This document shows positions 1 to 64,000 of a stretch of 64,000 bases of DNA, piece by piece; positions within the stretch are counted from its first letter, which is position 1; the number at the start of each line of letters is the position of its first letter. A program made the translations under genes and the position numbers. The notes beneath the pieces were generated by a model that was not told where the DNA came from, did not search any database, and worked only from the letters and a program-made list of their open reading frames with translations. Source of the stretch: Gemmatirosa kalamazoonensis. GTDB lineage: Bacteria; Gemmatimonadota; Gemmatimonadetes; Gemmatimonadales; Gemmatimonadaceae. The stretch covers positions 3,456,220-3,520,219 of the forward strand of contig NZ_CP007128.1 in assembly GCF_000522985.1 (NCBI RefSeq). The letters run 5' to 3'.

Positions 1-131
1 CGTGGGCGCGCACCCTGCTCGCGCGCGGCGACCGCGCGCAGGCGGCCGAACGACTCGAGCACCTCATCGTGACGTACCCGCGCAGCGCGCTCGTGCCGAT
101 CGCGCGGCGCGAGCTGGAGAGAGCGAAATGA
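1..131 (+). CDS. C-terminal end of a TPR-like protein (partial)
   Basis: Reading from base 3 gives about 42 codons ending at the TGA at 129-131. The residues (GDRAQAAERLEHLIVTYPRS, then a charged helix ending ELERAK) have the helix pattern of a tetratricopeptide repeat, with alanine and leucine spaced as in TPR and Tol-Pal YbgF-like tails. The start lies outside the window, so the full function cannot be read. The stop overlaps the next start as ATGA (128-131), which indicates translational coupling with the following secreted protein. Confidence is limited by the short visible part. Confidence 0.6.
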   Translation, partial: WARTLLARGDRAQAAERLEHLIVTYPRSALVPIARRELERAK

Positions 132-1417
132 GCGAGCGTGGAGCGTGGCGCTGGGCGCGGGGAGCGGGGCTCGTGTTAGGCGCGATCGTGTTGCTCGCGG
201 CGCGGATCGCCGGCGCGCAGATGCTGCTCGTGCCGATGGACGACGAGCAGCGCAACCACCTCAAGGCGTACGGCCTGGTGTACAACGCGCTGAAGGACGG
301 CCAGAAGGCGGAATGGCTGCTGAACTACCGCGGCGGCGCGTTCTTCCTCCCCGACCTGCCCGAGCTGCGGCGGCGTGCCGCGCTCGTGGGCGTCTCGGTG
401 GAGCAGGAGGACGCCGGATCGGTGGACGCGATCCGGCGCGAGATCGCGTCGGGCAACATGGACGCCGTGCCACTGGAGAAGGCGCCGAAGGTCGCCATCT
501 ACACGCCGCCGAACTCGCCGCCGTGGGACGACGCGGTCACGCTCGCGCTCACGTACGCGGGAATCGAGTTCGCCAAGATCTGGGACGACCAGGTGCTCGA
601 CGGCGAGCTGTCGAAGTACGACTGGGTGCACCTCTTCCACGAGGACTTCACGGGCCAGCAGAACAAGCTGTACCTCGGCTACCGCGATGCACCGTGGTTC
701 ATCGAGCAGCGGCAGCGCGCGCTCGCCACGGCGCAGAAGTACAACATCCCCGGCGGCGTGCCCGGCGTGAAGAAGGCGGTGGCCGAGCGCATCCGACAGT
801 ACGTGGAGAACGGCGGCTTCCTGTTCGCGATGTGCGGTGCCACCGAGTCGCTCGACCTCGCGATCGCGGGGAAGGACGTGGACTTCGCGGGCCCCCAGGT
901 CGACGGCTCGCCGCCGGATCCGGACGCCGACCGCAAGTTCAACTGGTCGCGCTCGTTCGCGTTCAAGGACGCGCACGTGGAAGGGCCGTTCGTGAACGCG
1001 CTGAGCGACATCGACGGCCACCAGGTGAACGTGCCGGGGCGCCGCCAGCCGTTAGGCACGTTCGCGCTGTTCGCGTTCGCCGCGAAGTTCGACCCCGTCG
1101 CGACGATGCTGGTGCAGGACCACCGCAACGTCATCAACGACTTCTACGGGGTGACGACGTCGTTCACGAAGGCGACGCTGAAGCCGGGCGTGACGGTGCT
1201 CGCCAGCGAGGAGGGGGCGCCGTGGGTGAAGTACATCCACGGCGACTACGGCAAGGGCTCGTGGACGTTCCTCGGCGGGCACGATCCCGAGGACCCGCAG
1301 CACGCGATCGGCAACGCGCCGACCGACCTGGCGCTGCACCCCACGTCGCCCGGCTACCGGCTCATCCTCAACAACGTCCTGTTCCCCGCGGCGAAGAAGA
1401 AGCCGCTGAAGACCTGA
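128..1417 (+). CDS. secreted protein of unknown function, GATase-like fold suspected
   Basis: Protein of 429 aa. The ATG at 128 is preceded by GGAGAGAG and overlaps the upstream stop. Residues about 10-32 form a signal peptide ending in a GAQ-type cleavage site, so the mature protein is periplasmic or exported. The mature N-terminus is rich in conserved-looking motifs (VPMDDEQRNHLKAYG, WLLNYRGG). A middle segment (KVAIYTPPNSPPWDDAV) followed by ENGGFLFAMCGATES resembles a class-I glutamine-amidotransferase-like Rossmann fold with a Cys at the nucleophile elbow; this is a guess from pattern. Relatives are sometimes labelled asparagine synthetase B, but I see neither an N-terminal Cys nucleophile nor an ATP-pyrophosphatase loop to support that name. 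The role is unknown. Confidence 0.75.
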   Translation: MSERGAWRWARGAGLVLGAIVLLAARIAGAQMLLVPMDDEQRNHLKAYGLVYNALKDGQKAEWLLNYRGGAFFLPDLPELRRRAALVGVSVEQEDAGSVDAIRREIASGNMDAVPLEKAPKVAIYTPPNSPPWDDAVTLALTYAGIEFAKIWDDQVLDGELSKYDWVHLFHEDFTGQQNKLYLGYRDAPWFIEQRQRALATAQKYNIPGGVPGVKKAVAERIRQYVENGGFLFAMCGATESLDLAIAGKDVDFAGPQVDGSPPDPDADRKFNWSRSFAFKDAHVEGPFVNALSDIDGHQVNVPGRRQPLGTFALFAFAAKFDPVATMLVQDHRNVINDFYGVTTSFTKATLKPGVTVLASEEGAPWVKYIHGDYGKGSWTFLGGHDPEDPQHAIGNAPTDLALHPTSPGYRLILNNVLFPAAKKKPLKT

Positions 1418-1423
1418 TGCGAC

Positions 1424-1451
1424 GAAGGGCGCCCCGACAGGAGCGCCCTTC
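1424..1451. terminator. bidirectional terminator hairpin
   Basis: GAAGGGCGC pairs perfectly with GCGCCCTTC (9 bp) around a 10-nt loop. It starts 7 nt after the stop of the plus-strand gene and lies 25 nt from the stop of the convergent PEP-CTERM gene. A pyrimidine stretch (CACTTTCTG) follows on the plus strand. Confidence 0.7.
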
Positions 1452-1475
1452 CACTTTCTGTACGGTCTCGTGGGC

Positions 1476-2126
1476 TCAGGCGGAGCGTCGCCGGCGGACG
1501 ATGCCGAACGCCACGACGCCCGTGGCGACCAGCGCCCAGGTGGACGGCTCGGGCACCGTGGTACCCGGTGGGGTGACCCGCTGCGCGATGATCGGCGCGG
1601 CGAAGTAGATCGTGCACACGTCGCAGTTGCTCGTGCCGTCCCAGATGAAGTGTGCCGACGGAGAGATGTTGCCGAACGTGCCCCACGGGCCGGTGCCGTT
1701 CGGACCCTCGTCGGCGATCCCGAGCGGCGATCCGGCGAAGCTCCCCGATCGGAGGCTCCACTCCGTCGTGTTGGTCAGCAGCGACTGGGTGGTGTTCGCG
1801 AAGTGGAAGCCGCCAGTGAGAGAGAACTGGCCGATGAACGCACCCGGGCCGCCCGAGTTCGTGGCGACGATCTGCAGCCAGTAGTTCGTTCCCGGCGTGA
1901 GCGCCTGCGGGCCGAACGTCACGTCTGTCGGCCAGCTGTTGCCGTTCGCGCCCGGGATCGCGACGCCGAGGGTCGTGGCGGACGTGCCGAGGTACACCTG
2001 GAACGCATCGTCCATCGTGAGCGTTCCACTCAGCGACTGCGCACCTGCGGTCGCTGCGGAGAGCGAAAGCGCGGCGACGGCGACCGTCCTCAGCGTGTTG
2101 CTGCAGCGACTGAATCGTGAGAGCAT
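1476..2126 (-). CDS. PEP-CTERM sorting-domain secreted protein
   Basis: Protein of 216 aa. The start at 2126 was chosen because a strong GGGAGG site lies just upstream and a signal peptide (LRTVAVAALSLSAATAGAQS) begins directly after it. The C-terminus carries the tripartite PEP-CTERM signal: VPEPSTWAL, a hydrophobic helix (VATGVVAFGIV) and a basic tail (RRRRSA). In known systems such proteins are recognised by an exosortase (EpsH/XrtA) and sent to the envelope or the exopolysaccharide matrix; the exosortase is not in this window. The middle part is a Gly/Thr/Ser-rich beta-type domain with no motif I recognise. It probably forms a single-gene transcription unit, convergent with the preceding gene. 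Confidence 0.88.
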   Translation of the reverse strand: MLSRFSRCSNTLRTVAVAALSLSAATAGAQSLSGTLTMDDAFQVYLGTSATTLGVAIPGANGNSWPTDVTFGPQALTPGTNYWLQIVATNSGGPGAFIGQFSLTGGFHFANTTQSLLTNTTEWSLRSGSFAGSPLGIADEGPNGTGPWGTFGNISPSAHFIWDGTSNCDVCTIYFAAPIIAQRVTPPGTTVPEPSTWALVATGVVAFGIVRRRRSA

Positions 2127-2367
2127 GGCGGCGAGCCTCCCTGGAGAAGTGGAGAGCAGCACGGCGAACAACGCACGGAAGAACGCATGAGCCTCCTCGA
2201 GGCTCTCACTCATTCACGACGTGTGGCTCAGCTCGTCGCCGACGGCCCCTATATACGAGGCCCCGCCGGGCTCAGCAAGCAGCAACACCGCTCGGACCGC
2301 GTTTACGAGGACACGAAACGCGTTAGCTTCCTTGGGGTTCTGTTCGGGATCCCGCCAAGCCCCCGCC

Positions 2368-4968
2368 GTGCCGCGCCTGCAGCTTCCTCCCTCCACCGAC
2401 GCCCGTCTCAGCCGCCCGGCCGCCGCCGCGATCCGTGCGGCGATCCGGCTCGCCGGCGGCCGCGAGGTGTGCTTCGTCTGCAAGGTGGACGAGGAGGGGA
2501 CGGTGGCGAGCGCCCGCGTCGTCGCGCGCGGCGACGTGCGCAGCGTGCTCGCGCTCCCCGGGTTCGCCGAGCGCGGCGAGATGCTCGTGCACAACCACCC
2601 CAGCGGCCTGCTCGAGCCGTCGAACGCGGATCTCGAGGTCGCGGCGCGCGTGCACGGCAACGGCGTCGGCTTCGGCATCGTCGACAACGACGCGACGGAG
2701 CTGTACGTCGTCGTCGAGGTGCCGCCGGCGAAGACGACCGCCGACATCGATCCGGATTCGGTCGACGCGACGCTCGGTCCCGACGGGCCCATCGCGCGCC
2801 GCATGCGCCGCTACGAGGACCGGCCGAGCCAGCGCGCGATGGCCTCCGAGATCGCGCGCCTATACAACGACGGCGGCGTGGGGCTGCTGGAGGCGGGCAC
2901 CGGCGTCGGCAAGTCGCTCGGCTACCTCGTGCCCGCGCTGCGGTGGGCGGCCGCGAACGGCGAGCGCACGATCGTGTCGACGAACACGATCAACCTGCAG
3001 GAGCAGCTCGTCGGCAAGGACCTGCCGTTCCTCGCGGAGTCCCTCACCGACCAGAAGGTGCGCTTCGCGCTGCTGAAGGGGTGGCGCAACTACCTCTGCC
3101 TGCTGCGGCTGGAGCAGGCCCGCGGCGGCGGCCCGGCGCTGCTCGAGGAGGGGATGGCGCGCGAGCTGGGTGTGCTGGAGCAGTGGGCGGAGCGCACGAG
3201 CGACGGCTCGGTGAGCGACCTGCCGACGCCGCCGCGTCCCGAGGTGTGGGACGAGGTCTCGGCGGAGCCCGATCTCTGCCAGCGCATGAAGTGCCCGCAC
3301 TTCGACCGCTGCTTCCTCTTCAAGGCGCGGCAGAAGGCGGCGCAGGCCGACATCATCGTCGTGAACCACCATCTGCTGCTCTCCGACGTCGCCGTCAGGC
3401 GCGTGCAGCAGAACTGGGAGGACGCGGCCGTGCTGCCGGCGTACAAGCGCCTCGTCGTCGACGAGGGCCATCACCTCGAGGACGCCGCCGCCGCACACCT
3501 CGGCGCGTCGGTCACGCGGCGCTCGCTGCAGCGGCTGTTCGCGCGACTCGACCGCAAGGGGAAGGGCCTGTTGGGCGCGCTGATCGCGAAGCTGGCCGAG
3601 AAGTCGGACCTGCTCAGCACCGCGAGCCTCGACCTCGTGCAGGCGCGCCTCGTGCCCGCCGCGCACGCGTCGCGCGACAAGGCCGACCTGCTGTTCGACC
3701 TGCTGCACGCGTACCTCGAGCAGGCGGCGCAGCCGGTCGTGCGCCTAACGGACGCGTTCGCGCAGGACCCGGTGTGGGACGCCGGGCTTCGCGCCGCGCT
3801 CGACGATCTGCTGGGCGAGATCGAGCTGCTGCACGAGGGGCTGCGCCTCGTGCGCGAGCGACTGGAGTCCGACGAGAAACGACTGGAGGCGCTCGCCCCG
3901 CTGCTCGGCGAGCTGCGCGCGGTCGCGCGACGCCTGCAGACCGCGGGCGACGGCTTGGTGCGCGCGCTCCGTCCGGCCGACGGCACGCCGCCGAGCGTGC
4001 GGTGGATCGAGCTGCGCGGCAAGGAGCGCAACGTGGTCGTCACGTCGGTGCCGCTCGACCTCGCGCCGATCCTGCGCGAGGATCTGTTCAAGCGCGTGCA
4101 GACGGCGGTGATCACCAGCGCGACGCTGGCGACTCGTCCCGGGACTCGGGACTCGGGACCCGGGACTCGAATGCGGAGCCCCGGTCCCGAGTCCCGAGTC
4201 CCGAGTCCTGATGCGTTCCGCTTCCTCTCCGACCGGCTGGGACTCACGGCGCCCGAGTTCGAGCCGGCGACCGCGATCTATCCGTCGCCGTTCGAGTATC
4301 CGCGCCAGGCGCTGCTCGTCGTGCCGAGCGACACGCCGGCGCCCAACGTCGACGCGAGCGCGCACTTTCTGCACGTCGTGCGGCACGTGCTCGACGTCGC
4401 GACCGCATCGGACGGCGGCATGTTCGTGCTGTTCACCAGCCACCGTGAGCTGATGCGCGCGGCCGCCGAGCTGCGCGCGCGCGGCGCCGACCGGCGATGG
4501 CCGCTGCTCGTGCACGGCGAGGACACGCGCGACGCGCTTCTGAATCGATTCCGCGAGAGCGGCCGGGCGCTGCTCGTCGGCACGGCGTCGTTCTGGGAGG
4601 GCGTCGACGTGCCGGGCGACGCGCTGCGGGCGCTCGTCATCGCGAAGCTGCCGTTCCGCGTGCCGAGCGAGCCCGTCACCGCCGCGCAGTGCGAGGCGAT
4701 CGAGGCGCGCGGCGGCGACAGCTTCCGCGAGTACATGCTGCCGCACGCGTCGCTGCGGCTGAAGCAGGGCTTCGGGCGGCTCATCCGCACCGGCGTCGAC
4801 CGCGGGGTCGTCGTCATCTCCGACGTGCGGCTCGTCAGCAAGGGCTACGGCCGCGACCTGCTCGACGCGCTCCCCCCCGCGCGTCGGGTGCTCGCCCCGT
4901 GGGCACGGGCGCGAGCCGACGTCGAGTCGTTCTACGCGGCCCGCTCCGCAGCGGTCGGCGAGGACTGA
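2368..4968 (+). CDS. dinG: JAMM/RadC-like domain fused to a DinG/XPD-type Fe-S helicase
   Basis: Protein of 866 aa from a GTG at 2368; an upstream in-frame extension is low-complexity and was rejected. Residues about 15-125 form a JAMM (MPN+) domain as in RadC, with H75, H77, P78, S85 and D88 in the canonical HxHPx(6)SxxD layout. The rest is a superfamily-2 helicase: Walker A GTGVGKS (K182), four cysteines for an Fe-S cluster (C244, C304, C309, C315), DEGH box (365-368), SAT motif (584-586) and C-terminal motifs GTASFWEGVDVPG and QGFGRLIR. DinG and XPD proteins unwind 5'-3' and act on R-loops, G-quadruplexes or replication-repair intermediates. The JAMM fusion is unusual. About 27 residues encoded by a palindromic repeat (4131-4210) are inserted directly after the SAT motif. 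Confidence 0.9.
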   Translation: MPRLQLPPSTDARLSRPAAAAIRAAIRLAGGREVCFVCKVDEEGTVASARVVARGDVRSVLALPGFAERGEMLVHNHPSGLLEPSNADLEVAARVHGNGVGFGIVDNDATELYVVVEVPPAKTTADIDPDSVDATLGPDGPIARRMRRYEDRPSQRAMASEIARLYNDGGVGLLEAGTGVGKSLGYLVPALRWAAANGERTIVSTNTINLQEQLVGKDLPFLAESLTDQKVRFALLKGWRNYLCLLRLEQARGGGPALLEEGMARELGVLEQWAERTSDGSVSDLPTPPRPEVWDEVSAEPDLCQRMKCPHFDRCFLFKARQKAAQADIIVVNHHLLLSDVAVRRVQQNWEDAAVLPAYKRLVVDEGHHLEDAAAAHLGASVTRRSLQRLFARLDRKGKGLLGALIAKLAEKSDLLSTASLDLVQARLVPAAHASRDKADLLFDLLHAYLEQAAQPVVRLTDAFAQDPVWDAGLRAALDDLLGEIELLHEGLRLVRERLESDEKRLEALAPLLGELRAVARRLQTAGDGLVRALRPADGTPPSVRWIELRGKERNVVVTSVPLDLAPILREDLFKRVQTAVITSATLATRPGTRDSGPGTRMRSPGPESRVPSPDAFRFLSDRLGLTAPEFEPATAIYPSPFEYPRQALLVVPSDTPAPNVDASAHFLHVVRHVLDVATASDGGMFVLFTSHRELMRAAAELRARGADRRWPLLVHGEDTRDALLNRFRESGRALLVGTASFWEGVDVPGDALRALVIAKLPFRVPSEPVTAAQCEAIEARGGDSFREYMLPHASLRLKQGFGRLIRTGVDRGVVVISDVRLVSKGYGRDLLDALPPARRVLAPWARARADVESFYAARSAAVGED
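4139..4208. repeat. intragenic palindromic element of GGGACTC units, in frame
   Basis: The left arm (about 4141-4169) is tandem GGGACTC units; the right arm (about 4181-4208) is tandem GAGTCCC units; the loop is about 10 nt. The element has no stop in the gene frame and adds about 27 residues (including GTRDSGPGTR and PESRVPSPD) between the helicase SAT motif and the following FRFLSDRLGL segment. A near-identical peptide is encoded by a related element at 53284-53359 in an aldehyde dehydrogenase. Confidence 0.85.
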
Positions 4969-5031
4969 CGGGGCAGTCAGTCGATCGCCGAACCGGCGCC
5001 CCACGGCGCCGATCGCGTGCTGGGCTTCGGG

Positions 5032-5037
5032 TATACT
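5032..5037 (+). promoter_or_regulatory. possible -10 element (TATACT)
   Basis: TATACT lies 36 nt upstream of the CAP lipoprotein start, in an otherwise GC-rich gap. The same hexamer serves the tRNA-fMet promoter at 39985. No convincing -35 is visible here. Confidence 0.35.
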
Positions 5038-5072
5038 TCGGGTACCCACCGCCTCCCCCCGCAGCCCCGCCG

Positions 5073-5663
5073 ATGCAGCTCTCCTCCCGTCTGCTCGCGG
5101 CCTTCGCCGCGCTCGCGCTCGTCGCCGCCTGTTCCGACTCGCCGGTCGCTCCCGACGCCACCGCCGACGCTCCCGCCGCCGTCAAGCCGTCCGCATCGCT
5201 GTCCGTCGCCCGCACCGTGGCCGTCACCGACTGTGCCGGCGCGACGGTGTACCTCTCGGCCGACGAGAAGCGGACGCTCGACCTGCACAACGCCCAGCGC
5301 ACGAAGAGCGGGCTCCGAACTTTCTGCGTCGATGCCAAGCTCACCGCCGCGGCGCGGTCGCACTCGAACGAGATGATCGACCTGAACTACTTCTCGCACA
5401 GCTCGTACGACGGCACCGCGTTCAACGTGCGCGTGGGGAGCTTCGGCTACACGCCGTACACGGCGCTGGCCGAGAACATCGCGCTCGGCAGCGGGACGTA
5501 CGGGGCGCCGGACGCGATCTTCACGAACTGGATGAACAGTGCCGGGCACCGCGCGAACATCCTGAACGGCACGCTCCGCCAGATCGGAATCGGCGTGAGC
5601 CTCGGGACCTACCAGGGTTACACCGGCGTGCGCATGTACACCGTGGATTTCGGCACGCGTTAG
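5073..5663 (+). CDS. CAP (SCP/PR-1) domain lipoprotein
   Basis: Protein of 196 aa. The N-terminus is a lipoprotein signal with lipobox LVAAC, so the mature protein should be lipid-anchored. Residues about 60-196 form a CAP/SCP domain: LDLHNAQRTKSGL, a SHSNEM helix, YFSHSSYDG, LAENIALGSG, and a WMNSAGHRANILNG motif followed by the terminal beta strands. The His and Glu residues of the CAP cavity are present. Bacterial CAP proteins (YkwD-like) are common in the envelope and their activity is poorly defined. It is flanked by helicase and hydrolase genes on the same strand with no clear functional link. Confidence 0.92.
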   Translation: MQLSSRLLAAFAALALVAACSDSPVAPDATADAPAAVKPSASLSVARTVAVTDCAGATVYLSADEKRTLDLHNAQRTKSGLRTFCVDAKLTAAARSHSNEMIDLNYFSHSSYDGTAFNVRVGSFGYTPYTALAENIALGSGTYGAPDAIFTNWMNSAGHRANILNGTLRQIGIGVSLGTYQGYTGVRMYTVDFGTR

Positions 5664-5760
5664 GGTCGTCCCGAAGGCCGGTGTTTGAACGTTGGAGCGG
5701 CGGCCGCCGTTTTAGATTGGACAGGCCGCCGTTCCCCCGTTCATCCTGCATCCACCGTCC

Positions 5761-6372
5761 GTGACCCGTCCCGGCAAGATCGTCTGTGTCGGTCGCAACT
5801 ACGTCGAGCATGCGAAGGAGCTCGGCAACGAGATGCCGAAGGAGCCGCTGCTCTTCCTGAAGCCGCCCACCTCGGTCCTGGCGCCCGATGGCACGATCGA
5901 GCTGCCGCCGGAGAGCCAGCGGGTGGAGTTCGAGGGAGAGATCGGCGTCGTCATCGGCGCGCCCCTGCGACGGGCCGACGAGGGCGCGGCGCGCAAGGCG
6001 ATCCGGGGGATCGTAGCGCTGAACGACGTCACCGCCCGCGACCTGCAGCGCAGCGACGGGCAGTGGACACGCGCGAAGGGATTCGACACCTTCTGCCCGA
6101 TCGGTCCGGAGGCGCCGGTGCCGGCCGACCTCGACGCGCTCGAGGTGGTCACCCGGGTGAACGGCGACGAGCGGCAGCGGGGCCGGGCGAGCCAGATGGC
6201 GTTCTCGATCCCGATGTTGCTCGCGTACATCTCGCGCGTGATGACGCTGGAGCCGGGCGACGTCGTGGCGACCGGTACGCCTGCCGGCGTGGGCCCGCTC
6301 GCGGCAGGAGACGTCGTGGAGGTCGAGGTCGTGGGCCTCAGCTCGGTTCGCAGCACCGTGGCGGCCGCCTGA
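5761..6372 (+). CDS. fumarylacetoacetate-hydrolase family protein
   Basis: Protein of 203 aa starting at GTG 5761. The single FAH domain is complete, with KIVCVGRNYVEHAKE at the N-terminus, the metal-binding Glu pair in VEFEGEIGVVIG, the LNDVTARDLQ segment, and GTPAGVGPLAAGD near the C-terminus. The short single-domain form matches YcgM/HpaG-like enzymes that act on acylpyruvates or oxaloacetate rather than the long eukaryotic FAH. The exact substrate cannot be told, since no aromatic-degradation genes are nearby. TAGATT at 5713-5718 may be a -10 element. Confidence 0.9.
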   Translation: MTRPGKIVCVGRNYVEHAKELGNEMPKEPLLFLKPPTSVLAPDGTIELPPESQRVEFEGEIGVVIGAPLRRADEGAARKAIRGIVALNDVTARDLQRSDGQWTRAKGFDTFCPIGPEAPVPADLDALEVVTRVNGDERQRGRASQMAFSIPMLLAYISRVMTLEPGDVVATGTPAGVGPLAAGDVVEVEVVGLSSVRSTVAAA

Positions 6373-6412
6373 CCGCCGCGGAACACCGTCCGTTCTGAGG
6401 GTACCCCGGGGC

Positions 6413-7312
6413 ATGCTCTCCATCTCACGCCGCAGACGGACGACCGATCGGCCACGCCGGTCGCGCGGGGCGCTCGCCGCGTCGTTCGCGGTGAACGCGC
6501 TGCTGCTCGCGGCGTTCCTGAAGGGCGTGAGCGAGGGGCTGCGGTGGACCGAGCTGTTCGAGCGCGGCGCGCCGCCGGTCGTGGAGCGCATCGGCTTCGT
6601 GGAGCTGCCGAAGGCGACCGGCGCGCCCGTCGCAGGTCGCGCGGGCGGTGACGGCCGGCCGGTGACCCGACGTCCCGCGCCGAACCCGGCCCCCGCCGCG
6701 CCGACGACGGTGCCGGACCAGGTGCCGGCCGTCAACCCGCAGGCCGCACCGACCGAGACCGGCGGCGCTGGCGCGGTCGTCGGCGGCGGCGGCGCGACCG
6801 AAGGGATCCGCCCGACCTACACCGACGGCCGCCTGTGGGCGCCGTCCGCCGGCGGCTCGGCCCCCCTCCTCTCGCCGCAGCGCTCCAAGGAGCGCATCGA
6901 CAGCGTCATGGCGGAGACGTTCGGCGCGGCGCGTGATTCCATCCTGGCCGAGCAGCAGGCGCTCGCCAGTGCGCGCAAGCCGGGCGACTGGACCGTGAAC
7001 GGCCCGGGCGGGAAGTGGGGGATGGATCAGTCGTCGATCCACCTCGGCAAGATCGCGATCCCGAACGCGATCCTCGCGCTGCTGTCGTCGAACGTCCAGC
7101 AGCAGCTGCGCGGCAACCCGATTCAGATGGCCGAGGACCGCCGCCTGGCCAACGTGCGCGCCGACCTGATGCAGCACGCGCAGCGCGAGCAGGGCGAGGA
7201 CATGCTCCGCGCGCAGGTGAAGGAGATCCGCGCCCGCAAGGACCGCGAGCGCGCCGCCCGGATGGCCGACCAGCAGCAGCGCGCCCAGGCTCCGTCGACG
7301 CCCGACAAGTAG
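6413..7312 (+). CDS. membrane-anchored proline-rich protein, unknown function
   Basis: Protein of 299 aa. A basic N-terminus (about 22 residues) precedes one transmembrane helix (ALAASFAVNALLLAAFLKG). A Pro/Ala/Thr-rich linker (about residues 80-120) follows, then a Gly-rich stretch and a charged helical C-terminus (residues 170-299) with several Arg/Glu/Gln-rich segments. The layout, one N-terminal anchor plus a proline-rich periplasmic spacer, resembles TonB/TolA-type energy transducers, but no TonB C-terminal domain is recognisable. I do not assign a function. It ends directly at a long hairpin shared with the convergent lexA gene. Confidence 0.7.
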   Translation: MLSISRRRRTTDRPRRSRGALAASFAVNALLLAAFLKGVSEGLRWTELFERGAPPVVERIGFVELPKATGAPVAGRAGGDGRPVTRRPAPNPAPAAPTTVPDQVPAVNPQAAPTETGGAGAVVGGGGATEGIRPTYTDGRLWAPSAGGSAPLLSPQRSKERIDSVMAETFGAARDSILAEQQALASARKPGDWTVNGPGGKWGMDQSSIHLGKIAIPNAILALLSSNVQQQLRGNPIQMAEDRRLANVRADLMQHAQREQGEDMLRAQVKEIRARKDRERAARMADQQQRAQAPSTPDK

Positions 7313-7399
7313 AAGAGGGCAGGAGGGCAGGAGGGCAAAGAGGGCAGGAGAGTCATCGGCTCTCCTGCCCTCTTTGCGCTCCTGCCCTCCTGCCCTCTC
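7313..7399. repeat. hairpin of AGGAGGGC units between convergent genes
   Basis: Two 40-nt arms (7313-7352 and 7360-7399) match at 38 positions around a 7-nt loop. Each arm is a near-tandem array of an 8-bp unit (AGGAGGGC). The element begins 1 nt after one stop codon and ends 2 nt before the stop codon of the convergent lexA gene, so it is placed as a bidirectional terminator. There is no T-run. Confidence 0.85.
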
Positions 7400-7401
7400 C
7401 G

Positions 7402-8046
7402 TCAGGTCGTGATCGCGGAGTCGAACGCCTCGCGGTCGAAGAACGGGCGGAAGACGCCGCACACGACACCGACGACCGCGAACGCGCCGTCCAGCGTCTC
7501 GGTCGCGCCCGCGCTCTGCGCCGCGTTCAGCACCGCGCTCGCCGCGTCGACCGCGCCGTAGGTCTGGATCGTCGTCTCGTCGCCGAAGCGTACGGCGACG
7601 ATGTCACCGGCACGCGGCGGCGCCGACGGGGAGACGACGACGTAGTCGCCGTCGAGCACCCCGCGGCTCTTCAGCGAGTCGCCCTTCATGCGGATCACGA
7701 ACGCGTCGTCGCCCGGCACGAAGCGGCGGTCGAAGCTGATGTGGCCCGCGCGGTCCTCCGGGCGGGCGCTCGCCTCGCCGCCGGCGACCCGCTCGTAGTA
7801 GGGGAGCGGCTGCACGCGCGTGGGTCCCGAGTAGCCCACGATGCGCACGCCTCGCGAGCGCGACGGATCACGCTCGATGTACCCCTTGGCGGAGAGCGAC
7901 TGAAGGAGGTCCGAGACCGTTTTCGTGCTCTTGATCCGGAACTTCTTGCCGATCTCGCGGATGCTCGGCTGGTACGTGTTCTCCGCGAGGAAGTCGAGCA
8001 GAAAGTGGTAGACTTTCCGCTCGATCGGGGTGAGAGGCTCCGCCAT
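7402..8046 (-). CDS. lexA: LexA-like repressor lacking the catalytic lysine
   Basis: Protein of 214 aa. The start at 8046 follows an AGGAG site. Residues 1-70 form a LexA winged helix (TPIERKVYHFLLDF, QPSIREIGKKF, STKTVSDLLQSL, GYIERDPSRSRGVRIV). A linker carries an Ala88-Gly89 pair at the position of the self-cleavage site. The peptidase-S24 domain contains the serine nucleophile in KGDSLKSRG (S124), followed by DGDYVVV. The strand that should carry the general-base lysine reads DETTIQTYG, with Gln161 where LexA has TVKR. No nearby Lys can substitute by eye. Classical LexA represses the SOS regulon and self-cleaves with RecA; this one may be impaired in cleavage. Confidence 0.85.
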   Translation of the reverse strand: MAEPLTPIERKVYHFLLDFLAENTYQPSIREIGKKFRIKSTKTVSDLLQSLSAKGYIERDPSRSRGVRIVGYSGPTRVQPLPYYERVAGGEASARPEDRAGHISFDRRFVPGDDAFVIRMKGDSLKSRGVLDGDYVVVSPSAPPRAGDIVAVRFGDETTIQTYGAVDAASAVLNAAQSAGATETLDGAFAVVGVVCGVFRPFFDREAFDSAITT

Positions 8047-8072
8047 GAGGGGTCTCCTCTGGATGTGCGTAC

Positions 8073-8167
8073 GCCGGAAACCTGTGGTGGCTTCCGGCGA
8101 CAAGATTTTGCGCCAATGTAGGATCAAGCGTTCCTGAGGTCAACGACGCGCGTACGGAAAAGTACGG
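8073..8167 (-). promoter_or_regulatory. lexA promoter, leader hairpin and upstream direct repeat
   Basis: On the minus strand TTGACC (8138-8143) is followed after 17 nt by TACATT (8115-8120), a good sigma-70-type promoter. Downstream in the leader, GCCGGAA-A-CC pairs with GG-C-TTCCGGC (8073-8098). Upstream, GTACGG is repeated directly across AAAA (8152-8167). Either could be an autoregulatory operator. No E. coli-type CTGT-N8-ACAG or Bacillus-type box is present. Confidence 0.5.
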
Positions 8168-8195
8168 AGTGCGTCACACCGTACCGAGCGCATCG

Positions 8196-9677
8196 TCACG
8201 CTCTGCGCGGCACGCCTTCGATGCGTCGTACCGCGACGTCGAGCCGGTGCAGCGAGCGGTCGCGGCCGAGCAACTCGAGCACGTCGAAGATGCCTGGGCT
8301 CGCGGCGGATCCGACGAGCGCCACACGCAGTGGCTGGAACAGCTTGCCAGCACCGACGCCACGCCGCTCGGCGAGCGCGCGGAGGCTCTCCTCCATCGGC
8401 GCGGTGCTCCAATCCGGCAGCGCGGCGAGCGTGTCACGTGTCTCGCCGAGCAGCGCCGCGCTGCCTGCGGGGTCCTTCAGCAGGTGCTTCGCGACCGCGT
8501 CCTCGTCGTACTCGATGGGATCGCGCAGGAACGGCGGCGCCTGACGCACGATCTCGTCGACCGTGCGGCCGCGCACGCGGAGCTGCTCGAGCAGCCGGGC
8601 GTACCAGTCGGGGCGCGCGCGCAGATCCTCCTCCGTCGTGAGCCCAGCGGAGACGAGCGCGGCACCGACGCGCGCCACCACCGCGTCGATCGGGAGCAGC
8701 ATGAGGTGCTGCCCGTTCATCCACTCGAGCTTCTTCGGGTCGAACACGGCGGCCTTCTTCTGCAGGCCGTCGGTGGAGAACAGCGCGATCATCTCGTCGA
8801 CGGTCATCACCTCGCGGTCGCCGCCCGGGGACCAGCCGAGCAGCGCGAGAAAGTTGAGCATCGCCTCGGCGAGGATGCCCATGTGCTCATAGTCGCCGAC
8901 CGCGGTGGCGCCGTGACGCTTGCTGAGCTTCTTGCCGTCCGTCCCGTGAATCATCGGGAGGTGCGCGAACGTCGGCAGCTCGGCGCCGAGCGCCTCGTAG
9001 ATCAGGATCTGCTTCGGCGTGTTGGAGATGTGGTCGTCGCCGCGCATCACGAGCGTGATCGCCATCGCGATGTCGTCCGACACGACGGCCATGTTGTAGA
9101 TCGGCGTCCCATCGGAGCGGAGGACGACGAAGTCCTCGATGTCCTTGTTCGGGAACGTGATGCGGCCGTGCACGACGTCGGTCCACGACGTCTCGCCCTC
9201 GGGCACGCGGAAGCGCACGGCGAACGGCTCGCCGCTGTCGACGCGGCGAGCCACCTCGTCGGCGGACAGACGGTCGCACCGGCGGTCGTACCGGAACGCG
9301 TTGCCCTCCGCCTCGGCCGCCTTTCGGCGCTCGTCGAGCTCCGCGGGCGTGCAGAAGCAGCGGTACGCGGCGCCGCGCTCCACGAGACGCATCGCGTCGG
9401 CGCGGTGCCGCTCGCCGTGCGCGCCCTGGAAGACGACCTCCTCGTCCCACGCGAGCCCGAGCCAGCCGAGCCCCTCGAAGATCGCGCGGGTGCTCGCCTC
9501 GGTGCTGCGCGCGCGGTCGGTGTCCTCGATGCGGAGCAGGAACTGGCCGCCGTAGTGCTTCGCGTACAGCCAGTTGAACAGCGCGGTGCGCGCGCCGCCG
9601 ACGTGGAGGTAGCCGGTGGGCGACGGAGCGAAGCGAAGGCGCGGCGTGCGCGCGGAATCGGTGGAATCGGAGCTCAT
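8196..9677 (-). CDS. gltX: glutamyl-tRNA synthetase
   Basis: Protein of 493 aa, the normal length for a bacterial class-I GluRS. The N-terminal Rossmann fold carries the HIGH-type signature in RFAPSPTGYLHVGGARTA, then LLRIEDTDRARST. The KMSKS-type loop is KKLSKRHGAT. A cysteine pair in YRCFC is part of the zinc-binding region seen in many GluRS. The C-terminal helical anticodon-binding domain is complete. It charges tRNA-Glu, and in organisms lacking GlnRS also tRNA-Gln; which applies here cannot be judged. It sits between lexA and two tRNA-Ser genes, all on the minus strand. Confidence 0.97.
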   Translation of the reverse strand: MSSDSTDSARTPRLRFAPSPTGYLHVGGARTALFNWLYAKHYGGQFLLRIEDTDRARSTEASTRAIFEGLGWLGLAWDEEVVFQGAHGERHRADAMRLVERGAAYRCFCTPAELDERRKAAEAEGNAFRYDRRCDRLSADEVARRVDSGEPFAVRFRVPEGETSWTDVVHGRITFPNKDIEDFVVLRSDGTPIYNMAVVSDDIAMAITLVMRGDDHISNTPKQILIYEALGAELPTFAHLPMIHGTDGKKLSKRHGATAVGDYEHMGILAEAMLNFLALLGWSPGGDREVMTVDEMIALFSTDGLQKKAAVFDPKKLEWMNGQHLMLLPIDAVVARVGAALVSAGLTTEEDLRARPDWYARLLEQLRVRGRTVDEIVRQAPPFLRDPIEYDEDAVAKHLLKDPAGSAALLGETRDTLAALPDWSTAPMEESLRALAERRGVGAGKLFQPLRVALVGSAASPGIFDVLELLGRDRSLHRLDVAVRRIEGVPRRA

Positions 9678-9738
9678 GCGAGATCGGGGTACCGAACGAA
9701 AAACGCGGGTCCGCCGGCGAACCGACGGACCCGCGAAG

Positions 9739-9828
<90 letters not shown>

Positions 9829-9865
9829 AGTATTGGCTCCGGCGCAGCGACGAGAAGGAGCCGAG

Positions 9866-9950
9866 CGGAGGGCCAGGGACTCGAACCCTGAAGTCGCTCG
9901 CGCGACGGCGGTTTTCAAGACCGCTGCCTTAACCATTCGGCCAGCCCTCC
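9866..9950 (-). tRNA. tRNA-Ser(TGA)
   Basis: An 85-nt class-II tRNA with acceptor GGAGGGC/GCCCTCC, anticodon loop CTTGAAA giving TGA, a long variable arm and a TTCGAGT loop. It lies 37 nt from the other tRNA-Ser gene on the same strand; the two are probably co-transcribed. CCA is not encoded. Confidence 0.97.
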
Positions 9951-10052
9951 TCGAACCAAAGGCCTGGGCCCGTCTACGAAAGATGGCCGGGGTCGTAGGC
10001 CGACGCAAGGCGAGCCGCTGTGGGCTGCAAGTACGCCCGACCCGAGATGTGC

Positions 10053-10089
10053 GAGCGGGGCCGCGCGACGATGTCGCGCGGCCCCGCTC
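10053..10089. terminator. perfect 17-bp hairpin
   Basis: GAGCGGGGCCGCGCGAC pairs without mismatch with GTCGCGCGGCCCCGCTC around a 3-nt loop. It lies 30 nt after the stop of the minus-strand gene at 10119-10574. No T-run follows on the minus strand; GATTT follows on the plus strand. Confidence 0.65.
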
Positions 10090-10118
10090 GATTTCGCGGC
10101 TCACGACGCCGAGCGTCG

Positions 10119-10574
10119 TCAGGCCTCGAGGTCGCCCGTCGGCATGAACGCGAACATCGGCGCGAGCGCCTCGAGACGGCACCAGCCTCGTGCCGGCCGC
10201 ACCGCGACGAGGAACGGGATCTCGGGCTTCGGCACGTGGGCGTACGCGGTCCAGAACGCACGCTCGCGCGGCAGGAAGTGCTCGTAGTCCATGCTCGCCG
10301 AGGGGTCCGCCGCATCGACCACGAACGTGAGGCGCTTGCGCCCGCTGACCGTGCGGATGTGCGGTACCACGGTCGCCTCGTCCCCGAACACCGCGACCGC
10401 GAGCGTCCACAGCGCGCGGTGGAATGGCTCGAGCCGATGCCGCGTGATGTAGCGCTGCACGTCGTTGCGTGGGTTGCGCGCGGATCCGCCTACCGTGTGC
10501 TTGTGCCGGCGGTCGGTGCGCGGGCTCGCATCCGAATCGTGGTCGGCGCGCTTCGCTGGGCGCGGGTCGGTCAT
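10119..10574 (-). CDS. hypothetical protein
   Basis: Protein of 151 aa. The start at 10574 follows GGAGGG at proper spacing. The first 40 residues are basic and disordered (RPAKRADHDSD, RRHKHTVGGS). The rest is a compact domain with YITRHRLEPFHRALWTLAV, then KRLTFVVDAADPSASMDYEHFLPRERAFW, ending in hydrophobic strands (IPFLVAVRP, LAPMFAFMP). I recognise no family. It is a single gene between hairpins on both sides, downstream of the DUF2723 gene. Confidence 0.7.
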   Translation of the reverse strand: MTDPRPAKRADHDSDASPRTDRRHKHTVGGSARNPRNDVQRYITRHRLEPFHRALWTLAVAVFGDEATVVPHIRTVSGRKRLTFVVDAADPSASMDYEHFLPRERAFWTAYAHVPKPEIPFLVAVRPARGWCRLEALAPMFAFMPTGDLEA

Positions 10575-10592
10575 GAACCCTCCGTAATGAAA

Positions 10593-10626
10593 GCGGGCGG
10601 CGGAACCCAGTGGTCCCACCGCCCGC
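10593..10626 (-). terminator. terminator hairpin after the DUF2723 gene
   Basis: GCGGGCGG (10593-10600) pairs with CCGCCCGC (10619-10626), with partial inner pairing. On the minus strand it starts 40 nt after the stop of the DUF2723 gene and is followed by a T-rich stretch (TTTCATTA). Confidence 0.6.
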
Positions 10627-10665
10627 AACTCGCAAACGCCGCACCGTCAAGCGCGTTCCACGCGA

Positions 10666-13068
10666 TCAGCGTGGGGGCGCCACCTTGGTCGGCGGGGGCG
10701 CGCCACTCTTCGCGCCGGGGAGCGCGGCCGAGTCGGTTGGCGCGGCAGGGATGAGGTTGGGCAGCGGGCTCTCGCCCGGGCCCGTGATGTTCGGGATCGG
10801 ACGGTCGAGGCCGAAGTCGCGCTCGCTGTGCATGGCGCGGGCGAGCTGCTGCGTGGTGGCCATCACCTGCTGCGCGACCTGCGGGCGCCCCGTGCGCGCG
10901 AGCGCCTCGGCGAGCTCGATCCCCGTGATCGTGTAGAGGTCGGGGATGCCGCGGCTCGGCATGTCCACCCAGTCGCCCCGCTTGATGAGCGCCTTCGGTC
11001 CCTCGAACACGGACTGCCAGAGGTCGGTCGTGCGCTTCAGGTCCACCCATCCCTCGCCCTGCATCATGATCGTGTCCTTGCCGGGCACGGGAGGCGTGGG
11101 AAGCAGCTTGCGGGCGAGTCCCTGGGTCAGCAGGTAGCTCTGCAGACCGAGCTCCTGGCCGTAGCCGCCCGACGTGCGGCTGAAGTACACCGGCCGCTCG
11201 GGGTACGCGTCGCGGATCATGTAGAGCACGAGCAGATCCGCGCGGTAGAGCTCCTGCCCCTGGATGGTGGCGTGGATCGTGTCCGCGCCGACGCCCTTCA
11301 CGAACGTGTTCTGCTGCCCGAGGCTGATCCCGAGCGGGATCGCGTCGAGCTCCTTCATGCTGAGATTGATCGGCGGCTTCGTGGGCTTCGGCCACGTCTG
11401 CCCGCGGTAGATCGCCGGACCCTTCGCGGCGTCGTACTCGTACACGGGGCGCCTAACGAGCTGCCGCGTGTACCAGTCGGTGTTCAGCAGGGACGTGTTC
11501 GCGATGATGACGTCCTTCCGGATCCCCTCGACCTCCTGCGCATACCAGAGCGGGAAGGTGTCGTTGTCGCCGACGGTGACGAGGATGCCGTACGGCTCGA
11601 CGGAGTTCAGCAGATCCTTCGCGAACGCCGCGGTGTCCTTCTGGTTCGCGCGCGACGCCTGCTTCCAGTTGCCGAAGAGCGGAATCAACGCGAGCGCCAG
11701 CGTCGGCGACGCGAGCAGCCAGCTCCGCTCGCGCGGCTGGTCGACGTACTGCCGGCCGAGCTTCACCTTGTCGGCGCCGAACAGCGCGGCGATGGACTCC
11801 CACACCCACACGAGGCCCAGCGCGGCCCACACGCCCCACGTGGAGAAGCTCCAGATGTAGAAGTAGTCGCGGTCGCGCACCTCGCGCTGGACGTTGTTCC
11901 CCAGCTCCGGCGCCTGCGACGCGCCGTACTTGAAGTTCATGTAGTAGATCAGCGCGAACGTCACCGTGAACACGAGCGGGCCGAAGAACCAGAACGATTG
12001 TCGGTCCCGGTTCCAGTGCACCCACCCGCCCACGAGGCCGAGGGCGAGGAACAGCACCGCGAGGCCGCTCTGCAGCCCAGGCAGCTCGCTGTGGGCATCG
12101 CGCAGCCACTGCCACTTGAAGTACAGCCACCACATCCCGACCTGCGCGGTGAACGGCGCCTGGCGCTCGGCGAGCGACGGCTTGCCGTACTGGTCGCGAT
12201 TGATGTTCGCCATCAACCGGTCGTAGGTCAGCTTGCTCAGCGTGCAGTCGACCTTGGGACCGTTCGTGCACGCCGTGGGCTCGCCCTCGTTGATGGCGGG
12301 GAAGTGCGCGGCGCGGATCGGCTGGTAGACGAACGGTGTGAGGCCGACGATGAACGCGGCCGCGCCGGCGAGCAGCAGCTTCCAGCGGAGCAGCGTGAGC
12401 GGCTTGCGGATCAGCACCGCCGCCGCGACGGCCGGCGCGACGAGGAAGCCCGCGGGGTGGTTCGCGTAGCCCAGGCCGATGAGATACGCGACGAGCACCA
12501 GCGTGCGGTCGGCGCGCGTCCCTTCGGGCTCGTCGGACCAGCGCACCATGAGCCACGACACGATCGCGAAGAACAGCAGCGAGACGGTGTAGACCTTCTC
12601 GTTCACCACGCTCTGGTTCCACACCGTGAACGCCGTGGCGCCGATGAGCGCCGCGACCGCGCCGCCGACGATGCGCTGCCAGCGGCGGGCGAGCCAGCTC
12701 ACGAGCACGCGCTCGGCGACGAGGAACCAGAGGCCGGCCGAGACCGCGCTGCACAGCGCTGCGAGCACGTTGATGCGAGCGGCGACGCTGCCGCCGATGG
12801 GCAGCAGCGACGCGACGCGGCCGATCAGCACGAAGAACGGGTTGCCCGGCGGGTGCGGGATGCCGAGCACGTACGCGGCGGCGATGTACTCGCTCGTGTC
12901 CCACATCGACGTCGACGGGGCGAGCGTGAGCAGGTAGAGCACGAGCACGACGAGCGACACGACGCCGGCCGCGATGTACGAGGGACGGTAGTCCAGCTCG
13001 GCGGTCGCGGCGGCGGGACTCGACCGCTCAGTGGCGGCGAGGCGCTCGGATCGGACGGAGGTGGCCAT
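10666..13068 (-). CDS. DUF2723 (TMEM260-like) GT-C membrane protein
   Basis: Protein of 800 aa. After a 30-residue soluble leader, about 12 hydrophobic helices occupy residues 30-470. The first loop holds the family signature LAPSTSMWDTSEYI and LGIPHPPGNP; the acidic residues here match the GT-C catalytic loop that uses lipid-linked sugars. A soluble C-terminal half (470-800) contains GDNDTFPLWYAQEVEGIRKD, typical of the family. DUF2723 proteins are related to TMEM260, a protein O-mannosyltransferase, so this enzyme may O-glycosylate exported proteins. The tail is Pro/Ala-rich. It lies downstream of purH but is separated from it by a long hairpin, so it is probably its own unit. Confidence 0.88.
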   Translation of the reverse strand: MATSVRSERLAATERSSPAAATAELDYRPSYIAAGVVSLVVLVLYLLTLAPSTSMWDTSEYIAAAYVLGIPHPPGNPFFVLIGRVASLLPIGGSVAARINVLAALCSAVSAGLWFLVAERVLVSWLARRWQRIVGGAVAALIGATAFTVWNQSVVNEKVYTVSLLFFAIVSWLMVRWSDEPEGTRADRTLVLVAYLIGLGYANHPAGFLVAPAVAAAVLIRKPLTLLRWKLLLAGAAAFIVGLTPFVYQPIRAAHFPAINEGEPTACTNGPKVDCTLSKLTYDRLMANINRDQYGKPSLAERQAPFTAQVGMWWLYFKWQWLRDAHSELPGLQSGLAVLFLALGLVGGWVHWNRDRQSFWFFGPLVFTVTFALIYYMNFKYGASQAPELGNNVQREVRDRDYFYIWSFSTWGVWAALGLVWVWESIAALFGADKVKLGRQYVDQPRERSWLLASPTLALALIPLFGNWKQASRANQKDTAAFAKDLLNSVEPYGILVTVGDNDTFPLWYAQEVEGIRKDVIIANTSLLNTDWYTRQLVRRPVYEYDAAKGPAIYRGQTWPKPTKPPINLSMKELDAIPLGISLGQQNTFVKGVGADTIHATIQGQELYRADLLVLYMIRDAYPERPVYFSRTSGGYGQELGLQSYLLTQGLARKLLPTPPVPGKDTIMMQGEGWVDLKRTTDLWQSVFEGPKALIKRGDWVDMPSRGIPDLYTITGIELAEALARTGRPQVAQQVMATTQQLARAMHSERDFGLDRPIPNITGPGESPLPNLIPAAPTDSAALPGAKSGAPPPTKVAPPR

Positions 13069-13142
13069 GACGGGTGAAGCGGGGAGATCGGGAGCTGCCG
13101 AACGTAAACCAGAAGAATAGCCGGTTCGTCACCGGAACCCAT

Positions 13143-13212
13143 GGCTGCGTGGCTGCGTAGCTGCGTAGCTCCGTGTGACTCCGGCGCTTACGCAGCCACG
13201 CAGCCACGCAGT
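13143..13212. repeat. hairpin of CTGCGTGG units after purH
   Basis: The left arm (about 13143-13170) is made of CTGCGTGG/CTGCGTAG units. The right arm (13187-13212) is the reverse complement with one or two mismatches. It starts 12 nt after the purH stop on the minus strand. The same unit is used at 51751-51813. Confidence 0.8.
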
Positions 13213-13223
13213 CACTCAGCGGG

Positions 13224-14765
13224 TCAATGCCGGAACAACCGCACCCCGGTAAATACCATCGCCATGCCGTGCTCGTTCGCCGCCGCCACGACCTCGGCGT
13301 CGCGGACGGAGCCGCCGGGCTGCACGATGGCGCGCACGCCGGCCGCCGCGGCCTGGTCGACGCCGTCGCGGAACGGGAAGAACGCGTCCGAGGCGAGCGC
13401 GGTACCGGCGGTGTCGTGGCCGAGCTGCCGCGCCTTGTGCCCGGCGAGGAACGACGCATCGACGCGCGACATCTGCCCGGCGCCGATGCCGATCGTCGCG
13501 CCGCCGCGGGCGAGCACGATGGCGTTGGATTTCACGCTCGCCACGGCGCGCCACGCGAAACGGAGGTCGTCGAGCTCCTCGTCGGTCGGCGCGCGGTCGG
13601 TGACGACGGTCCAGCCATCGTCGACGCTCACGGCAGGCAGCCGGTCCTGGACGAGCAGCCCGCCGCGCACGCGCTTCACGTCGAGCGCGCGCGGGTCGGC
13701 CGGGGCGCGCCCCTCGAGGATGCGCAGGTTCTTCTTGCGGCCGAGCGTCTCGATCGCGCCGGGTGTGAACTCGGGAGCGACGACGCACTCGACGAACAGG
13801 CGGCTGATCGACTCCGCGGCCTCGTCGTCGACCGGCACGGTGAGCGCGATGATGCCGCCGAACGCGCTCGTGGGATCGCAGGCGAGCGCCTTCTCGTACG
13901 CCTCCCGCGCCGTGGCGCCGATGGCGAGGCCGCACGGCGTGGTGTGCTTCACGATCGCGCAGCAGGCGCGCGTCTCGTCGGCGAACGGATCGGTGGCGAG
14001 CAGCGCGCCCTCGAGGTCCAGTAGGTTGTTGAACGACAACTCCTTGCCGCCGCGCTGGACGAGCGCGCCGAGCCCCGCACCGCGCCGCTCGACGTAGAAC
14101 GCGGCGCGCTGGTGCGGGTTCTCGCCGTAGCGCAGTCCCTGCGCGCGCTCCACGGCGAGCGTCAGGCGCGCGGGAAAGCGGTCGCCTTCCTGCTCGGCGA
14201 ACCACGCGGCGATCGCGGCGTCGTAGGCGGCGGTGTGGGCGAAGACCTTGGCCGCGAGGCGGCGGCGGAGGACGCGCAGGTCTTCCGCCGCCGCGCCGCG
14301 CAGGACGCCTAACACCTCGTCATAGTCCGCCGGGTCGACGACGACCGTGACGGCGTCGTGGTTCTTCGCCGCGGAGCGGAGCATCGACGGGCCGCCGATG
14401 TCGATCTGCTCGACGACGTCGTCGCGCGTCGCGCCGGGGCGCGCAGCGGTCTCGCGGAACGGGTACAGGTTCACGACGACGACGTCGATCGGCTGGATGT
14501 CGTGCGCGGCGATCGCGTCCATGTGCCCGGGCAGGTCACGGCGCGCGAGGAGACCGCCGTGCACGACGGGGTGCAGCGTCTTCACCCGGCCGTCGAGCAT
14601 CTCGGGGAAGCCCGTGATCTCGCTGACGTCCATGACCTGAAGGCCGGCGTCGCGCAGCGCTCGCGCGGTACCGCCGGTGGAGACCAGCTCGGCGCCTAAC
14701 GCCATCAGGCCGCGGGCGAGGTCGACGAGTCCGGTCTTGTCGGAGACGGAGAGCAGAGCGCGCAT
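13224..14765 (-). CDS. purH: bifunctional AICAR transformylase / IMP cyclohydrolase
   Basis: Protein of 513 aa, full family length. The N-terminal IMP cyclohydrolase (MGS-like) domain starts RALLSVSDKTGLVDLARGL and contains STGGTARALRDAG and VKTLHPVVHGGLL. The C-terminal AICAR formyltransferase domain has RYGENPHQRAAFY, the KHTTPCG motif that carries the catalytic Lys-His, and GIGAGQMSRVD. It performs the last two steps of de novo IMP synthesis. The purN gene upstream supplies an earlier formyl transfer of the same pathway. A 48-bp gap with a half-copy of a repeat separates the two. Confidence 0.97.
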   Translation of the reverse strand: MRALLSVSDKTGLVDLARGLMALGAELVSTGGTARALRDAGLQVMDVSEITGFPEMLDGRVKTLHPVVHGGLLARRDLPGHMDAIAAHDIQPIDVVVVNLYPFRETAARPGATRDDVVEQIDIGGPSMLRSAAKNHDAVTVVVDPADYDEVLGVLRGAAAEDLRVLRRRLAAKVFAHTAAYDAAIAAWFAEQEGDRFPARLTLAVERAQGLRYGENPHQRAAFYVERRGAGLGALVQRGGKELSFNNLLDLEGALLATDPFADETRACCAIVKHTTPCGLAIGATAREAYEKALACDPTSAFGGIIALTVPVDDEAAESISRLFVECVVAPEFTPGAIETLGRKKNLRILEGRAPADPRALDVKRVRGGLLVQDRLPAVSVDDGWTVVTDRAPTDEELDDLRFAWRAVASVKSNAIVLARGGATIGIGAGQMSRVDASFLAGHKARQLGHDTAGTALASDAFFPFRDGVDQAAAAGVRAIVQPGGSVRDAEVVAAANEHGMAMVFTGVRLFRH

Positions 14766-14771
14766 TGGGGA

Positions 14772-14800
14772 AAGCGTGGAGCGGGGAGCGGGGAACGCGG
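14772..14800. repeat. half-copy of the GGAGCGN repeat after purN
   Basis: AGCGTGGAGCGGGGAGCGGG is a tandem of GGAGCGN units, as in the arms of the hairpin at 20801-20875, but the complementary arm is missing. It lies about 14 nt after the purN stop. Confidence 0.6.
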
Positions 14801-14813
14801 CGAGACGGGGTGC

Positions 14814-15512
14814 CTAACGGAGCGCGCGGTCGATCTCGTGCGCGACGGCGTCGGCGTCGGTCGTGACCGTGAACGCGGCATCGGGCGGGCCATCGCGGAA
14901 CGCGCCGACCACGGAGCCGTCGGGCGCGAGGCGCACGTCACCCGCGGCCACCGCCTGCACCACGCGCGGCAGCAGCAGGTGCTCCACGCGCAGCACCCGC
15001 TTCGCGAGCGTGTCGGCGAAGTCGGTGGCGTAGACGGGTACCGGCCACTGCGCGGCGATGGGACCGCGGTCGTACTGGTCGTCGACGAAGTGCACGGTCG
15101 CTCCCGAGATGCGGGCGCCGGCGTCGAGCACCGCCTGGTGCACGCGCGCGCCGTACATGCCCGCGCCGCCGAACGCGGGGAGCAGGGCAGGGTGCACGTT
15201 CAGCATGCGGCCGCGGAAGCGGGCGACGACCGCGCGGGGCACGAGCTTCAGGTAGCCGGCGAGCACGACGAGGTCGACGCGCTGCGCCTGCAGCAGCGCG
15301 AGCAGCGCGTCGCCGTCGCCCGGCTCGCGCAGCGTGTCGGCGGCGATGCCGCGCGCCCGGGCGCGGTCGAGCGCACCGGCGTCGGCGCGGTTCGCGAGGA
15401 CGAGCACCACGTCCGCCGCGCGCGCGTCGCCGAGCGCGTCGAGGTGGTCGAGCAGCGCCTGGAGGTTGGAGCCGCCGCCGGAGGCGAGCACCGCGATGCG
15501 CGCGCGGTTCAC
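14814..15512 (-). CDS. purN: phosphoribosylglycinamide formyltransferase
   Basis: Protein of 232 aa from a GTG start at 15512, which overlaps the stop of the upstream phosphatase gene as GTGA. The N-terminus RIAVLASGGGSNLQALLD is the PurN signature. The formyl-folate site motif appears as MLNVHPALLPAFGG, followed by SGATVHFVDDQYDRGPI with the catalytic Asp; the Asn and His are in the NVHPALLP motif. It transfers a formyl group from 10-formyl-THF to GAR, step three of purine synthesis. The stop codon TAG lies inside a copy of the GTTAGGC motif. Confidence 0.95.
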   Translation of the reverse strand: MNRARIAVLASGGGSNLQALLDHLDALGDARAADVVLVLANRADAGALDRARARGIAADTLREPGDGDALLALLQAQRVDLVVLAGYLKLVPRAVVARFRGRMLNVHPALLPAFGGAGMYGARVHQAVLDAGARISGATVHFVDDQYDRGPIAAQWPVPVYATDFADTLAKRVLRVEHLLLPRVVQAVAAGDVRLAPDGSVVGAFRDGPPDAAFTVTTDADAVAHEIDRALR

Positions 15513-16081
15513 GACGCGCTCCCCCGCCACGCGAGCACGCGATCCACCGCGGCGTCGAGCGTGGTGTTCAGCGTGAACTCGTCGCGCGCGCGCTGCTGGT
15601 CGAGCCACTTCGTGTCGCGCGACGGCACGAGCACGCCGAGGCCGCCGAGTCGCCGCGCCGGCTCCACGTCGCGCAGCTTGTCGCCCACGTAGGCCGAACG
15701 GGCGAGGTCGATGCCGTGCTCCGCCGCGGCGCGCTCGTACAGCGCGGTGCCCGGCTTGCGGCACGCGCAGGGTCCGGTCACCTCGGGGAGGTGTGGGCAG
15801 AAGTAGCTCGCGTCGAGCCGCGCCCCGCCGGTGCCCAACAGCTCCCCGACGCGCGCCTCGACGCGCCGGTAGTCGTCTTCGGTGAGCATGCCGCGCGCGA
15901 TGCCGGACTGGTTCGTGACCACGATGGCGAGCCACCCGGCCTGGTTGATTCGCCGCACCGCGCCCGCCGCGCCGGGGCGGAGGACGACCTTCGTGGGATC
16001 GGCGATGTAGTGCACGTCGTCGATCAGCGTGCCGTCGCGGTCGAAGAACACCGCCCGGCGGCCGGCTCCGTCGTCGCTCAT
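15509..16081 (-). CDS. gmhB: D-glycero-D-manno-heptose-1,7-bisphosphate 7-phosphatase
   Basis: Protein of 190 aa. HAD-IIIA fold with the DxD motif FFDRDGTLIDD near the N-terminus, TNQSGIARG as motif II, and the GmhB zinc loop CPHLP...GPCACRKP followed by YVGDKLRDVEPA as motif IV. GmhB removes the C7 phosphate in ADP-heptose synthesis for LPS; close relatives can act as histidinol-phosphatases. No other heptose genes are nearby. It overlaps the preceding lipoprotein gene (ATGA) and the following purN (GTGA), so translation is probably coupled. Confidence 0.9.
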   Translation of the reverse strand: MSDDGAGRRAVFFDRDGTLIDDVHYIADPTKVVLRPGAAGAVRRINQAGWLAIVVTNQSGIARGMLTEDDYRRVEARVGELLGTGGARLDASYFCPHLPEVTGPCACRKPGTALYERAAAEHGIDLARSAYVGDKLRDVEPARRLGGLGVLVPSRDTKWLDQQRARDEFTLNTTLDAAVDRVLAWRGSAS

Positions 16082-16094
16082 CGCGGCCGGCCCG

Positions 16095-16220
16095 GCACGC
16101 GGCGCGCCGTATCGTTGGGCACGCGCCGCGTCGTATCGTTAGGCACCCGGCGCGTCGTGTCGTTGGGCACCCGGCGCGTCGTGTCGTTGGGCACCCGGCG
16201 CGTCGTATCGCCCGGCGCGC
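16095..16220. repeat. 24-bp tandem repeat coding TTRRVPND
   Basis: About five copies of a 24-bp unit (CGTCGTATCGTTGGGCACCC plus GGCG), differing at one or two bases, lie near the 3' end of the lipoprotein gene. On the minus strand each codes the octapeptide TTRRVPND. One copy has GTTAGGC where the others have GTTGGGC. Confidence 0.9.
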
Positions 16221-16550
16221 GGCGCGTGCTGTCCGGCGGCGGCTCGGCCTTCGGCGTGGTGAACTGGCGCTCGCTCAGCGCGAGCGTGACGCCGGAGACC
16301 GAGCGCTGCCCGCTTGCCGACACGCGGTAGAACGCGTTCGGCCGCAGCGGCTGGCGAAGCACGATCACGATGTCGGTGGACGGCGACGGACGGCTCGGCA
16401 CCGGCGGCGGTGCGGGCGGGCGGCCGCGCGTCGAGTCGCGGCGCGCCGCGGCGATGCTGTCGCGGCGCGCGCGCGCCGTGTCGACCCGCGGAGCGGCGGG
16501 CGCTCGACGCGTCGTGTCGCGCGCGGTCCCGGCGCGGGCGATCGAGTCGG

Positions 16551-16566
16551 CGCGCGCGCGCGCGCG
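16551..16566. repeat. (CG)8 dinucleotide tract at the frameshift
   Basis: Sixteen bases of uninterrupted CG lie exactly where the two reading frames of the Ig-like lipoprotein must join. Gain or loss of one unit changes the frame by two bases, which is what is needed. Confidence 0.85.
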
Positions 16567-17560
16567 ATGCGCGCCTTCAGGCTGTCGAAGTCGACGGCAC
16601 GGTACGCGGCGATCACCGGCACCACCGTCGAGTCGCGGCCGACGACGCGGAAGCGATCGGGCGTGACCGGAGCGGCCGGGTCGAGCGGCTTGTCGAACGT
16701 GAGGCGCAGCGTGACGCTGTCGGTGACGGCGACGGTGGTGAGCCGCGGACCCAGGGTGTCGTGCACGAACGCGAGTAGCTCGACCTTCGCCGAGTCGCCG
16801 CGCGCGAACTGCGGCGGCCCGACGCTCACGAGGTCGTACGCCTCGCGCGGGTCGAACGCGCGGTTGTTGTTCACGTCGAGCACGCCGCGAAACGCGTACG
16901 TGCCCACCGGCAGGTTGCGCATGACGAAGCGGCCGCCGGTGTCGGTGACCGCGACGTACGTGACGCTGTCGGGACCGATCGCCTCGACGAGCGCGCGCTG
17001 CGCGACGCGGCCCGCGACCCAGTCGAACACGATGCCGCCGACGCGCCCCGTGTCGAGCGTGGGTCCGGTGGAGAACACGACGACGATGGCCGAGTCGCGG
17101 ACGTTGCTGCGCAGATCCGCGAGGCCCGGCAGCACGGTGAGCGTGTACGTCGTGTTCGCGCGCAGCGGCTGGCGCGCGTGCACGGTGACGCGGTCGCGAT
17201 GCCAGTCCGCGCGCAGCGCGCCGGCGCGCGGCGACAGCACCATGATCGACGCGAGGTTCGGCCCCGTGGGATTGCCGGTGAACGAGCCGCCGCCCGCCGC
17301 CGGCGCGCCGCTCGCCGCGTTCGCGCCGGTAGGCACCTCGGCCACGACCTCGTCGAACTCGAGCTCGAACTCGCGTGGATGCACGTTCGTGGCGCCGCTC
17401 TCCGGCGAGATGCGCAGCAGCTGCGGCGGCGAGTCATCGGGCGGGCCGCCCGGCGGGATGCCGGGCGACGCGCAGCGCGACGCGGCGAGGGCGAGCGCGG
17501 CGACCGACGCGACCGCGGCGAGCCGCCTAACGACGCCGCGGCCGCCGCGACCCGCGCCGG

Positions 17561-20359
17561 TCACTGCGCGCCGCACAGCGCGCTGAGCTTCGCCGCGAGC
17601 TGCGCGCGCCGCTCCGTCCAGTCGCGCTCCTTGACGCGCTCCTTCTCCACCACGTCGGCCGGCGCGCCGGAGACGAAGCGCTCGTTCGACAGCCGGCCGC
17701 GCAGCGCGCCGAGCTGCTTGTCGAGGTCCGCGAGCTCCTTGCCGAGCTTCGCGCACTCCTTCTCCACGTCGACGATGCCGCCGAGCGGCACGACGAGCTC
17801 CACGCCCCGTCCGATGACGACGTGCGCCGCGCCGCCGCCCGCCGGCGCGGAGGGCGCGACGGTGAGGCGCGCGCGCGCGAGCCGCCCGACGAGCGCCGCC
17901 TCCTGCTCGAACACGGCGCGCGCGTCGTCGCCGGCGACGATCACCGCGTCGATCCACGCACTCGGCGCGATCACGTACTCCGAGCGGGTGCGGCGCAGCC
18001 CCTCCACGGCGGCGCGCACGATCTCGAACTCCGCCACCCGCGCGTCCGTCGCGCCGGCGTCGCCGGTGCGCAGGTGCGGCCACGCGGCGCGCGCGAGCAG
18101 CTCGCCCTCGACGCGCCCGGGGATGCGCTGCCACAGCGACTCGGTGATGAACGGCACGATCGGATGCAGCAGCCGCATCGCCTGGTCGAAGCAGTGCGTG
18201 AGCACGGCGCGCGCGACCTCGCGATCCTCGGGCGTCGCGTCCGGGCCGGCGAGGCGCCCCTTCGTCGACTCCACGTACCAGTCGGCGAGCTCGTTCCACG
18301 CGAAGCGGCGCGCCGCCTCGGCGTACTCGTTCAGCCGCAGGCCGACGAACCGCTCGGCGCTCGCCCAGCGGTGCGAGGCGTCCGGGCGCGCGGGGCCCAG
18401 CGCGCCGTCGCACTCGGCCACCGCCATGTCGAGGCGCGCGAGGATCCAGCGGTCGGCGCGCGTGAGGCGCGACCGGTCGACGTCGGCGAGCGGCCTAACG
18501 GGCTCGTCGCCGACGTTGGTGAGCAGGAAGCGGCCGATGTTCCACAGCTTCGTGCAGAAGTTGCGGCCCGCGGCGAACGACTTCTCGAGATCGCGGTTGT
18601 CGAGGATGACGTCGGCGCCGAGGCCGAGCCCTGCGATCACCGTCCACCGCAGCGCGTCGGCGCCGTAGAGCGCGACGACGTCGAGCGGGTCGATGCCGTT
18701 GCCCAACGACTTGGACATCTTGCGGTGCTGCGTGTCGCGCACCGTGCCGGTGAGGTACACGGTGTGGAACGGCACGCGGCCCTTGAACTCGAGGCCGGCC
18801 ATGATCATGCGCGCGACCCAGAAGAACAGGATCTCGGGCGCCGTCACGAGCACGTCGGTCGGATAGAACGCCTCGAGGTCGGGCGTCTCGTCGGGCCAGC
18901 CGAGCGTGGAGAGCGGCCAGAGCCACGACGAGAACCACGTGTCGAGCACGTCCTCGTCCTGCCTAACGGTGCCGCCGCACGTCGGACAGCTCGCGACGTC
19001 GGCGCGGCTCACGATCGGCTCGCCGCCGCACGCGTCGCAGTACCACACCGGAATGCGGTGTCCCCACCAGAGCTGACGCGAGATGTTCCAGTCGCGGATC
19101 CCCTCGAGCCAGTTCACGTAGACGGCGTCCCACCGCTCGGGGAGGACGCGCGTCTCGCCGCGGCGATGCGCGGCGAGCGCCGGCTCGGCCAGCGGCGCCA
19201 TGCGCACGAACCACTGATCGCTGAGGCGCGGCTCGACCACGGTCTCGCAGCGGTAGCACTTCCGCACCGCGTGCGGGTGGTTCTCCACCTTCTCCAGCCG
19301 TCCGGCCTCGCGCAGCAGCTCGACGATGCGCTCGCGCGCCGCGTCGCGATCGAGCCCGCGGATCCCATCGGGCACGCGCCCGGCCGCGTCGGAGACCTCG
19401 TCCATGATCGCCTCGGCGGTCATGACGATCGGCTGCGGCAGACCGTGGCGGCGGCCGACCTCGAAGTCGTTCGCGTCGTGCGCCGGCGTGATCTTCACCA
19501 CGCCGGTGCCGAACGTCGGGTCGGTGTACTCGTCGGCGACGACGGGGATGGGGATGTTCACGATCGGCAGCAGCACGTACGTGCCGACGAGATCGCGGTA
19601 CCGATCGTCGCTCGGGTTCACGGCGACGGCCACGTCGCCGAGCATCGTCTCGGGGCGCGTGGTGGCCACCGTGACCGAGCGCGTGGGGTCGTCCTGCAGC
19701 GGGTAGCTGATGTGGTACAGCTTCCCCTGCGCGTCGTGGAACTCCGCCTCCTCGTCGGAGAGCGACGTCATGCAGCGCGGGCACCAGTGGATGACGCGGT
19801 GGCCCTTGTAGACGAGCCCCCGCTCCCACAGCCGCACGAACGCCTCGCGCACGGCGCGCGACAGCTCGGGGGAGAGCGTGTACGCGGTGCGCGTCCAGTC
19901 GCACGAGCAGCCGATGGCGCGGAGCTGCTGGAGGATGGCGCCACCGGTCTCCTCGACGAACTTGACGGTGCGCTCGACGAACGCTTCACGCCCGAGGTCG
20001 TAGCGGGTGAGCCCCTCGCGGGCGATCTGCTTCTCCACGACGTTCTGCGTGGCGATGCCGGCGTGGTCGGTGCCGGGGACCCACAGCGTCTCGTCGCCGG
20101 CCATGCGCCGCCACCGGACGATGACGTCCTGGACGCTGTTGTTCAGCCCGTGCCCCATGTGGAGCACCGCGGTGACGTTCGGCGGCGGGATGACGATGGT
20201 GAACGGCGGCCGGGGCCCGCCGAGGCGCGCGCTGTCCTCGGGGCGGGCGGCGAACACGCCGGCCTCCTCCCAGGCGGCGTACACTGCCGGCTCGGTGGCC
20301 GCGGCGTTGTAGATCGGCGGGATGGGCGAGGCGCCCGTCGTGTCGGTCGGAGCGGTCAT
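17561..20359 (-). CDS. valS: valyl-tRNA synthetase
   Basis: Protein of 932 aa, close to the usual bacterial length. HIGH motif in PPPNVTAVLHMGHG; GTDHAGIATQNVVEKQ marks the ValRS/IleRS group. An editing (CP1) domain with ATTRPETMLGDVAVAVNP follows. Zinc-ribbon cysteines appear in CPRCM, CYRC and CDAC/CPTC. The KMSKS loop is HRKMSKSLGNG. The C-terminal coiled coil (VEKECAKLGKELADLDKQLG) is the ValRS tRNA-binding arm. It charges tRNA-Val and edits threonyl errors. It heads a run of overlapping genes (lipoprotein, gmhB, purN). A long hairpin separates it from the upstream gene. Confidence 0.98.
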   Translation of the reverse strand: MTAPTDTTGASPIPPIYNAAATEPAVYAAWEEAGVFAARPEDSARLGGPRPPFTIVIPPPNVTAVLHMGHGLNNSVQDVIVRWRRMAGDETLWVPGTDHAGIATQNVVEKQIAREGLTRYDLGREAFVERTVKFVEETGGAILQQLRAIGCSCDWTRTAYTLSPELSRAVREAFVRLWERGLVYKGHRVIHWCPRCMTSLSDEEAEFHDAQGKLYHISYPLQDDPTRSVTVATTRPETMLGDVAVAVNPSDDRYRDLVGTYVLLPIVNIPIPVVADEYTDPTFGTGVVKITPAHDANDFEVGRRHGLPQPIVMTAEAIMDEVSDAAGRVPDGIRGLDRDAARERIVELLREAGRLEKVENHPHAVRKCYRCETVVEPRLSDQWFVRMAPLAEPALAAHRRGETRVLPERWDAVYVNWLEGIRDWNISRQLWWGHRIPVWYCDACGGEPIVSRADVASCPTCGGTVRQDEDVLDTWFSSWLWPLSTLGWPDETPDLEAFYPTDVLVTAPEILFFWVARMIMAGLEFKGRVPFHTVYLTGTVRDTQHRKMSKSLGNGIDPLDVVALYGADALRWTVIAGLGLGADVILDNRDLEKSFAAGRNFCTKLWNIGRFLLTNVGDEPVRPLADVDRSRLTRADRWILARLDMAVAECDGALGPARPDASHRWASAERFVGLRLNEYAEAARRFAWNELADWYVESTKGRLAGPDATPEDREVARAVLTHCFDQAMRLLHPIVPFITESLWQRIPGRVEGELLARAAWPHLRTGDAGATDARVAEFEIVRAAVEGLRRTRSEYVIAPSAWIDAVIVAGDDARAVFEQEAALVGRLARARLTVAPSAPAGGGAAHVVIGRGVELVVPLGGIVDVEKECAKLGKELADLDKQLGALRGRLSNERFVSGAPADVVEKERVKERDWTERRAQLAAKLSALCGAQ

Positions 20360-20372
20360 CCCGCAATTCTAA

Positions 20373-20463
20373 CGAGGGCAGGAGGGCAGGAGGGCAAGAG
20401 GGCAGGAGGGCAGGAGGGCTGTCGACTCTCCTGCCCTCCTGCCCTCCTGCCCTCTTGCCCTCG
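20373..20463. repeat. hairpin of AGGAGGGC units upstream of valS
   Basis: The left arm (20373-20419) and right arm (20428-20463) are arrays of the same 8-bp unit as at 7313-7399, and pair over about 30 bp. On the minus strand it begins 10 nt after the stop of the small gene at 20473-20733 and ends 14 nt before the valS start, so it may act as a terminator or as a valS leader structure. Confidence 0.8.
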
Positions 20464-20472
20464 GGCCGCGCG

Positions 20473-20733
20473 TCAGCGCTGGCCCGTCGGGCCGGCGTCC
20501 GGCCGACGGAAGCGCTCGGTGACCTCGCGGTTCACGTCGATCTCGCGCTGGAGCTCGTCGGCGCGGCGGCCGCCCTCCAGGCCGACGTCCTCGACGGCGC
20601 CGCCGAGGCGGACGTCATCGGCGATGAACTCCGGCCCGTTCGGGTCGGCGAGCTTGTCCTCGAAATCTTCCTGGCGGACCTTGAAGTGTCCGCTGCGGTC
20701 CCGTCCGTTGTGCGGTTTCTGGCGATCCGACAT
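20473..20733 (-). CDS. small charged protein, unknown function
   Basis: Protein of 86 aa, very hydrophilic, without membrane segment or cysteine. The C-terminal half (RRADELQREIDVNREVTERF) looks helical. An Asp/Glu-rich middle (ADPNGPEFIADDVRLGG) is present. I do not recognise the family. The start at 20733 has a weak purine-rich site upstream. It follows the BON-domain gene on the same strand but is separated from it by a 33-bp-stem hairpin. Confidence 0.6.
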   Translation of the reverse strand: MSDRQKPHNGRDRSGHFKVRQEDFEDKLADPNGPEFIADDVRLGGAVEDVGLEGGRRADELQREIDVNREVTERFRRPDAGPTGQR

Positions 20734-20800
20734 CTACTTCCTCCGTGTTGGTACGTCCGACTGCCTTCGGCAAGGCTCGGACCCGCCGACACCGGAGACA

Positions 20801-20875
20801 GCGAGCGTGGAGCGCGGAGCGGGGAGCGTGGAGACCGAATCGGCTCCACGCTCCCCGCTCCGCGCTCCGCGCTCG
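20801..20875. repeat. hairpin of GGAGCGN units after the BON gene
   Basis: Two 33-nt arms (20801-20833 and 20843-20875) match at 32 positions around a 9-nt loop. Each arm is a tandem of the 7-bp unit GGAGCGN. The right arm ends 1 nt from the stop codon of the BON-domain gene. Confidence 0.85.
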
Positions 20876-20876
20876 C

Positions 20877-21779
20877 TCAATCAGCGCGCGTGACTCGTCC
20901 GGTCTGCTCGCGAAGGATCGGCTCGGCCGACGCGGGGTCGGCGACGTGGTCGCCCTTCGGGACGCCGCTGGGCGCGACGGGGGCGCCGCCGGTGCGGTCG
21001 CCCGGGGTCGATTCGGCGCGGTCGCGGCGCTCGGCGAGGCCGTCGATGTCCTCGGCGGCGGCGCGGATCGCCTTGTCCTTCCCCTGCCAGCGGTCCTCGA
21101 GCACCGCGCGCGGGTCGGAGTGGCGGCCGGGGTCGGCCGAGGTGCCCTGGCGGGGCCGGCCGGTGCCGACGCCCTGGCCCTCCCATCGGGGCGAGGTCTC
21201 CGCTTCGCCGCTCTCGTAGCGGCGGGCCGAATCATCCATGCGCTCCTCCTCGTCGCGGACGACGAGTCTGTTGACGACGGTGTCCACCCCCGGCACGCCG
21301 CGGGTGACGGTGACGGCGTGCTGGGTCTCGTCCTCGGCGTGGACCCAGCCGGTGAGCTCGATGATCCCGCGGCCGATCGCGCCGATGTCGATCGCGCGCT
21401 CGCTCAGGATCGGGTCGTTGCGGAACGCTTCCAGGACACGCTCCTCCAGCTCCTCGCCCTCGTCGGCGTACTCGTCGTCGAGCGGCTCGTCGTCGTAGTC
21501 CTGTCCCTCGATGCCGCGGTCGCGGAAGCCGGCGGCCTCGCGCTCGCGCCGCTCGCCGTCGCCGAAGCGATCGGCGAACCGCTCGCCGAAGCGCTCGCCG
21601 ATGCGATCGCGCACGCCGCGCGAGACCTTCTCGGAAAGGGCCGAGAGCCCCCCGTACCGCTGGGCGAGCAACACTCCGGCGGCGATGCCGGCGAGCGCGC
21701 CGACGGCCACGAAGAGGCCGACGTTGCTCGAGTCTTCGTGCCGGCGACGGCGGCGGAGCGCACGGTACCTGGATGCCAT
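20877..21779 (-). CDS. membrane-anchored BON-domain protein
   Basis: Protein of 300 aa. After a basic start (RYRALRRRRRHED) one transmembrane helix (NVGLFVAVGALAGIAAGVLL) with a YtxH-like look is followed by a charged region with GERFGERFADRFGDGE repeats. An acidic stretch leads into a BON domain at about residues 110-170: LEERVLEAFRNDPILSERAI, IIELTGWV, VTVTRGVPGVDTVVNRLVV. BON domains bind phospholipid or other envelope surfaces and are often induced by osmotic stress. The C-terminal 120 residues are disordered and polar. The gene is divergent from thrS. Confidence 0.85.
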   Translation of the reverse strand: MASRYRALRRRRRHEDSSNVGLFVAVGALAGIAAGVLLAQRYGGLSALSEKVSRGVRDRIGERFGERFADRFGDGERREREAAGFRDRGIEGQDYDDEPLDDEYADEGEELEERVLEAFRNDPILSERAIDIGAIGRGIIELTGWVHAEDETQHAVTVTRGVPGVDTVVNRLVVRDEEERMDDSARRYESGEAETSPRWEGQGVGTGRPRQGTSADPGRHSDPRAVLEDRWQGKDKAIRAAAEDIDGLAERRDRAESTPGDRTGGAPVAPSGVPKGDHVADPASAEPILREQTGRVTRAD

Positions 21780-21977
21780 GTTCGTGAGTGGTCGAGTGGC
21801 GGAGGTGATGATGCTGGAATAAGTTGCGCGTCAGACGACGGCGCGATGCTGCGTGCGCGAGCGCGCAAGAACAAGGCCACCTGCCGGCCCGCGATTTGGC
21901 CTCCGACGGCCCGCGCGGCATGCGCGGCGTGCGGCATGCGCGCTTCACACTCGCATACCCGCACGAGCCTCGCCAGG

Positions 21978-23954
21978 ATGGACGCGTCCGCCGCTCTTCA
22001 CGCTCCCGACGTCGATACGATCACGCTCACGCTGCCCGACGGCGCGACGCGCGAGGTGCCCTACGGCACGCTCCCGCGCGACGTCGTCGCATCCATCGGC
22101 GAGCGGCTGCTGCGCGCCGCCGTGGCGGTGAGCGTCGACGGACAGATCCAGGACCTCATCACGCCGCTGCGGAAGGGTGGCGCGTTCCGCGTCCTCACGG
22201 AGAAGGACCCGCAGGCGCTCGACGTGCTGCGCCACTCCGGCGCGCACGTGCTCGCGACGGCGGTGCGCCGGCTCCGCCCCGACGCGAAGATCGGCTTCGG
22301 CCCGGCGATCGAGGACGGCTTCTACTACGACTTCGAGGTCGAGAAGCCGTTCACGCCCGACGACCTCGCGGCGTTCGAGGCGGAGATGCGCAAGGTCGCG
22401 CAGGAGAAGCTCGCGTTCGAGCGCAGCGAGGTGTCGCGCGACGAGGCCCGCGTCGTCTTTCGCGAGGATCCGCTGAAGCTCGAGCGGCTGCAGGATCTCC
22501 CCGAGGACGAGGTCATCTCCACGTACCGCGACGGCGACTTCGTGGATCTCTGCCGCGGCCCGCACGTGCCCGACACGTCGTGGCTGAAGCACTTCAAGCT
22601 GCTCAACACGGCCGGCGCGTACTGGCGCGGCGACGTGAAGCGGCAGATGCTGCAGCGCATCTACGCCACGGCGTTCTTCAAGAAGGACGACCTCGAGCAG
22701 CACCTGCACCGCATCGAGGAGGCGAAGCGGCGCGATCACCGCCTGTTAGGCAGGCAGCTCGACCTGTTCCAGTTCCACGCGGTGTCGCCGGGCGCCGCGT
22801 TCTGGACGCCGCGCGGCACGATCCTCTACAACACGATCGTCGACTTCGTGCGCGAGCGACAGCAGCGCGACTTCAACGAGGTGAAGACGCCGCTGCTCTA
22901 CAACAAGGCGCTGTGGGAGCAGTCCGGCCACTGGGGCAAGTACCGCGAGAACATGTTCCTCGTGCTCGACAACGAGACGAACGAGCACGACATGTCGCTC
23001 AAGCCGATGAACTGCCCGTCGCACTACGTCTACTTCAACTCCTCGAAGCACTCCTATCGCGAGCTGCCGCTGCGGCTCGTGACGATGGACGTGCTGCACC
23101 GGAACGAGGTGTCGGGCGCGCTCTCGGGGCTCACGCGCGTGCGGCAGTTCCAGCAGGACGATTGCCACGTGTTCCTGCGCGAGGACCAGATCACGGCGGA
23201 GGTGCGCTTCCTCCTCGACTTCATCCTCGGCTACTACGAGGCGTTCGGGCTGAAGGCGACGCTGAAGTTCGCGACGCGCCCCGAGCAGCGCATCGGCTCC
23301 GACGAGCAGTGGGACCGCGCCGAGGCGGGACTGAAGGCCGCGCTCGGGGCGACGGGGATGCCGTACGAGCTGAAGCCCGGCGACGGCGCGTTCTACGGCC
23401 CGAAGATCGACTTCGACGTGACGGACTCGATCGGGCGCGCGTGGCAGCTCGGCACGATCCAGCTCGACTACATGAACCCCGAGCGGTTCGACATGAGCTA
23501 CGTCGGCGAGGACAACGCGCCGCACCGGCCGGTCGTCATCCACCGCGCGGTGAGCGGGTCGTTCGAGCGGTTCATCGCGATCCTCATCGAGCACTTCGCG
23601 GGCAACTTCCCGACGTGGCTCGCGCCGGAGCAGGTGCGCGTGGTGCCGATCGCCGCCGACTACGACGCGTACGCGGAGGAGGTCGTCGGCGCGCTGCGCG
23701 CGGCGGGCGTGCGCGTGGGCTACGACCGCGAGCACCGCAAGGACTACCGCGAGGTGATCAAGGACGCGTCGCACCTGAAGGTGCCGTACATGGCGGTCGT
23801 CGGCCGCCGCGAGCAGGAGCAGCGCACGGTGACGCTCCGCCGGCGCGGCGCGGAGAAGCAGCAGGAATCGTTAGGCCTCGACGCGCTCGTCGCGCGGCTC
23901 GCCGACGAGATCCGCACGCGCGCGCTCTGGCAGGACGCGCCGCCGACGGCCTGA
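21978..23954 (+). CDS. thrS: threonyl-tRNA synthetase
   Basis: Protein of 658 aa from ATG 21978; an upstream in-frame extension is not protein-like and was rejected. Domain order is standard: TGS domain (ITLTLPDGATREVPYGT), editing domain with HSGAHVLATAVRRL and the catalytic class-II core. Motif 2 region reads RNEVSGALSGLTRVRQFQQDDCHVF, with the zinc ligands Cys in MNCPSH, His in RQFQQDDCHVF and a later His. Motif 3 is in HRAVSGSFERFIAILIEH. The anticodon-binding domain (VRVVPIAADYDAYAEEV) completes it. I looked in the 198-bp upstream gap for a T-box and saw none. Confidence 0.98.
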   Translation: MDASAALHAPDVDTITLTLPDGATREVPYGTLPRDVVASIGERLLRAAVAVSVDGQIQDLITPLRKGGAFRVLTEKDPQALDVLRHSGAHVLATAVRRLRPDAKIGFGPAIEDGFYYDFEVEKPFTPDDLAAFEAEMRKVAQEKLAFERSEVSRDEARVVFREDPLKLERLQDLPEDEVISTYRDGDFVDLCRGPHVPDTSWLKHFKLLNTAGAYWRGDVKRQMLQRIYATAFFKKDDLEQHLHRIEEAKRRDHRLLGRQLDLFQFHAVSPGAAFWTPRGTILYNTIVDFVRERQQRDFNEVKTPLLYNKALWEQSGHWGKYRENMFLVLDNETNEHDMSLKPMNCPSHYVYFNSSKHSYRELPLRLVTMDVLHRNEVSGALSGLTRVRQFQQDDCHVFLREDQITAEVRFLLDFILGYYEAFGLKATLKFATRPEQRIGSDEQWDRAEAGLKAALGATGMPYELKPGDGAFYGPKIDFDVTDSIGRAWQLGTIQLDYMNPERFDMSYVGEDNAPHRPVVIHRAVSGSFERFIAILIEHFAGNFPTWLAPEQVRVVPIAADYDAYAEEVVGALRAAGVRVGYDREHRKDYREVIKDASHLKVPYMAVVGRREQEQRTVTLRRRGAEKQQESLGLDALVARLADEIRTRALWQDAPPTA

Positions 23955-23976
23955 CCCGCGCGCGCACGACTCGCCC

Positions 23977-24020
23977 CGACCCGCCGGCCGCCGGTGACCC
24001 ACCGTGCGATCGGCGGGTCG
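23977..24020 (+). terminator. possible terminator after thrS
   Basis: CGACCCGCCG (23977-23986) pairs with CGGCGGGTCG (24011-24020), followed by CTCGTTCT. The large loop (24 nt) weakens the call. It starts 22 nt after the thrS stop. Confidence 0.45.
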
Positions 24021-24134
24021 CTCGTTCTGGCACATGAAGTAGACGCAGACGTCGCATTGCGCGGCACTCCCCGCACCCCCGTCCCACCTTCTGCGTCGCC
24101 ACGAGCGCCGGCGGCGCGTCGTCGGAGGTTCGTG

Positions 24135-26912
24135 ATGCACCTGCACGTCACCCGGCTCCTCCTGGCCGGATCGCTCGTCCTCGCCGCGGAGCGCGCGGCC
24201 GCCCAGCAGCCGGCGCTCGGCACGGTCACCGGACGCGTCACCGGCGAGAGCGGCGAGGGCATGGTCGGCGCGACCATCGCCGTCACCGGCACGCCGTACG
24301 GCGCGCTCACGAAGTCCGACGGCACGTATCGCATCGCACTGCGTCCCGGCACGTACGAGCTGCGCGCGCGGCTGATCGGCTACACGTCGCCGCGCGACAC
24401 GGTCGTCGTCACGGCGGGCGGCACGGTCACGCGCAACTTCCGGCTGGCGCGCGCCGCGAGCACGCTGGAGGCGGTGGCGGTCGTCGGCAGCCGCACGGAA
24501 GCGCGCACGGTGATCGAGTCGCCGGTGCCGGTCGACGTGCTGTCGGCGGCGGAGATCAAGAGCACGGGCCGCACGGAGACGGCGCAGATCCTCCAGCAGC
24601 TCGCGCCGAGCGTGAACTTCCCGCGGCCGTCGATCACCGACGGCACGGACCACGTGCGCCCGCTCACGCTGCGCGGACTGGGCGCCGACCAGGTGCTCGT
24701 GCTGCTGAACGGCAAGCGGCGTCACACGAGCGCCCTCGTGAACCTCAATGGCTCCGTGGGACGCGGACAGGCGGCGGTCGACGTGAACGCCATCCCGGCG
24801 AGCATGATCGATCACATCGAGGTGCTGCGCGACGGCGCCGCGGCGCAGTACGGCTCCGACGCGATCGCCGGCGTGGTGAACATCGTGCTGAAGTCGGGCG
24901 CCGACGGCAACCTCACGGCGGAGTATGGGCGCACGGCGACGACCTACGGCGGCCAGACGGTGAACGGCACGAACCTGGTGAGCGGCGTCGCGACGCCAGT
25001 CACCGCGCAGACGCCGAGCCGCTCGGCGCACGACGGAGGGCTCGTGCACGCGGCGCTCGACAAGGGCGTCGCGTCGTCGCAGTCGCGGTTCCTGCACGGC
25101 GGCGTCGAGTACCGGAACCGCGGCAACACGAACCGCACGCTGGCCGACCCGCGACCGCAGACGTTCGCCGAGGTGACCAACGGCACGTTCCGCGACCTCT
25201 CGACCGGCCCAATGAACTACGAGCTCGGCGACGCCGCCGTGGCCGACGCGGTGGGCATGTTCAACGGCGGCTACGACCTCGCGAACGGCGTCGAGCTGTA
25301 CGCGTTCGGCGGATTCGACCACCGCGAGGGGCGCTCGGCGGGGAACTTCCGCCGCGTGACACAGAACACGCAGACGGTGCGCAGCATCTACCCGAACGGC
25401 TTCCTGCCGTTCATCGAGAGCACCATCGGCGACTTCTCGGGCTTCGGTGGCGCGCGCGGCAAGGTCGCCGGCTGGCAGTGGGATCTCAGCACCGGGTATG
25501 GCCGCGACAACTTCCGCTTCGACGTGACGCACAGCAACAACGCGTCGATGGGCGCCGCGAGCCCGACGAACTTCTACGCCGGCACGCTGGTGTTCGGACA
25601 GTGGATGAACAACCTCGATCTGTCGCGCGAGGTGCACGTCGGAACCGCGGGGATCCCGCTGCGCCTCGCGGCGGGGGCCGAGTTCCGCGTGGACCAGTAT
25701 CGGATCAAGGCCGGCGACGTCGCCTCGTACGTGGACGGCGGCGCGCCGGTGCTCGACGCGAACGGCAACGTCGTCGTCGGTGCGAAGGCGATTCCCGGCG
25801 CGCAGGTGTTCCCCGGCTTCCAGCCGAGCAATGCGGTCGACGCGTCGCGCAACAACGCCGCCGTGTACGCCGACGTCGAGAGCGACATCACGAAGCAGTT
25901 CCTGGTCAGCGGCGCCGTGCGCTACGAGCACTACAGCGACTTCGGCTCCACGACCACCGGGAAGGTCGCGTCGCGGCTCACGATCGTGCCGGGCTTCGTG
26001 CTGCGCGGCGCGTTCGGCACCGGCTTCCGCGCGCCGTCGCTGCAGCAGACCTACTTCTCGTCCACGGCGACGAACTTCGTGAACGGCGTGCCGTTCGAGA
26101 TCCGCACGGCGCCGGTGGGCTCCGACCTCGCGAAGGTGTTAGGCGCGAAGCCGCTCAAGCCCGAGCACTCCACGAACTACAGCGCGGGTGTCGCGCTCGA
26201 GCCCGCGCGGAGCCTGTCGTTCACCGTGGATCTGTACCGCGTGAACATCACCGATCGCATCGTACTCTCCGAGAACTTCACCGGCACGGCGGTGCAGAAC
26301 CTGCTCCGCCCGCTCGGCGTCTCCGGCGCGCGCTACTTCACGAACGCGATCGACACGCGCACGAACGGCATCGACGTGGTGGGCAACTACGGCCTCTCGC
26401 TGCGCTCCGCCGGGTTCGTGCGCCTCATGGCCGGGTACAACCACAACAAGACGCACGCGACGCTCGTCGCGCAGACGCCGCCGGAGCTCGGCAACCAGAA
26501 CGAGAACCTGTTCGGTCGCGTGGAGCGCGCACGGATCGAGGAGGGGCAGCCGCGCGACAACTTCCTCGCGTCGGCGAACTACGAGTACCACGATCTCGGG
26601 CTCGTCGCGCGCACGCAGCGCTTCGGGTCGGTGACGACGCGCGCCACGGTCGGCAGCGACAACCTGGACCAGACGTTCGGGGCGAAGTGGATCACCGACG
26701 TGAGCGCGTCGTACAAGGTGCTGCGCCGCTTCACGCTCACGGCCGGCGCGGACAACGTGTTCGACGTGTACCCGGACCAGAACAACAACCTCGGCAACGT
26801 GCGCTCCAACGTCGCCGGCAACGCGAACTTCGGCATCTTCCCGTACAGCTCCTTCTCGCCGTTCGGGTTCAACGGCCGGTTCGTGTACGCGCGGGTGGGC
26901 GTCGGGATTTGA
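24135..26912 (+). CDS. TonB-dependent outer-membrane receptor
   Basis: Protein of 925 aa. The ATG at 24135 has GGAGG 6 nt upstream and opens a signal peptide ending AERAAAQ. Residues about 28-105 form a carboxypeptidase-regulatory-like domain (GTVTGRVTGESGEGMVGATI, SDGTYRIALRPGTYELRA). A plug domain follows (TLRGLGADQVLVLLNGKRRH, IDHIEVLRDGAAAQYGSDAI, AGVVNIVLKSG). The remaining 650 residues are alternating strands of a beta-barrel ending in an aromatic-rich strand. It imports a scarce ligand across the outer membrane using TonB energy; the ligand cannot be read. The stop overlaps the cupin start. Confidence 0.95.
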   Translation: MHLHVTRLLLAGSLVLAAERAAAQQPALGTVTGRVTGESGEGMVGATIAVTGTPYGALTKSDGTYRIALRPGTYELRARLIGYTSPRDTVVVTAGGTVTRNFRLARAASTLEAVAVVGSRTEARTVIESPVPVDVLSAAEIKSTGRTETAQILQQLAPSVNFPRPSITDGTDHVRPLTLRGLGADQVLVLLNGKRRHTSALVNLNGSVGRGQAAVDVNAIPASMIDHIEVLRDGAAAQYGSDAIAGVVNIVLKSGADGNLTAEYGRTATTYGGQTVNGTNLVSGVATPVTAQTPSRSAHDGGLVHAALDKGVASSQSRFLHGGVEYRNRGNTNRTLADPRPQTFAEVTNGTFRDLSTGPMNYELGDAAVADAVGMFNGGYDLANGVELYAFGGFDHREGRSAGNFRRVTQNTQTVRSIYPNGFLPFIESTIGDFSGFGGARGKVAGWQWDLSTGYGRDNFRFDVTHSNNASMGAASPTNFYAGTLVFGQWMNNLDLSREVHVGTAGIPLRLAAGAEFRVDQYRIKAGDVASYVDGGAPVLDANGNVVVGAKAIPGAQVFPGFQPSNAVDASRNNAAVYADVESDITKQFLVSGAVRYEHYSDFGSTTTGKVASRLTIVPGFVLRGAFGTGFRAPSLQQTYFSSTATNFVNGVPFEIRTAPVGSDLAKVLGAKPLKPEHSTNYSAGVALEPARSLSFTVDLYRVNITDRIVLSENFTGTAVQNLLRPLGVSGARYFTNAIDTRTNGIDVVGNYGLSLRSAGFVRLMAGYNHNKTHATLVAQTPPELGNQNENLFGRVERARIEEGQPRDNFLASANYEYHDLGLVARTQRFGSVTTRATVGSDNLDQTFGAKWITDVSASYKVLRRFTLTAGADNVFDVYPDQNNNLGNVRSNVAGNANFGIFPYSSFSPFGFNGRFVYARVGVGI

Positions 26913-27403
26913 AGCCCCTCCATGCGCGCGCCGCCGAGCTCGTGGCGACGCTCGGCCTCGCGCCGCATCCGGAGGGTGGATGGTATCGCGAGCTGTTCCG
27001 CTCCGTCGACCGCGTGACGCGCGGCGACGGAGCGGAGCGCGACGCGTTGACGAACATCTACTTCCTGCTCGCGGCCGGCGCACACAGCCGCTGGCATCGC
27101 GTCGCCGCGGACGAGGTGTGGCACCACTACGAGGGCGCGCCGCTGGAGCTGCTGTGCATCGATCCGGCGCTCGCATCGTCGTGCTCGGTCACGCTGGCGC
27201 CGGTGGACGGCAGCGGCGCACGTCCGACGCACACGGTGCCCGCGGGGTGGTGGCAGGCCGCGCGCACCACGGGCGATTACGCGCTCGTCGGCTGCACCGT
27301 CGGTCCAGGATTCGACTTCGCCGACTTCGCGCTGCTCGACGACCGGCCGGACGACGCGCGGATCCTGCGGGAGCGGTTCGCGGAGGTCAGAGCGCTGGGC
27401 TGA
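26909..27403 (+). CDS. DUF985 (cupin_5) family protein
   Basis: Protein of 164 aa from a TTG at 26909 that overlaps the receptor stop (TTGA); no in-frame ATG or GTG fits. The sequence follows the DUF985 cupin pattern: LGLAPHPEGGWYRELFRS, TNIYFLLAAGAHSRWHRV, ADEVWHHYEGAPLEL, VPAGWWQAARTTGDYALVGC and VGPGFDFADF. The His and Glu residues suited for metal binding are present. Family members are small cupins of unclear enzymology, related to sugar-epimerase-like folds. Coupling to the TonB receptor suggests a role with the imported ligand, which is inference only. Confidence 0.88.
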   Translation: MKPLHARAAELVATLGLAPHPEGGWYRELFRSVDRVTRGDGAERDALTNIYFLLAAGAHSRWHRVAADEVWHHYEGAPLELLCIDPALASSCSVTLAPVDGSGARPTHTVPAGWWQAARTTGDYALVGCTVGPGFDFADFALLDDRPDDARILRERFAEVRALG

Positions 27404-27408
27404 GCGTG

Positions 27409-27493
27409 GGACGCATCATCTTCATGGCGTTACCATCGATTCCCATCGAGCGGTGTATGGAAATGATGGTAACGCGATGGAGATGATGCGTCC
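27409..27493. repeat. 85-bp imperfect palindrome, locally AT-rich
   Basis: Arms of about 37 bp (27409-27446 and 27457-27493) pair with three mismatches and one bulge around a 10-nt loop; outer ends are GGACGCATCATC and GATGATGCGTCC. It starts 6 nt after the cupin stop. The GC content is roughly half, well below the surroundings. It may be a MITE-like relic or a terminator. Confidence 0.75.
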
Positions 27494-27625
27494 TGCCGTG
27501 CCCGCGCCTCGTGCCCGCTCCTGCGCATCTCCGTTGAACCCCGCCTGGCCGCCGGGTAGCTTCCCAGGCTGAGCGGGTGGCCCGGCAGGCGCGGGACGCC
27601 GCTCCTGACCCGGACCCGACTCGTC

Positions 27626-28837
27626 ATGCCCGATACATCGCGTCAGCCCGTCATCGTGGCGGCCGCGCGCACCCCGATCGGCAAGTTCCTCGGGGCGTTC
27701 GGTTCGCTCACCGCACCCGACCTCGGCGCGGCGGCGATCCGCGAGGCGATCAAGCGCTCGCGCGTCCCCGCCGACGAGGTGCAGGAAGTCATCATGGGCA
27801 ACGTCGTGCAGGGCGGCGTCGGACAGGCGCCCGCCCGGCAGGCGATGCTGAAGGCCGGCGTGCCCGCGACGGTCTCCGCGATGACCGTCAACAAGGTCTG
27901 CGGATCCGGTCTCAAGTCGGTGATGCTCGCCGCACAGGCGATCAAGGCGGGCGACGCGCAGGTGATCGTCGCCGGCGGGCAGGAGTCCATGTCGAACGCG
28001 CCGTACTACGTCTACGGCATGCGCGACGGCGTGAAGCTCGGCGACCAGAAGCTCGTCGACGGCATGATCAAGGACGGGCTGTGGTGTGCGATGTGCGACG
28101 TGCACATGGGCGGCCACGCCGAGTACACCGCGCGCAAGGCCGGGATCTCGCGCGAGCAGCAGGACGAGTTCGCGGCGGCGTCGCACCGCAAGGCCGTCGA
28201 CGCGCAGGACGCGGGCAAGTTCAAGGACGAGATCGTGCCGGTGCGCGTGCCGGGTCGGAAGGGCGACCTCGTCGTCGACACCGACGAAGGGCCGCGCCGC
28301 GACACGACCGCGGAGTCGCTCGCGAAGCTGCGCCCCGCGTTCGCGACGAAGGGCGTGCCCGCGGAGGAGCTCAGCGTGACGGCGGGGAACGCGTCGTCGC
28401 TGAACGACGGCGGTGCGGCGGTCGTCGTGACGAGCGAGGAGTACGCGCGCGCGCACGGCCTCACGATCCTCGCGCGCATCACCGCCTACGCGACCGGCGC
28501 GACGAACCCGCAGGACCTGTTCTTCGCGCCGATCACGGCGGTGCAGAACCTCATGAAGAAGGCGGGCACGTCGATCGACGACTACGATCTGTTCGAGGCG
28601 AACGAGGCGTTCGCGTCGCAGGCGATCGCGACCGGGCAGGGCCTCGACTGGGCATGGGACCGCGTGAACGTGCACGGCGGCGCAATCGCGTTAGGCCACC
28701 CGATCGGCGCGAGCGGCGCGCGGGTGCTCACCACGCTGCTGTACGCGCTCGCCGACCGCGGCAAGTCGACGGGCCTCGCGACCCTGTGCCTCGGCGGCGG
28801 TGACGCGGTGGCGCTCAGCGTGGAGCGCGTCGACTGA
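27626..28837 (+). CDS. acetyl-CoA acetyltransferase (thiolase)
   Basis: Protein of 403 aa, complete thiolase. The nucleophilic Cys lies in [12 protein letters not shown], the activating His in [14 protein letters not shown], and the second catalytic Cys in [19 protein letters not shown] is the usual family motif. It condenses two acetyl-CoA or cleaves acetoacetyl-CoA. With the downstream 3-hydroxyacyl-CoA and acyl-CoA dehydrogenases it forms a short-chain acyl-CoA pathway, suited to butanoyl-CoA or branched-chain amino-acid breakdown. A PHB-synthesis role is possible, but no synthase or acetoacetyl-CoA reductase is here. Confidence 0.95.
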
Positions 28838-29795
28838 GCCCTGGCGCCGTCCCCCCCCGGCGGCGGCGCCGCGCGCCGGAGACCGGCCGCCGGCGTGGCT
28901 CTTCGCCTCCGACGGGCGGCTGCGTGCGGGGTGGCGGCTGCTGCTCTTCGTGCTCGCGCTCGTCGCGGGGCTGCTCGTCGCGGCGCAGCTCGTGTATCCG
29001 CTGCTCGCCGCGGTGCTCCGCGCGCTCGGCATCCCGCTCAACGCGTACTGGCTGAGCCTCGCCGATTGGCTGTGGGTCGCGGGCGCGTTGGCCGCGCACC
29101 TGTTCGTGCTGCGACTCGTCGAGCGGCGGCCGTGGGCCGACGTGGGGCTCGGACGTGCCGCGCTGCGGCCACGCGGGCTCGCGTTAGGCGCGCTGCTCGG
29201 CGCCGTGGCGATCGGCGTGCCGTGCCTGCTGCTCATCGTCGGCCGCGAGCTGCGCGTGCTGCCGTCGGCTGATGGCAGCTGGTTCGGCGCGGCCGGGTCG
29301 CTGCTGGCGAAGCTCGCGCCCGCCGCGCTGCTGGAGGAGCTCATCTTCCGCGGCTATCCGTTCATGGTGCTGCGCGAGAGCGCCGGCCCGGTCGCGGCGC
29401 TCGCGGCGACGAGCGTGTTGTTCGGCATCGCGCACGTCAGCAACCCGGGCGTCACGGTGCTGTCGATCGTGATGGTCGTGCTCGCGGGATGCTTCCTCGG
29501 CGCCGTGGTGCTCGTGACGGGCAGCGTGTGGGCCGCGTTCGCCACGCATCTCGCGTGGAACTGGACGCTGAGCGCCGCGGTCCACGCGGCGGTGAGCGGG
29601 CTGCCGTTCGCCATGCCCGACTACCGCACGGTGGACGCGGGACCCGACTGGCTGACCGGCGGCGCGTGGGGCCCCGAGGGGGGACTCGCCGCCGGACTCG
29701 GAATCCTCTCGGCGCTCGCGCTGCTCCGGTGGCGCGGCGCCTCACACTTTCTCGAGCGCGGCCGCGTGGCCGCCGGGGAGCACGCCGATGGCTGA
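28800..29795 (+). CDS. CPBP-family intramembrane metalloprotease
   Basis: Up to 331 aa from GTG 28800, overlapping the thiolase end by 38 nt. The N-terminal 30 residues are Pro/Ala-rich, and a run of eight C (28851-28858) lies in that part, so the exact start is uncertain. About eight hydrophobic helices follow. The CPBP/Rce1 motifs are present: LLEELIFRGYPF (EExxxR), FGIAHVSNP (second His) and THLAWNWT (final H and N). Such proteases process prenylated or peptide substrates in eukaryotes; bacterial roles are mostly unknown. It sits inside an acyl-CoA operon, with its stop overlapping the next start by 8 nt. Confidence 0.88.
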   Translation: MTRWRSAWSASTEPWRRPPPAAAPRAGDRPPAWLFASDGRLRAGWRLLLFVLALVAGLLVAAQLVYPLLAAVLRALGIPLNAYWLSLADWLWVAGALAAHLFVLRLVERRPWADVGLGRAALRPRGLALGALLGAVAIGVPCLLLIVGRELRVLPSADGSWFGAAGSLLAKLAPAALLEELIFRGYPFMVLRESAGPVAALAATSVLFGIAHVSNPGVTVLSIVMVVLAGCFLGAVVLVTGSVWAAFATHLAWNWTLSAAVHAAVSGLPFAMPDYRTVDAGPDWLTGGAWGPEGGLAAGLGILSALALLRWRGASHFLERGRVAAGEHADG

Positions 29796-30687
29796 AGCGA
29801 CGACCGCCGCCTCGCAGAGCGGCGCACCGTACCGCACCGAGCCGATCGACGAGGTCGCGATCATCGGCGCGGGGCAGATGGGCAACGGCATCGCGCACGT
29901 GTTCGCGGCCGCCGGCTACGACGTGGCGATGATCGACGTGAACGACGGCGCGCTGCAGCGCGGCCTGTCCACGATCGAGAAGAACCTCGACCGACAGGTG
30001 AAGAAGGGATCGATCGACGCGGCGGCGAAGGACGCCACGCTCGCCCGCGTCTCGACGCACGTCGACATGGCGGCGGTCGAGGGCGCGGGGATCGTCGTCG
30101 AGGCAGCGACGGAGAACGCGGATCTCAAGTTCCGCATCTTCCAGGACGTCGACCGGCTCGCGAACGCGGGCGCGATCCTCGCCACGAACACGAGCTCCAT
30201 CTCCATCACCGAGATCGCTGCGCGCACGCGCCGCCCCGAGCTCGTCATCGGCATGCACTTCATGAATCCCGTGCCGGTGATGCAGCTCGTGGAGGTCATC
30301 CGCGGAATAGCGACGAGCGACGCGACGACCGCGACGACGATGGAGCTGGCGCGCAAGGTCGGGAAGACGCCGGTGGAGGTGAACGACTACCCGGGCTTCG
30401 TCGCGAACCGGATCCTCATGCCGATGATCAACGAGGCCGTGTACTGCGTGATGGAGGGCGTCGGCACGCCGGAGGCCATCGACACGGTGATGAAGCTCGG
30501 CATGAACCATCCCATGGGACCGCTCACGCTGGCGGACTTCATCGGCCTCGACACCTGCCTCGCGATCCTCGAGGTCATGCACCGCGGGCTCGGCGACCCG
30601 AAGTACCGTCCGTGCCCGCTGCTGCGGAAGTACGTCGCGGCGGGGTGGCTCGGACGCAAGACCGGTCGCGGCTTCTATCAATACTGA
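29788..30687 (+). CDS. 3-hydroxybutyryl-CoA dehydrogenase
   Basis: Protein of 299 aa. N-terminal Rossmann fold with VAIIGAGQMGNGIAHVFAAAGY; TNTSSISITEIA and IGMHFMNPVPVMQLVEVIRG carry the catalytic Ser and His of the family; the C-terminal domain contains NDYPGFVANRILMPMINEA and ends GRKTGRGFYQY. It oxidises 3-hydroxyacyl-CoA with NAD(P), or works in reverse. The ATG at 29788 overlaps the CPBP gene; the stop overlaps the next start (TGATG). Length and ending match the short single-domain HBD/PaaH enzymes. Confidence 0.96.
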   Translation: MAEATTAASQSGAPYRTEPIDEVAIIGAGQMGNGIAHVFAAAGYDVAMIDVNDGALQRGLSTIEKNLDRQVKKGSIDAAAKDATLARVSTHVDMAAVEGAGIVVEAATENADLKFRIFQDVDRLANAGAILATNTSSISITEIAARTRRPELVIGMHFMNPVPVMQLVEVIRGIATSDATTATTMELARKVGKTPVEVNDYPGFVANRILMPMINEAVYCVMEGVGTPEAIDTVMKLGMNHPMGPLTLADFIGLDTCLAILEVMHRGLGDPKYRPCPLLRKYVAAGWLGRKTGRGFYQY

Positions 30688-31844
30688 TGCTCTCCGATCT
30701 TCTCCCGCTCACCGAGACCCAGCGCGAGATCCGCGACCTCGCGCGCACGTTCGCGCGCGAGCACGTCGCGCCGCACGCCGCGCAGTGGGACCGCGAGGGA
30801 TACTTCGAGCCCGCGCTGGTGAAGCAGCTCGGCGACGCGGGGTTTCTCGGCATGCTCCTCCCCGAAGAGTACGACGGGCTCGCGCTCGACACGGTGACCT
30901 ACCTCATCGCGCTCGAGGAGATCGCGGCGGCCGATGCGTCGGTCGCCGTGATGATGAGCGTGCACAACTCGCTGCCGACGCAGATGCTGCTGCGGTGGGG
31001 CACCGAAGCGCAGAAGGATCGGTGGCTGCGGCCGATGGCGCGCGGCGAGATCCTCGGCGCGTTCGCGCTCTCCGAGCCGGACGCGGGGAGCGACGCGGCG
31101 TCGCTGCGCTGCCAAGCGACGCGCGACGGCGACGGCTGGGTGCTGACCGGCACGAAGTCGTGGGTGACGAGCGGGTCGCACGCCGGCGTCATCCTCGTCA
31201 TGGCGCGCACCGACACGGCCGCGGACCGGCAGGGCAGTCGCGGCATCGGCGCGTTCGTCATCACGCCGGACCTGCCGGGCTTCCACGTCGGCAAGAAGGA
31301 GAACAAGCTCGGGCTGCGCGCGTCGCCGACGGTGCAGCTCGTGTTCGACGAGATGCGCGTGCCCGCTGGCCATCTGTTAGGCGAGCCGGGGCAGGGGCTC
31401 GCCTACGCGCTGCAGTCGCTCGAGCACGGGCGGCTGGGCATCGGCGCGCAGGCGCTCGGCATCGCGCGCGCCGCGCTCCAGGCGGCCCGCGACTACGCCG
31501 ACGAGCGTCGACAGTTCGGCCGCCCGATCCGTGACTTCGAGGCGATCCAGTTCAAGCTCGCCGACATGGCGATGCGCGTCACGGCGTCGCGCGCGCTGCT
31601 GCACGCGACGGCCGCCGCGAAGGATCGCGGCGAGCGCGTCACGCAGTTCGCCGCGATGTCGAAGTTGATGGCCAGCGAGACGGCGATGTTCGTCGCCGAC
31701 GAGGCCGTGCAGATCTTCGGCGGCTACGGCTACGTGAAGGAGTACCCGGTGGAGCGCTACCTGCGCGACGCCAAGGTCACGGAGATCTACGAGGGCACCT
31801 CGGAGATCCAGCGCGTGGTGATCGCGCGCGAGCTCTATACCTGA
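30687..31844 (+). CDS. acyl-CoA dehydrogenase
   Basis: Protein of 385 aa, normal length. N-terminal helical domain from [23 protein letters not shown]-binding strand motifs [15 protein letters not shown] and [18 protein letters not shown]-terminal helices with [20 protein letters not shown] and the catalytic-Glu region [17 protein letters not shown]. It makes the alpha-beta double bond of acyl-CoA and passes electrons to ETF. The closest functional type by motif is short-chain or branched-chain acyl-CoA dehydrogenase, in agreement with the neighbouring leucine dehydrogenase; this is inference. Confidence 0.96.
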
Positions 31845-31849
31845 CTGCA

Positions 31850-32926
31850 ATGAATCTCTTCGACAGACTCGCCGAGATGGGCCACGAGCAGGTCGTCGTG
31901 TGCCACGACAAGGCGGCCGGCTACCGCGGCATCATCGCCGTCCACGACACCACGCTCGGCCCCGCGCTCGGCGGCACGCGCTTCTGGAACTACGCCAGCG
32001 ACGAGGAGGCGATCATCGACGCGCTGCGCCTCGCGCGCGGCATGACGTACAAGAACGCCGTCGCGGGGCTCAACCTCGGCGGCGGCAAGAGCGTCATCAT
32101 CGGCGACAACCGCACCGTGCAGCGCGAGATGATCTTCCGCGCGCACGGCCGCTTCGTCGACTCGCTCGGCGGCCGCTACGTGACGGCGGAGGACGTCGGC
32201 ACGAGCACGGGCGACATGGACTTCGTGCACATGGAGACCGACTACGTCGCGGGGCTCGCCGGCGCGTCGGGCGATCCGTCGCCGGTCACCGCGCACGGCG
32301 TCTTCCGCGCCATCCAGGCGTCGGCGCGGCAGGTGTGGGGGCGCGACTCGCTCGAGGGGCGCACGATCGCCATCCAGGGGTGCGGCAACGTCGGACACTA
32401 CCTCGCGCAGGAGCTGAGCGAGGCCGGCGCGTCGCTCGTCGTCACCGACATCGATCCCGAGCGCGTGAAGGCCGTGGTGAACGCGACCGGTGCGCGCGCC
32501 GTGCCGACGGAGGAGATCTACGCGCAGGCGGCCGACATCTTCGCGCCGTGTGCGCTCGGCGCCGTCATCAACGACCGCACGATCCCGCAGCTCCGCGTGC
32601 AGATCGTCGCCGGCGCGGCGAACAACCAGCTGCTCGAGGACCGCCACGGCGACGAGCTGGAGTCGCGCGGCATCTTGTATGCCCCCGACTACGTGGCGAA
32701 CGCGGGCGGCGTGATCAACGTCTACAGCGAGCTGGCCGGCTGGAGCCGCGAGCGCTCGCTGCGCAAGGCGGACGAGATCTACCACACGGTGCTGAACGTG
32801 TTCGAGATCGCGCAACAGGACCGCATTCCCACTTACAAGGCCGCCGATCGCCTCGCCGAGCGCCGCATCGCGGCGGTGCGGAGCATGGTGAAGACGTGGC
32901 CACAGTGGCCCAACAAGGCGTCGTGA
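31850..32926 (+). CDS. leucine (branched-chain amino acid) dehydrogenase
   Basis: Protein of 358 aa, typical of Leu/Val/Phe dehydrogenases rather than the longer GluDH. The catalytic lysines are in [33 protein letters not shown] is the family motif. The Rossmann domain has [22 protein letters not shown] with a GxGxxG-type turn. It deaminates branched-chain amino acids to 2-oxo acids with NAD. It starts 5 nt after the acyl-CoA dehydrogenase stop and so feeds the same catabolic operon. Confidence 0.93.
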
Positions 32927-32938
32927 GGTGAGCGCGTC

Positions 32939-34243
32939 ATGAACAACGGAACGAACCACTGGAGCGACTGGGACCGCTGCCCGCCGGGTCCGGCCCTCAC
33001 CGCCGCCGATCCCGAGGTCGCGGCGCTCATCGGCGAGGAGATCCGCCGGCAGAACGATGGCCTGGAGCTCATCGCGAGCGAGAACTTCGTGTCGCCCGCG
33101 GTGCTCGAGGCCATGGGCTCCCCGCTCACGAACAAGTACGCGGAAGGGCTGCCGCGGAAGCGCTACTACGGCGGATGCGAGATCGTCGACCAGATCGAGC
33201 AGCTCGCGATCGATCGCGCGAAGGAGCTGTTCGGCGCGGACCACGCGAACGTGCAGCCGCACTCCGGCGCATCGGCGAACTTCGCCGCGTTCACCGCGTT
33301 CCTGAAGCCGGGCGACACGTTCCTCGGCATGGACCTCTCGAACGGCGGCCACCTCACGCACGGGTCGCCGGTGAACTTCTCCGGCATCCTGTACCGCGCG
33401 ATCTCGTACGGCGTCACCGACGAGGGGCTGCTCGACTACGACCAGATGCGCGAGCTGGCGCGCACGCACCGGCCGAAGATGATCATCGCCGGCTACAGCG
33501 CGTACTCGCGCGCGATCGACTGGCAGGCGTTCGCCGAGGTCGCGAGCGAGATCGGCGCGATCTTCATGGTCGACATGGCGCACTTCGCGGGGCTCGCCGC
33601 GACCGGCGTGTATCCGTCGCCGGTGCCGTACGCCGACGTCGTGACGACGACCACGCACAAGACGCTGCGCGGCCCGCGCGGCGGAATGATCCTGTGCAAG
33701 GCCGAGCACCAGAAGGCGATCGACAAGAGCGTGTTCCCCGGCGCGCAGGGCGGGCCGCTGGAGCACGTGATCGCCGCGAAGGCGGTGTCGTTCCGGGAGG
33801 CGCTGCGCCCCGACTTCGCCGACTACTGCCGGCGCGTCGTGGCGAACGCGAAGGCGCTCGCCGGCGCGTTCGTGGCCCGCGGCTTCCACGTCGTGTCGGG
33901 CGGCACCGACAACCACCTCATGTTGCTCGACCTGCGCAACAGAGGGCTCACGGGCAAGGTGGCGGAGAAGGCGCTCGACGCGGCCGGCATCACGGTGAAC
34001 AAGAACACCGTCCCGAAGGAGACGCAGTCGCCGTTCGTGACGAGCGGCATCCGCGTCGGCACGCCGGCCGTGACGACGCGTGGCTTCGGCGAGGCGGAGA
34101 TGGGCACCGTGGCCGATCTCATGGACCGCGCGCTCGCCGACGCCGAGAACGCCGCGGTGGCGGAGAGCGTGCGCGAGGAAGTGCGGGCGCTCGCGGCCCG
34201 CTTCCCGCTGTATCCGGCGACCGCGGACCTCACGCACGGCTGA
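32939..34243 (+). CDS. glyA: serine hydroxymethyltransferase
   Basis: Protein of 434 aa. PLP-type fold I enzyme with [36 protein letters not shown], and the PLP lysine in [20 protein letters not shown]-type loop appears as [12 protein letters not shown]. It converts serine and THF to glycine and methylene-THF, feeding one-carbon units to purine genes such as purN and purH. It follows the leucine dehydrogenase gene by 12 nt and is closed by a strong hairpin downstream. Confidence 0.97.
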
Positions 34244-34309
34244 GCGATCGCGTCAACGGTAGGGCGTCGACGGGTTGCGGTGGGCGCGGGTGCCCGCCAG
34301 TATTCCCCG

Positions 34310-34350
34310 GCGCGGCGGCGCGCGACCGACGGTCGCAGGCGCCGCCGCGC
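34310..34350 (+). terminator. strong two-part hairpin after glyA
   Basis: GCGCGGCGGCGC (34310-34321) pairs with GCGCCGCCGCGC (34339-34350); inside, GCGACC pairs with GGTCGC around a 3-nt loop, with two unpaired bases. GTCACTTT follows. It lies 67 nt after the glyA stop and 35 nt before the next start. Confidence 0.7.
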
Positions 34351-34385
34351 GTCACTTTGGACCCGCTTCACCTGGAGCACCGTCG

Positions 34386-34772
34386 TTGTCAGAGCTGGCG
34401 TTCCGCGACGGCATCATGGATCAGATCCGGCTGCGCGAGCCGCGCTTTCACGAGCGCGCGTTCTTGTTCGTGCTGTCGGCGCTGGAGTTCAGCCAGACGC
34501 GGCTCCCCGAGCGTCGGCACATCAGCGGGGCGGAGCTCGCCCGCGCCTGCCGCGACCTCGCGCTCGAGCGCTACGGCGTGGTCGCGCGACTGGTCCTCGA
34601 GCACTGGGGGATCCGGTGCACCGACGACATCGGCGACATCGTGTTCGCGCTCGTCGACCTCGGCCTCCTCATCAGTCAGCCGCACGACACGAAGGACGAC
34701 TTCGCGCGCGTATTCGACTTCGACCAGGCGTTCGAGCGCGACTACCCATGGAACTGCGCGCTCCTCGGGTGA
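34386..34772 (+). CDS. Minf_1886-family protein
   Basis: Protein of 128 aa from a TTG at 34386. The pattern FRDGIMDQIRLREPRFHERAF, FVLSALEFSQT, RHISGAELARACRDLALERY, VLEHWGIRCTDDIGDIVFAL and SQPHDTKDDFARVFDFDQAF follows the Minf_1886 family, first noted in Verrucomicrobia and Planctomycetes. Function is unknown. It is soluble and all-helical by appearance. It is followed 23 nt later by a zinc-ribbon protein gene, which may be co-transcribed. The start choice is uncertain, as no ATG fits. Confidence 0.75.
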   Translation: MSELAFRDGIMDQIRLREPRFHERAFLFVLSALEFSQTRLPERRHISGAELARACRDLALERYGVVARLVLEHWGIRCTDDIGDIVFALVDLGLLISQPHDTKDDFARVFDFDQAFERDYPWNCALLG

Positions 34773-34795
34773 TGCGCGCGACGGAGCTCTGATCG

Positions 34796-34987
34796 ATGCC
34801 CACCGAGCTGCCGCAGTGTCACAAGTGCCAGAACGGAACGCTGCTCCCGCTCAGCGACTACGGCCGCGACGGCGCGCCCATCACGTACAAGGCGTGGGTG
34901 TGCAGCAATCCCGAGTGCGGCTTCAACGTCCGCATCGACAACGGCGAGATCGGCTACGGACGGACGGTGGGCCAGTCGCACAAGTGA
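34796..34987 (+). CDS. small zinc-ribbon protein
   Basis: Protein of 63 aa. Two cysteine pairs, CHKC at the N-terminus and CSNPEC in the second half, form a zinc-ribbon. The rest is short strands (TLLPLSDYGRDGAPITYKAW). No catalytic motif is visible. It may bind nucleic acid or a protein partner. It lies between the Minf_1886 gene and nnr on the same strand. Confidence 0.75.
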   Translation: MPTELPQCHKCQNGTLLPLSDYGRDGAPITYKAWVCSNPECGFNVRIDNGEIGYGRTVGQSHK

Positions 34988-35060
34988 GCGGAGTGATCGT
35001 CGCTCGCACGCTCGTCGTTGCCACGCTCGCGGCGGCCCACGTGGCCGCCGCTTTCGCGTC

Positions 35061-36614
35061 GTGACCTCTCGCATCCCGGTCGTCACCGCGGCGGAGTCCG
35101 CGGCGCGCGATCGCGCGGCGATCGACGCGGGCACGCCGTCGCGCGCGCTCATGCAGCGCGCCGGTGCCGCCGCGGCGGCCGAGATCGCGCGCCGCTACGG
35201 CGACCGCCTGCGCGGCGGCGTCGCCGTGCACGCCGGCCCGGGCAACAACGGCGGCGACGGGTGGGTGGTCGCCGCCGCGCTGCGGCGATGGGGCGCGACG
35301 GTGCGCGCCGCGCTGCACGGCGCCGACGAGCCGAAGACCGACGACGCGCGCTACGAGCGTGCGCGCGCGCTGGCCGACGGCACGCTGGACGCGCCGACCG
35401 GATCGGAGGCGGTCGTGGTCGACGGAGTGCTCGGCACCGGCGCGCGCGGTGCGCCGGCACCGTTCGCCGCCGCGGCCGTGGAGCGCATGCACGTGGCGCG
35501 CGCGTCCGGCGCCGTGGTCGTCGCGCTCGACGTGCCCACGGGGCTCGACGCGACCACGGGCGAGAACTTCGACCCGCACACGGTGCGCGCGGATCTCACG
35601 CTGACGTTCGGCACGCTGAAGCGCGGCCTGCTCGTCGCGCGCGGCCACGCGGGCACCATCGCGGTGGTCGACATCGGCCTCGGCGAGGCGCCTAACGACG
35701 TTGGGCCGGTGCTGTCGGGCGCGGCCGACGTCGCGCGGCTCGCGCCGGCGCTCGACGCCGCGGCCCACAAGGGCACGCGCGGCAAGATCGCGATCGTGGG
35801 CGGCGCGGCGGGCATGGCCGGCGCGACGCTGCTCTCGGCCGAGGCGGCGCTCCGCAGCGGAGCGGGCATGGCGCGCGTCGTCGTCGCGCCGGAGAGCGTG
35901 CCGGTCGCGCAGACCGCGCTGCGCGAGGCGCTCGCGTCGCCGTGGCCGACCGACGACGCGGCGCTCGCCCACACCGTCACGGAGTGGGCCGACGTCGTCG
36001 TGCTCGGCCCCGGTCTCGGACGCGACGACGCGGCCCGCGCACTGGCCGAGCGCGTGCTCGCCGCGTGGCGCGGGCCCGTCGTGCTCGACGCCGACGCGGT
36101 GACGATGTTCGCCGGCGACACGGCGCGACTGGGCACGCTGCTGCGCGGCCGGCCCGCGCTGCTCACACCGCACCCGCTCGAGCTGTCGCGCCTCGCCGGC
36201 CTGTCGCTCGACGAGATCCTCGCGCGGCGCTTCGACGTGGGACGCGAGCTGGCCGCGACGCTCGGCGCGAGCGTGCTCCTGAAAGGCGTGCCGACCGTGA
36301 TCAGCGACGAGCACGCGACGCTCGTGTCGGCGACGGGCACCCCGGCACTCGCGACGGCGGGGAGCGGCGACGTGCTCACCGGGATCGCCGCCGCGCTGCT
36401 CGTGCACGCGAACGCCGACGCGCGCGCGACGGAGCGCGGCGCGGCCGCGGCCTGGATCCACGGCCGCGCGGGCGAGATCGCGACGGCGCGCCGCGGCGGC
36501 GTGCGCGGCACCACGCTGCGCGACGTGCTCGGCGCGCTGTCGGATGCGTGGCGCGGCGACGCGGCGCGGGCGCCGTATCCGGTGCTCGCCGAGCTGCCCG
36601 CGGTTCCGGGCTGA
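35061..36614 (+). CDS. nnr: bifunctional NAD(P)H-hydrate epimerase / dehydratase
   Basis: Protein of 517 aa from GTG 35061. The N-terminal YjeF_N epimerase domain (residues 1-215) has ALMQRAGAAAAAEI, GPGNNGGDGWVVA and ALDVPTGLDATTGE. The C-terminal carbohydrate-kinase-like dehydratase domain has KGTRGKIAIVGGAAGMAGA, LGPGLGRDDAAR, LLTPHPLELSRL and TAGSGDVLTGIAAALL. It repairs damaged NADHX and NADPHX, epimerising R to S and dehydrating the S form with ADP or ATP. The stop overlaps the thiL start (TGATG). Confidence 0.96.
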   Translation: MTSRIPVVTAAESAARDRAAIDAGTPSRALMQRAGAAAAAEIARRYGDRLRGGVAVHAGPGNNGGDGWVVAAALRRWGATVRAALHGADEPKTDDARYERARALADGTLDAPTGSEAVVVDGVLGTGARGAPAPFAAAAVERMHVARASGAVVVALDVPTGLDATTGENFDPHTVRADLTLTFGTLKRGLLVARGHAGTIAVVDIGLGEAPNDVGPVLSGAADVARLAPALDAAAHKGTRGKIAIVGGAAGMAGATLLSAEAALRSGAGMARVVVAPESVPVAQTALREALASPWPTDDAALAHTVTEWADVVVLGPGLGRDDAARALAERVLAAWRGPVVLDADAVTMFAGDTARLGTLLRGRPALLTPHPLELSRLAGLSLDEILARRFDVGRELAATLGASVLLKGVPTVISDEHATLVSATGTPALATAGSGDVLTGIAAALLVHANADARATERGAAAAWIHGRAGEIATARRGGVRGTTLRDVLGALSDAWRGDAARAPYPVLAELPAVPG

Positions 36615-37567
36615 TGGAGCACGCGCTCGGCCCCGGCGCCGAGTTCGACGCGGTGCGCGCGTTCGTCGACCGATGGGGCGCGCTCGCCGAGGGCATCGGC
36701 GACGACGCCGCGGTCCTCGACGTCCCGCGCGGCGAGCGGCTCGTCGTGAGCACCGACGTATCGGTGGAGAACGTGCACTTCCGGCGCGGGTGGCTGACGG
36801 CGCGAGAGATCGGCGCGCGCGCGACGACCGGCGCGCTGAGCGACCTCGCGGCGATGGGCGCGGCGCCGTTAGGCATCGTCGTCGCGCTCGTCGTGCCGCA
36901 TGCGTGGCGCGCGGAGCTCGAGGCGCTTGCCGAAGGGATCGGCGACGCGGTGCGCCTGGCCGGCACGCGCATCGTCGGCGGCGACCTCTCGGGTGGCGAC
37001 ACGCTGTCCATCACGGTCACCGTGCTCGGCGCGGCCCCGCAGCCCGTCGCACGCTCCGGTGCACGCGCGGGGGATGAGCTGTTCGTCACCGGGCTCCTGG
37101 GCGGTCCGCTGCGCGCGCTGCGCGCCCTGGAGCGCGGCGAGACGCCGGATGCGCTCGACCGCACGCGCTTCGCCCGGCCGGTGGCGCGACTGCGCGAGGG
37201 ACGATGGCTGGCCGGGCGTGGCGTCACGGCCATGATCGACGTGTCCGACGGGCTCGCGGCCGACCTGCGGCACGTCGCCGCGGCGAGCGGCGTGCGGCTC
37301 CGCGTCGACGCGCGTCGCGTGCCTCGCGTCGCGGGCGTGAGCGTGCGCGATGCGCTCGCGAGCGGTGAGGAGTACGAGCTCGCGTGCTGCGCGCCGCCGG
37401 GCGCCGTCGACGCGGCGGCGTTCGAGCGCGAGCTCGGCACGCCGCTCACGCGCGTCGGCACCGTCGAGGCGGCGGGCGCGTCGAGTGGCGACGTCGTGCT
37501 CGACGACGACGCGAGTGAGGGCGTGCGCGTTGACCTGCCGCAGGGGCACGACCACTTTTCGATCTGA
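36614..37567 (+). CDS. thiL: thiamine-monophosphate kinase
   Basis: Protein of 317 aa. AIR-synthase-like fold with GIGDDAAVLDVPRGERLVV, STDVSVENVHFRRGWLT, TGALSDLAAMGAAPLG and IVGGDLSGGDTLSITVT; the second half has IDVSDGLAADLRHVAAASGV and GEEYELACCAPPG. It phosphorylates thiamine phosphate to the diphosphate cofactor. Both ends overlap neighbours (nnr and plsC) as TGATG, so the three genes are translationally coupled. No other thiamine genes are present. Confidence 0.95.
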   Translation: MEHALGPGAEFDAVRAFVDRWGALAEGIGDDAAVLDVPRGERLVVSTDVSVENVHFRRGWLTAREIGARATTGALSDLAAMGAAPLGIVVALVVPHAWRAELEALAEGIGDAVRLAGTRIVGGDLSGGDTLSITVTVLGAAPQPVARSGARAGDELFVTGLLGGPLRALRALERGETPDALDRTRFARPVARLREGRWLAGRGVTAMIDVSDGLAADLRHVAAASGVRLRVDARRVPRVAGVSVRDALASGEEYELACCAPPGAVDAAAFERELGTPLTRVGTVEAAGASSGDVVLDDDASEGVRVDLPQGHDHFSI

Positions 37568-38340
37568 TGCGCACCCTGATCGCCGGCCTCACGTTCATCT
37601 TCCTCACGTTCGTGTGCGGCACGCTCGTGATCATCGCGAAGCTGCTCGGCGTGCGCGAGGGACCGGGGAGCGTGTTCGACAGGGCGCCGCGCTGGTGGGC
37701 CGCGGGGATCCTGAAGGCGTCGGGCGTGCGCGTGGTGCTGCACGGCGGCGAGCAGCTCGTCCCCGGCGAGCCGCACATCTTCGTGTCCAACCACGTGAGC
37801 TGGTACGACGTGCTCGCGCTGGTGCTCGTGCTGCCGCAGTACTCGTTCGTCGCGAAGGCGGAGCTGTTCAAGGTGCCGCTGTTCGGCAGCGCGGCGCGCG
37901 CCGTGGGCACGATCCCCATCGAGCGCGAGAATCGGAAGGCCGCGTTCCAGAGCTACGAGGAGGCCGCCGTGCGGATCCGCGCGGGGCGCAACGTCGTCGT
38001 GTACCCCGAGGGGACGCGCGGCACGTCGTACGCGCTGCGGCCGTTCAAGAAGGGGCCGTTCGTGCTCGCGATCGCGGCCGGCGTGCCGATCATCCCGACC
38101 ATCATTCACGGCACGATCGAGGCGAACCCGCGCGGCACGCTGCGCGTGACGCCCGGTGTCGTCGACGTGCACCTGCTCGAACCCGTCTCCACGGCGGGAC
38201 TCTCGTACGACGAGCGCGACGCGTTGAGTCGCGCCGTCTACGAGCGCATGGCCGAAGGCTTCCGACGCATCTACGGTCTCGAGAGCCCGCCCTATCCGAC
38301 CACCACCACCGCCGCGGCCCCCGCGGCGGCCGCCGACTGA
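37567..38340 (+). CDS. plsC: 1-acyl-sn-glycerol-3-phosphate acyltransferase
   Basis: Protein of 257 aa. An N-terminal hydrophobic helix (LIAGLTFIFLTFVCGTLVII) anchors it in the inner membrane. The PlsC motifs are complete: HX4D in VSNHVSWYDVLAL, FRGG-equivalent TIPIERENRKAA, and the EGTRG motif in VVYPEGTRGTSY, then IIPTIIHG. It adds the second acyl chain in phosphatidic-acid synthesis. The C-terminus is a short Thr/Ala tail. Coupled to thiL upstream; eno follows after 18 nt. Confidence 0.95.
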   Translation: MRTLIAGLTFIFLTFVCGTLVIIAKLLGVREGPGSVFDRAPRWWAAGILKASGVRVVLHGGEQLVPGEPHIFVSNHVSWYDVLALVLVLPQYSFVAKAELFKVPLFGSAARAVGTIPIERENRKAAFQSYEEAAVRIRAGRNVVVYPEGTRGTSYALRPFKKGPFVLAIAAGVPIIPTIIHGTIEANPRGTLRVTPGVVDVHLLEPVSTAGLSYDERDALSRAVYERMAEGFRRIYGLESPPYPTTTTAAAPAAAAD

Positions 38341-39639
<1,299 letters not shown>

Positions 39640-39657
39640 TCTGCGTGTGGTGACGCC

Positions 39658-39966
39658 GTGATCCGGAAGCTTCTCATCGGCGCCATCGTGCTCGGCGTGG
39701 TGGTGTACGCGCTCCAGGGGGGCGAGTACGGCACCACCGACCTGCTGCGGCAGCGTGCGCGCAAGAAGTCGTTGCTCGCCGGCATCGACTCCCTGCAGCG
39801 GCAGGTCGACTCGCTCGGCGCGCTGCAGAAGCGACTCGAGACCGATCCCGCGCTGCAGGAGCGCATCGCGCGCGAGGAGTTCGGGATGGTGCGCGGAGAG
39901 AAGGAGCTGCTGTACCGTTTCGCGGACCCGCGGCCCGACGCCGACTCCACGAAGCGCGGGCCTTGA
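39658..39966 (+). CDS. ftsB: FtsB/DivIC-like septum-formation protein
   Basis: Protein of 102 aa from GTG 39658. One N-terminal transmembrane helix (LLIGAIVLGVVVYAL) is followed by a coiled coil (KKSLLAGIDSLQRQVDSLGA, LQKRLETDPALQERIAREEF) and the family ending GMVRGEKELLYRF. FtsB/DivIC joins FtsL and FtsQ in the divisome. The position right after eno supports the call. Its stop codon lies inside the -35 hexamer of the tRNA-fMet promoter. Confidence 0.9.
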   Translation: MIRKLLIGAIVLGVVVYALQGGEYGTTDLLRQRARKKSLLAGIDSLQRQVDSLGALQKRLETDPALQERIAREEFGMVRGEKELLYRFADPRPDADSTKRGP

Positions 39967-39990
39967 CGATCGAAACGGCCCGGATATACT
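39963..39990 (+). promoter_or_regulatory. tRNA-fMet promoter
   Basis: TTGACG (39963-39968) and TATACT (39985-39990) are separated by 16 nt and lie 12 nt before the tRNA 5' end. The -35 box includes the stop codon of the ftsB-like gene. This is the clearest sigma-70-type promoter in the window. Confidence 0.8.
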
Positions 39991-40002
39991 TGGGATCAAC
40001 GA

Positions 40003-40076
<74 letters not shown>

Positions 40077-40081
40077 TACGG

Positions 40082-40106
40082 ACGGCCGGCTCCCGGAGCC
40101 GGCCGT
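40082..40106 (+). terminator. terminator after tRNA-fMet
   Basis: ACGGCCGGCTCC and GGAGCCGGCCGT are perfect reverse complements with one base between them, so about 10 bp can pair around a small loop. TCCGTTT follows. It lies 5 nt after the tRNA. Confidence 0.7.
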
Positions 40107-40161
40107 TCCGTTTCCCGGTCAGTCCGGTTAAGTTCATGAGCCGGCCGATGATACGGCCCGT

Positions 40162-40235
40162 GGCAGGGTAGCTCAGCCGGTTAGAGCACGGCACTCATAA
40201 TGCCGGGGTCGCGGGTTCGAGTCCCGCCCCTGCTA
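40162..40235 (+). tRNA. tRNA-Met(CAT), elongator type
   Basis: Acceptor GGCAGGG/CCCTGCT, D arm GTAGCTCAGCCGGTTAGAGC, anticodon loop CTCATAA, T loop TTCGAGT. The ACTCATAATG loop context is that of elongator Met; a CAT-anticodon tRNA-Ile2 (lysidine-modified) cannot be fully ruled out. CCA is not encoded. Confidence 0.9.
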
Positions 40236-40248
40236 CTTCGAAGTGATG

Positions 40249-40285
40249 ACGACGCCCGCCGGGTCCCCGACTCCGCGGGCGTCGT
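40249..40285 (+). terminator. possible terminator after tRNA-Met
   Basis: ACGACGCCCGC pairs with GCGGGCGTCGT (11 bp, 15-nt loop), followed by TCGTTGCG. The rest of the gap up to 40487 shows no gene or clear site. Confidence 0.55.
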
Positions 40286-40487
40286 TCGTTGCGCGCCGTC
40301 GGGGAGCCGAACGATGCCGCTGAGCATCACGTGGGCGCGCCGAGGTCGACACGGCGACGACGGGGCACGTGCCGGAGACGGCCGAGCTGATGGGCACGTA
40401 CGCACGCGAACCCCGGCGTCGCTGACCCGATCGCGGCGCGCCGCGTGCAGCGGATCGTCGAGCGGACCGACGTGCCTGGAGGCCACG

Positions 40488-41216
40488 ATGGCTGCACGAT
40501 TCCGCGACCGCGTCGACGCAGGGCGGCGACTCGCCGTCGAGCTGCGCTCCTACCGGAACGATCCCGACGTGCGCGTGCTCGCGCTGCCGCGCGGCGGCGT
40601 GCCGGTGGCGTACGAGGTGGCGCGCGAGCTCCACGCGCCGCTCGACGTGTTCATCGTGCGCAAGCTCGGCCTGCCGCAGTTCCCGGAGCTCGCGATGGGC
40701 GCGATCGCGAGCGGCGGCGTGATGGTGCTGGACGACGATCTCGTTAGGCGGGCCGGCGTCACCGACGCGCAGCTGCGAGCCGTGGCCGACGTGGAGCGGC
40801 GCGAGCTCGCGCGCCGGGAGGAGCGTTACCGCGGCGGTCGCGGCGCGCCCGACGTCGCGGGCCGCACGGTGATCCTCGTCGACGACGGGCTCGCGACGGG
40901 ATCGACCATGCGTGCCGCGATATCGGCCGTGCGTCAGGAGGGGGCGAAGCGCGTGGTCGTCGCCGTGCCGATCGCGCCGCCGGAGACGTGCGAGACGCTG
41001 CGCATGGAGGCCGACGACACGGTGTGCGCGCTGACACCCGAGCCGTTCGTCGCCGTCGGCCGCTGGTACGAGGACTTCACGCAGACGAGCGACGAGGAGG
41101 TGCAGGAGCTGCTCGCCGACGCGCGTGCGTTCACGTCCGCGCCAAGGTCGCGCATGCCGTTGCCGCTGCCGATGGATCCGCTCGACGCAGCCGCCGAGTG
41201 GAAGACTCCCCCGTGA
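40488..41216 (+). CDS. phosphoribosyltransferase-family protein
   Basis: Protein of 242 aa. The ATG at 40488 has GGAGG 5 nt upstream. The PRTase fold shows LALPRGGVPVAYEVARELHA, the KLGLPQFPELAMGAIASGG loop and the PRPP-binding signature VILVDDGLATGSTMRAAI. The family (Rv0571c-like) is often found alone or fused to dienelactone hydrolases; the natural substrate is not known. The C-terminus is Pro-rich. It precedes a small Cys-rich protein gene by 13 nt on the same strand. Confidence 0.88.
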   Translation: MAARFRDRVDAGRRLAVELRSYRNDPDVRVLALPRGGVPVAYEVARELHAPLDVFIVRKLGLPQFPELAMGAIASGGVMVLDDDLVRRAGVTDAQLRAVADVERRELARREERYRGGRGAPDVAGRTVILVDDGLATGSTMRAAISAVRQEGAKRVVVAVPIAPPETCETLRMEADDTVCALTPEPFVAVGRWYEDFTQTSDEEVQELLADARAFTSAPRSRMPLPLPMDPLDAAAEWKTPP

Positions 41217-41229
41217 GCCGGAGGCGGTC

Positions 41230-41463
41230 ATGGCGAAGTGCGAGGTCTGCGGGAACGACTACTACCTGTCGTTCGAGGTGATCACGGCGGGACAGCGCCA
41301 CGTGTTCGACAGCTTCGAGTGCGCGATCCACAAGCTCGCGCCGGTGTGCGACCACTGCGGCTGCAAGATCGTCGGCCACGGCATCGAGGCGAACGGCACG
41401 TTCTACTGCTGCGCGAACTGCGCCCGGCAGGCCGGCGCGAAAGGCGTGGCGGACCACGCCTGA
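41230..41463 (+). CDS. small Cys-rich metal-binding protein
   Basis: Protein of 77 aa with ten cysteines and several His: CEVC near the start, a lone Cys in FDSFECAIH, CDHCGC in the middle, and FYCCANC near the end. The stretch GCKIVGHGIEANGTFYCCAN resembles the metal-binding part of bacterial metallothioneins (SmtA-like), while the front resembles a zinc ribbon. It probably stores or binds zinc or another thiophilic metal. Function by analogy only. Confidence 0.7.
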   Translation: MAKCEVCGNDYYLSFEVITAGQRHVFDSFECAIHKLAPVCDHCGCKIVGHGIEANGTFYCCANCARQAGAKGVADHA

Positions 41464-41470
41464 CGCACGC

Positions 41471-42238
41471 TCAGACGCCCGACGGCGTGCGCCGGTGCGC
41501 GACCGCGGCGGCGCCGAGCGGCACGACCATGAGGAGCGCAGCGAGCGCCACGAGCGCGTGCGGCGCACCGCGCGGAGCCGCGACGATCAGGTCGGGCGCC
41601 GCGGCCGCGGCGGGGACCATCGTGGCGTTAGGCATCGGGGCGGGCGCGGCCGCCCGCGCGGCCTCCGTGGGCCCCATGCGCGCCACGTAGGCGCCGTACG
41701 CCTCGGGGAACACGGCGACGTGGAAGTGCGATGGGTGGTACTCGCGCGTGACGTCGAGCACGCCGGCCTTCTCCAGCGAGAGCAGCGTACGCTCGAGCCA
41801 CGCGCGCGTCGCGGCCTTCGCCGGTACGCGCAGGTCCACCGCCATGCCGGCTGGGTGCACGGAGAGGTCGCTGGCGTTGCTCGGCTGCTCGTCGAGCGGC
41901 CGCACGAGGCTCGTCACCACCATGCGCTCGCCAGTCGCCTCGTGGTACTGCGCGGCGAGGCGGTCGACGAAGAGGTGCACCTCGGGCCGGGCGTACGGGA
42001 ACGACACGCCGCTCAGCGCGAGATCGGCGCTCGGCGCAACCGGCTCCAGCCGCCCCTCGGCGACGAACTCGCGCACCTGCGACGGCGAGCCGAGGAACGT
42101 GTAGTCGAGCGCCACGGCGGCGGCGTGCTGTCGCACCATCGATGCGTGCGACCCGCTGAGGCCGGCCGCCGCGGCGGAACGCGACAGACTCGCGAGCGCG
42201 ACGGTGAGCGCGACGCCGCGCCAGATGGACGACTTCAT
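41471..42238 (-). CDS. M15-like peptidase-fold protein, secreted and C-terminally anchored
   Basis: Protein of 255 aa. A signal peptide (GVALTVALASLSRSAAAAG) begins at the start at 42238. The core holds SLVRPLDEQPSNASDLSVHP followed by AGMAVDLRVP, and later HPSHFHVAVFPEAYG: the S-x-H-x6-D and H-x-H zinc pattern of M15/DUF882-type peptidoglycan peptidases. The last 40 residues include a hydrophobic helix (ALVALAALLMVVPLGAAAVA) and a basic tail. It likely trims peptidoglycan peptides in the periplasm; DUF5715 is an alternative name for similar proteins. Confidence 0.75.
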   Translation of the reverse strand: MKSSIWRGVALTVALASLSRSAAAAGLSGSHASMVRQHAAAVALDYTFLGSPSQVREFVAEGRLEPVAPSADLALSGVSFPYARPEVHLFVDRLAAQYHEATGERMVVTSLVRPLDEQPSNASDLSVHPAGMAVDLRVPAKAATRAWLERTLLSLEKAGVLDVTREYHPSHFHVAVFPEAYGAYVARMGPTEAARAAAPAPMPNATMVPAAAAAPDLIVAAPRGAPHALVALAALLMVVPLGAAAVAHRRTPSGV

Positions 42239-42336
42239 GACTGCTCCTCCGGGCCGGCGACACAGAGCGGCATCGCGCGGACGGACGCACGCGCGACGTG
42301 GGCCGCGGACACCGGAGGGGAATGTGACCGGCGTCA

Positions 42337-42366
42337 CGCGGACATGTGTACTACCACACGTCCGCG
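42337..42366 (-). terminator. hairpin after the deacetylase gene
   Basis: CGCGGAC-A-TGTG (42337-42348) pairs with CACA-C-GTCCGCG (42355-42366) with one mismatch and a 6-nt loop. It lies 21 nt after the stop at 42388 on the minus strand. Confidence 0.6.
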
Positions 42367-42387
42367 CTCGCGTTCCATCGGCGACCG

Positions 42388-43281
42388 CTAGTCGGGCAGT
42401 CGCGCGAGCAGGTCGGGCAGGGACGCGAGATCCGGTGGCGGCCCGATGCGCTCGATCGGCTTCCCGGGTCGGAAGTCGCGGTTCACGGCGTTGCCGACGA
42501 GCACGAGCGTGCGCCCACCGGCGCACGCGTCGAACGTTGCCTGAAACGCCGGCGCCCGGTGCGGCTTGCGATCGAACGGCGCGACCCAGTACGCGCTCGG
42601 CACGCCCAGCTGCGCCTCGAGCTCGCGCTCGCACTCGGCGAACTGGTCGCAGAGCAGCGGCAGCGCGGTGGGCTCGAGCACCGGGTAGTGCGCCGCCGTG
42701 TGGTTCGCGATGGTCCAGCCGCTCGACGCGAGCGCGCGCACACCGTCCCAGTCGTCGAAGATGCGGAACGCGTCGGCCCGATCGGCGTCGGACGTGAAGC
42801 GGCGATACACCGTGTCGACGTCGGCGACCAACTCGGGGGAGAACAGGTCGAGCGTCGCGTGGCGCACGGGCTCCGCGGCGTCGTGTCCGCGGGCGCGCAG
42901 CCGGCTCCGCACGAAGCGCATGCCGTCCCGGTAGCTGAGGTACGACAGCTTCGCGCGCCAGAACATCTCGGTGCGGCTCGTGAAGCGGCTGTTGACCGAC
43001 AGCGCGCCGGACACGCCGTGCCGAGCGAGGATCGGTGCCGCGTAGCGGCGCACGCCGACGTAGCCGTCGTCGAACCAGAAGCTGACGTACGCGCGGTCGA
43101 GCGCGCCCGCGCGCCACCGTTCGTGGCCTTCGGCCACGCTCGCGAGCGTCGCGACGCGCGCGAGCGACGCGACGCACTTCGCGAACGCATCGGGCGGGCA
43201 CGTGAGCGGGAGGCCGCTGAGATACGGGTTCTCCTCCCACGACACCTCGTGAAACCCGAGCACGTACCACCCCGGCTTCAC
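42388..43281 (-). CDS. polysaccharide deacetylase (NodB-like)
   Basis: Protein of 297 aa from a GTG at 43281 that overlaps the formyltransferase stop (GTGA). The catalytic motifs are YVSFWFDDGYVGVRRYAAPI (metal Asp-Asp), and GWTIANHTAAHYPVLE (HxxxH). The region before (YVLGFHEVSWEENPYLSGLP) matches the family start. No signal peptide. Such enzymes remove N-acyl groups from sugars; the direct coupling to a formyltransferase recalls the ArnA/ArnD formylation-deformylation pair, so the substrate may be a nucleotide- or lipid-linked amino sugar. Confidence 0.85.
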   Translation of the reverse strand: MKPGWYVLGFHEVSWEENPYLSGLPLTCPPDAFAKCVASLARVATLASVAEGHERWRAGALDRAYVSFWFDDGYVGVRRYAAPILARHGVSGALSVNSRFTSRTEMFWRAKLSYLSYRDGMRFVRSRLRARGHDAAEPVRHATLDLFSPELVADVDTVYRRFTSDADRADAFRIFDDWDGVRALASSGWTIANHTAAHYPVLEPTALPLLCDQFAECERELEAQLGVPSAYWVAPFDRKPHRAPAFQATFDACAGGRTLVLVGNAVNRDFRPGKPIERIGPPPDLASLPDLLARLPD

Positions 43282-44153
43282 CAGGCGCGCCTCCGTCGCA
43301 GCGCCGCGCCGAGCCAGCCGCGCCCGAAGTCGCCGTGCACCGCACCGCGCACGTGCGCGTCGCACTCGCGGGCGAGATAGGTCACACCGTCGAGCGGCTG
43401 GTCGAACGCGAGGATGCTTCCCGTGTCGCGGATCTCGCGCACGCACTCGATCATGAGCTCCGTGCCGAGGGCGACGACGCGCTCCATCACCGTCTGCACC
43501 GAGTCGCTCGGCGTGAGACACGGCGTGGAGCGGCGCAGGATCGGCCCCGCATCGACGCCCGTCGTCGTCACGTGCACGGTGGACGCCACGCGCCGCAGGT
43601 CGCGGTGGTACAGCGCCTGGTAGGTCGTCTGGTTTCCCTTGTAGTCGGGCGAGTAGCCGGCGTGCTGATTGATCGGCAGGCCGCGCACCGACTCCAGCAC
43701 GTCACGACCGTACAAGCCGCCGCCGAGCGTGAGCAGGAAGCACGGCCGCAGCGCGCGCAGCTCGCGCACGAACGTGTCGCCGTTCGCCTCGCTCGCCGGC
43801 AGCAGCCGCGGTGGAACGACGGCATGCGGCCGCAGGACCTCGATCTCCTCGAGGAAGATGGAGGCGGGCGGCTCGGGCGCGACCGGCGGCCGGCGTCCGA
43901 GCGCGCGTCGCACCGCACGCCTGGCACGGCGCAGCAGCGGTTCCGGCGCGGGCGGCGCGGCGGGAGGTGCCGGCGGCGGCGCGCTCGGGGGACGCGTGAG
44001 CTGATACCAGGCGACGACGTCCGTGCCGAACGCCTGCTGCATGCGCAGCGCGAAGCGCACGTGTCGCGGCTCCGCCCCCGTGACGACGACGATCGTGGGC
44101 TCGGTGTGGGCCGGCACCTCGAGGCGTCGTGGTGCGAGGTCGAAGGGAATCAT
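43278..44153 (-). CDS. formyltransferase-family protein
   Basis: Protein of 291 aa, start at 44153. An N-terminal segment IVVVTGAEPRHVRFALRM leads to a Pro/Ala-rich linker (about residues 65-85) and a basic stretch. The formyl-transfer domain is recognised from LLTLGGGLYGRDVLE, GLPINQHAGYSPDYKGNQTT and YHRDLRRVASTVHVTTTGVD, with the Asn, His and Asp of the active site. The length and lack of a Rossmann C-terminus separate it from Fmt. With the next gene it may modify an envelope amino sugar. GTGA overlap joins the two. Confidence 0.82.
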   Translation of the reverse strand: MIPFDLAPRRLEVPAHTEPTIVVVTGAEPRHVRFALRMQQAFGTDVVAWYQLTRPPSAPPPAPPAAPPAPEPLLRRARRAVRRALGRRPPVAPEPPASIFLEEIEVLRPHAVVPPRLLPASEANGDTFVRELRALRPCFLLTLGGGLYGRDVLESVRGLPINQHAGYSPDYKGNQTTYQALYHRDLRRVASTVHVTTTGVDAGPILRRSTPCLTPSDSVQTVMERVVALGTELMIECVREIRDTGSILAFDQPLDGVTYLARECDAHVRGAVHGDFGRGWLGAALRRRRAW

Positions 44154-44232
44154 GACGGCGCGGTCGGTGCGGTCGGGGCGGGGCGCAGCCCAACATGACC
44201 GGGCCGCGCACCGGGCGCAATCGCCTGCGCGG

Positions 44233-46014
44233 TCACCGGCGATCCCGGCGGTCGGACCAGAGGATGGAGAGCACCATCCACAGCCCGAGCGCACCCGCGA
44301 GCACGAACCCGGCCGTGCCTAACGAGCGGCGGTACGGCAGCAGCATCGCGCTCGCGATGAGCAACCCGGCGAGCACGACGCCGGAGAAGATGCGGTTCGC
44401 GACCTTCTGCAGCGCCGACGTGAGCTGCGTGACCTGCGGCACCTCGACTCGGGTCGCGAACTCGTTGCTCGCCAGCCGCTGCGTGATGAGGTCGAGCCGG
44501 TGCGGCAGGGACGCGACGAGGTTGCCGCCCTCCGACGCGAGCTGCATGAGCCGCCGCGGGCTCAGCTCGCGCCGCGCGCGCTCCGCCATCACCTGATTGC
44601 CGAAGTCGCGGATCGTCTCGATGGGGTTGTACGTCGCGTCGAGCGCGCGCGTGACGGCGTCCAGGTTGAACATCGCCTTCGCGAGCAGCGTCAGCTCCGC
44701 GGGAAGTCGCAGCCCGCGCTGGAAGGAGATGTTGATCAACTCGTACAGCACGCTCCCGATCTGGACGTCGCCGACCGTGAGGTCGTAGTTGCGCGCCATG
44801 AGCGACGCGATCTCGCGCACGTACCCCGCGCGGTCGAAGCCCGGCAGCGTCTGCCCGATCTCGATGAGCGTCTCCGCCGCGTCGTCGCCGCGGTTGTCGG
44901 CCACGTCCAGCATGAGCCGCACGATCTGCTCGCGCAGCGACGTCGGAAGCCGCGCCGTCATCCCGAAGTCGATGAGCGCGAGCTTCGCGTCGATCTCCGG
45001 CGGCTGCGGCGCGGCGCGCTGCTGCGCCTGCGACTCCATGCGCGCGAGCGGTGTCGCGGCCTCGCGCGGCACGGCGCGGCGATCCCTCTCGCGCGCCTCG
45101 GTCGGCGTCGGCGGGTTCTCCGTCGACGGCAGCACGACGAACACGTTTCCCGGATGCGGGTCGGCGTGGAAGTGCGCGTCGAGCACGATCTGCTTCAGGT
45201 ACGCGCGCGTCAGCTCGTCGGCCACCGGCGCGAAGTCGTGCTCCAGGCGCGCGAGCGGCGAGACGGCGTCGATCTTCACGCCGCGTATGCGCTCGGTGGT
45301 GAGCACGCGCTCGGTGCTGTACGCCTCGATCACGCGCGGCACGAGGATGCGCGGGAAGTCGGCGAGCGAGCGGCGAAACGTCATCGCGTTGCGCGCCTCG
45401 ACGCGATAGTCCAACTCGTCGGCGAGCGCGCGCTCGAGCTGCTGCACCACGCCCACCATGTCGACGCGCGCGCCGGCCTCGGTGTGCGCGGCGAGGAACG
45501 CCGCGAGCTCGTGAAAGAACTCCACGTCGTCCGCGAGCTGCTGCCGGATGTCGGGGCGCTGCACCTTCACGACGACGGGCCGCCCGTCGCGCAGCCACGC
45601 CGCGTGCACCTGTCCGAGGCTGGCGCTGCCGAGCGGGTCGTGCTCGAACTCCGAGAACAGCTTGCCGATGCGTCCGCCCAGCTCCTCCTCGACGGTGTGC
45701 TCGATGTCCGCGAACGGCACCGACGGCACGTCGTCCTGCAGCTTCTCCAGCTCGCGGATGTAGGCCGGCGGGAGGAGGTCGGGGCGCGTGGAGAGGACCT
45801 GACCGAGCTTCACGTACGCGGGCCCGAGCTCCACGAGCCGCTTACGGAAGCCTTCGGCCAGCTTCGCCGTGTCGCCGTCGAGCGCTCCGTCGTCCTCCGG
45901 CGGCTGCGCGAGCGCCTGGATTCCCTGCTGCTTGGCGAAGTCCGCCAGGCCGTAGCGGGTGAACAGCCCGATGGTCGCGGTGAGGCGCGGGAGATAGCGT
46001 GGGGTCAGAAGCAT
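44233..46014 (-). CDS. ABC1/UbiB-family atypical kinase
   Basis: Protein of 593 aa. The family signature KxGQ is AYVKLGQVLSTRPDLLPP, the A-rich loop is DPLGSASLGQVHAAW, the VKVQRP strand carries the Lys, and HADPHPGNVFV plus LIDFGM form the catalytic and metal sites. A Pro/Arg-rich insert lies between them (STENPPTPTEARERDRR). Two C-terminal helices (IFSGVVLAGLLIASAMLLPY and AGFVLAGALGLWMVLSILW) anchor it in the membrane. UbiB-type proteins support quinone synthesis, probably by ATP-driven extraction of lipid intermediates. Confidence 0.93.
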   Translation of the reverse strand: MLLTPRYLPRLTATIGLFTRYGLADFAKQQGIQALAQPPEDDGALDGDTAKLAEGFRKRLVELGPAYVKLGQVLSTRPDLLPPAYIRELEKLQDDVPSVPFADIEHTVEEELGGRIGKLFSEFEHDPLGSASLGQVHAAWLRDGRPVVVKVQRPDIRQQLADDVEFFHELAAFLAAHTEAGARVDMVGVVQQLERALADELDYRVEARNAMTFRRSLADFPRILVPRVIEAYSTERVLTTERIRGVKIDAVSPLARLEHDFAPVADELTRAYLKQIVLDAHFHADPHPGNVFVVLPSTENPPTPTEARERDRRAVPREAATPLARMESQAQQRAAPQPPEIDAKLALIDFGMTARLPTSLREQIVRLMLDVADNRGDDAAETLIEIGQTLPGFDRAGYVREIASLMARNYDLTVGDVQIGSVLYELINISFQRGLRLPAELTLLAKAMFNLDAVTRALDATYNPIETIRDFGNQVMAERARRELSPRRLMQLASEGGNLVASLPHRLDLITQRLASNEFATRVEVPQVTQLTSALQKVANRIFSGVVLAGLLIASAMLLPYRRSLGTAGFVLAGALGLWMVLSILWSDRRDRR

Positions 46015-46070
46015 CTCCCGCGCCGGGAGCAGTAAGCGTGCCCTTCCGCACCGCGAGACTCACACGAGCG

Positions 46071-47411
46071 TCACTTGCGCGTGACGGGGCGGTCCGGCAC
46101 CGGCGGCAGCGAGACGTTAGGCGCGGACACCGGCGGGATGCCGTTGCCCTCCACGAGGCCGCCCCGCGCCACGAGCTGCGCGGCGAGCACCGTCTGGATC
46201 ACGCCGGTGATGTTGTTCGTCGTCGAGTCGGCGGCGCCCTTTCCGTCGCTGGAGATGGTCACCAGCTTCGCCTCGGCGAGCGCGCCGGCGATCGCGGGCG
46301 CGATCTGCGGCAGCATCTCGATCTGGCGGTAGCGGAAGTAGCTCTCGCCGCCGGCGGCGATCGCGGCGTTCACCTTCTCGATGCTCTCCGCCTGCGCGGC
46401 GGCGATGGTCTTGATGCGGATCGCCTCCGCCTCGGCGGCGGCCTGCGCCTCGATGCGCACCCGCTCGGCGTCGGCGCGCGCCTGAGCGATCTGCGTCGCG
46501 TCGAGCTCCGCGACGCGCTGCACGCCTAACGCCTCCTGCTTCTTCGCCTCGGCCTGCGCGATGAGGGCCGCGTTCGCGGCGCGCGTCTGCTCCAGCTCGC
46601 GCTGCTTGTCCGAGATCACGCGCTCGGCCTCGAGCTGCGCCTCGCGCGCGCGGCGCGTCTGCGTGGCGGCGACGATCTCCGCGTTCGCCTGCGCCTCGGC
46701 CGCGCTCTGGCGGCGGCGCGCCTCGGCCACCTCCGACTGCACGACCTTGATGTTCAGCGAGTTGAAGATGAGGCCAAGGTCGGTGAGCTCGCGCGAGCAC
46801 GCCTTGCGGATGATCACGGCGAGCGGGTCGTCGTCGTCCTCGACAGCCATCACGGCATCGTGCGCCGAGGGGATCACCTCCACCGACTGGCGCGCGGCGA
46901 GGGCGGTGGACGGCATCGGCGCCGGCAGCGCGCGCACCGTCGGCGCCGTCTTCGCGGAGAAGAGCTGGTCGTGCGTGAGCAGGTTGATGGCGCGGCGGCC
47001 GGAGCTCGAGAGGAGATCGGTGAGCGTGTTGAGCTGATCGGCGTCGGTCTTCGAGAAGAACCGGTTCGCCGCGGTCTTGATCAGCGCGTCCGTGTCGCCA
47101 ACCGACACGATGGCGCTCGCCAGGATGCGCACCTTGATGGGGCGCGGCACGCCGGCGTCGTCGAGGTCCGCCGTCTGGTCGGTGATGTCGAGGTCGACGT
47201 TGATCACCTTGCTGGAGATCGTCGTGCCCGTGGTGAGCAGCGGGATCTCCTTCGACTTGCCCGGGCCGCGGTAGATCACGGTGCCGCCGTGCAGCCAGCT
47301 CACGAGCCGGATCGTGCCCGCCTCCACGTTGCGCAGGAACGAGGCGACGATGAGCGGCACGACGAAGACGAGCGCGAAGACCACGACCGCGATCGCGATG
47401 AGGCTTTGCAT
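46071..47411 (-). CDS. flotillin-like SPFH-domain protein
   Basis: Protein of 446 aa. An N-terminal helix (LIAIAVVVFALVFVVPLIVA) is followed by an SPFH/band-7 domain (NVEAGTIRLVSWLHGGTVIY, GTTISSKVINVDLDI). A long Ala/Glu-rich coiled coil (AEARRRQSAAEAQANAEIVA and on to QAESIEKVNAAIAAGGE) and a QIAPAIAGALAEAKLVTI end are typical of flotillins (YqfA/FloA/YqiK class). Flotillins organise ordered membrane domains. The NfeD-like gene 13 nt upstream is the standard partner. Confidence 0.92.
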   Translation of the reverse strand: MQSLIAIAVVVFALVFVVPLIVASFLRNVEAGTIRLVSWLHGGTVIYRGPGKSKEIPLLTTGTTISSKVINVDLDITDQTADLDDAGVPRPIKVRILASAIVSVGDTDALIKTAANRFFSKTDADQLNTLTDLLSSSGRRAINLLTHDQLFSAKTAPTVRALPAPMPSTALAARQSVEVIPSAHDAVMAVEDDDDPLAVIIRKACSRELTDLGLIFNSLNIKVVQSEVAEARRRQSAAEAQANAEIVAATQTRRAREAQLEAERVISDKQRELEQTRAANAALIAQAEAKKQEALGVQRVAELDATQIAQARADAERVRIEAQAAAEAEAIRIKTIAAAQAESIEKVNAAIAAGGESYFRYRQIEMLPQIAPAIAGALAEAKLVTISSDGKGAADSTTNNITGVIQTVLAAQLVARGGLVEGNGIPPVSAPNVSLPPVPDRPVTRK

Positions 47412-47424
47412 GGTAGGGCGTCCT

Positions 47425-48123
47425 TCAGCCGTTAGGCTGCTGGGGGAAGAGTGCGCGCGGGCCGAGATAGGACACGGTGCAGCGGTGCCGCTCGCCGTCG
47501 ACGTCCTCGATGCGGAGCCGGTCGCCGGCGCGCACGCGCACGCCGAGCGCCCGGTCCTCGGGCCGCAGGGTACCGAGCACCTGCACGACCTGCCCGTCGA
47601 CGTCGACGGCGATGAGTCCCTCGCCGTTCGCGTCGAATCCGCTCGCCGCGCGGGCCTCGTCGAACAGCGTGCTCTCGAGGGTCAGCGCCGGCGAGGACGC
47701 GAACCCGAACAGGAGGTTCATCAGCGGCCGGATCGCGAACCGCTCGAACGCGAGCCCGGCGAGCAGCGCGACGACGAGCAGCACCATCCCGCCGAGCACC
47801 GTGCGCAGCAGGAGCCCCGCCGCGCCGAAGCCGAGCAGCGTCGCGAACACCAGCCGCGGCGTGGCGAGCGTCCAGAGCAGCGCCGACTGCGCCCCGCCGG
47901 CGAGCCCGTGGCCGACACCGTGAGCGTGTCCCGCGTCGTGCCCGTGCGCGGCGTGGCCGGCATGGCCGTGTCCCGCATGGCCGTGGCCCCCGTGACCGTG
48001 GCCGCCGTGGCCGTGACCACCGTGACCGTGCGACTGGCCGTGGCCGTGGTGCCCGATCGATCCGAGCGCCATGACGGCGAGGCCGGCACCGCCGAGGGCG
48101 AGGCTGAACGTGTAGATGTCCAT
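47425..48123 (-). CDS. NfeD-like membrane protein with a His-Gly-rich tract
   Basis: Protein of 232 aa from ATG 48123; a GTG at 48162 would add 13 residues. Order: one helix (MDIYTFSLALGGAGLAVMAL), a tract of about 50 residues dominated by GH and GHG repeats, two or three helices (LVFATLLGFGAAGLLLRTVL, GGMVLLVVALLAGLAFERF), and a C-terminal OB-fold (GEGLIAVDVDGQVVQVLGTL, LRIEDVDGERHRCTVSYLGP). NfeD proteins pair with SPFH proteins such as the flotillin just downstream. The His-rich loop is not part of standard NfeD and should bind Ni, Zn or Co. Confidence 0.85.
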   Translation of the reverse strand: MDIYTFSLALGGAGLAVMALGSIGHHGHGQSHGHGGHGHGGHGHGGHGHAGHGHAGHAAHGHDAGHAHGVGHGLAGGAQSALLWTLATPRLVFATLLGFGAAGLLLRTVLGGMVLLVVALLAGLAFERFAIRPLMNLLFGFASSPALTLESTLFDEARAASGFDANGEGLIAVDVDGQVVQVLGTLRPEDRALGVRVRAGDRLRIEDVDGERHRCTVSYLGPRALFPQQPNG

Positions 48124-48330
48124 GGAAATGACGACGGGGACGGCCACCGTCGCGCCGAGCACGACGAGCGAACCGCCCCCGATGATACGCTGAGCATTGT
48201 ATCCACACTACGGCGTGCCCGAGCCAGACGTTTCACCGGCGCCCTGATGACCGGAGTGCGCCGAGCGCCGCCGGCGGGCATATTGGTGGGTTCGCCGGAG
48301 CCACCGACCGGCCCACCCGACGACTTTTCC

Positions 48331-49770
48331 ATGTACTTCGAGCGCATCTACGAGCCGTCCCTCGCCGCGGCGAGCTACCTGATCGGCGACCAGGCCACGG
48401 GCGAGGCGCTCGTCGTCGACCCGGTGCGGGACGCCACGCACTACCTCGACGTCGCCGCCGCCCACCGCCTGCGCATCACGCACGTGACCGAGACGCACAT
48501 CCACGCCGACTTCGCGTCCGGCGCCCGCGAGCTGGCGGAGCGCGCCGGCGCCCGGCTGCTGCTCTCCGCGGAGGGCGGCGCCGACTGGCAGTACGAGTTC
48601 GCCGCCGACGCCGGGGCGACGCTGCTGCGCGACGGCGACGAGTTCCAGGTCGGGCGGATCCGCGTCCGCGCGCTGCACACGCCGGGGCACACGCCGGAGC
48701 ACCTCACGTTCCTCATCACGAACGACGAGCGCGCCACGCAGCCGCTCGGCGCGATGACGGGCGACTTCCTGTTCGTCGGCGACGTCGGACGACCGGACCT
48801 GCTGGAGAAGGCCGCGGGCATCGCGGGAACGATGGAGTCCGGAGCGCGCACGCTGTTCCGATCGCTGCAGCGGTTCGCGGAGTTCCCGGACTACCTGCAG
48901 ATCTGGCCCGGCCACGGCGCCGGCTCGCCGTGCGGCAAGTCGCTCGGCGCGGTGCCGCAGTCCACGCTCGGCTACGAGCGCATCGCGAACTGGGCGCTGC
49001 AGATCGACGACGAGGACGCGTTCGTGCGCGCGGTGCTCGACGGCCAGCCCGAGGCGCCGCCGTACTTCGGCCTGATGAAGCGCATCAACCGCGACGGTCC
49101 CGCCACGCTCGGCGACCGCGCCGCGCCGCGACAGGTTCCGGCGGAGACGCTCGTGCACGCGCTGCGCGAAGGGCTCGTGATCGACGCGCGGTCGACGGAG
49201 CGGTTCGCGGCCGGCCACGTGCCGCGCACCGTCAACGTGCCGTTCGGCGCGAAGTTCGCGACGTGGGTCGCGTCGCTGCTTCCGTTCGATCGCCCGGTGT
49301 TCGTGGTGGCGGAGTCGGGGAGCGACGACCGGGTGGCGGAGGCGGCGCGCGCGCTCGCGCTCGTCGGCGTCGACGATTTCGGCGGGTGGTTCGATGCGCG
49401 CGTGCTCGACGTGTGGGCGGCGCGCCACGGGCCGCTGGAGAAGACGCCGCAGACGACGGTGAGCGAGCTGCGCGCGCGACTCGAGCGCGGCGAGGTCGCG
49501 GTCGTCGACGTGCGCAACGAGAGCGAATGGGAGGCGGGGCACCTGCCGGGCGTGACGCACGTGCCGCTCGCGCGGCTGGCGGAGGAAGTGGAGCGCGTGC
49601 GCGCGCTCGCGCACGACCGCCCGATCGTGGTGCACTGTCAGGGCGGGTCGCGCTCGGCCATCGCGGCGAGCGTGCTGCAGGCGAACGGCATGTCGCAGGT
49701 GGCGAACCTCGCTGGCGGCTACGCGGCCTGGCAGAAGGCGGGGCTGCCGGTGGAACGCGACGACGCCTAA
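48331..49770 (+). CDS. persulfide-dioxygenase-like metallo-beta-lactamase with two rhodanese domains
   Basis: Protein of 479 aa. The N-terminal half is an ETHE1-type MBL fold: THVTETHIHADFASGARELA (metal His), LHTPGHTPEHLTF, TGDFLFVGDVGRPDL and YLQIWPGHGAGSPCGKSLG. Two rhodanese domains follow. The first (about 275-370, VIDARSTERFAAGHVPRTVN) has VVAESGSDDR where the Cys loop should be, so it looks inactive; the second (about 380-475) keeps the active-site Cys in VVHCQGGSRSAIAA. Such BlhA/CstB-like enzymes oxidise glutathione or other persulfides to sulfite or thiosulfate. The stop TAA lies inside a GCCTAAC motif. Confidence 0.92.
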   Translation: MYFERIYEPSLAAASYLIGDQATGEALVVDPVRDATHYLDVAAAHRLRITHVTETHIHADFASGARELAERAGARLLLSAEGGADWQYEFAADAGATLLRDGDEFQVGRIRVRALHTPGHTPEHLTFLITNDERATQPLGAMTGDFLFVGDVGRPDLLEKAAGIAGTMESGARTLFRSLQRFAEFPDYLQIWPGHGAGSPCGKSLGAVPQSTLGYERIANWALQIDDEDAFVRAVLDGQPEAPPYFGLMKRINRDGPATLGDRAAPRQVPAETLVHALREGLVIDARSTERFAAGHVPRTVNVPFGAKFATWVASLLPFDRPVFVVAESGSDDRVAEAARALALVGVDDFGGWFDARVLDVWAARHGPLEKTPQTTVSELRARLERGEVAVVDVRNESEWEAGHLPGVTHVPLARLAEEVERVRALAHDRPIVVHCQGGSRSAIAASVLQANGMSQVANLAGGYAAWQKAGLPVERDDA

Positions 49771-49860
49771 CGGAACGGCGCGCACGCGCCCGCGGCGCGA
49801 GGTGTGCGGACTGGCCTGCCTCGCCGTACGATCGAACGAACGACACCGGAGAACGCACCG

Positions 49861-50595
49861 ATGACGGTCCCCACCGAGCCACGCGGTAGCCTCGACGCTT
49901 CGGCGCTCGCCGAGCTGAACGACCTGCTCGCCCTCGACCACGACGCGGCGGAGGCGTACACGATAGCCATCGGTGCGCTCACGAACGTCGGTCGGCGCGA
50001 GACGGTGATGCGGTTCCGCGCCGATCACGAGCGGCACATCGCTGACCTCACCCGCGTCATTCTTCGCCTCGGCGGCACGCCGGTCGAGCGCGCGCACATC
50101 GCCTCGGGCCCGTTCAAGCTCGCGATGCAGGCGCTCGGCGCGATGGGGAGCGACCGCGCGGTGATGCTCGCGTTCAAGACGAACGAGGCGCAGGTGTGCG
50201 AGAAGTACACGCGGGCCGCGACGCACGCGACGGAGTGGCCCGAGGCGATCTCGGAGATCGTGAGCGGCGCGGCGGACGACGAGGCGCGCCACTACGAGTG
50301 GGCGGCCGACCAGCTCGCGACGCTCGGCGTGGCGCCGGAGAGCGTGGCCGGCCGTGCGACGCGCGCGGCGGAGACGGTGCAGGCGCGGCTCGCCGACGGT
50401 GTCGAGGCGGCGGAGCGTCACGGGCGGCGCGGCCTCGAGGCCGCGCGCCGTGGGGCGGCGGCGCTGCGCGAGCGGCTCCCCGAGCGGATGCCGCAGCGGC
50501 CGTCGAACCGCGTGCTGGCGGTGGGCGCGATCGCGGCCGGCGTCGGCTTCCTCGTCACGACTGCCGTCGCGAGGGCGCTGCGCGCCCGGCGCTGA
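49861..50595 (+). CDS. ferritin-like (DUF2383-type) protein with membrane tail
   Basis: Protein of 244 aa. Residues 15-165 form a four-helix ferritin-like bundle: LNDLLALDHDAAEAYTIAIG, VMRFRADHERHIADLTRVIL, FKTNEAQVCEKYTRAAT and ISEIVSGAADDEARHYEWAA. Asp/Glu and His sit at helix positions suited to a di-metal site. The C-terminal part is an Arg/Ala-rich helix ending in a hydrophobic segment (AVGAIAAGVGFLVTTAVARA) and basic tail. The DUF2383 match is by pattern. It may protect against oxidative or metal stress. Confidence 0.8.
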   Translation: MTVPTEPRGSLDASALAELNDLLALDHDAAEAYTIAIGALTNVGRRETVMRFRADHERHIADLTRVILRLGGTPVERAHIASGPFKLAMQALGAMGSDRAVMLAFKTNEAQVCEKYTRAATHATEWPEAISEIVSGAADDEARHYEWAADQLATLGVAPESVAGRATRAAETVQARLADGVEAAERHGRRGLEAARRGAAALRERLPERMPQRPSNRVLAVGAIAAGVGFLVTTAVARALRARR

Positions 50596-50654
50596 GCCAC
50601 GTGGGGCGCCGGGCGCCGGCTCCAAGCGGCGCCCCGCGGTAGGTAGATTGGGGC

Positions 50655-51746
50655 ATGGAAGCGAAACGAACCCCCGCCAAGGCGCTGCGCGACGCGTCGA
50701 GCGTGGCCGGCGGCACGCTGAGCGGCGCGCGTCTGCTGGAGCCGCGTCCGACGTTGGAGCGCCCGGCACCGGCCCGCGACCCGCACCACGACGGCTCGCT
50801 GGAGCGCAACCCGGGCACGGCACTCGACCTGGACGTGGTGCGCGCGCTCCGCGTGAACCGGAGCGCCGTCGAGCGCCGGGCCGCGACGATCCCGACGCGG
50901 CGCACGGTGAAGAAGCAGTGGCAGGCCGCGTGGCTGCTGCGCGCGATCACCTGCATCGACCTCACGACGCTGTCGGGCGACGATACGCCGAGCAACGTGC
51001 TGCGGCTGTGTGCGAAGGCCCGCCGCCCCGTGCGCCCGGACCTGCTCGAGGCGCTCGGCGTCGCGCAGCTGAACATCACCGTGGGCGCGGTGTGCGTGTA
51101 CCACCGCTACGTCGCCACGGCCGTGGAGGCGCTGCGCGGCACGAGCATCCCGGTCGCCGCGGTGTCGACGGGCTTTCCGGCGGGGCTGTCGCCGCTGCGC
51201 GAGCGCATCGCCGAGATCCGCGCCTCGGTGGACGACGGCGCGACCGAGATCGACATCGTCGTCACGCGCGCGCACGTGCTGCGCGGCGAGTGGAACGCGC
51301 TCTACGACGAGGTGGCCGCGTTCCGCGAGGCGTGCGGCGACGCGCACCTGAAGGCGATCCTCGCCACCGGCGAGCTGGCGACGCTCACGAACGTGGCGCG
51401 CGCGAGCGAGGTCGCGATGATGGCCGGCGCGGACTTCATCAAGACGTCGACGGGCAAGGAGCCGATGAACGCGACGCTGCCCTACGGCGTCGTGATGTGC
51501 CGCGCGATCCGGGCGTACGAGGAGCGCACCGGCTACAAGGTCGGGTTCAAGCCCGCCGGCGGCATTCGCGCGGCGAAGCAGGCGCTCGAGTACGAGTACC
51601 TCATGAAGGAGGAGCTCGGCGATCGCTGGCTCAAGCCGGACCTGTTCCGCCTGGGCGCGAGCGCGCTGCTCACCGACATCGAGCGGCAGCTCGAGCACTT
51701 CGTCACCGGGCGCTACTCGGCGGCGCATCGTCATCCCATGGTCTAA
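50655..51746 (+). CDS. deoC: deoxyribose-phosphate aldolase
   Basis: Protein of 363 aa, about 100 longer than E. coli DeoC because of an N-terminal extension (residues 1-95). Core motifs are CIDLTTLSGDD, VGAVCVYHRYV, VAAVSTGFPAG, EIDIVVTRAHVLRGEW, LKAILATGEL and the Schiff-base lysine in ADFIKTSTGKEPM, then VGFKPAGGIRAAKQAL. It splits deoxyribose-5-phosphate to glyceraldehyde-3-phosphate and acetaldehyde. The next gene, an aldehyde dehydrogenase, probably oxidises the acetaldehyde. TAGATT (50644-50649) lies so close to the ATG that a leaderless transcript is possible. Confidence 0.95.
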   Translation: MEAKRTPAKALRDASSVAGGTLSGARLLEPRPTLERPAPARDPHHDGSLERNPGTALDLDVVRALRVNRSAVERRAATIPTRRTVKKQWQAAWLLRAITCIDLTTLSGDDTPSNVLRLCAKARRPVRPDLLEALGVAQLNITVGAVCVYHRYVATAVEALRGTSIPVAAVSTGFPAGLSPLRERIAEIRASVDDGATEIDIVVTRAHVLRGEWNALYDEVAAFREACGDAHLKAILATGELATLTNVARASEVAMMAGADFIKTSTGKEPMNATLPYGVVMCRAIRAYEERTGYKVGFKPAGGIRAAKQALEYEYLMKEELGDRWLKPDLFRLGASALLTDIERQLEHFVTGRYSAAHRHPMV

Positions 51747-51750
51747 CGAC

Positions 51751-51813
51751 CGCTGCGTGGCTGCGTCGCTGCGTAACGGCACGCAGCAGACGCAGCGACG
51801 CAGCCACGCAGCG
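51751..51813. repeat. perfect 24-bp-stem hairpin of CTGCGTGG units after deoC
   Basis: Arms at 51751-51774 and 51790-51813 are perfect reverse complements, made of CTGCGTGG/CTGCGTCG units, with a 15-nt loop. It starts 5 nt after the deoC stop and ends 8 nt before the aldehyde dehydrogenase start. Confidence 0.9.
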
Positions 51814-51821
51814 AACACGAC

Positions 51822-54206
51822 ATGACTACGGTCGCAGAGATCTTCGAGACCATGGAGTACGGGCCGGCGCCCGAGGCGGACGCGCCCGTTAGGCAGTGGC
51901 TCCAGGCGCACGACGGGAAGTTCGGGCAGTACGTGAACGGCCGCTGGACCGACGTCGACGACGCGCGGCTGTTCGACGTGCAGGAGCCGGCGAACGGCAA
52001 GCGGCTCGCACGCGTGTCGCAGGGCAACGAGGCCGACGTGGACGCGGCGGTGCAGGCGGCGCGCGCCGCGCTGCCGAAGTGGAAGGCGTTGGGCGGCCAT
52101 GCGCGCGCCCGCTACCTGTACGCGCTCGCCCGCGCGGTGCAGAAGCACTCGCGGCTGCTCGCCGTGCTGGAGACGATGGACAACGGGAAGTCCATCCGCG
52201 AGACGCGCGACATCGACATCCCGCTCGTGGCGCGGCACTTCTACCACCACGCCGGGTGGGCGCAGCTGCTGGAGTCGGAGTTCGCGGGCTACGAGGGCGC
52301 GGGCGTCGTGGGGCAGATCATCCCGTGGAACTTCCCGCTGCTCATGCTCGCGTGGAAGGTCGCGCCCGCGCTCGCCGCCGGCTGCACGGTGGTGCTGAAG
52401 CCGGCCGAGTTCACGCCGATGACGGCGCTCGCGTTCGCCGAGCTGGCGCACGAGGTGGGGCTGCCTAACGGCGTGCTGAACATCGTCACCGGCGACGGCG
52501 AGACGGGCAAGCTGCTCGTCGCGCACGAGGGCGTCGACAAGCTCGCGTTCACCGGATCGACCGAGGTGGGACGCATCATCCGGAAGGCGACGGCGGGGAG
52601 CGGCAAGAAGCTGTCGCTGGAGCTGGGCGGCAAAAGCCCGTTCATCGTGTTCGACGACGCGGACCTCGACAGCGTCGTCGAGGGCGTGGTCGACGCGATC
52701 TGGTTCAACCAGGGGCAGGTGTGCTGCGCCGGCTCGCGGCTGCTGGTGCAGGAGGGCGTCGCCGACCGCCTGTACGAGAAGCTGCGCGCGCGCATGGAGC
52801 GCCTGCGGCTCGGCAACCCGCTCGACAAGGCGGTGGACATCGGCGCCATCGTCGCCCCGGTGCAGCTCGAGCGCATCCGCGGACTCGTTGAGCAGGGACG
52901 CGAGGAGGGCGCGCAGATGTGGCAGCCGTCGTGGGCGTGCCCGGCGGAAGGATGCTTCTACCCGCCGACGCTGTTCACCGACGTGAGCCCGTCGGCGACG
53001 ATCGCCCAGGTGGAGATCTTCGGCCCCGTGCTCGTCGCGATGACGTTCCGCACGCCCGGCGAGGCGGTGTCGCTGGCGAACAACACGCCGTACGGGCTCG
53101 CCGCGAGCGTGTGGAGCGAGAACATCAACCTCGCGCTCGACGTCGCGCCGAAGCTGAAGTGCGGCGTGGTCTGGGTGAACTCCACGAACCTGTTCGACGC
53201 CGCGGCGGGATTCGGCGGCTATCGCGAGTCGGGCTTCGGGCGCGAGGGCGGGCGGGAAGGGATGTGGGAGTATCTGAAGCCTGCCGGGACTCGGGACCCG
53301 GGACCCGGGACTCGGGAGTCCGCAGCCCCGAGTCCCGAGTCCCGAGTCCCGAGTCCCGACGGTCTACCGCCGATCGACCGAACTCCCAAGCTCTATGTCG
53401 GCGGCAAGCAGGCACGTCCCGATTCGGGCTACAGCCGGCGGGTGCTCGGCGCGGACGGGCGTGTGCTCGGCGCCGTCGGCGAGGGGAACCGCAAGGATCT
53501 GCGCAACGCCGTGGAGGCCGCGCACAAGGCGGCAGGGTGGGCGAAGACGAGCGGCCACGCGAAGGCGCAGATCCTCTACTACACGGCCGAGAACCTCGCC
53601 GCGCGCGCCGACGAGTTCGCGCGCCGCATCGACGACCTGACCGGCCGCGGCGACGGGCGCGCGGAGATCGACGCGGCGGTGTCGCGGCTGTTCACGTACG
53701 CGGCGTGGGCCGACAAGTACGACGGTCTCGTGCACGACGTGCCGATCCGTGGCGTCGCGCTCGCGATGAACGAGCCGATCGGGGTCGTCGGCGTCGCGTG
53801 CCCGGACGAGGCGCCGCTGCTCGGCTTCGTGTCGCTCGTCGCGCCGCTCGTCGCCACCGGCAACACGGTGATCGCGATCCCGTCGGAGAAGTACCCGCTC
53901 GCGGCGACGGACTTCTACGGAGTGCTCGACACGAGCGACGTGCCGGGTGGCGTCATCAACATCGTCACCGGCGAGCGCGACTCGCTCGCGAAGACGCTGG
54001 CCGAGCACGACGACGTGGACGCGATCTGGTACTTCGGTCCGCGCGAGGGCGCGAAGGCCGTCGAGCTGGCGTCCGCGTCGAACATGAAGCGCACGTGGAC
54101 GGAGTGGACGCCGCGTGCGTGGCGCGACGCGCGCGTGGCCGAGGGGCGCGAGTTCCTGCGGCAGGCGACCCAGGTCAAGAACGTGTGGATCCCGTACGGC
54201 GAGTGA
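51822..54206 (+). CDS. two-domain aldehyde dehydrogenase (active plus degenerate ALDH domain)
   Basis: Protein of 794 aa. Residues 1-485 are a full ALDH: IIPWNFPLLMLAWKVAPALA, FTGSTEVGRIIRKATAGSG, KLSLELGGKSPFIVF (general-base Glu) and WFNQGQVCCAGSRL with C301 as nucleophile. Residues about 488-513 are coded by a palindromic repeat. Residues 520-794 are a second ALDH-like domain (LYVGGKQARPDSGYSRRVLG, NEPIGVVGVACPDEAPLLG, GGVINIVTG) that lacks the catalytic-Cys part and ends early. Similar fused proteins exist next to deoC in other phyla. The likely substrate is acetaldehyde from DeoC. Confidence 0.9.
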   Translation: MTTVAEIFETMEYGPAPEADAPVRQWLQAHDGKFGQYVNGRWTDVDDARLFDVQEPANGKRLARVSQGNEADVDAAVQAARAALPKWKALGGHARARYLYALARAVQKHSRLLAVLETMDNGKSIRETRDIDIPLVARHFYHHAGWAQLLESEFAGYEGAGVVGQIIPWNFPLLMLAWKVAPALAAGCTVVLKPAEFTPMTALAFAELAHEVGLPNGVLNIVTGDGETGKLLVAHEGVDKLAFTGSTEVGRIIRKATAGSGKKLSLELGGKSPFIVFDDADLDSVVEGVVDAIWFNQGQVCCAGSRLLVQEGVADRLYEKLRARMERLRLGNPLDKAVDIGAIVAPVQLERIRGLVEQGREEGAQMWQPSWACPAEGCFYPPTLFTDVSPSATIAQVEIFGPVLVAMTFRTPGEAVSLANNTPYGLAASVWSENINLALDVAPKLKCGVVWVNSTNLFDAAAGFGGYRESGFGREGGREGMWEYLKPAGTRDPGPGTRESAAPSPESRVPSPDGLPPIDRTPKLYVGGKQARPDSGYSRRVLGADGRVLGAVGEGNRKDLRNAVEAAHKAAGWAKTSGHAKAQILYYTAENLAARADEFARRIDDLTGRGDGRAEIDAAVSRLFTYAAWADKYDGLVHDVPIRGVALAMNEPIGVVGVACPDEAPLLGFVSLVAPLVATGNTVIAIPSEKYPLAATDFYGVLDTSDVPGGVINIVTGERDSLAKTLAEHDDVDAIWYFGPREGAKAVELASASNMKRTWTEWTPRAWRDARVAEGREFLRQATQVKNVWIPYGE
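53284..53359. repeat. intragenic palindromic element of GGGACTC units, in frame
   Basis: The left arm holds GGGACTC/GGGACCC units (53286-53319) and the right arm GAGTCCC units (53327-53358), with a short loop. It lies between the two ALDH domains and adds a peptide (GTRDPGPGTRES, then SPESRVPSPDG) close to that encoded at 4139-4208 in the helicase. Confidence 0.85.
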
Positions 54207-54298
54207 CCGCCGCCGCATTCACATCGGGGCCCGTGGCACGTCCAGTGTATTAGGTGCGGCGGACGACGGATCGGCCCGAATCGGTGTGAGTGCGGGAC

Positions 54299-55282
54299 AT
54301 GACGAGACGCGTGCGAATGGTGGCGGCGCTGGTCGCCGTGTTGCTCGTAGCGGCGTGCGCGCAGCTCATCGGCGCGCGCGGCCTCACGGCGGCGGCGCCC
54401 GGTGAGACGTCCTTTCACACGCTGCACGTGGGCGGACGCGAGCGGTCGTTCCTCCTCCACCTGCCGCCGGCCGCCGACTCGGGTCGGCGCGTGCCGCTCC
54501 TGCTCTCATTCCACGGCTACACCGAGAACGCGAACGTCAACATGGAGATGACGCGGCTGAACGAGGTGGGCGACCGCCTCGGCTTCGCGGTCGCGTATCT
54601 CAACGGCACGGGCAAGCTGCGCTTCGCGGGGCTCACGTGGAACGCGGCCACCTGCTGCGGCTCCGCGGAGCGACTGCGCGTGAACGACGTGGCGTTCGCG
54701 CGCGCCGTGGTGGACACGCTCGCGCACGCGCTTCCGGTGGACTCGTCGCGGGTGTTCGCCACGGGCTTCTCGGCGGGCGGCATGATGTCGCTGCTCCTCG
54801 CCTGCGCGCGGCGGCAGTTCATCTACGGTGCGGCCGACGTGGCGGGCGCCATGCCCGACACGACGTGCGCGACCCGCGCGCGCATGGCGGTGCTGCTCGT
54901 GCGCGGCGATGAGGACGTGGAGCTGGAGAAGGACCACACCGAGCATCGGCATCGCAACAACCACTTCTACGCCGTGTCGTTCCCGGGCGCACGCCGCTTC
55001 TGGGCGGCCCACAACGGGTGCGCACCGGACGCGCGCGTCGACAGCACCGCCGACTACGTCCTCGTGTCGCAGCTCGGGTGCCCGCCGGGGCGCGACGTGC
55101 GCGAGCTGATCGTGCGCGGGCAGGGGCACATCTGGCCGGGCGGGGTGCGCGTGTGGATGTTCGAGCCGCGTCCATCGCCGCACGTGGACGCGTCGACCAT
55201 CGTCGCGCGGTTCCTGCTCGACGAGGACGCCACGGCGCGCGAGAGCATGCGCGCCGCGCATGCCGGGCCGGGCCGGCGGTGA
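54299..55282 (+). CDS. LpqC/PHB-depolymerase-like esterase, lipoprotein (copy 1)
   Basis: Protein of 327 aa. The signal sequence ends in lipobox LLVAAC. The alpha/beta-hydrolase of the CE1/LpqC group shows VPLLLSFHGYTENANVNMEM, a conserved CC pair in NAATCCGSAERL, the nucleophile Ser in FATGFSAGGMMSLLLAC, and the catalytic His in RGQGHIWPGG. It probably hydrolyses feruloyl, acetyl or polyhydroxyalkanoate esters outside the inner membrane. It is a tandem paralogue of the next gene. GTG 54290 is a possible alternative start. Confidence 0.88.
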   Translation: MTRRVRMVAALVAVLLVAACAQLIGARGLTAAAPGETSFHTLHVGGRERSFLLHLPPAADSGRRVPLLLSFHGYTENANVNMEMTRLNEVGDRLGFAVAYLNGTGKLRFAGLTWNAATCCGSAERLRVNDVAFARAVVDTLAHALPVDSSRVFATGFSAGGMMSLLLACARRQFIYGAADVAGAMPDTTCATRARMAVLLVRGDEDVELEKDHTEHRHRNNHFYAVSFPGARRFWAAHNGCAPDARVDSTADYVLVSQLGCPPGRDVRELIVRGQGHIWPGGVRVWMFEPRPSPHVDASTIVARFLLDEDATARESMRAAHAGPGRR

Positions 55283-55292
55283 GCCAGCCGCG

Positions 55293-56225
55293 GTGAGCGC
55301 GGCGCTCGCGCGCCTGGCGTTAGGCCTCCTCGCGCTCGCCGCGGGATGCGCTCCGCTGCTCGGCGCGCGGCCGCTCGCGGCGGCGCGGCCCGGTGCCACG
55401 ACGTTCCACACGGTGCGGGTGGGCGGGCGCGAGCGGTCGTACATGCTGCACCTCCCGGCCGGCATGACGAACGACGTGCCGCGCCCGCTGGTGCTCGTCT
55501 TCCACGGGAACACGGGCAACGCCACGACCGTGCGCGCCGAGTCGAACCTGGACGCGGTGTCCGACCGCTTCGGCTACGAGGTGGCGTATCTCAACGGCAC
55601 CGGATCGCTCCGCTATGCGGATCTCACCTGGAACGTGCGGACGTGCTGCGGCTTCGCGCTCCGCCACCGCGTGGACGACGTTGGCTTCGCGCGCGCCGTG
55701 GTGGACGCGCTCGCGACGACGGAGCACGCGGACCGCTCGCGCGTGTATGCCGCCGGCCTCTCGTCGGGAGGGACGCTCGCGCTGCTGCTCGCGTGCGACG
55801 CGAGCGATCTCGTCGCCGGCGTCGCCTCCGTGGCCGGGACGATGCCGGAGACACCCTGCGAGCCGGCGCGCCGTCTCACGGTGCTGCTCGTGCGCGGCGA
55901 GCGCGACGACGAGCTGGCGCGCGACCACGCGGAGAACGCGGCGCGCGGCTCGCCGGCATACGCGACGTCGTTCGATGCGGCGCAGGCGTTCTGGGCGGCG
56001 CGCGACGGGTGCGCCGGCGCCACGGTCCGCGATTCCACGCCGCTCGCCGCCATCGTGCGATCGGCCGACTGCCCGACGGGCGTCGGGGTCGAGCAGGTCA
56101 TCGTGCGCGGACAGGGGCACGCGTGGCCCGGCGGCGCGAAGCCGTGGTGGTTCTCGCCCGCGCCGTCGCCGCTCGACGGCGCGTCGTTGATGCTCGAGCT
56201 CTTCTCGCGCGCGGCGGCGCGCTGA
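55293..56225 (+). CDS. LpqC/PHB-depolymerase-like esterase, lipoprotein (copy 2)
   Basis: Protein of 310 aa from GTG 55293; the signal ends in lipobox LAAGC. It matches the preceding gene along its length: FHTVRVGGRERSYMLHLPAG versus FHTLHVGGRERSFLLHLPPA, the CC pair in NVRTCCGFALR, Ser in YAAGLSSGGTLALLLAC and His in RGQGHAWPGG. The pair arose by tandem duplication and has diverged well. It starts 10 nt after the stop of copy 1, so both are in one operon. It is convergent with the GHL10 gene. Confidence 0.87.
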   Translation: MSAALARLALGLLALAAGCAPLLGARPLAAARPGATTFHTVRVGGRERSYMLHLPAGMTNDVPRPLVLVFHGNTGNATTVRAESNLDAVSDRFGYEVAYLNGTGSLRYADLTWNVRTCCGFALRHRVDDVGFARAVVDALATTEHADRSRVYAAGLSSGGTLALLLACDASDLVAGVASVAGTMPETPCEPARRLTVLLVRGERDDELARDHAENAARGSPAYATSFDAAQAFWAARDGCAGATVRDSTPLAAIVRSADCPTGVGVEQVIVRGQGHAWPGGAKPWWFSPAPSPLDGASLMLELFSRAAAR

Positions 56226-56239
56226 CGCCGGGCCGGCGC

Positions 56240-58060
56240 CTACTCGACGCGCACGACCGCGGGCCGACCCGTCACGCCGGTCGGGCTCACCGGAACGACC
56301 GCCGCGGCGCGCGCCCGCTCGCCGTTAGGCAGCAGCACCGGCAGCAGCGTCAGATCGCCGGGCAGCGTCGTGGTCGACCAGCGGCCGGCCGCGTCGCGGA
56401 GCTGCAGCACCCACCACCGCACCGGTGCCGCGCCCGTGTCCGCGTGCACGCGCACCGCGGGCCCCGCGACGAGCGTGCGCGGCGTCGGCGCCATCTCACC
56501 ACGCGACCGCGGCGCGGCGGCGTCCTTCGTCACGCGCAGGCCGGACGCGGGGGCGGGCTCCGGCGGCTCCGCGGCGGCGTCGGACGCGCAGCCGGCGAGC
56601 ACCGGCGCCGACGGTGCCGCCGCGCCGAGCCACGGGCTGGCGGGCGGCAGCGCGGGCTCCGCGTAGGTGTCGCGCAGCCGCTGCCCGAGCGGACCGTCGG
56701 GCGCCATGGCGGCGAGGCGGAAGTGGAAGTGGCCTAACGATTCGGGCGTGCCCGCGCGCGCCTGCCGCAGCCATGCGATCTCCGCCGGGATCTCGGCCGC
56801 CGGCCACGGCGAGCCGCGCGACTCCACGCGCATGGTGAACAGTCCCGGCCAGATGTGCCGACCGGCGACGTTCTCGCCGCGCCACCACGCGTCGAGCCGC
56901 GTGAAGCGCCGCTCCTCGCCGTCGAGCTGCCAGTAGAGCTGCGGCGCGAGGTAGTCGAGCCATCCCTCACGCAGCCACTGGCGCGAGTCGGCGAAGATCT
57001 CCGTGTACGCGTCGAGCCCCGAGAGCCCCGGCGGATTGCCCGGGCGCCAGATGCCGAACGGGCTGATGCCGACGAGCACCCATGGCTTGCGCTCCTTCAC
57101 CCCGCGGTAGAGCGACGCGATGAAGTCGCTCACGTTCGCGCGGCGGAAGGCCCCGCGCGTGTCGTACTTGTCGCGGCCGTAGCGCGCCCAGCTCGTCGCG
57201 TCCGGGAACTCGATCGTGCGGTGCGTGACGACGGTGTGGCGCCGCTTGCCGCGCCCGACGCGGTGGCGGATCGTCTCCGTCTCCTGATACGGGTAGAAGT
57301 AGTCGTCGAGGTGCACCGCATCGATGTCGTAGCGGTCCACGACCTCGAGGATCGCGTCGAGCACGTTGCGCCGCGCGTCCGGGTAGCCGGGGTCGATCCA
57401 CGTCTGCGAGCCGTAGCGCACGATCCACCGCGGATGCTCGCGCCGCAGGAACGTGGCGCCGGGCCGATAGTCGCCGTCGGGCGGCGCGGCGCGGAACGGG
57501 TTGAACCACGCGTGCAGCTGCAGGCCGCGCCGGTGCGCCTCGGCGACCGCGAACGCGAGCGGGTCGTAGCCGGGCGACGCGGCCTCGCCGCGCGCACGCG
57601 TGAGGTAGCTCGACCACGGCGCGCGCCGCGTCGGATACATGGCGTCGGCGGCGACGCGCACGTGCAGCACGACCGCGTTCAGGCCGAGCGCGACCGCGCG
57701 GTCGAGCACCGCGAGCAGCTCGGCGCGCTGCGCGTCGGGGGACATGTCGGAGCGCGACGGCCACTCGCCGCCCTCCACCGGCGACACCCACGCGGCCCGC
57801 ATCTCGCGCGTGACCGGCGGCAGTTGCAGCGACGCGACTTCCTCGTCCGGGAGCGGGTCCCCGCACGCGGCGGCCGATGCGGCGCGGTCCGGCTTCCACT
57901 GCGCGGCGCCGACGCCGACGCCCATCGCGGCGACGACGAGCATCGCCGCGGTCGCGGCCCGCACGAAAACGTCACGCGCCGCACGGTCGCGCCGTGCACG
58001 TGGAACCGGGCGGGGTATTCTTCGATCGCTGCCGTGCCGCTCGTGCATGCGCCGCTCCAT
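56240..58060 (-). CDS. GHL10-type glycoside hydrolase
   Basis: Up to 606 aa (an ATG at 58048 gives a slightly shorter form). A basic N-terminus and one hydrophobic segment (AATAAMLVVAAMGVGVGAAQ) act as signal or anchor. The TIM barrel of GHL10 (DUF187) follows: REMRAAWVSPVEGGEWPSRS, LGLNAVVLHVRVAADAMYP, LQLHAWFNPFRAAPPDG, DIDAVHLDDYFYPYQE (catalytic Asp pair), WVLVGISPFGIWRPGNP and LDYLAPQLYWQLDGEER. A disordered C-terminal region ends in a short beta domain. Relatives (YngK, DigH) cleave denuded or other glycans of the cell wall. Confidence 0.9.
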   Translation of the reverse strand: MERRMHERHGSDRRIPRPVPRARRDRAARDVFVRAATAAMLVVAAMGVGVGAAQWKPDRAASAAACGDPLPDEEVASLQLPPVTREMRAAWVSPVEGGEWPSRSDMSPDAQRAELLAVLDRAVALGLNAVVLHVRVAADAMYPTRRAPWSSYLTRARGEAASPGYDPLAFAVAEAHRRGLQLHAWFNPFRAAPPDGDYRPGATFLRREHPRWIVRYGSQTWIDPGYPDARRNVLDAILEVVDRYDIDAVHLDDYFYPYQETETIRHRVGRGKRRHTVVTHRTIEFPDATSWARYGRDKYDTRGAFRRANVSDFIASLYRGVKERKPWVLVGISPFGIWRPGNPPGLSGLDAYTEIFADSRQWLREGWLDYLAPQLYWQLDGEERRFTRLDAWWRGENVAGRHIWPGLFTMRVESRGSPWPAAEIPAEIAWLRQARAGTPESLGHFHFRLAAMAPDGPLGQRLRDTYAEPALPPASPWLGAAAPSAPVLAGCASDAAAEPPEPAPASGLRVTKDAAAPRSRGEMAPTPRTLVAGPAVRVHADTGAAPVRWWVLQLRDAAGRWSTTTLPGDLTLLPVLLPNGERARAAAVVPVSPTGVTGRPAVVRVE

Positions 58061-58111
58061 GCCTCCGTCGCCGCCGCTCCGTCAGCGCGGCGAGCACGTT
58101 CATACTCCACG

Positions 58112-59506
58112 ATGCCGTCGAAGATTCCCGCACGTGTCGCACCGTCATGCCTGGCCACGCTCGTCGCCGTCCTGCTCGGCGCCTGTGGTGGACAGGGACG
58201 GGCGGCGAAGTCCGAGTTCCTCACGCCGACGACGCTGCCGCCGAGCGAGCCGGCGGTGATCGCGCTGCCGGTCACGATCGTGACGAGCGCCGTGCAGACG
58301 CACCTCGAGCGTACGCTGCCGCGCGCCGACAGCCTGGACCAGGCGCGCTGTCAATCGCTCGGCGGCGCCGTGTGTCACCAGTACGTGTTCCGCCGCGATA
58401 CGTTGGCGCTGCACGTCGCCGGCGATCGCATCGACGTGCTCGCGCGGCTGCGCTACCGCGGGCGCGTGTCGCTGCCCACCGGCGGCAGCGTGGGGAGCTG
58501 CGGCTACCCGCCGGAGCCGATGCCGCGCGCCGAGCTGCGCTTCACGACGTCGCTGTACTGGACCACCGCCTGGCGGCTCGCGTCGCGCAACACGTCGCTC
58601 ACGTCGTCGCTTCCCGACCCGTGCCGCGTGACGCTGCTCGGCATCGACGCGACGCCGATCATGCGCCGCATCGCCGACGCGCAGCTCGCGCGCGTGGCGC
58701 AGGAGGTGGACTCCGCGCTCCCCACGCTCGCCGACCTGCGCCGCCCCGCCGACTCGCTGTGGCGCGCGATGCAGGAGCCGATGCCGCTCGACTCCACGGG
58801 CTCGCTGTGGCTGCTCATGAACCCCGAGCGCGTGGGGCTCGCCGCGCTCGACGGGCAGGGCACGACGATCCGCACCGGGCTCACGCTCGTCGCGCGTCCG
58901 CGCGTGGTGACGGGGGCGCGGCCGGACATCACGGTGCGGCCGCTGCCGTCACTCGCGCTCGCGCCCCTCGCGCGGGGCCTCCGCGTGCCGGTGCAGGTGG
59001 AGATGCCGTTCGCCGCGGTGAGTCGACGCGCGACGGAGCTGCTCGCCGCGGAGACGGCGCGCGAGCCGCTGAAGGTGACGCGCGTGGACGTCGCGGGAGC
59101 GGGCGATTCGGCCGTCGTGCGCCTCGCGCTCGCCGGCCGCATGAACGCGTCGCTCACGCTCGCCGGCCGGCCGCGGTTCGACGTCGGCACGCGCACGCTC
59201 GTCGTCGACGACCTGCACTACAGCGTGGAGAGCCGCGACTTCCTGTCGCGCGTGAAGGCGACGCTCGGCGCGCCGCTCATCCGGCACGCGATCGAGCAGG
59301 CGACGAACGGGGGCCGCCTCGCGCTCGGCCCGCAGCTCGACTCGGCGCGCGCGCAGCTCACGGCGCAGATGAACCGCCCGCTCGCGCCCGACGTCGTCGT
59401 CGGCGGCGGCGTCACGAGCCTGCGCCTAACGGGCCTCTACCTCACGAACGACGCGTTCGTCGTGCGCGTGCTGCTCGAAGGGGAGGCGGGGCTGTGGGCG
59501 AAGTGA
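58112..59506 (+). CDS. DUF4403-family lipoprotein
   Basis: Protein of 464 aa from ATG 58112. The signal ends in lipobox LLGAC. The sequence fits DUF4403, a family of envelope proteins with a repeated SMP/TULIP-like pattern: SEPAVIALPVTIVTSAVQTH, LRYRGRVSLPT, LRVPVQVEMPFAAVSRRATE, LVVDDLHYSVESRDFLSRV and LRLTGLYLTNDAFVVRVLLE. Two cysteine pairs may be disulfides. The function is unknown; a lipid-transfer-like fold is inference. It ends 3 nt from the stop of the convergent hexosaminidase gene. Confidence 0.82.
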   Translation: MPSKIPARVAPSCLATLVAVLLGACGGQGRAAKSEFLTPTTLPPSEPAVIALPVTIVTSAVQTHLERTLPRADSLDQARCQSLGGAVCHQYVFRRDTLALHVAGDRIDVLARLRYRGRVSLPTGGSVGSCGYPPEPMPRAELRFTTSLYWTTAWRLASRNTSLTSSLPDPCRVTLLGIDATPIMRRIADAQLARVAQEVDSALPTLADLRRPADSLWRAMQEPMPLDSTGSLWLLMNPERVGLAALDGQGTTIRTGLTLVARPRVVTGARPDITVRPLPSLALAPLARGLRVPVQVEMPFAAVSRRATELLAAETAREPLKVTRVDVAGAGDSAVVRLALAGRMNASLTLAGRPRFDVGTRTLVVDDLHYSVESRDFLSRVKATLGAPLIRHAIEQATNGGRLALGPQLDSARAQLTAQMNRPLAPDVVVGGGVTSLRLTGLYLTNDAFVVRVLLEGEAGLWAK

Positions 59507-59509
59507 GCG

Positions 59510-61630
59510 CTACGGTGCCTTCGGCGGCACGCGCGTGACGGGCGCCGGGATGCCGAGCGAGTCGCCGGGCGGCATGGTGTGGTCCCGTGCCCAGCGCGAG
59601 CGCACGTCGTTCAGGCGGTCGATGCGGCGCACCCAGAGCTGCGTCGCCTCGTCGTAGCGCGCGAGCACGTTGCGGAGCCAGTACGGGCGATTCTCGCGCA
59701 GCCACGCCGCCTCGTACAGGTCGCGCGTCTGCGAGAACAGGTCGCGGAGATCCTGCAGCCGGCCGTTGATGCCCGTCACGTCGGCCAGGTCGTACCAGCG
59801 GAGGTCGCGGGCCCGCGCGGTGTCGCGGTTCATCGCGTAGACGCGCGCGTAGATGCGCTGCACGTCGTCGGCGAGCTGGAACTTCAGGCCGATCGCGTCG
59901 ACGCGACGCGCGCCGAGCTCGATCGCGTCGAGCGCGTCGGGCTCGCGCGTGGCGCCGGCCCGGCGCGCCGCGATCACGTGCTCGATCGCGTCCTCGGCGG
60001 CGAGCCGCAGATCGCGCGCGACCGGCAGCAGCCGCGCGGCGACGAGCTGCCCCTCGGGCGACAGCGGGTCGACCCAGAACAGTCGGTCGCTCGCGTCGCC
60101 GAGTCCCGCGGTGCGCAGCAGCGCGTGCGCGGCGATGAGCCGTCGCTCCGCTTCCGCGACGTGGCCCGTGGTGTCGCCGTGGAAGTCGCGCGCGTAGGCG
60201 GCGAGCGCCGGCGCAGGATCGCTGTCGCCCGCCTGCCACGACGCGGCGGCGCCGAAGATCACGCCGAGCCACTGCTGGTTGAACAGCCCCTCGCCGAAGT
60301 CGTCCCACGACGTGTTCAACACGCCCGTGGCACCGGCCTTCTGCCCCTCGCGCACGAACGCGCGGATGTTCTGGAGCGCGACGTCGTTGTTCGGGTAGAC
60401 GCGGTTCCAGCTCGACACGCCGGGCGCCACCCACGTCTCGAGCCCCGCCGCGCGGAACGGCTGCAACAGCTTGTCGTACGACGCGAGCGGGAGATCGTAG
60501 TTCCACGGCACCGCGATCATGTCCTTCGGCAGCATGGGCACGAGCTCCGGATGGTCGCTCGCGATGTCGCCCCAGACGACGAGCCGACGGTTCAGCGGCT
60601 TCAACGCGCTCGCGATCCGGGCGACGAAGCTCGCGTACACGGCGCCGTAGCCCTGCGCGCGCACCTCGTCGGCCGTGCGCCCGCGTCCGAGGTCGAACGT
60701 CTCGTCGGCGCCGATGTGCAGGAAGCGGCCGGGGAACAGCGAGTCCAGCTCGGTGAACAGCCGCGTGACGAGCGGGATCGTCCGTGGATCCTCCGGCGCG
60801 AGCACGCTGCCGCGCTCCGTCTCGCCGATCGGCGTGTACTTCTCCCACGTCAGCACGTGGTGCAGGTGCCCGAACGCCTCCTGCTCGGGCACGATCTCCA
60901 CGTGGTAGCGGCGCGCGTACTCCACGAGCTCGCGCGCCTGCGCGCGCGTGACGGCACCGCCGGGCGCCGCGAACAGCGGGTCCGACGCGTACGCCAGCGT
61001 GTGCTCGAAGTACGGCGAGTACACGTTCATCTTGTACGCGGCGAACGTGCGGATCTGCTTCTTCTGGAACTCGAGCGTCGGCACCGGGCCGCGCGAGATG
61101 TCGTCGTGGAAGCCGCGCCAGCGCATCGCCGGCCAGTCGCGCACGCGCGCGCCGAGCACGCGCGTCGCGGTGCCGCGCCCCTCCACGAGCTGCTTCACCG
61201 TCTGGGCGCCGTACAACACGCCGGCCGACGTCGCGCCCACCACGTCGACGCGCCCGCCGTCGGCGACGAGCACGTAGCCCTCGGGCGTCATCGCGGCGTC
61301 GAACGCGAGTCCGGCACGCGCGAGCGCGGCGCGCCCGGCCGCCGACTCGCGCCGCAGCAGCCGCACCCGCGCCACGGCTCCCCCACGCGCCGCGGCGAGC
61401 TGACCGCGCTCGCGCAGCACGTCGCTCAGATCCGTCGCCGTGCCGCGGTCGCCCGCATCGGCGGGCGCGTCCACGGCGACCCCGCCGGGCGCGGCGAACG
61501 GCGCACCCGCCGTAGCCTCGCGCGGCGCGGGGACGAGCGGGAGTGGGGACTGCGCGGCGGCCCGGCAGGGAAGCGCGCCGCCTAACGCGAGCGCCGCGAC
61601 CGGCGCGAGCGCGCGACGAACGATCGACAC
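59510..61630 (-). CDS. beta-N-acetylhexosaminidase (GH20)
   Basis: Protein of 706 aa from GTG 61630. A signal peptide (APVAALALGGALPCRAAAQS) is followed by a GH20b domain (LVPAPREATAGAPF, EGYVLVADGGRVDVVGATSA) and the TIM barrel: AMRWRGFHDDISRGPVPTLE, KMNVYSPYFEHTLAY, EIVPEQEAFGHLHHVL, and the catalytic Asp-Glu in RFLHIGADETFDLG. A long helical C-terminal domain (residues 480-706) is present. It removes terminal GlcNAc or GalNAc from chitin- or wall-derived sugars in the periplasm or outside. It follows the Omp85-like gene on the same strand. Confidence 0.93.
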   Translation of the reverse strand: MSIVRRALAPVAALALGGALPCRAAAQSPLPLVPAPREATAGAPFAAPGGVAVDAPADAGDRGTATDLSDVLRERGQLAAARGGAVARVRLLRRESAAGRAALARAGLAFDAAMTPEGYVLVADGGRVDVVGATSAGVLYGAQTVKQLVEGRGTATRVLGARVRDWPAMRWRGFHDDISRGPVPTLEFQKKQIRTFAAYKMNVYSPYFEHTLAYASDPLFAAPGGAVTRAQARELVEYARRYHVEIVPEQEAFGHLHHVLTWEKYTPIGETERGSVLAPEDPRTIPLVTRLFTELDSLFPGRFLHIGADETFDLGRGRTADEVRAQGYGAVYASFVARIASALKPLNRRLVVWGDIASDHPELVPMLPKDMIAVPWNYDLPLASYDKLLQPFRAAGLETWVAPGVSSWNRVYPNNDVALQNIRAFVREGQKAGATGVLNTSWDDFGEGLFNQQWLGVIFGAAASWQAGDSDPAPALAAYARDFHGDTTGHVAEAERRLIAAHALLRTAGLGDASDRLFWVDPLSPEGQLVAARLLPVARDLRLAAEDAIEHVIAARRAGATREPDALDAIELGARRVDAIGLKFQLADDVQRIYARVYAMNRDTARARDLRWYDLADVTGINGRLQDLRDLFSQTRDLYEAAWLRENRPYWLRNVLARYDEATQLWVRRIDRLNDVRSRWARDHTMPPGDSLGIPAPVTRVPPKAP

Positions 61631-61659
61631 GTCGGGCCGGCGCCTAACGGCCTGACGGC

Positions 61660-63315
61660 TCAGCGCCCGCGCAGCGCGTCGCGCACGCGGTCGGCCACGA
61701 AGCCCGGGGCGACGGTGATCCGCGCGTACGGGCGGCGGCGCAGGCCGGGGCTCGCGGCGACGGGGACCATCCAGTCGAGGCGCATCGTCGCGCGCGTCGC
61801 GGCGATCGGCGCCGTGTGCACGCCGATGCCGACGACCGCCGCGCTGATGCTCTGCGTCTCCGTCCCGCACGGCTGGTTGCGCAGCGATCCCGACGCGAAC
61901 GCCGCGACGTCGAATGCCGTGCGCCCCCCGACCGGCGCGTCGAAGCGGAACGAGCGCTCCAGCGTCGCCGCGACGGCGCGTCCGGCGAGCCGGTCGCCGG
62001 TGCTGAGCATCGGGGCCGTGGGGTCGAGCCCCACGAGCGGCCGCACGTCGGGATCGGTGCGCAGCAGCCGCTCGCCCGCCACGCGCACCATCCAGTTGCC
62101 GTGCGGCGCCGCCGCGAGCAGCGTGGCCGCGGTGCGCAGCACGCCCGCCTCGACCTGCCGGCTGTAGAGGAAGCCCGAGCTCCACACGTCGGTGGCGAGG
62201 AGCGCGCGGTCGCCCGGATGCCAGATGCGCCCCACCCACGCGTCCAGATGCGCCGCCGGTGCCCGCAGCAGCAGCTTCTCGCCCACGCCGACCACCGCGG
62301 AGTACTCGAAGCCCATCGGCACGTCGAACACCGCGTCGTGCGGCAGCAGCCATGTCGTCGGCGCGTAGCGCGTCGCCACGCGATCCACGCCGACGTCGGC
62401 GCCGACGAAGCGGCGCGCGACCGTCTCGGGCCCCGGCGTGCGCATCCCGTCGAAGCGCGTCATGCGCGCGCTCGCGAGCTCCGCGCCCGCGCTCACGTAG
62501 AGCGCGGCGCCCGCCGCGTCGTCCGTCACGCGTCGCCCGACGAGCCCCTGCACGCCGCCGCGCGAGAAGTGGCCAGCCGCGCCGAACATCGGCCACCGCG
62601 ACGCGCTCGTCGCCGTGAACGAGCCGCGCCACGGACGGGCGACGTCGCGCTCGTCGCTGCGCAGCGTGAGGCTCGACAGCCGCTCGTTAGGCAGCCGCGA
62701 CAGCCGCACGCGGCCGACTATGGGCGAACCGAGTACGAATGGGTCAACGAGCGAGACGCTGCCGCCGACGCGACCGCTCCGGGTCTCGATCCCCGCGCGC
62801 ACCTCGCGCCCGCTGCCGAGGAAGTTGCGTTCCTCGACGCCGAGCAGACCGTTAGGCAGCCGCAGGCCGCGCGACGGCTCCAGCTCCTCCGCCCCCGGCG
62901 GCGGTGGCGCGGCGGCGCGCAGCTCGGGGGAGATGCTCCACGCGTCGCGCGTCGCCACGGTGAGCGCGACGCCATCGGTCCCCTCGCACCGCTCGGCCAC
63001 GATCGACGCGTCGTCGAGGAAGCGCAGGCGGCGCAGACGACGCAGCGACTCCGCCACGCGCGCCGTGTCCGCCACGTCGCCCGGCGCGATGAGCAGCCGC
63101 TGCCGGACGGCGCCGGCGCGCGTGCGCACGTGCACCAGGCCGGTCACCGCGCCCACGATGCCGTGCTCCGCCGGGTTCTCGGTGGAGACGTCGACGCTCA
63201 GCACCCGCTCGCCGGCGACCGCCGCGAGGTTCGTGCGGCTCTCGATGCGCTCGCACCGCTGCGCCGCGAGACGCGTCCCGCACAGCGGAAGCGCCGCGAC
63301 CGCGAGAGCGGCCAT
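61660..63315 (-). CDS. Omp85/BamA-like outer-membrane protein
   Basis: Protein of 551 aa, start at 63315 chosen because a signal sequence (ALAVAALPLCGTRLAAQ) begins there. Residues about 20-125 resemble one POTRA domain (TNLAAVAGERVLSVDVSTEN, VAESLRRLRRLRFLDDASIV). The remainder is strand-rich, opening with LPNGLLGVEERNFLGSGREV as at the first strand of BamA/TamA barrels and ending in a strand-like stretch. With one POTRA and a 16-strand-sized barrel it resembles small Omp85 members. It may export or insert proteins, or simply be a pore. Its stop lies 30 nt before the GH20 start. Confidence 0.75.
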   Translation of the reverse strand: MAALAVAALPLCGTRLAAQRCERIESRTNLAAVAGERVLSVDVSTENPAEHGIVGAVTGLVHVRTRAGAVRQRLLIAPGDVADTARVAESLRRLRRLRFLDDASIVAERCEGTDGVALTVATRDAWSISPELRAAAPPPPGAEELEPSRGLRLPNGLLGVEERNFLGSGREVRAGIETRSGRVGGSVSLVDPFVLGSPIVGRVRLSRLPNERLSSLTLRSDERDVARPWRGSFTATSASRWPMFGAAGHFSRGGVQGLVGRRVTDDAAGAALYVSAGAELASARMTRFDGMRTPGPETVARRFVGADVGVDRVATRYAPTTWLLPHDAVFDVPMGFEYSAVVGVGEKLLLRAPAAHLDAWVGRIWHPGDRALLATDVWSSGFLYSRQVEAGVLRTAATLLAAAPHGNWMVRVAGERLLRTDPDVRPLVGLDPTAPMLSTGDRLAGRAVAATLERSFRFDAPVGGRTAFDVAAFASGSLRNQPCGTETQSISAAVVGIGVHTAPIAATRATMRLDWMVPVAASPGLRRRPYARITVAPGFVADRVRDALRGR

Positions 63316-63547
63316 CGAGGACGTCGGATGCTTCAAAGGTCGCGGCTGACGGATGGACTGCCGGACTGGTGTACCGGCCTCGAGCGGCCGGCGGGGACGG
63401 CGTAGGCTACGCGGAGTGCATGGACGGCGCCAGCGCGTCGAGCTCGACTCGACGGGCGGAATTTGTTTGACGCTCCAGTCCGGGAGCCCGATAGTGAAGC
63501 TGCTGCGTTGCAAATGCTGCCGGCCTCTCCCTCACCCGGAGGTAGCC

Positions 63548-64000
63548 ATGCAAACGCACCTTCCCACCTGGCTTCGGCGAGCCTCGCTCGCCGCCGTGTA
63601 CCTCGGCGCCGCGACCGCGGCCGCGCAGCCTCCGCCGGGGACGCCGATCGGTGCCTTCCGCGGCCAGCGCTTCGTCATGCGGGTCTCGGAGAACCCCGCG
63701 CTCGATGGCATCGGCCAGCTCTTTCCGATCATGGGGCAGCGCCGCAACGCGGCGGGGCGACCGGCCGGTCCCATCGTTCCGTTCGCGGTCCAGTCGGGGT
63801 TCGCCGAGCTGTTCGACGACGTCGCCCAGACCGTGCGCAGCGACGACCTGTGGTTCTACAGCAACGGGAACCGCCCCGTGGGCATACCGGTCGCCGCGCC
63901 CGCCTGCCCGGTGCTCTCCTGCATCTGGCTGGTCTCCGACAACAACGTCGCCAGCCCCGGTGGCAACGAGGCGCCCGAGACGTACGTGGCGTCGTTCGTG
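63548..64000 (+). CDS. secreted protein, unknown function (partial)
   Basis: At least 151 aa, cut by the window end. GGAGG lies 6 nt before the ATG. A signal peptide (ASLAAVYLGAATAAAQP) leads into a domain beginning IGAFRGQRFVMRVSENPALD, with two cysteines in APACPVLSCIW and DNNVASPGGNEAPETYV. The family is not recognised; a PEP-CTERM-type protein is possible, but the C-terminus is missing. The 232-bp gap before it, shared with the divergent Omp85-like gene, must hold both promoters; no clear boxes were seen. Confidence 0.65.
   Translation, partial: MQTHLPTWLRRASLAAVYLGAATAAAQPPPGTPIGAFRGQRFVMRVSENPALDGIGQLFPIMGQRRNAAGRPAGPIVPFAVQSGFAELFDDVAQTVRSDDLWFYSNGNRPVGIPVAAPACPVLSCIWLVSDNNVASPGGNEAPETYVASFV

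Follow-up and report, generated by a model that had tools for sequence, protein, structure and literature searches.

The window analyzed here, a stretch of 64,000 nucleotides, comes from a contig of 5,311,527 bp in the 7.48-Mb genome of Gemmatirosa kalamazoonensis. On its plus strand, from position 2368 to 4968 and with alternative starts upstream to 2221, lies a gene for a helicase with an N-terminal RadC-like JAB domain, and inside this gene, in frame, sits a GGGACTC palindromic element whose periodic part runs from 4140 to 4208. The protein has DEAD and Helicase_C_2 (PF13307, 4e-44) domains, and its nearest solved structure is E. coli DinG (6fwr, 8e-44); the Helicase_C_2 domain and the similarity to DinG identify it as a DinG/XPD-type helicase. 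The JAB domain (PF04002, window positions 2368 to 2850) is an unusual partner for a helicase of this type.

The palindrome consists of a G-rich 5′ arm, CGGGACTCGGGACTCGGGACCCGGG, at 4140 to 4164 and a C-rich 3′ arm, CCCCGGTCCCGAGTCCCGAGTCCCG, at 4179 to 4203 (both given on the plus strand), separated by a loop at 4165 to 4178 whose sequence has drifted away from the GGGAGTCCGCAGCCCC loop type seen in another copy at 53285 to 53359. The arms are 25 nt each and 96% complementary and thus form a near-perfect palindrome, which bears out the GGGACTC-type palindrome that the initial annotation had placed at 4139 to 4208. Folded as single-stranded DNA, the element reaches −36.8 kcal/mol (z = −6.6), and none of 200 shuffled sequences was equally stable. 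Pairs of the heptamer occur 14 times in the 64-kb window, compared to 1.1 expected, and comparison of the element with Rfam gave nothing but sub-threshold chance matches of the miRNA type. By protein alignment the inserted stretch extends from about 4134 to 4211, or ~26 codons, close to the roughly 27 residues first proposed to follow the SAT motif without a stop, and the helicase frame is indeed open across it (...SATLATR-PGTRDSGPGTRMRSPGPESRVPSP-DAFRFL). The GGGACTC unit contains no stop codon in any of the six frames (GTRDSGL or ESRVPSP), since a 7-nt period does not divide into whole codons and each frame runs through identical stop-free codons; copies of suitable length can therefore be translated through.

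A protein search of relatives yielded 30 loci, and the insertion site is readable in 27 orthologues, not counting the window's own gene. None of these 27 carries the element, and none has the same stretch at the protein level. The majority show a short link in which SATLAxxG leads straight to FDFL, so that the earlier statement that family proteins continue directly from SATL is correct for the family at large, but not for the closest relatives: the four closest informative ones (80, 77, 70, and 69% identity) have non-homologous extensions here that span ~8 to 40 residues. Because the loops of these four are long and unrelated, the site appears from the alignment to be a loop tolerant of changes in length, and the element would have entered a loop that was already length-variable or taken the place of part of it. 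An AlphaFold model built from 28 sequences (mean pLDDT, 84; pTM, 0.82) falls below a pLDDT of 50 exactly at residues 591 to 611, between a strand (579 to 584) and a helix (614 to 623), and the insert is thus most likely a disordered loop. The model, together with the orthologues that lack the stretch and the sister copies described below, agrees with the initial suggestion of an insertion tolerated in an exposed loop.

The 7.5-Mb genome has about 85 GGGACTC palindromes, the element in the helicase gene among them; they were located by means of a covariance model and patterns and then measured, a procedure that may overlook copies whose units are not clean. An 18-mer of the unit has 436 matches in this genome, compared to 0 for the reversed pattern; the same 18-mer is absent from 93 of the 99 genomes searched, and the few other positives have 1 to 5 matches each. 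The ends of family members are mostly constant, with TC before the first GGGACTC and GA after the last GAGTCCC, while array lengths vary and several loop types recur. Both orientations of the unit are present in 81 of 86 clusters. Direct matches at the ends of the 85 elements are as frequent as expected from shuffling, i.e., there is no target-site duplication of the kind that defines classical MITEs.

Fifty of 89 arrays lie within predicted genes, a fraction that holds for these elements only, since the loci were selected for containing them. The gene calls come from a purpose-made codon-usage gene finder, with Pfam support for a subset. All 33 deep intragenic arrays, meaning those with a clear coding signal on either side joined by an open frame, keep the reading frame, compared to the one in three expected by chance. 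Same-strand, frame-shifted cases occur at gene junctions, and in the five pairs with Pfam matches on both sides the two are different genes; we therefore rejected the possibility that frame-shifting insertions are disguised as split genes, as the testable cases are distinct neighboring genes. The hosts of in-frame copies include isoleucyl-tRNA synthetase (IleRS), ClpB, gamma-glutamyltranspeptidase (GGT), an AcrB-type pump, an Lhr-type helicase, an enzyme of the acetolactate-synthase type, a homocysteine methyltransferase-MTHFR fusion, an aldehyde dehydrogenase fusion, and NRPS adenylation domains. The in-frame inserts lie mostly between Pfam domains. The second GGGACTC palindrome in the window, at 53285 to 53359, is also in frame, between the two aldehyde dehydrogenase domains of the gene at 51822 to 54206.

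Some of these loci have features of their own. The IleRS gene (L137, G000:C2:3544200-3549300, gene 1827-5099) holds two in-frame palindromes, one of GGGACTC at 2531 to 2597 and one of a different unit, GAGCGTG, at 3716 to 3785. In GGT (L114, G000:C2:1384200-1389300, gene 2005-3798) the in-frame element lies shortly before a THLSIVD segment that resembles the self-processing site. Four NRPS adenylation domains (L162 to L165, G000:C4:594000-640700) carry an element at the identical point before YRTGD; three of the four copies have a common loop type, probably as a result of module conversion, and the fourth has another loop. At L168 (G000:C4:817700-822800), the element at 2530 to 2640 sits midway in a 13-nt inverted repeat of the host, AACCGCAGAGG/CCTCTGCGGTT, and is thus probably inside a terminator hairpin.

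Only one member of the GGGACTC family has a gene between its arms. At G000:C2:2342537-2343122, eight GGGACTC units and eight GAGTCCC units enclose ~470 nt encoding an S23/23S_rRNA_IVP four-helix-bundle protein (PF05635) related to PDB 2gsc. The element in the helicase gene therefore shares its unit with the arrays around an S23 gene of this genome. Eight of the nine PF05635 genes present here have inverted arrays or repeats on both sides, with a unit particular to each gene (GGGCAGGA, GAGCGTG, TGCGTGGC, and others besides GGGACTC). Among 100 small control genes the framing score did not exceed 17, except for the GGGACTC-framed S23 gene itself, which was present in the control set.

The arrangement extends beyond this genome. 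Inverted arms are present at all 18 S23 loci examined in relatives, which were picked from the best PF05635 matches and overlap in part with the earlier set, so that the two samples cannot count as independent. A scan of GTDB genomes from many phyla found inverted arms at 60 of the 74 S23 genes with enough flanking sequence, compared to 0 of 131 shifted positions; the scan retained the loci nearest to Gemmatimonadota sequences, and its framing rate of 81% may not hold for other S23 proteins. The other 14 genes of the 74 have no detectable inverted arrays. In the 60 framed genes the period is mostly 7 and the 5′ arm is G-rich in 57, and the arms have in common, beyond composition, the heptamer consensus GGRNYAG. 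Arms from mismatched pairs scored as inverted in 11 of 220 cases, as expected if arms are alike across species. Our literature search found no published description of the repeat sequences themselves and no paper linking S23 genes with inverted heptamer arrays, although subscription journals and preprints were largely beyond its reach and an earlier description is possible.

The arm units of three other S23 elements also recur as gene-less palindromes. Five such sister-family palindromes lie in the window, all of them intergenic: two of GGGCAGGA at 7315 to 7397 and 20374 to 20454 (S23 element G000:C3:1007607), one of GAGCGTG at 20803 to 20854 (S23 element G000:C2:598039), and two of TGCGTGGC at 13142 to 13211 and 51752 to 51812 (S23 element G000:C2:338942). 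Across 460 kb of this genome, these three units form 35 clusters, 24 of which are inverted pairs, compared to an average of 0 to 0.6 clusters for permuted units. In a prospective test, the unit forming the arms of an S23 gene of a different genome, G062, gave 158 matches in that genome and 0 in 11 others, including a congener. The gene-less GGGACTC copies are not simple internal deletions of the GGGACTC-framed S23 element, since their loops are diverse and unlike the element's interior.

One S23 locus could be followed through 18 genomes of a genus. The element is present in three of them (G018, G103, and G099), while six congeners have both flanks without it, and the S23 gene and its arms thus behave as a single discrete insertion; this empty-site case is a single locus, and its margins are blurred by interspecies divergence. 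Palindromes of the element's two arms are confined to the three carriers among the 18 genomes. In G099 (L322) the S23 gene is reversed relative to the flanks compared to G018 and G103, with the arms unmoved. A further genome, G107 (L323), has a different, unrelated palindrome at this intergenic site, hinting that the site is a hot spot.

We consider it likely that the stretch in the helicase gene is a non-autonomous copy of a mobile, S23-linked inverted-array element that spread in trans and was then filtered by selection. From the matching of units and the framing of S23 genes we infer that S23 drives the movement, and by the following route of copying. The S23 protein would recognize its own array, as DNA or as an RNA hairpin, and would promote the copying of arrays to new sites in trans, making use of host enzymes. 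Selection would then purge copies that break the frame or the folded core and would spare those that landed in a loop or linker, as in the SAT-F loop of the helicase; this would account for the surviving intragenic copies being in frame and in loops. Host hairpin processing, e.g., by RNase III as in the 23S rRNA intervening sequence (IVS) of Coxiella (PMC4990558), may supply the chemistry.

A different account is that an unrecognized conventional transposase moves the palindromes as ordinary MITEs and that the S23 genes are mere cargo, passengers between the arms. Dispersed, palindromic, gene-less copies are typical of MITEs, and we know of no catalytic motif in S23 and no catalytic activity. 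The lack of target-site duplications speaks against this account, as do searches for Y1 transposase (PF01797) and reverse transcriptase (PF00078), each with 0 matches in this genome compared to 5 and 3 positives, respectively, in 14 control genomes. Furthermore, an association of S23 with arrays across phyla, in which the unit differs from copy to copy, is not expected for passengers of unrelated transposons, and we regard the account as unlikely. It seems decidedly improbable that the arrays are chiefly regulatory or structural, as hairpins or G-quadruplexes, with S23 binding or silencing them instead of moving them. The G-rich heptameric repeats of Xanthomonas and Nostoc do form G-quadruplexes in vitro (PMC4692102), and many copies here lie at gene ends, but spreading accounts better for the copies that lie in the coding sequence of unrelated enzymes, for insertions present in some genomes and absent from others, and for units specific to a species. 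Growth in place, whereby slippage and the repair of hairpins added heptamers to a variable loop without any insertion, would suit the long and unrelated loops of the four closest informative relatives and the differing repeat numbers among copies, but it is highly improbable in view of a unit, ends, and several loop types that are common to ~85 unrelated places and nearly absent in relatives, and of identical inverted pairs everywhere, which slippage is not expected to produce.

The S23-linked mobile element that we favor has partial counterparts among known systems. The Rickettsia palindromic elements (RPEs) (Ogata 2000, 2002), as described in the excerpts available of PMC10969869 and PMC6649704, are palindromic selfish DNA found in frame in many unrelated protein genes. 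Like them, the GGGACTC palindromes, with all 33 deep copies in frame, occupy unrelated open reading frames whose proteins tolerate them. The RPEs of these excerpts are ~150 bp long and are not heptamer arrays, compared to ~70 nt for the element in the window, a distinction of length and build. The excerpts give no partner protein for RPEs, whereas the GGGACTC unit is linked to S23 and is stop-free in six frames.

Tandem 7-nt units dispersed genome-wide are also known from Xanthomonas (GGGAATC), Nostoc (GGGGAYT), and Beggiatoaceae (TAACTGA) (PMC4692102, PMC4679880). The units of Xanthomonas and Nostoc are G-rich, as is the unit here, and inverted pairs, which are frequent in Xanthomonas, are found here as well (PMC4692102). 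The repeats of all three groups are reported to be mostly intergenic (PMC4692102, PMC4679880), and those of Xanthomonas and Nostoc to be generally without mobile-element association (PMC4692102), whereas here about half of the arrays lie within genes, the deep ones in frame. For the Beggiatoaceae repeats, the author raised the possibility that the mobile element is a protein that binds the repeat (PMC4679880); S23 is mentioned in neither paper.

The Coxiella IVS, according to the part of PMC4990558 available, has an S23 gene within an inverted-repeat stem, and mobility has been suggested for it. Three tandem GACAGAT heptamers lie upstream of its S23 open reading frame, vary in number among strains, and are treated there as a local feature. 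The S23 gene in an inverted-repeat stem with heptamers nearby is thus common to both systems, but the IVS sits in rRNA, and that part of the paper does not describe dispersed gene-less copies. The element in the window lies in a protein gene and is itself not a 23S rRNA IVS.

REP/RAYT systems resemble the elements described here in having a gene framed by inverted palindromes together with dispersed gene-less palindromes in one genome. They differ in that RAYT is a Y1 transposase, of which this genome has none; the partner here is a four-helix-bundle protein, and the arms are tandem arrays. The S23 family is related to Avd of diversity-generating retroelements, but the reverse transcriptase of those retroelements has no counterpart here (no PF00078 match in this genome). 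We describe the S23-linked elements as REP- and RPE-like and see a genuine possibility that they form a new class.

A broader proposal, which we put forward tentatively as a serious possibility, is that S23/IVP genes act in trans as the core component of a class of mobile elements found throughout bacteria, one that uses no known transposase or reverse transcriptase, is bounded by inverted heptamer arrays of the GGRNYAG consensus, and spreads as gene-less copies. Such a class would explain the orphan heptamers of Xanthomonas, Nostoc, Beggiatoaceae, and the Coxiella IVS; in G. kalamazoonensis, it would have altered dozens of proteins while preserving their frame. Palindromes lying in frame within protein genes have been described in Rickettsia, but the literature examined identifies no mover for them or for the heptamer repeats; the repeat unit here singles out one testable partner, the S23 protein, a widespread protein that to our knowledge has so far been assigned no function. 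If S23 mobilizes hairpins, a new class of mobile elements becomes testable, as does the origin of several families of orphan repeats. The genome is also a natural experiment in how proteins, IleRS among them, absorb foreign loops.

Two further repeat arrangements were observed. Three loci from two other genera (L169, L170, and L171; G069 and G027) have GGGACTC-type inverted arrays around a conserved core of ~60 nt, CGGCCGGGA.GCTAT.ACCG...TCCCGGCCGAG. In the window, six 24-nt tandem repeats of the GTTGGGCACCCGGCGCGTCGTGTC type lie at a gene boundary, at positions 16070 to 16257.

Follow-up and report, generated by a model that had tools for sequence, protein, structure and literature searches.

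A second LexA-family protein encoded behind gltX in Gemmatimonadota with a broken Ser-Lys dyad

The window under analysis was a 64-kb stretch of DNA from a host genome of 7.48 Mb in 4 contigs (prefix G000). A LexA paralog gene, further called the window gene or window copy, was located at 8046-7402 of the minus strand. The reading frame was real, since 7402-8046 (-) was translated into 214 amino acids and a stop codon with no internal stop. The protein was matched over its full length by the lexA model TIGR00498 at about 125 bits (124.8-125.3), a score near the cut-off of 110.95. A strongly conserved N-terminal winged-helix DNA-binding domain (residues 3-67, 7846-8040 (-); Pfam PF01726 LexA_DNA_bind, E 9.7e-17) was followed by a degenerate S24 peptidase/dimerisation domain (residues 80-200, 7447-7809 (-)), which was assigned by Pfam PF00717 Peptidase_S24 and by Foldseek matches to LexA structures. 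The recognition helix TKTVSDLLQSLSA, residues 41-53 in the AF2 model, was placed at 7888-7926 (-) by the alignment and the model. The AF2 model, built from 8 sequences, was of moderate quality (mean pLDDT 72.8, with residues 88-92 below 50). The top Foldseek matches of this model were the LexA chains 3k2z, 1jhh and 1jhf, that is, E. coli and Thermotoga structures, indicating that the S24 fold survives in the window protein.

The conserved upstream neighbour was gltX, encoding glutamyl-tRNA synthetase (8196-9677 (-); TIGR00464, 516.5 bits). A putative promoter of the window gene itself was composed of a -35-like TTGACC (8138-8143 (-)) and a -10-like TACATT (8115-8120 (-)) separated by a 17 nt spacer, and both elements resembled EM motifs found in the intergenic regions of relatives (GTTGACC and tAcATT). 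Between this promoter and the start codon, a leader hairpin CGCCGGAA...TTCCGGCG was predicted at 8072-8099 (-) with a fold z of -4.1. The leaders of the loci L004, L005 and L010 carried a similar hairpin of a different sequence, and the z values were -3.8 for L005, -3.0 for L010 and -1.2 for L004. The median over 64 leaders was -0.63, thus a strong hairpin was not general. Two tRNA-Ser genes, GCT and TGA, immediately preceded gltX in the same orientation (9738-9828 and 9865-9950 (-)). Repeated GGGCAGGA units were present on both strands at 7317-7395 and 20376-20460, and formed large inverted repeats, with 9 matches versus none in shuffled sequence.

The cleavage determinants of the window protein were examined by alignment with E. 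coli LexA. Ser124 (codon TCG, 7677-7675 (-)) was aligned with the nucleophile Ser119 and was kept, as claimed by the first-pass annotation. Gln161 (codon CAG, 7566-7564 (-)) was found at the position of the general base Lys156, and the spacing of 37 residues between Ser124 and Gln161 was identical to that between Ser119 and Lys156 in E. coli. The strand of the catalytic Lys was TTIQTY in the window protein versus VTVKRL in E. coli LexA, so the earlier readings of TIQT in place of TVKR and of Gln replacing the catalytic Lys both held. The cleavage site had been placed one residue off, at Ala88-Gly89; the loop RVAGGE was aligned to RVAAGE, and Gly89-Gly90 (7777-7782 (-)) corresponded to the Ala84-Gly85 scissile bond, as judged from both the alignment and its distance of 34 residues from Ser124. 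Hence, two of the three cleavage determinants were altered: the Ser-Lys dyad had lost its Lys, and the scissile bond was neither Ala-Gly nor Cys-Gly. The C-terminal domain contained only two lysines, K121 and K126, both flanking Ser124. As E. coli LexA (chain 7b5g) also has a Lys at Ser +2, these are unlikely to serve as a new active-site Lys, and neither looks a credible substitute for the lost one; the proposal of a broken dyad thus withstood this check. The K156A variant of E. coli LexA was reported to be non-cleavable (PMC3834820).

A search for a second, canonical LexA, as suggested earlier, was successful. A profile search of the contigs located it at G000:C2:3893524-3894123 with 207.7 bits, carrying VAAGM, GNSM and ATVKKF, i.e., the AAG, GNSM and TVKK motifs. 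The operator TTCGG-N6-TTCGG was found in exact form upstream of canonical lexA in 15 of the 15 regions examined. The host genome contained 21 exact sites versus 7 for the backwards control, and six of the 21 directly preceded lexA (two sites), uvrA, ruvB, an imuA-like gene (42.8 bits, lower than the cut-off of 150 for ImuA) and a radical SAM gene of the DNA-repair type. About 0.8 kb downstream of another exact box, beyond an intervening reading frame, there was a Rad52-family gene, and the remaining 14 sites were next to genes with no obvious repair role or to unassigned neighbours. The SOS circuit therefore looks ordinary and appears to be run by the canonical copy. The canonical box was not conspicuous around the paralogs. 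Its best match in the intergenic region of the window gene, both strands considered, had 4 mismatches. The 69 of 116 paralog intergenic regions with gaps of at least 60 nt (the other 47 gaps, below 60 nt, were left out) contained no exact box on either strand and two with a single mismatch at most, compared with 1.07 in shuffles; the 200 nt upstream of all 116 paralogs contained no exact box and three within one mismatch. The recognition helices were also different, STKTVSDL in the window paralog versus SLATVHEH in the resident canonical LexA. These results spoke against the first-pass expectation that SOS control would be altered, and the window paralog is probably not the SOS repressor.

Several further sites and proteins were recorded in the host genome. 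An exact canonical box TTCGGGTATACTTCGG was located in the window at 5026-5041, 31 nt upstream of a CAP-domain (PF00188) gene at 5073-5663 (+) with a lipoprotein-like start, as judged by eye; its product is possibly an SOS-regulated secreted protein. A third S24 protein (L229, G000:C4:509143-509487), carrying GDSM and VCKRVKR, was absent from the TIGR00498 matches of the genome, and a canonical box was present about 1.3 kb upstream of it, immediately before a neighbouring reading frame. Two sites on one contig, G000:C3:11106 and C3:64166 (L244 and L245), displayed an identical reading-frame layout around the canonical box and look like a duplicated element.

The distribution of the paralog was investigated in 148 genomes drawn from the family of the window, 143 of which gave a LexA match. 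In 24 of the 148 genomes the best match was no stronger than E 2.1e-19 (the canonical LexA range or weaker), and 5 had none. The paralog set consisted of 116 complete genes, one per genome, with partial copies in G105, G110 and G139 left out and L002 omitted from the rows as a duplicate of L003; at the seven loci with a named source, this was a Gemmatimonadaceae or Gemmatimonadetes MAG. Paralogs were found in 31 of the 35 genera drawn. All 13 genomes drawn from genus g22 were among the 24 with no paralog-strength match, and each of them, including the single-contig G021, G047 and G097, had one LexA match at E of about 1e-19 to 1e-16. Outside the family, 20 match places were sampled, resulting in 19 paralogs from families f4-f6 and L226, which was rejected as a paralog because it turned out to be canonical-like. 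A gltX gene was located upstream on the same strand within 500 nt of all 116 family paralogs, and upstream of 12 of the 19 copies from other families, where one of the seven misses had just 352 nt of upstream sequence. Downstream of the paralogs, no recurrent same-strand partner was found, and the neighbour clusters mixed opposite-strand genes with antisense frames.

The recognition helix was nearly constant in this group. S40, T41 and V44 were invariant in the 116 paralogs, K42 was kept in 112 (Arg in the other 4) and T43 in 92 (Ser in the other 24), while SLATV was present at this position in all 15 canonical LexA reference rows of the alignment. STKTVSE was recorded in 19 of 19 copies of families f4-f6, with L225 having Arg for the preceding Lys. 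The paralogs formed one clade apart from the 15 canonical rows and E. coli LexA (SH-aLRT 99), so the window gene was not orthologous to the resident canonical LexA; with an STKTV-type helix and gltX directly upstream, it belonged to the gltX-linked group. Literature searches joining Gemmatimonas with LexA returned nothing beyond a community survey, by title, and the phylum name Gemmatimonadetes was absent from the LexA and SOS box papers among the matches listed. The family was likewise absent from the listed titles and abstract starts on catalytically inactive LexA paralogs or a second LexA that resists cleavage, with subscription papers mostly outside the search.

The alignment with other LexA proteins of the phylum, which had been proposed as a check, revealed that the dyad was broken in many paralogs. 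Both Ser and Lys were present in 47 of the 116, both were missing in 64, and five had Ser only (Gln in the window copy, Arg in four others); Lys alone was never observed. The Lys position was occupied by Arg in 60 of the 64 dyad-less proteins, only 3 of which kept Ala-Gly at the cleavage site, compared with 44 of the 47 dyad-intact relatives. In the other families, 2 of 19 copies were intact (both f6), 2 had Ser only, 2 had Lys only and 13 had neither. At least 7 changes of dyad state were counted on the tree of the 116 paralogs, and at least 9 (116 rows) or 10 (135 rows) when the catalytic columns were left out; these were quick trees with 46 of 129 and 56 of 149 forks open, and L226 was flagged as a long branch on the tree lacking the catalytic columns. 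The window copy was grouped with L010, L004 and L005 (support 99, or 92 with the catalytic columns left out). Since the dyad was intact in these three nearest relatives, its loss in the window copy was most likely a separate event. The 47 intact relatives suggest that the original role of the family may have been damage-linked.

The two domains of the window copy had diverged to very different extents. Relative to the dyad-intact rows, the median distance of its HTH was 0.23, ranking 47th of 48 from the most diverged, whereas its peptidase domain ranked first of 48 with a median distance of 0.89 (0.36-0.70 for the intact rows). The CTD/NTD distance ratio of the window copy was 4.0. When only pairs with an HTH distance of 0.1-0.5 were used, the median ratios of protein distances (5-95%) were 1.6 (1.1-3.3) for intact, 2.6 (1.7-4.1) for dyad-less and 2.0 (1.2-3.2) for canonical proteins. 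Protein distances were preferred because dN/dS was rejected as a measure of selection: in these GC-rich genomes, synonymous sites appear to be saturated or under compositional constraint. The CTD/NTD ratio of dN was also high, about 5, for the intact pair L004-L010. The overall pattern fits DNA binding under selection and a released peptidase domain.

A candidate operator was sought in the 69 intergenic regions of at least 60 nt. An EM search yielded the motif tGTaCG.ta.CGtACa, and GTACG-N4-CGTAC at up to 2 mismatches was found in 20 of the 69 regions versus 3.0 in shuffles, although the motif had itself been built on this set of regions. In the window, the palindrome GTACTTTTCCGTAC at 8152-8165 had 1 mismatch to it and is a weak autoregulatory candidate; within the window alone there was no excess over chance. 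When up to 1 mismatch was allowed, 419 palindromic sites were counted in the host genome versus 143 with the backwards control. With stricter versions of the pattern, each of 12 genomes had 0-2 sites, and 25 sites were among the matches listed in 15 genomes. The three exact strict matches were all in paralog promoters, which had partly built the pattern, and the sites beyond paralog promoters were scattered over unrelated or coding places. Two of them adjoined Crp/Fnr-like regulators (L162 and L183, identified by eye), and in two genomes of one genus (L165 and L168) the same hydrolase-like and peptidase-like frames were seen by the site, again by eye and inside a coding frame. The palindrome was therefore rejected as a regulon operator, being common genome-wide with scattered sites, and was kept as a weak lead for autoregulation; no conserved paralog regulon was found by the searches in 12 and 15 genomes. 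Inspection by eye of the upstream regions of paralogs from other families did not reveal the palindrome. Four of these regions (L211, L212, L215 and L222) shared by eye a similar CTTGACAC...CATTAGGATAGC element, which may be a promoter plus operator.

The distance to gltX was at least 62 nt in all 47 intact genes and at most 45 nt in 46 of the 64 dyad-less genes; the gaps of a few loci, e.g., L004 and L005, were approximate due to a wrong-frame ORF, and gltX itself was confirmed in 116 of 116. Promoter fusion was rejected as an independent correlate of dyad loss, as the association came mostly from one clade and 7 independent pairs gave no significant support.

Based on these comparisons, it was proposed, with a probability of about 0.72, that the window gene encodes a second LexA, a DNA-binding repressor behind gltX that is uncoupled from RecA-driven self-cleavage and exists beside an ordinary SOS circuit. 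It would be a LexA-family repressor that was duplicated, diverged and became fixed in Gemmatimonadota downstream of gltX, binding DNA via the conserved winged helix with a specificity most likely unlike that of canonical LexA, and dimerising most likely via the surviving S24 fold. Self-cleavage on RecA filaments would fail, since the general-base Lys is missing and the scissile Ala-Gly is now Gly-Gly. The earlier suggestion of a non-cleavable protein was well supported at the sequence level by these two changes, by the relaxed peptidase domain and by the repeated dyad loss in relatives. With no self-cleavage, repression would be constitutive or set by abundance or by a signal other than DNA damage, and the SOS response of the organism would be run by the separate canonical LexA. 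We infer the repressor activity, as well as the dimerisation and the SOS independence; as no conserved regulon was found, the term repressor is drawn from family resemblance.

LexA fragments are able to cleave in trans. The window protein retains the nucleophilic Ser and an S24 fold, so it may still be cleaved, either very slowly or in trans. It was considered whether the paralog is still damage-switched in trans, being cut by an intact S24 protein or disabled within a mixed dimer by the self-cut of a canonical partner. The RVAGGE loop persists together with the fold, and two other intact-looking S24 proteins, the canonical LexA and the C4:509143 ORF, are encoded in the genome. However, the window protein has Gly in place of the scissile Ala, a substrate site was not generally kept among the relatives (64 of 116 with neither dyad residue, 3 of these 64 with Ala-Gly), and the HTHs of the two LexAs differ, which makes such switching improbable. 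Competition with canonical LexA at SOS operators, where the paralog would act as a non-inducible brake damping the response, might be expected of a non-cleavable LexA with an identical domain architecture. We consider it an unlikely role, as the recognition helices differ (STKTVSDL vs SLATVHEH), the canonical box was no commoner in paralog promoters than in shuffles, and the neighbour is gltX rather than an SOS gene. Decay into a pseudogene would agree with the most diverged peptidase domain of 48 rows and with the single LexA match in 13 of 13 g22 genomes, according to which the gene is dispensable somewhere; yet the open frame, intact start, promoter-like elements and an HTH among the least diverged (47/48), fitting purifying selection on DNA binding, render it very unlikely. 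Finally, the Lys-to-Gln change may be a single-base sequencing error in one genome, a reading opposed by the changed cleavage site and by a peptidase domain that is exceptionally diverged throughout.

Returning to a LexA uncoupled from self-cleavage, a broader and tentative scenario, which we regard as possible rather than likely, may be drawn for the whole group. In at least four families of the class, the LexA duplicate behind gltX would have kept one recognition helix but had its self-cleaving half inactivated several separate times. In the most advanced lineages, the gene would have lost its own promoter and been fused into the gltX operon, resulting in a growth- or translation-coupled repressor in which S24 is a mere dimerisation scaffold. 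LexA is usually regarded as a damage switch defined by self-cleavage, and a duplicate kept in 31 of 35 family genera while the switch was lost several times would separate DNA binding from damage sensing. The paralogs also offer paired natural variants (intact, Ser-only and neither) for studying the re-purposing of autoproteolytic repressors. An annotation warning arises as well: the curated lexA model names the window gene an equivalog despite the loss of two of three cleavage determinants and the presence of another LexA.

The window protein resembles the LexA proteins of E. coli and Thermotoga (TIGR00498) in its LexA_DNA_bind winged helix plus S24 domain, Ser position and fold, but differs in the Lys156 to Gln and scissile Ala84 to Gly changes, in its gltX linkage and in not being the sole LexA. 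It differs from the resident canonical LexA in carrying another recognition helix. The S24 SOS regulators of Bacteroidetes, termed phage-like repressors and not LexA homologs, keep the Ala-Gly bond and the Ser-Lys dyad (PMC8565304), and the likeness lies in paralogy and motif divergence among S24 repressors. Streptococcus mutans IrvR, LexA-like and described as departing from the RecA rule (PMC7101444), was likened to the window paralog by description only. LexA2 of Leptospira interrogans is a second LexA with a divergent HTH, as found here, and has its own palindromic operator TTGTA-N10-TACAA; it retains both Ser and Lys together with a Cys-Gly bond, is encoded in a prophage-like region, and no intact protein was detected following UV (PMC3789691), whereas the dyad of the window paralog is broken and its locus is conserved behind gltX. 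The LexA of Synechocystis sp. PCC 6803 has Gly-Gly at the cleavage site and Asp for Ser (PMC3091678), and it was suggested not to run SOS (PMC4759255). It is a known precedent for a LexA outside SOS and shares with the window protein the Gly-Gly site and a missing catalytic residue, although Ser is the residue replaced there, whereas the window protein retains Ser, lacks Lys and is accompanied by a canonical LexA.
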